The notes under the pieces were generated by a model that was not told the DNA's origin, did no database searches, and saw only the letters and a list, made by a program, of their open reading frames with translations. A stretch of DNA of 11,936 nucleotides from assembly GCA_937905915.1 (NCBI GenBank), contig CALCVR010000043.1, forward strand, positions 1 to 11,936. The letters run 5' to 3'. A program made the translations under genes and the position numbers. This DNA comes from an uncultured Eubacteriaceae bacterium (lineage in GTDB: Bacteria > Bacillota > Clostridia > Oscillospirales > Acutalibacteraceae). Shown here one piece after another: positions 1 to 11,936 of this stretch (positions within the stretch are counted from its first letter, which is position 1; every line of letters starts with the position of its first letter).

Positions 1-3000
1 CCGGCCGGGATGGAAACCTCCTGTTCAAAGGCGACATTACCGGGATTGATAACACCTTTTATGGTGCCGGTGACGTCTTTGTCGCTGCTGTTGTGCAGAT
101 CGGCAGAGACGCGGATGTCGGCATAATCGGTGTTGGGCAGGGGCAGATCGGTGGCCACAAAGGGGGCGTCTACCGACACGGCCTTGCGGGTGGACAACGA
201 CACCTCCTTAACAATGCCGATGTTTCGGCCCGGGATGGCGGGGATCCAATCCCAGGAACCGGAGCTGATGAAATGGGGGGACCATCTGGTCTGATCCTCA
301 TCCTTGCCGGTGGGGAAGATATGGACGTTGATGGCAATGGTATTCACTTGGCCGGGGATCAAATACTGAGACACGTCCAATTCCTCGCTCTTGAAGGCGC
401 CCATGAGATTGGCCACAGGTTGGCCGTTGATGTAAACGTCTGATAGCCAGTTGACGCCGTCAATATTGAGGATCATGCGCTGGCCGGCGTAGTCGGTGGG
501 CAGATCGATATCCTTGCGATACCAGTAATCCACATTGTAGTAGTCTTGATCCAGCTTATCCATGTTGTCGGAATAGTAGGGGTCGTCGATGAGGCCGGCC
601 TCATAGTAGCTGGTCAGCACCGTGCCGGGGACTACGGCGTCAATCCACCTGTCGTTTTCTACGTCAAAGCCGGGGCTGGACACGGCGGCAGGGGTATCGT
701 CGATGTCAGGCACGCGGGCCAGTTTCCACCCGTCGTTTAAGGAGATTTCCTCCAGGACGGCGGTATCGTTTTGAGTGTCGGGGACGACAAGAGCGGAGCT
801 GCCGTAGACCTCAAGCTCCGAGATGGAGAAGTTGTCCCCAGCACCTGCCACCGGTACTAGACGGATATACCGGGCGGTCATATGCTGGACGTTGATGTCC
901 CGGGTACCGTCCTGGATGGCGTAGTGGGTGGGTGTGATGGGGGAGAGGTTGACGGTTTCTATGCCGCCGCGGCCGTTCTGGGTAGAATAGGCGTCCACCC
1001 AAGTGAGGCTGTCGTCGGATACTTGGATTTTATAGGAGGAAGCGAAGTTGTCGCCCCACTGGATCTTGACGCTGCCGACGCGCTGCACGCTGCCCAGATC
1101 CAATCCGATCCATTGATCCGATTTGCCGTCGGAGGTCCAAACGGTAGCGTCGTCGTTGTCCACGGCCCCGGCGGCATCGGCAGAGCTGGCCGAAACATAG
1201 GCGTCCCTGGACATATCGTAGGGGGCATATACTTCCATTTCGGATACAATGTCCCCATTGCCGGTCTTGGTGGTGCCGTAGACCCGGACGTACCGTGCTT
1301 CCGTGGGGGTGAAGAAGATGTCGTCCACACCGCCAGGGGCGTTGAAGATATCATAGACATTGTCCCAATTCTGGCCGTCCCGGGAGACCTGGATGTTGTA
1401 AGATCGGGCATAGGATTCACCCCAATGGAGGATGACCCGGTCGATGGTAGTGAGCTGTCCTAAATCGACGCTCAGCCACTGGAGGTCGGAATTTTCCGCC
1501 TGCCAAATGGTACTCTGGTCGCCATCGACAGCGTATTCGGGATGGTCGCCGCTGGAGGCCGTGACATCTTTGCCAATGGCCAGATTGATTCCCTTGCCCA
1601 CATCGTCAAAGATGATGCCTGAGAGGGCGTCCAAAGCGTTGTGGAGGTCTAAGGCCGCTTCCATCTTCTGCTCGATGGTGGTATTCTCATCCGCAGCGCA
1701 CTGCTGGGCGGTGTCGAGGGCCGAGAGGAAGGCTTCCACATCCTCGGCGGGATAACGGGTTAAGTCGTTTGCCTGCTGGAAGGACTGGGCCTGGGCCAAG
1801 GTGTCATCCAGGTCATAGTACTTCATATCGGTGGCGTATACCTGGAATTCAAAGATAGAGGCCTTGTTCATGGTGCCCTGGGTAGGTTGGTCGATGCTCA
1901 ACCGGACGTACCGGGCCAGGGTAGGATCGAAGTTTTCATCGTTTTGGAAACTGGCATTATATCGCTTGTCCACTACGGTGGTCCAATTCTGGTTGTCCAG
2001 GCTCACTTCAATCTTGAAGGCTCTGGTATTGGAGTAATTGCGGGCGTCCTTGTCGCTATAGTTGACGATGGCCAGGCCGCCGTGCTTGAGGATATATCGC
2101 CCCACTACGGTGGGCTCCTCTAAATCGATGGTCAGTTGCTTGACCGATTCTTCCCCGGTGGATTCCCACTTGGTGAAGTCGTCGCCGTCAATGGCGTATT
2201 GGGCGTTGTCGCTGCTGGTGGAGGTCACCGGTTTGCCTTGGCTCACCAGATTGGTATAGGGCTGTTCCTCCACCGTCTGGAGGGAATTGAGATCCAGGCG
2301 GAAGAAACGTTCCCGATAATGCTCGTTGGTCTCGGTGCCGTGCCAATTTGGATTTTCGTCCTTGTTGGAATCCCAGACATAGCAATCGTAGGAGATGAGC
2401 AGTTCCCCGTCCTTGGAGAGCTGGGGATGGGCTACGGGATTGTAGGTGACATACCAAGCGTCGGGATTGTCAAATTCGTATAATTCGTTCTGATACTGCT
2501 CCATCTCGGGAGCCACGTAACAGATGGTGGGATTCTCAAAGGGGCCCCAGGGATTGTCGGCCAGCATATACCCGATCTTTTCCGACAAAGCGCCGTCGGT
2601 GTAGGTCATCAGGTACTTGCCTTTGTAGATGCCGCTGTTTAAGTAGGTCACCGATACTTTAGAGGAAAGGAGCATCCGGGGCGTGATGATCTTGGTATCG
2701 TCAAGATTGTCTTTGGCGCCGACCTTCCATCCTTCTTCGGTGTAGAACTCCCACAGATCGGGGTTCTCGATGTTTTCCTTGGTGGTGCGGGCCACGACGG
2801 CACACCGCTCGGCAAAGACGCCGTTGGTAGCGCCGTACAGGTAGACGTAGCCGTCGGCTTTGTCAGCGTCCACGCCGCTTTCCACGGTGTTGTCCAGGAT
2901 GCCGGTGGCGAAGATGCGGGTATCGCTGAACAGGTCGTTTTTAAAACCAAGCCATTCATAGTCCGCCCAATCCACCTGATAGTCCTCGCCGATGGGGAAT

Positions 3001-4271
3001 TTCACCATGGAGACGCCGGTGGTTTTAAATTCACCACCGCCCATAGCGTCCTCGTGGCCGGACAGGACATACAGATTGTCGCCGATGGCGATACCGTCCT
3101 GAATCCAGAACATCTCAGGCACCACATTGGAAGTACCGCCTTCATCGTTCTCGGTGGGGGGATTGCGCAGTTTGGATTTGTCGCCGCCCTCTCCGAAGAC
3201 AAATTCTAGCTTGGATTTATCTGGGCTTACGCCGTCAAACTCGGCGAAGACGTGGTTGGGCATTTGCAGCCAGTTGAGCAGCAGGCTTTGGGATAGATCC
3301 TTAAAAGAGGAGACATAGCTGTCGCTGAACATCCACACAGTAGGAGTGTTCTCGTCGCCGCTGCCGATGGCGTCCACGCCGTTGAGAGGCACCGATACCA
3401 TACCGTCGCCGGCGCGCCAATCGTCTTCATCGGGATTGTCCAGATTGTTAAACAGCTCATTCCAATCCTCTGCCGGCTCGGCCTTGAGGGCGTCGGGGAA
3501 GAGAGTGCGATTGTCCTCCAAGCCCTTGACGGCCGCGTCCAGAGCATTGTACACTACGTCGATGTCGGCTTGCTCCGGCGGCACAGTCATGTCAAGAACC
3601 TCTTTGGCGTCCTTCAAAGCGTTTTTGTAGTTGTTGACAGTGCTCTTTTTAAACTGGGAGGGGATGGTATCCACATATTTGGGTTCCACCTGATCCACCA
3701 GTTCTTCTAACGCACCGGTGTCCCCCGGCACAGTGGTAATGCCGGAATACAGTTCCCACTCAAAGATACTCAGCCAGAACTGGGTCTCAGGGAAGTAGAT
3801 GCGCAGATATCGGGTGCTGATTGGATCAAAGGATAAAGATACAATTTTGCTGGTCTTTTCCCCGTCGGTAAAGGAATCCTTTTTCACGAGGGTGTTCCAC
3901 TGGGATCCGTCGTCAGAATACTGGATCTCAAATTTACCGTCCAATGTGGGATTCGTCACATAACCCTTGGTCATGGATTCAAAGTAAACGGTGGTCTTGC
4001 TGACGATTTGTTCTTCAGCAAAGGCGACTTGGATCCAACGTCCGGCTTCACCGTTGCCGTCCTGGGCCCAACGGCTGGACATATCGCCGTCAAAAGCCAG
4101 CTCCGGGCCCCGCCCACTCTCGCTGGAATTGGCCGAAAAGCTATTGCCGGGCAGAAGTGATAGATTTTCTCCCGTATCGTCCTCGGCCAGGGTAATGGGC
4201 GACGATACTGCGGCCGATACTACCATCATGACCGACAGCAAAATGGCCAGCAATCGTTTTTTGATGTTCAC
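1..4271 (-). CDS. Large secreted multidomain glycoside hydrolase (CBM32 x4, propeller, GH2), C-terminus outside window
   Basis: The frame stays open from a GTG at 4271 to the left edge, giving at least 1,423 residues with no stop. AGGAG at 4281-4285, nine bases upstream, and an in-frame TGA at 4278-4280 fix the start. Approximate domain order: signal peptide 1-29 (KKR, hydrophobic core, cleavage near ITLA/ED); discoidin/CBM32-like module 40-172; FIVAR-like helical linker 180-252; DUF4185/DUF5005-like beta-propeller 265-665 (WRAGDGMVSVPLNG, MFSDSYV, YNPVAHPQLS); CBM32-like 670-814; FIVAR-like 817-884; CBM32-like 894-1019 and 1020-1164; GH2 sugar-binding domain from about 1170 (VPGTVLTSYYEAGLIDDPYY, DVYING, DWIPAIPGRNIGI); start of the GH2 Ig-like domain from about 1370. 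The VPGTVL and DWxPxxPxxNxGI motifs recall exo-beta-glucosaminidase and mannosidase branches of GH2. The catalytic barrel lies outside the window, so activity is inferred. The protein is presumably extracellular and acts on glycans; substrate unknown. Confidence 0.85.
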   Translation of the reverse strand, partial: MNIKKRLLAILLSVMMVVSAAVSSPITLAEDDTGENLSLLPGNSFSANSSESGRGPELAFDGDMSSRWAQDGNGEAGRWIQVAFAEEQIVSKTTVYFESMTKGYVTNPTLDGKFEIQYSDDGSQWNTLVKKDSFTDGEKTSKIVSLSFDPISTRYLRIYFPETQFWLSIFEWELYSGITTVPGDTGALEELVDQVEPKYVDTIPSQFKKSTVNNYKNALKDAKEVLDMTVPPEQADIDVVYNALDAAVKGLEDNRTLFPDALKAEPAEDWNELFNNLDNPDEDDWRAGDGMVSVPLNGVDAIGSGDENTPTVWMFSDSYVSSFKDLSQSLLLNWLQMPNHVFAEFDGVSPDKSKLEFVFGEGGDKSKLRNPPTENDEGGTSNVVPEMFWIQDGIAIGDNLYVLSGHEDAMGGGEFKTTGVSMVKFPIGEDYQVDWADYEWLGFKNDLFSDTRIFATGILDNTVESGVDADKADGYVYLYGATNGVFAERCAVVARTTKENIENPDLWEFYTEEGWKVGAKDNLDDTKIITPRMLLSSKVSVTYLNSGIYKGKYLMTYTDGALSEKIGYMLADNPWGPFENPTICYVAPEMEQYQNELYEFDNPDAWYVTYNPVAHPQLSKDGELLISYDCYVWDSNKDENPNWHGTETNEHYRERFFRLDLNSLQTVEEQPYTNLVSQGKPVTSTSSDNAQYAIDGDDFTKWESTGEESVKQLTIDLEEPTVVGRYILKHGGLAIVNYSDKDARNYSNTRAFKIEVSLDNQNWTTVVDKRYNASFQNDENFDPTLARYVRLSIDQPTQGTMNKASIFEFQVYATDMKYYDLDDTLAQAQSFQQANDLTRYPAEDVEAFLSALDTAQQCAADENTTIEQKMEAALDLHNALDALSGIIFDDVGKGINLAIGKDVTASSGDHPEYAVDGDQSTIWQAENSDLQWLSVDLGQLTTIDRVILHWGESYARSYNIQVSRDGQNWDNVYDIFNAPGGVDDIFFTPTEARYVRVYGTTKTGNGDIVSEMEVYAPYDMSRDAYVSASSADAAGAVDNDDATVWTSDGKSDQWIGLDLGSVQRVGSVKIQWGDNFASSYKIQVSDDSLTWVDAYSTQNGRGGIETVNLSPITPTHYAIQDGTRDINVQHMTARYIRLVPVAGAGDNFSISELEVYGSSALVVPDTQNDTAVLEEISLNDGWKLARVPDIDDTPAAVSSPGFDVENDRWIDAVVPGTVLTSYYEAGLIDDPYYSDNMDKLDQDYYNVDYWYRKDIDLPTDYAGQRMILNIDGVNWLSDVYINGQPVANLMGAFKSEELDVSQYLIPGQVNTIAINVHIFPTGKDEDQTRWSPHFISSGSWDWIPAIPGRNIGIVKEVSLSTRKAVSVDAPFVATDLPLPNTDYADIRVSADLHNSSDKDVTGTIKGVINPGNVAFEQEVSIPA

Positions 4272-4413
4272 AAATTTTCACTCCTTTTTGTTTCTTTTTC
4301 CATGAATTTTGGCTTTTTAAACCGATCCTTCTTCCTTTTTATTAAGCACCTCCTTTTGAAAAAGATAGTTGGGCTAATTGGCTCCTTTTCAGGATGGGCA
4401 AATTGGTTTGCAA

Positions 4414-4435
4414 CAATGACATCCATTTGACATTG
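4414..4435. repeat. 22-bp inverted repeat, possible operator
   Basis: The arms CAATGACA and TGACATTG flank a 6-base centre and match as an inverted repeat at 7 of 8 positions. The site lies between the candidate minus-strand promoter and the glycosidase start codon, where a repressor roadblock could act. No specific regulator family is recognised and it may be a chance repeat. Confidence 0.25.
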
Positions 4436-4473
4436 AGAAAAACGACTATTTTTATGTTTAAATGGATAACAAC

Positions 4474-4502
4474 ATTATAATATTTTATATTATTTTATGC
4501 AA
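4474..4502 (-). promoter_or_regulatory. Candidate promoter for the GH2 glycosidase gene
   Basis: On the minus strand a perfect TATAAT (4479 down to 4474) lies 17 bases downstream of TTGCAT (4502 down to 4497), about 200 bases before the GTG start. The -35 matches consensus only at TTG. A competing candidate has a perfect TTGACA (4527 down to 4522) but a poor -10 (TATTGC, 4504-4499). In such AT-rich DNA either match could be chance, so the choice is tentative. Confidence 0.35.
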
Positions 4503-4601
4503 TATATAAAAATAAAAAGTCTGTCAAATCGATTATCAAATTGTTCTTACTATTGAAATAAAACTGGTAGTATTTTTTAATAAAAGATAAACATCCTCTT
4601 A

Positions 4602-4632
4602 TTGTAAACTAAAATAAAATGATGGTTGACAA
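4602..4632 (+). promoter_or_regulatory. BirA (biotin repressor) operator
   Basis: TTGTAAAC at 4602-4609 and GTTGACAA at 4625-4632 form a 31-bp dyad with a 15-base spacer and one mismatch between the arms. This matches the known Gram-positive BirA operator pattern (TTGTAAAC, about 15 bases, GTTTACAA). The right arm overlaps the -35 box of the bioY promoter, so biotinyl-AMP-loaded BirA dimers would block RNA polymerase. The downstream biotin genes support the assignment. birA itself is not in the window. Confidence 0.92.
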
Positions 4633-4654
4633 TGAAGGCGCCTTCCGGTATGAT
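4626..4654 (+). promoter_or_regulatory. Sigma-A-type promoter of the bioYBDA operon
   Basis: TTGACA at 4626-4631 and TATGAT at 4649-4654 are separated by the optimal 17 bases. Transcription should begin near 4661, giving a leader of about 93 bases before bioY. The -35 box is embedded in the right arm of the BirA operator. A perfect 12-bp palindrome, GAAGGCGCCTTC (4634-4645), occupies most of the spacer between the two boxes. Confidence 0.88.
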
Positions 4655-4753
4655 CTATTGCAGTAAAGGAAAAAACGGAAACCAAAGGAATGGGTCCAAA
4701 CCAAGGACGACAATCGGTTCTGCCCCTTTCCTACAAGAAAGAGGGAATGGATT

Positions 4754-5311
4754 TTGAACGGCTCAAAAATAAAACATCTCGTGTTATGTGCCCTGTTTGT
4801 AGCCCTTATCGCGACCGGGGCTTTTCTTAAGATCCCCGTCCCGATAGTGCCCTTTACGTTGCAGTATCTGTTTACCATGCTGGCAGGGCTTCTTTTAGGC
4901 CCTAAATGGGGCTTTCTCTCGGTTTGCGTTTACCTCCTTCTAGGATTGGTGGGACTTCCCGTCTTTGCCCAAGGGGGCGGAATCGGGTATGTACTCCAAC
5001 CCAGTTTCGGCTATCTTATCGGGTTTGCCATAGGAGCATGGATCACCGGCGCCATAGCCGGCCAAAAAAGCAATCCGAGCTACCGACGTCTGTTAGCTGC
5101 CAACTTTACGGGGCTGGGCGTTGTATACCTTTTAGGGATGGCCTACTATGCTCTCATCAGCACTTTCTATCTGCACAATCCCATCGGGCTATGGCCGCTC
5201 TTTTTGTATTGTTTTGTGCTGGCCGTGCCAGGGGATATCCTGTTGTGCCTTGTGGGGGCTGTTCTCGGCAAACGCCTGATTCCACTTCTTAAAAGCGAAA
5301 GGATGGTATAA
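4754..5311 (+). CDS. bioY: BioY, biotin ECF transporter substrate-binding component
   Basis: BioY is the membrane S-component of the energy-coupling factor transporter that captures biotin; it normally works with a shared EcfA/EcfA'/EcfT module, not seen here. The 185-residue protein is of normal length, mostly hydrophobic with about six membrane segments, and carries family signatures: KIPVPIVPFTLQ (about 26-37), GLPVFAQGGGIGY (67-79) and PSFGYLIGF (83-91). The start is a TTG at 4754, eight bases after GAGGG (4741-4745); the nearby ATG at 4747 is in another frame. It is the first gene of the operon and ends four bases before bioB. The BirA operator upstream indicates repression by biotin. 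Import of a biotin precursor rather than biotin is an open possibility because the operon lacks early pathway genes. Confidence 0.95.
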   Translation: MNGSKIKHLVLCALFVALIATGAFLKIPVPIVPFTLQYLFTMLAGLLLGPKWGFLSVCVYLLLGLVGLPVFAQGGGIGYVLQPSFGYLIGFAIGAWITGAIAGQKSNPSYRRLLAANFTGLGVVYLLGMAYYALISTFYLHNPIGLWPLFLYCFVLAVPGDILLCLVGAVLGKRLIPLLKSERMV

Positions 5312-5315
5312 AAGA

Positions 5316-6281
5316 ATGGATGTAAAAATCTTAGGACACGACATCCGGGCAGGCAAGAAAATTGGCAAAGAAGAGGCCCTCCAACTCTACTATCAACCGT
5401 TAGAGGAGCTGTGTCGGGAAGCCGACGCCATTCGTAGACACTATTGCTCTAATTTGTTTGATCTGTGTGCCATCGTCAGCGGTAAAAGTGGACGGTGTTG
5501 GGAGGATTGCAAATTCTGCGCCCAATCGTGTCACAATCCCACCCATGTAGCGCAGTATCCTTTGTTACCGGCGGTTGATATCGTGGCGGAGGCAAAGAAA
5601 AATTGGAGGGAAGGCATCGGTCGGTATTCCATTGTCACGTCGGGAAAAAGGTTGTCCGACGGGGAAGTGGACGCCCTATGTGAGACCATCCGGGAAATCC
5701 TCAGGGAAACCGGACTTTCGGTATGCGTCTCCTTGGGCCTGCTGGACGAGGTACAATATAATAAACTTAAGGAAGCAGGTGTCAGCCGGGTGCACAATAA
5801 TCTGGAAACCTCCCGCAGTTATTTTCCTCACATCTGTACCACCCACACTTTTGACGATAAAATAAAATCTATTCGGTGCGCTCAGTCGGCAGGGCTTGAA
5901 GTGTGCAGCGGTGGCATCATGGGCCTTGGAGAATCCCCGGAGGATCGGATTGATCTAGCCTTTACCCTGCGGGGACTGGGCATCAAAAGCATTCCCATTA
6001 ATATGCTTAACCCCATTCCAGGCACGCCCCTTGCCCGCAACCGGGTTTTGACCGAGGAGGATATGCGTCGTATTTCAGCCGTCTACCGTTTTATCTTGCC
6101 AGACGCCTTTGTGCGCCTCGCTGGGGGACGGGGGCTATTGCCCGACCAAGGGAGAGGATGCTTTATGTCTGGAGCCAATGCGGCTATCTCCGGCGATATG
6201 CTGACGACGGCAGGCATTACGGTACAAACCGACCTACAGCTTTTGCGCCGGCTCGGTTATGAAGTGAGGGAACAGGTATGA
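5316..6281 (+). CDS. bioB: Biotin synthase, radical SAM enzyme (candidate Type II)
   Basis: It inserts sulfur into dethiobiotin to form biotin. The 321-residue protein has the radical-SAM motif C61-WED-C65-KF-C68 for the [4Fe-4S] cluster, the substrate region HNNLETS (160-166), CSGGIMGLGES (197-207) and VRLAGGR (266-272). Compared with E. coli BioB from memory, auxiliary-cluster ligands C128, C188 and R260 correspond to C137, C197 and R267, but the C97 position is serine (S105 in RYSIVTSG). Extra cysteines occur near the N-terminus (C44 and C51, in HYC-N6-C context) and at C72. This pattern fits the anaerobe-type BioB recently described with a different auxiliary cluster, an inference needing alignment. 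Second gene of the operon; its last four bases overlap bioD. Confidence 0.95.
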   Translation: MDVKILGHDIRAGKKIGKEEALQLYYQPLEELCREADAIRRHYCSNLFDLCAIVSGKSGRCWEDCKFCAQSCHNPTHVAQYPLLPAVDIVAEAKKNWREGIGRYSIVTSGKRLSDGEVDALCETIREILRETGLSVCVSLGLLDEVQYNKLKEAGVSRVHNNLETSRSYFPHICTTHTFDDKIKSIRCAQSAGLEVCSGGIMGLGESPEDRIDLAFTLRGLGIKSIPINMLNPIPGTPLARNRVLTEEDMRRISAVYRFILPDAFVRLAGGRGLLPDQGRGCFMSGANAAISGDMLTTAGITVQTDLQLLRRLGYEVREQV

Positions 6282-6985
6282 GTAAAAACCTCTTTGTTTT
6301 GGGCACCGGCACTGACGTAGGAAAAACTTATATCACCGGCCTAATTCTCAAAAAACTGCGGGAAAATGGGTTAAGCGCCGGCTATTACAAAGCGGCCATG
6401 AGCGGCAATCGACGGGATTCCAATGGTCGCCTCATCCCTGGGGATGCCCTGCATGTCAAGCAAAGATCAGGCATCGGACAGCCTGTGAAAGACATGTGTC
6501 CCTTTGTATATGAGCAGACGGTATCTCCTCATTTGGCCTCCCGGACCGAGGGGAATCCCGTCCGGATGGACCGCGTCCGAAGAGGGTTTGAAGAGATATG
6601 CGCTCAGTACGACTATGTCACCATGGAGGGATCGGGTGGTATTCTCTGTCCACTCCGCCTGGAGGACGGACAGAGCCTGTGGCTTGCCGATGTTGTCAAA
6701 GCCCTGGGGCTGGGATGTCTACTGGTGGCCGACGCCGGACTAGGAACCATCAACCAGGTGGGACTGACCTGCTTTTATCTCAAAACCCAGGGCATTCCAC
6801 TTAGAGGCATGATTTTCAACCGTTTTGATCCCGGTGACCTCATGCATCGGGACAATGTAGAAGTGTGTAGACAGTTGACCGGTGTGCCGGTGATAACCTG
6901 TGTCAAGGAAGGAGACACCCAATTGGACGTCCTGCTGGGACAGCTTCAACAGCTTTATCAGGAGGGGAGGGATGGATTATCGTGA
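6278..6985 (+). CDS. bioD: Dethiobiotin synthetase
   Basis: BioD carboxylates DAPA with CO2 and ATP and closes the ureido ring to give dethiobiotin. The 235-residue protein starts with a textbook P-loop, GTGTDVGKT (9-17, with K16 and T17), has the second conserved lysine in YYK (K38), TVSPHLAS (81-88) and MEGSGG (116-121) around the nucleotide and substrate site. Length and motif order are normal for the family. Its ATG overlaps the bioB stop by four bases and its TGA overlaps the bioA GTG start by four bases, implying translational coupling through the operon. Confidence 0.96.
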   Translation: MSKNLFVLGTGTDVGKTYITGLILKKLRENGLSAGYYKAAMSGNRRDSNGRLIPGDALHVKQRSGIGQPVKDMCPFVYEQTVSPHLASRTEGNPVRMDRVRRGFEEICAQYDYVTMEGSGGILCPLRLEDGQSLWLADVVKALGLGCLLVADAGLGTINQVGLTCFYLKTQGIPLRGMIFNRFDPGDLMHRDNVEVCRQLTGVPVITCVKEGDTQLDVLLGQLQQLYQEGRDGLS

Positions 6986-8184
6986 TCTGGTACCCGTATG
7001 AACAGATGAAAACCATGAAAACGCCTTATAAGATCTTGGACGCCCAAGGAGTATATCTTTACACAGACCATCAAACCCTTATTGATTCGGTATCCTCCTG
7101 GTGGAGCGTTATCCACGGCTATAAGCATCCGGAACTCAATAAGGCTATTGTGTCGCAGGTGGAAAAATTCTCTCACGTGATGCTGGGGGGACTGACCCAT
7201 GAACCGGTACAGAAGCTGTCGGATAAACTGGGGGCATGGCTTCCCGGGACGCTTAATTACTGTTTTTACTCCGATTCGGGAAGCGTAGCTGTGGAAGTGG
7301 CCCTAAAAATGGCCCTCCAGTACTACATGAACCGGGGAGAGCATCGACGCACCATGATCCTGGCTTTGGAGCACGCCTATCACGGGGATACCTTTAAAAC
7401 TATGGAGGTGGGCGACGACGAGGATTATCACTTTGTGCTCAAGGCCTACGGCCCCAGCAAACAAGTGGTACATATTCCCACCCGCCTGGACGCGCTGGAA
7501 CAGGCTTTTTTGCAGTACCATGACCGCCTCAATTGTTTTATCGTGGAACCCTTGTTACAAGGGGCCGGCGGTATGAGGATGTACGATCTTTCTTTCCTGC
7601 AAAAGGCCAGGGAGCTGTGTAACCAATACGGGGTTCTGCTCATCTTCGACGAGGTGGCCACGGGATTCGGCCGAACCGGAAATCGGTTTGTAGCCGACCT
7701 GGTAACCCCCGATATCCTGGTACTGGGCAAGGCGTTGACCGGCGGATACATTGGACATGCTGTCACGGGGGCCAACCAGACGGTGTACGAAGGCTTCTAC
7801 GACGATCTTCCCCAGCATGCCTTTATGCACGGCCCCACCTTTATGGGCAACGCCTTGGCGTGCAGCGTAGCACTCAAATCCATAGAACTGTTTGAATCCC
7901 AGAACTACATGGAGAAAATCCGCCGCATTGAGGACATCACCCGCCGGGAGATGGAAGGAGTATCCCACCCCAGCATCCGGGAAGTCCGGATCATGGGGGG
8001 ATGCGTCTGTGTGGAAGTGACGCATCCATCGGTGTTAGAGGGATACCAGCAGTTCGCCTATGAGAGAGGGGTATTCAGCAGGCCATTTTTAAACTATCTT
8101 TATGCAATGGTACCTTACGTCATCCAGGAGGATCAGCTGGTCCAGGTGCTGGACACTATGAAGCAATGGTTTACCCAGCTGTGA
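6982..8184 (+). CDS. bioA: Adenosylmethionine-8-amino-7-oxononanoate aminotransferase (DAPA synthase)
   Basis: This PLP-dependent class III aminotransferase turns KAPA into DAPA. The 400-residue sequence opens with IWYPYEQMK, the usual BioA start, which supports the GTG at 6982 over an internal ATG. It has SSWWSVIHGY (about 38-47), AYHGDT (132-137; Y133 and D136), IFDEVATGFGRTG (about 221-233) and the PLP-binding lysine K250 in LVLGKALTGG. R367 in FSRPFLNYLY matches the conserved C-terminal arginine seen in E. coli BioA. The amino donor (SAM or lysine) cannot be decided here. It is the last gene of the operon, overlapping bioD by four bases, and is followed by a strong terminator. Confidence 0.95.
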   Translation: MIWYPYEQMKTMKTPYKILDAQGVYLYTDHQTLIDSVSSWWSVIHGYKHPELNKAIVSQVEKFSHVMLGGLTHEPVQKLSDKLGAWLPGTLNYCFYSDSGSVAVEVALKMALQYYMNRGEHRRTMILALEHAYHGDTFKTMEVGDDEDYHFVLKAYGPSKQVVHIPTRLDALEQAFLQYHDRLNCFIVEPLLQGAGGMRMYDLSFLQKARELCNQYGVLLIFDEVATGFGRTGNRFVADLVTPDILVLGKALTGGYIGHAVTGANQTVYEGFYDDLPQHAFMHGPTFMGNALACSVALKSIELFESQNYMEKIRRIEDITRREMEGVSHPSIREVRIMGGCVCVEVTHPSVLEGYQQFAYERGVFSRPFLNYLYAMVPYVIQEDQLVQVLDTMKQWFTQL

Positions 8185-8215
8185 TCTTTAGATAAGATGG
8201 TCTTGTAAACAGGAT

Positions 8216-8258
8216 AAAAAAACGCCGGATTGCTTGAATGCTGTAATCCGGCGTTTTT
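8216..8258 (+). terminator. Intrinsic terminator after bioA
   Basis: AACGCCGGATT (8221-8231) pairs perfectly with AATCCGGCGTT (8245-8255) across a 13-base loop. An A-run precedes the stem (from 8216) and a five-T run (8254-8258) ends it, so the stem can extend by A-T pairs. It lies about 30 bases after the bioA stop and separates the biotin operon from the MerR operon. Confidence 0.92.
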
Positions 8259-8318
8259 GCAGTATTTCTATATTTTTTATAATTGCCGACTGTTCATAAA
8301 TTAATTTAAAAGAAGAAA

Positions 8319-8340
8319 GTTTTAAAAAAGTTTTAAAAAA
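8319..8340 (+). promoter_or_regulatory. Tandem A-tract UP-like element
   Basis: Two exact copies of the 11-base unit GTTTTAAAAAA sit head to tail, ending four bases before the -35 box of the MerR operon promoter. Spacing close to one helical turn suggests bent DNA or binding of the RNA polymerase alpha C-terminal domain. The function is inferred from position and composition only. Confidence 0.45.
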
Positions 8341-8344
8341 CCTC

Positions 8345-8375
8345 TTGACTTAGAGCGCGCTCCAAGTGCTACCAT
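8345..8375 (+). promoter_or_regulatory. MerR-type promoter and operator
   Basis: TTGACT (8345-8350) and TACCAT (8370-8375) are separated by 19 bases, longer than the 17-bp optimum and typical of promoters that MerR proteins activate by untwisting the DNA. The spacer carries the 18-bp dyad CTTAGAGCGCGCTCCAAG (8349-8366), symmetric except for one pair. It closely resembles the CTTGACTTAGAG-type operators of NmlR/AdhR-class regulators. The adjacent downstream gene is a MerR regulator, so autoregulation of the whole operon is likely. Transcription should start near 8382. Confidence 0.88.
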
Positions 8376-8413
8376 AAAAACTGCCGTTAGGACAGAAAGG
8401 CGGTGATGCGATT

Positions 8414-8794
8414 TTGACCATTAAAGAAGTCAGCGAAAAGTACAACATTTCTCAAGATACGCTGCGTTATTACGAACGGGTTGGGATGATCCCACCGGTA
8501 TCCCGTACGGCCGGAGGCATTCGAGATTACCAACCGGACGATCTAGGATGGGTTGAGCTGGCCATCTGCATGAGAAGCGCGGGACTTCCGATTGAAGCGA
8601 TGATCGAATATGTCAAGCTTTATCAAATGGGGGACAGCACCTTTGCCGCTAGGCTTCAGCTTTTACAGGAACAAAGGGAGAACCTACTAGAGCAGCGAAG
8701 ACAGATTGACAAAACTTTGGAACGGCTCAATTATAAAATTTCACGGTATCAGATTGCCGTAGACACAGGAAAATTAACATGGGAGGAAACATAA
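8414..8794 (+). CDS. MerR-family transcriptional regulator, NmlR/AdhR-like
   Basis: The 126-residue protein has an N-terminal winged helix (TIKEVSEKYNISQDTLRYYE, 2-21; IPPVSRTAGGIRDYQPDDL, 26-44) and a C-terminal dimerisation coiled coil (about 78-118, rich in Q, E, R and L). It has no metal-binding C-terminal cysteine cluster. One cysteine, C52 in AICMRSAGLPIEAMIEYV, falls at the position of the reactive cysteine reported in AdhR/NmlR-class regulators that sense aldehydes or other electrophiles. The start is a TTG at 8414 behind GGCGGTGAT (8399-8407 region, one mismatch to the ideal Shine-Dalgarno); nearby GTG and ATG codons are out of frame. It is the first gene of its operon, three bases before the DXS-like gene, and probably controls the promoter at 8345-8375. 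Confidence 0.9.
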   Translation: MTIKEVSEKYNISQDTLRYYERVGMIPPVSRTAGGIRDYQPDDLGWVELAICMRSAGLPIEAMIEYVKLYQMGDSTFAARLQLLQEQRENLLEQRRQIDKTLERLNYKISRYQIAVDTGKLTWEET

Positions 8795-8797
8795 TTT

Positions 8798-10552
8798 ATG
8801 ATTTTAGAAGCTATTCGTCAGCCAGCTGATGTAAAGAAATTGGACGAGCAACAATTGAACGATTTGGCTCAAGAGATGCGTGAGGCACTCCTGGTAAGGC
8901 TCAGCAAACACGGCGGCCACTTTGGTCCAAACCTTGGAATGGTGGAGGCCACCATCGCCCTACATTATGTATTTGATTCTCCTAAAGACAAGCTGGTTTT
9001 TGACGTATCTCATCAGTCCTATCCTCACAAGATGCTGACGGGAAGGAAGGATGCCTATCTCTATGAAGAGCATTACGACGATGTGTCTGGTTACAGCAAT
9101 CCTCACGAAAGCGAGCACGATCATTTTATTATCGGGCACACTTCAACCTCAGTCAGCCTAGCTTGTGGACTGGCCAAAGCTAGGGATGTAAAAGGGGAAA
9201 CCGGCAACGTTATCGCTGTGATCGGGGATGGTTCCCTAAGCGGCGGCGAGGCATTGGAGGGGCTGGACTTTGCATCGGAACTACACAGCAATTTGATTGT
9301 GGTGGTCAATGACAACGATATGTCCATTGCCGAGAATCACGGCGGCCTTTACGGCAACTTAAAACTGTTGCGTGAGACAAACGGCCAAGCGGAATGCAAT
9401 TTGTTCCGGGCAATGGGTTTGGATTATCTTTATGTCCACGCAGGCAATGATATTTCCTCCTTGATCACTGCTTTCAAAAAGGTAAAGGATTGTACCTCGC
9501 CGGTAGTGGTGCATATCAACACCCAAAAGGGAAAAGGATATGCTCCAGCCGAACAGCACAAGGAAAACTGGCATTACTGCGGCCCCTTTGATTTGGCCAC
9601 CGGCAATGCTGTAGGCGGGTTTGAGGAAGAGGACTATTCTACCGTAACCGCCCAGTACCTTCTGGCTAAAATGAAGGAAGATCCTACCGTAGTGGCTATC
9701 ACTTCGGGAACGCCAGCGGTCTTAGGATTCACAGAGGAGAAGAGAAAAGAAGCGGGCAGTCAGTTTGTGGATGTGGGGATCGCTGAAGAGACGGCAGTAG
9801 CTTTGGCCTCCGGTATGGCGGTAAATGGAGCCAAACCGGTGTATGGTGTATACAGTACCTTTATTCAAAGGACCTTTGACCAACTTTCTCAGGATCTGTG
9901 CATCAACAATAGCCCCGCTACCATCGTGACCTTTGCCGGGTCGGTGTACGGCATGAACGATGTGACCCATTTAGGAATTTACGATATCCCCATGATGGCC
10001 AATATCCCCAACCTGGTTTATCTGGCCCCCACCACGAAGGAAGAATACCTGGCGATGTTGGAGTGGAGCCTGAAGCAGAAAGAACATCCGGTGGCAATTC
10101 GCCTTCCCGGCGGTGCCATGGTTTCGGACGGCAAAACTATCGACAAGGATTTTGGCAATCTCAATCGGTATGAAGTGACCCAAAAGGGGAGCAAAGTGGC
10201 TGTTATCGGCCTCGGTACCTTTTATAATTTAGGCTGTAAAGCGGCCCAGGTTATGGAACAAAAGCTTGGGATCCATTCTACTGTCATCAATCCCTACTAT
10301 ATCACCGGCCTGGACGAGGAATTGCTACAGGAGTTAAAGAAGGAACATACCGTTGTCATTACCTTAGAGGACGGCATCTTAGACGGCGGATTCGGGGAAA
10401 AGATCGCTCGCTTTTATGGAGATTCCCAGGTAAAGGTGCTAAACTTCGGCTTAAAGAAAGAATTCCTGGATCGTTATGATGTGCAAGAGGTGCTTGAGCA
10501 AAATCACTTGACTGTGCAACAGATTGTGGACGATGTAGCAAAATACCTGTAA
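8798..10552 (+). CDS. Divergent short DXS-like thiamine-diphosphate enzyme
   Basis: The 584-residue protein has the DXS order: N-terminal ThDP domain, pyrimidine domain (about 278-440) and transketolase C domain (about 460-580). Seen motifs include HGGHFGPNLG (H41), DVSHQSYPHKMLTGR (69-83), GDGSLSGG (143-150), NDNDMSIAEN (171-180), KGKGYAPAE (244-252), H259, DVGIAEE (325-331; E330), VYSTFIQR (351-358) and AIRLPGG (433-439). Canonical DXS joins pyruvate and glyceraldehyde 3-phosphate into DXP. This copy is about 36 residues short, lacks roughly 30 residues of the flexible segment after SxxEN, replaces GPxDGHD by YVHAGND, IAEQH by IAEET and ADGPTHQG by MNDVTHLG. A changed acceptor substrate is therefore plausible. 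Annotation pipelines would probably call it dxs. GGAGG at 8782-8786 serves its ATG; it is co-transcribed with the MerR gene. Confidence 0.85.
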   Translation: MILEAIRQPADVKKLDEQQLNDLAQEMREALLVRLSKHGGHFGPNLGMVEATIALHYVFDSPKDKLVFDVSHQSYPHKMLTGRKDAYLYEEHYDDVSGYSNPHESEHDHFIIGHTSTSVSLACGLAKARDVKGETGNVIAVIGDGSLSGGEALEGLDFASELHSNLIVVVNDNDMSIAENHGGLYGNLKLLRETNGQAECNLFRAMGLDYLYVHAGNDISSLITAFKKVKDCTSPVVVHINTQKGKGYAPAEQHKENWHYCGPFDLATGNAVGGFEEEDYSTVTAQYLLAKMKEDPTVVAITSGTPAVLGFTEEKRKEAGSQFVDVGIAEETAVALASGMAVNGAKPVYGVYSTFIQRTFDQLSQDLCINNSPATIVTFAGSVYGMNDVTHLGIYDIPMMANIPNLVYLAPTTKEEYLAMLEWSLKQKEHPVAIRLPGGAMVSDGKTIDKDFGNLNRYEVTQKGSKVAVIGLGTFYNLGCKAAQVMEQKLGIHSTVINPYYITGLDEELLQELKKEHTVVITLEDGILDGGFGEKIARFYGDSQVKVLNFGLKKEFLDRYDVQEVLEQNHLTVQQIVDDVAKYL

Positions 10553-10588
10553 AGGGGTTGCGCTTTAATAGTAGATAGGAGGGATTGA

Positions 10589-11314
10589 ATGACGGAAAAG
10601 CGGCCATATATCATCTGTCATATGGTGCAGTCCATCGACGGAAAAGTCACAGGCGATTTTTTAAGCAGTAACCAATGTGAAGCAGCAACCGAGTCGTATT
10701 ATCAAATCAACCGTGATTTTCACGCCGATGCTTTTGCCTGTGGCCGGGTGACTATGGAAGGCAGTTTCACAGGGGGATGGTATCCTGACCTTGTAGAATT
10801 TGAGGGTCAAACCATCACCCGGGAAGATTATGTAGCCAATCCGCAGGCAGGTTATTTTGCCGTGGCCTTTGACCGGCACGGGAGATTGGGATGGAAAACC
10901 GATAAAATTATTGACGACGATCCCGGCTATGGAAATGCCCATATTATCGAAGTGCTGTGTGAGGACGTACCGGATGCTTATCTTTTCTATTTAAAAAGAA
11001 TTGGCATCTCTTATATTTTTGCCGGAAGAAAAGAAATGGATCTATCCATGGCGCTCCATAAATTAAAGGTACTATTTAGCATTGACACTTTGTTGTTGGA
11101 GGGGGGAAGCATCCTAAACGGTTCCTTCCAGCGCGAGCACTTTATAGACGAATTAAGTCTTGTGCTAGCGCCTATTGCCGCCGCCCCGGAGGATAAACCC
11201 CTGTTTATGGATGGCCCCATGACCGGATATGCTTTAACCGATGCAAAGCCCCTAGGATATTCAGCCGTATGGCTTCGGTATAAAAAGGAGTCCATGCCCC
11301 AATCGGGCATCTGA
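10589..11314 (+). CDS. RibD C-terminal domain / dihydrofolate-reductase-like oxidoreductase
   Basis: The 241-residue protein is a stand-alone member of the RibD_C family, a dihydrofolate-reductase-like NAD(P)H-binding fold. Supporting motifs are an N-terminal strand with MVQSIDGKV (12-20), CGRVTMEG (51-58) and the diagnostic LLLEGGSILNGSF (168-180) followed by HFIDELSLVLAPI (184-196). It lacks the zinc deaminase domain of bifunctional RibD and is unlikely to be the housekeeping riboflavin reductase. AGGAGGG at 10577-10583 is an excellent ribosome binding site for the ATG. It follows the DXS-like gene by 36 bases with no terminator seen and precedes the flavin reductase by 21 bases. Its substrate is unknown; members of this family reduce varied carbonyl or ribosyl compounds. 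Confidence 0.82.
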   Translation: MTEKRPYIICHMVQSIDGKVTGDFLSSNQCEAATESYYQINRDFHADAFACGRVTMEGSFTGGWYPDLVEFEGQTITREDYVANPQAGYFAVAFDRHGRLGWKTDKIIDDDPGYGNAHIIEVLCEDVPDAYLFYLKRIGISYIFAGRKEMDLSMALHKLKVLFSIDTLLLEGGSILNGSFQREHFIDELSLVLAPIAAAPEDKPLFMDGPMTGYALTDAKPLGYSAVWLRYKKESMPQSGI

Positions 11315-11335
11315 TAGATCAAAGGAGAGAGCAAC

Positions 11336-11896
11336 ATGAGAAAAAATTTAGGAGCTAAGCCGTACACCTATCCGCAACCGGTGTATATCGTCGCCACCTA
11401 CGGGGAAGATGGGACTCCCGACGCCATGAATGCCGCCTGGGGTGGTATCAGCGACAACACTCAGATTTCTCTATGTCTGAGTGCAGGCCATAAGACGGTC
11501 AAAAATATCTTGGCTCGAAAGGCCTTTACCGTCAGCATGGCGGACGTCGATCATGTGATAGCTTGTGATTATATAGGCGTCGTTTCGGGAAACAACACGC
11601 CGGATAAATTTGAGAAAGCAGGATTCCATGCTACCAAGTCGGAATTTGTAGATGCTCCACTTATTGATGAACTGGCTGTGGCCGTGGAATGCAAACTGGT
11701 GAGCTACGATCAAAATACCTGCCGCCTAGTAGGGGAGATCGTCAATGTCAGCGTAGACGAAAGAGTGATGGATGAAAAGGGAAAGGTAGATGTCAATAAG
11801 GTGGCGCCTATCGCCTTTGATCCCTTTCAAAACATTTACATTAGATTAGGAGAAAAGGTAGGAAATGCCTTTCAAGATGGACTTTCCTTAAAGTAA
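11336..11896 (+). CDS. Flavin reductase family protein (flavoredoxin-like, FMN-binding)
   Basis: The 186-residue protein matches the flavin reductase-like/flavoredoxin family, FMN-binding split-barrel proteins that reduce flavin or pass electrons from NAD(P)H. Recognisable stretches are YPQPVYIVATYGEDGTPDAM (12-31), NAAWGG (32-37), GHKTVKNILARKAFTVSMAD (51-70), DYIGVVSGNNTPDKFEKAGF (78-97) and VDAPLIDE (105-112). AAGGAGAG lies just before its ATG. It is the last visible gene of the MerR operon; only 40 bases follow with no terminator visible, so the operon may continue outside the window. The family is broad and often annotated generically, so a specific electron partner cannot be assigned, though the neighbouring RibD_C protein is a candidate. 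Confidence 0.85.
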   Translation: MRKNLGAKPYTYPQPVYIVATYGEDGTPDAMNAAWGGISDNTQISLCLSAGHKTVKNILARKAFTVSMADVDHVIACDYIGVVSGNNTPDKFEKAGFHATKSEFVDAPLIDELAVAVECKLVSYDQNTCRLVGEIVNVSVDERVMDEKGKVDVNKVAPIAFDPFQNIYIRLGEKVGNAFQDGLSLK

Positions 11897-11936
11897 GATA
11901 CTTGTCTGCTGACACAAAAATAGGATAAGGGGTACT

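Follow-up and report, generated by a model that had tools for sequence, protein, structure and literature searches.

Why would a gene annotated as DXS stand behind a MerR-type regulator and ahead of two genes for redox proteins? The question is raised by a contig of an uncultured Eubacteriaceae bacterium, analyzed here as one stretch of 11,936 nt (hereafter the window; Table 1). The initial annotation described a MerR-type promoter followed by genes for a regulator with a cysteine at residue 52 (C52), a DXS-like ThDP enzyme, a RibD_C reductase, and a flavin reductase; the promoter and all four open reading frames (ORFs) were found. The top PDB sequence match of the RibD_C protein is a RibD-type pyrimidine reductase (35.5 bits), and that of the flavin reductase protein is the flavoredoxin 2d5m (121.2 bits). 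A biotin gene cluster lies directly upstream of the terminator and the operon, and the hairpin between these bio genes and the MerR promoter has a predicted folding energy of -24.8 kcal/mol (z -6.08; RNA fold of 8206-8262). Because this hairpin cuts off the bio genes and the gaps across the four downstream genes are 3, 36, and 21 nt, a single four-gene transcript is plausible, and the genes are presumably co-transcribed. A search of the whole window against Rfam gave no match. The window also holds a 1423-aa ORF that runs off its edge; its start resembles a signal peptide and discoidin-like stretches recur along it, and it was judged by eye to be probably a secreted carbohydrate-active protein.

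Table 1. Features of the window discussed in the text, with positions counted from its first nucleotide.
Feature	Position	Strand	Remarks
1423-aa ORF	3-4271	-	runs off the window edge
bioY-bioB-bioD-bioA	4754-8184		directly upstream of the terminator
Hairpin terminator	8218-8258	.	16-bp stem; with its A/T end, both strands show a T run
MerR-type promoter	8345-8375	+	TTGACT -35, 19-nt spacer, TACCAT -10
-35 hexamer TTGACT	8345-8350	+	sequence
-10 hexamer TACCAT	8370-8375	+	sequence
Dyad CTTAGAG-N4-CTCCAAG	8349-8366	+	inside the promoter spacer
MerR-family regulator, NmlR/AdhR-like	8414-8794	+	first of the four genes; TTG start
DXS-like ThDP enzyme, presumed carboligase	8798-10552	+	584 aa
A380 of the DXS-like enzyme	9935-9937	+	aligns with E. 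coli DXS R420 (D-GAP binding)
N387 of the DXS-like enzyme	9956-9958	+	aligns with E. coli DXS D427 (active-site network)
G438 of the DXS-like enzyme	10109-10111	+	aligns with E. coli DXS R478 (D-GAP binding)
RibD_C-domain (DHFR-like) reductase	10589-11314	+	PF01872, 8.1e-12 (Pfam)
Flavin reductase/flavoredoxin-like protein	11336-11896	+	PF01613, 1.3e-15 (Pfam)

The regulator has a MerR helix-turn-helix domain (MerR_1, 4.3e-16 in Pfam) and a conserved C52. Its best NCBIfam model is NF041849 (NmlR), which it matches at 137.3 bits; since this score is under the cut-off of 175, we term the protein NmlR-like rather than NmlR, and with this qualification the earlier assignment to the AdhR/NmlR class holds. 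A MerR-type promoter is defined by an operator dyad within a 19-nt spacer, and such a dyad lies inside the 19-nt spacer of the promoter in the window. C52 is present in all 18 regulators aligned from DXS-like loci; seven of these rows come from closely related Selenomonas, and two of the seven lie about 4 kb from the DXS-like gene. Of the 50 dereplicated loci, 11 have a co-directional MerR gene of this type upstream of the DXS-like gene and one has a divergent one, and in Fusobacterium a regulator gene also adjoins the DXS-like gene. According to a review, the NmlR clade has an absolutely conserved cysteine (Cys52 in AdhR), and a C52A variant of Bacillus subtilis AdhR gave no adhA transcript upon formaldehyde challenge (PMC4776306). 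AdhR and NmlR of Haemophilus influenzae are thus comparable to the regulator studied here in being MerR proteins with a conserved C52, and both are carbonyl-responsive according to the same review; in contrast, the AdhR targets named there are adhA, yraC, and yraA, whereas the gene next to the regulator here encodes a ThDP enzyme (PMC4776306). Taken together, the operon is very likely under NmlR-type control.

The DXS-like enzyme was compared with relatives from a scan of species genomes, which gave 56 loci (46 DXS-like, namely L001-L044, L051, and L054, and 10 canonical-type at 32-40% identity), and with further loci from plasmid-collection records. The protein in the window has an intact DXS domain order (Pfam). 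The ThDP catalytic residues H299, E370, R398, and H431 are kept in all 52 DXS-like rows of the alignment, which include 14 closely related Selenomonas rows, and H49 and H80 are kept in all 50 rows having letters there. These six residues, together with fold and domains, are common to the window enzyme and canonical DXS (E. coli Dxs, TIGR00204). The two differ in R99, R420, D427, and R478. None of the 52 DXS-like rows keeps R99 or has Arg at 420, Asp at 427, or Arg at 478, whereas among the 25 canonical rows, 15 of which come from the same genomes as DXS-like genes, R99 and R420 are kept in 25, D427 in 24, and R478 in 23 (the exceptions are L056, with N427 and H478, and L078, with K478). This canonical count leaves out the Chlamydiae rows L050, L052, and L053, which keep R420 and D427 and have N at 478. 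Among 13 further loci, R99 is lost in all 13, R420 and R478 in all 12 that are readable, and D427 in 11 of 12. For comparison, the Km of an R478A variant of E. coli DXS for D-GAP is 1400 μM (PMC11019550). Position 420 is very variable in the DXS-like clade (W, A, G, T, E, S, and others), so the acceptors may differ among members and need not be toxic aldehydes.

Some of the genes in this set look shortened or incomplete. L003 and L030 are partial in the residue alignment; L030 is an N-terminally incomplete copy with a merR start and a box just upstream. L063, from the Selenomonas plasmid pSRC1, is short (495 aa), and the gene appears in two pieces in L043, L054, and L118/L121. No long ORF was found in L040, L043, L054, and L055, and no DXS-like ORF in L006 and L040.

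Profile models and phylogeny place the enzyme beside canonical DXS as a separate group. The protein passes the TIGR00204 (dxs) cut-off narrowly, at 489.3 against 465.95 bits, whereas 16 full-length canonical-type genes score 637-843 bits on the same model. It scores 645.1 bits on NF003933, a model named DXP synthase with a cut-off of 395, and 938.9 bits over the model length, again above the cut-off, on the subfamily model NF008968 (PRK12315). It is also a full-length structural match to PDB 9KPQ at 68% identity, a Bacteroides-like member whose title names a ThDP-dependent enzyme of the DXPS-like subfamily. In an unrooted tree built by a quick method with SH-aLRT support only, a branch with an SH-aLRT of 100 divides the 52 DXS-like rows from 26 canonical rows; the branch that separates the DXS-like clade measures 1.32 changes per column. 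A weak branch (SH-aLRT 74) attaches five canonical rows from Clostridia to the DXS-like side, L050 and L056 are long-branched, and the tree leaves out L003, L030, L064, L118, ten close Selenomonas rows, and the Chlamydiae rows L052 and L053. With the D-GAP-binding residues gone and a clade of its own, the enzyme is indeed the divergent DXS-like protein proposed at the outset, and we regard it as very probably not a DXP synthase.

The promoter element of the window recurs before other DXS-like genes. Box-like elements with up to five mismatches were found before the DXS-like genes of Lachnospiraceae, Oscillospiraceae, Selenomonas, alphaproteobacterial metagenome-assembled genomes (MAGs), and Enterococcus faecium, often directly before the gene and without an adjacent merR, and the element sits at the matching place in L001, L002, L007, L019, and L116. 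Scored on 24 informative positions, of which the window's own element matches all 24, the box reaches at least 20 within 500 nt upstream at 35 of 53 DXS-like loci (window included, L030 left out), a count that is partly circular as the pattern was drawn up after the sites were known. No control reached 20, neither among 3,180 upstream sequences resampled with a first-order Markov model nor at 11 canonical dxs loci, which include L050 and L052. The remaining 18 of the 53 loci have no box within 500 nt, and three of these have one farther upstream. Among the 13 loci unused for the pattern, searched over 1,400 nt upstream without a control of their own, seven reach at least 20 and six score lower.

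The box was also sought genome-wide, allowing up to one mismatch. Among 19 genomes, which are part of those behind the 56 species-genome loci, sites were found in 15, with 38 sites in all against four for the reversed pattern; 13 of these 15 genomes have at least one site at the DXS-like operon, which is the sole genomic site in seven (G001, G002, G005, G007, G010, G014, and G015). In 13 later genomes, seven have sites (15 against one for the reversed pattern), five of these at the operon, which is the sole genomic site in G026, G236, G286, and G476. At the same stringency, no site was found in four of the 19 and six of the 13 genomes, and every site found in G009, G012, G335, and G463 lies away from the DXS-like gene. 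Other genomic sites include merR, AKR-like, and flavodoxin-like genes (types assigned by eye). Same-type boxes were also seen by eye before flavodoxin-like genes in L109 (an alphaproteobacterial MAG) and L100 (Selenomonas), hinting at a wider regulon. Two further cases may be recorded here: Selenomonas ruminantium HD4 has two DXS-like copies on different contigs (L032 and L039), both boxed (22 and 20 of 24), and the Enterococcus faecium plasmid p5_70kb (L061) has a DXS-like gene with a box of 23/24 and, three genes farther along, a gene of the flavin reductase family.

The reductase genes behave differently from the box. A reading of the four genes as a general module was rejected: in tblastn searches at 1e-8, RibD_C and flavin reductase genes accompany the DXS-like gene at only two of 65 other loci (in 64 of all 66, the sequence continues for 1 kb or more past the gene). 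These two, L001 and G026, are close relatives with DXS-like proteins 92% and 85% identical to that of the window, and the set is accordingly clade-specific. In L001, an aldo/keto reductase (AKR) gene lies between the DXS-like and RibD_C genes. Neighbors elsewhere are AKR (L010, L114), FMN reductase (L002, L005), nitroreductase (L041), flavodoxin (L007, L009, L029, L126), and flavin reductase-rubredoxin (L017). When the 66 loci were dereplicated at 90% to 50, seven tested redox types gave 17 matches in the 117 kb within 1.2 kb of the gene versus one in the 446 kb beyond, although six of these matches come from the loci that supplied the queries, which leaves 11 independent ones. At this distance tested redox genes occur in 14 of the 50 loci and in none of the other 36; flavin proteins, the commonest tested type, make up 12 of the 17 matches. 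Without dereplication, the 66 loci gave 25 matches in 154 kb versus 18 in 636 kb. Most of the far matches in this count sit in Selenomonas loci, which are rich in redox genes, so the enrichment falls to about sixfold (L043 was left out of both counts). As far as sequence comparison can tell, the deeper conserved unit is thus the MerR box with the DXS-like gene, not the four-gene set; this pairing, proposed for the window alone, extends by the box to Selenomonas, alphaproteobacterial MAGs, and Enterococcus.

The DXS-like gene is accessory. At E ≤ 1e-150, it was found in four of 150 genomes from the same family as G001, the nearest relative, in 12 of 391 genomes of the class of G001, and in six of 291 genomes of a second, overlapping draw. 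In a protein search, 7,973 of the scored candidates were relatives at E ≤ 1e-100; the best 120 are at least 77% identical, and the remainder may include canonical DXS. Two PLSDB "plasmids" with such loci, L057 (Fusobacterium, 2.1 Mb) and L111 (Listeria, 2.9 Mb), are chromosome-sized records, and plasmid location is therefore not to be inferred from them.

We favor, as somewhat better than an even proposition, a reading of the operon as a module that handles carbonyls and is induced by electrophiles. The NmlR-like protein would sit on its own 19-nt-spacer promoter, and an electrophile (an aldehyde or similar) reaching C52 would make it switch this promoter on. The DXS-like enzyme would then decarboxylate pyruvate on ThDP, as DXS does, and add the two-carbon carbanion to an unphosphorylated carbonyl instead of glyceraldehyde 3-phosphate, which would give an acyloin-type product irreversibly. 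Given an intact set of pyruvate-side catalytic residues, no recognizable D-GAP site, and NmlR-type control, such carboligation appears the most likely chemistry, and we hold it to be probable. The RibD_C and flavin reductase proteins may supply NAD(P)H- or flavin-based reduction, acting either in parallel on the same class of carbonyls or on the acyloin. Because reductase types swap between loci, parallel reduction of carbonyls or flavins fits as well as acyloin processing, and action on the acyloin itself seems unlikely. Inducer, acceptor, product, and purpose of the operon are in this scheme our inferences, and a purpose in detoxification is a possibility we would put at slightly short of even. 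The aldehyde sink suggested by the initial annotation is therefore retained in part: the sensor type, the promoter, and the loss of D-GAP residues speak for it, but a RibD_C-flavin reductase pair as the rule does not.

Three other explanations deserve consideration. The enzyme might be a second, stress-regulated DXP synthase that provides DXP for isoprenoids, thiamine, and pyridoxal if the main DXS is damaged. Pfam and NCBIfam indeed call it DXS, with scores above the TIGR00204 and NF003933 cut-offs, and its fold is that of DXS. However, not one of the 52 rows retains R99, R420, D427, or R478 while all 25 canonical rows keep R99 and R420, the clade is set apart by its long branch, and a full-length canonical-type DXS is also present in 29 of the 32 carrier genomes searched (16 of 19 and 13 of 13; residues were checked in 15 of the 29). 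On the residue loss, the tree, and these canonical-type genes, a spare DXS was rejected as the main reading and is highly improbable. Alternatively, the pyruvate-derived enamine might pass electrons to a flavin partner or O2, yielding acetate and no C-C bond. The predominance of flavodoxin, FMN reductase, and flavoredoxin among the tested neighbors would fit this, and loss of the D427/R99 network might favor acceptor-free decarboxylation. AKRs and RibD_C proteins are not electron-transfer flavoproteins, however, and they too occur as neighbors; Pfam finds no FAD-binding domain in the enzyme, and most dereplicated loci lack the tested redox genes within 1.2 kb. DXPS can take O2 as an acceptor through electron transfer (PMC11908136), and a redox role is nonetheless quite improbable.

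The enzyme could also be a dedicated modifier of host or dietary ketones such as 3-oxo bile acids, with the MerR protein sensing the ligand or the stress it causes. 9KPQ, the Bacteroides-like relative, is possibly ADS, a bile-acid enzyme, and we presume ADS to be of the same family as the enzyme of the window; ADS reportedly carries out C-C bond extension. A review that refers to Ding et al. (Cell, 2025) credits ADS of Bacteroides ovatus with making 3-acetoDCA (PMC13008668). Against such a dedicated role, DXS-like genes are also carried by Selenomonas ruminantium and by lactobacilli of milk and tofu whey, and position 420 is W in Bacteroides finegoldii but A in the window. Bile acids are not expected in the settings of these Selenomonas and lactobacilli. 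No regulation in common between ADS and the operon was seen, and the B. finegoldii member, unlike the window, has no MerR box (up to five mismatches) in the 700 nt upstream. We judge this role improbable.

Compared with known systems, the window protein belongs by its full-length matches to the DXPS-like subfamily (NF008968/9KPQ). The initial annotation knew of no characterized system with this gene set, a statement to be qualified in that the enzyme subfamily does have a member with a solved structure, 9KPQ. In the open-licence literature, we found nothing tying NmlR-type control, residue loss, and reductase neighbors together, no paper on 9KPQ, and none joining deoxyxylulose with NmlR. To our knowledge, carboligation is not among the ways in which AdhR/NmlR regulons handle carbonyls.

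These findings have consequences for annotation and for the physiology of anaerobes. Many anaerobes have a gene annotated as DXS whose product is very probably no DXP synthase, and pathway predictions for isoprenoids, thiamine, or pyridoxal that count it would therefore be wrong. For the DXS-like family, the recurrent sensor box points to a concrete inducer class and, with the enzyme, suggests a way of handling carbonyls by carboligation instead of oxidation or reduction. Tentatively, gut and rumen anaerobes may use a repurposed DXS as the carboligating arm of an electrophile response, in which an NmlR-type sensor would switch on the enzyme and reactive carbonyls would be quenched with pyruvate, through an irreversible C-C bond, alongside interchangeable reductases; the box would place such a response in two or more phyla, and the neighboring regulator gene in one more. 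If this reading is true, the bile-acid modification in Bacteroides would be one specialized use of the enzyme family.
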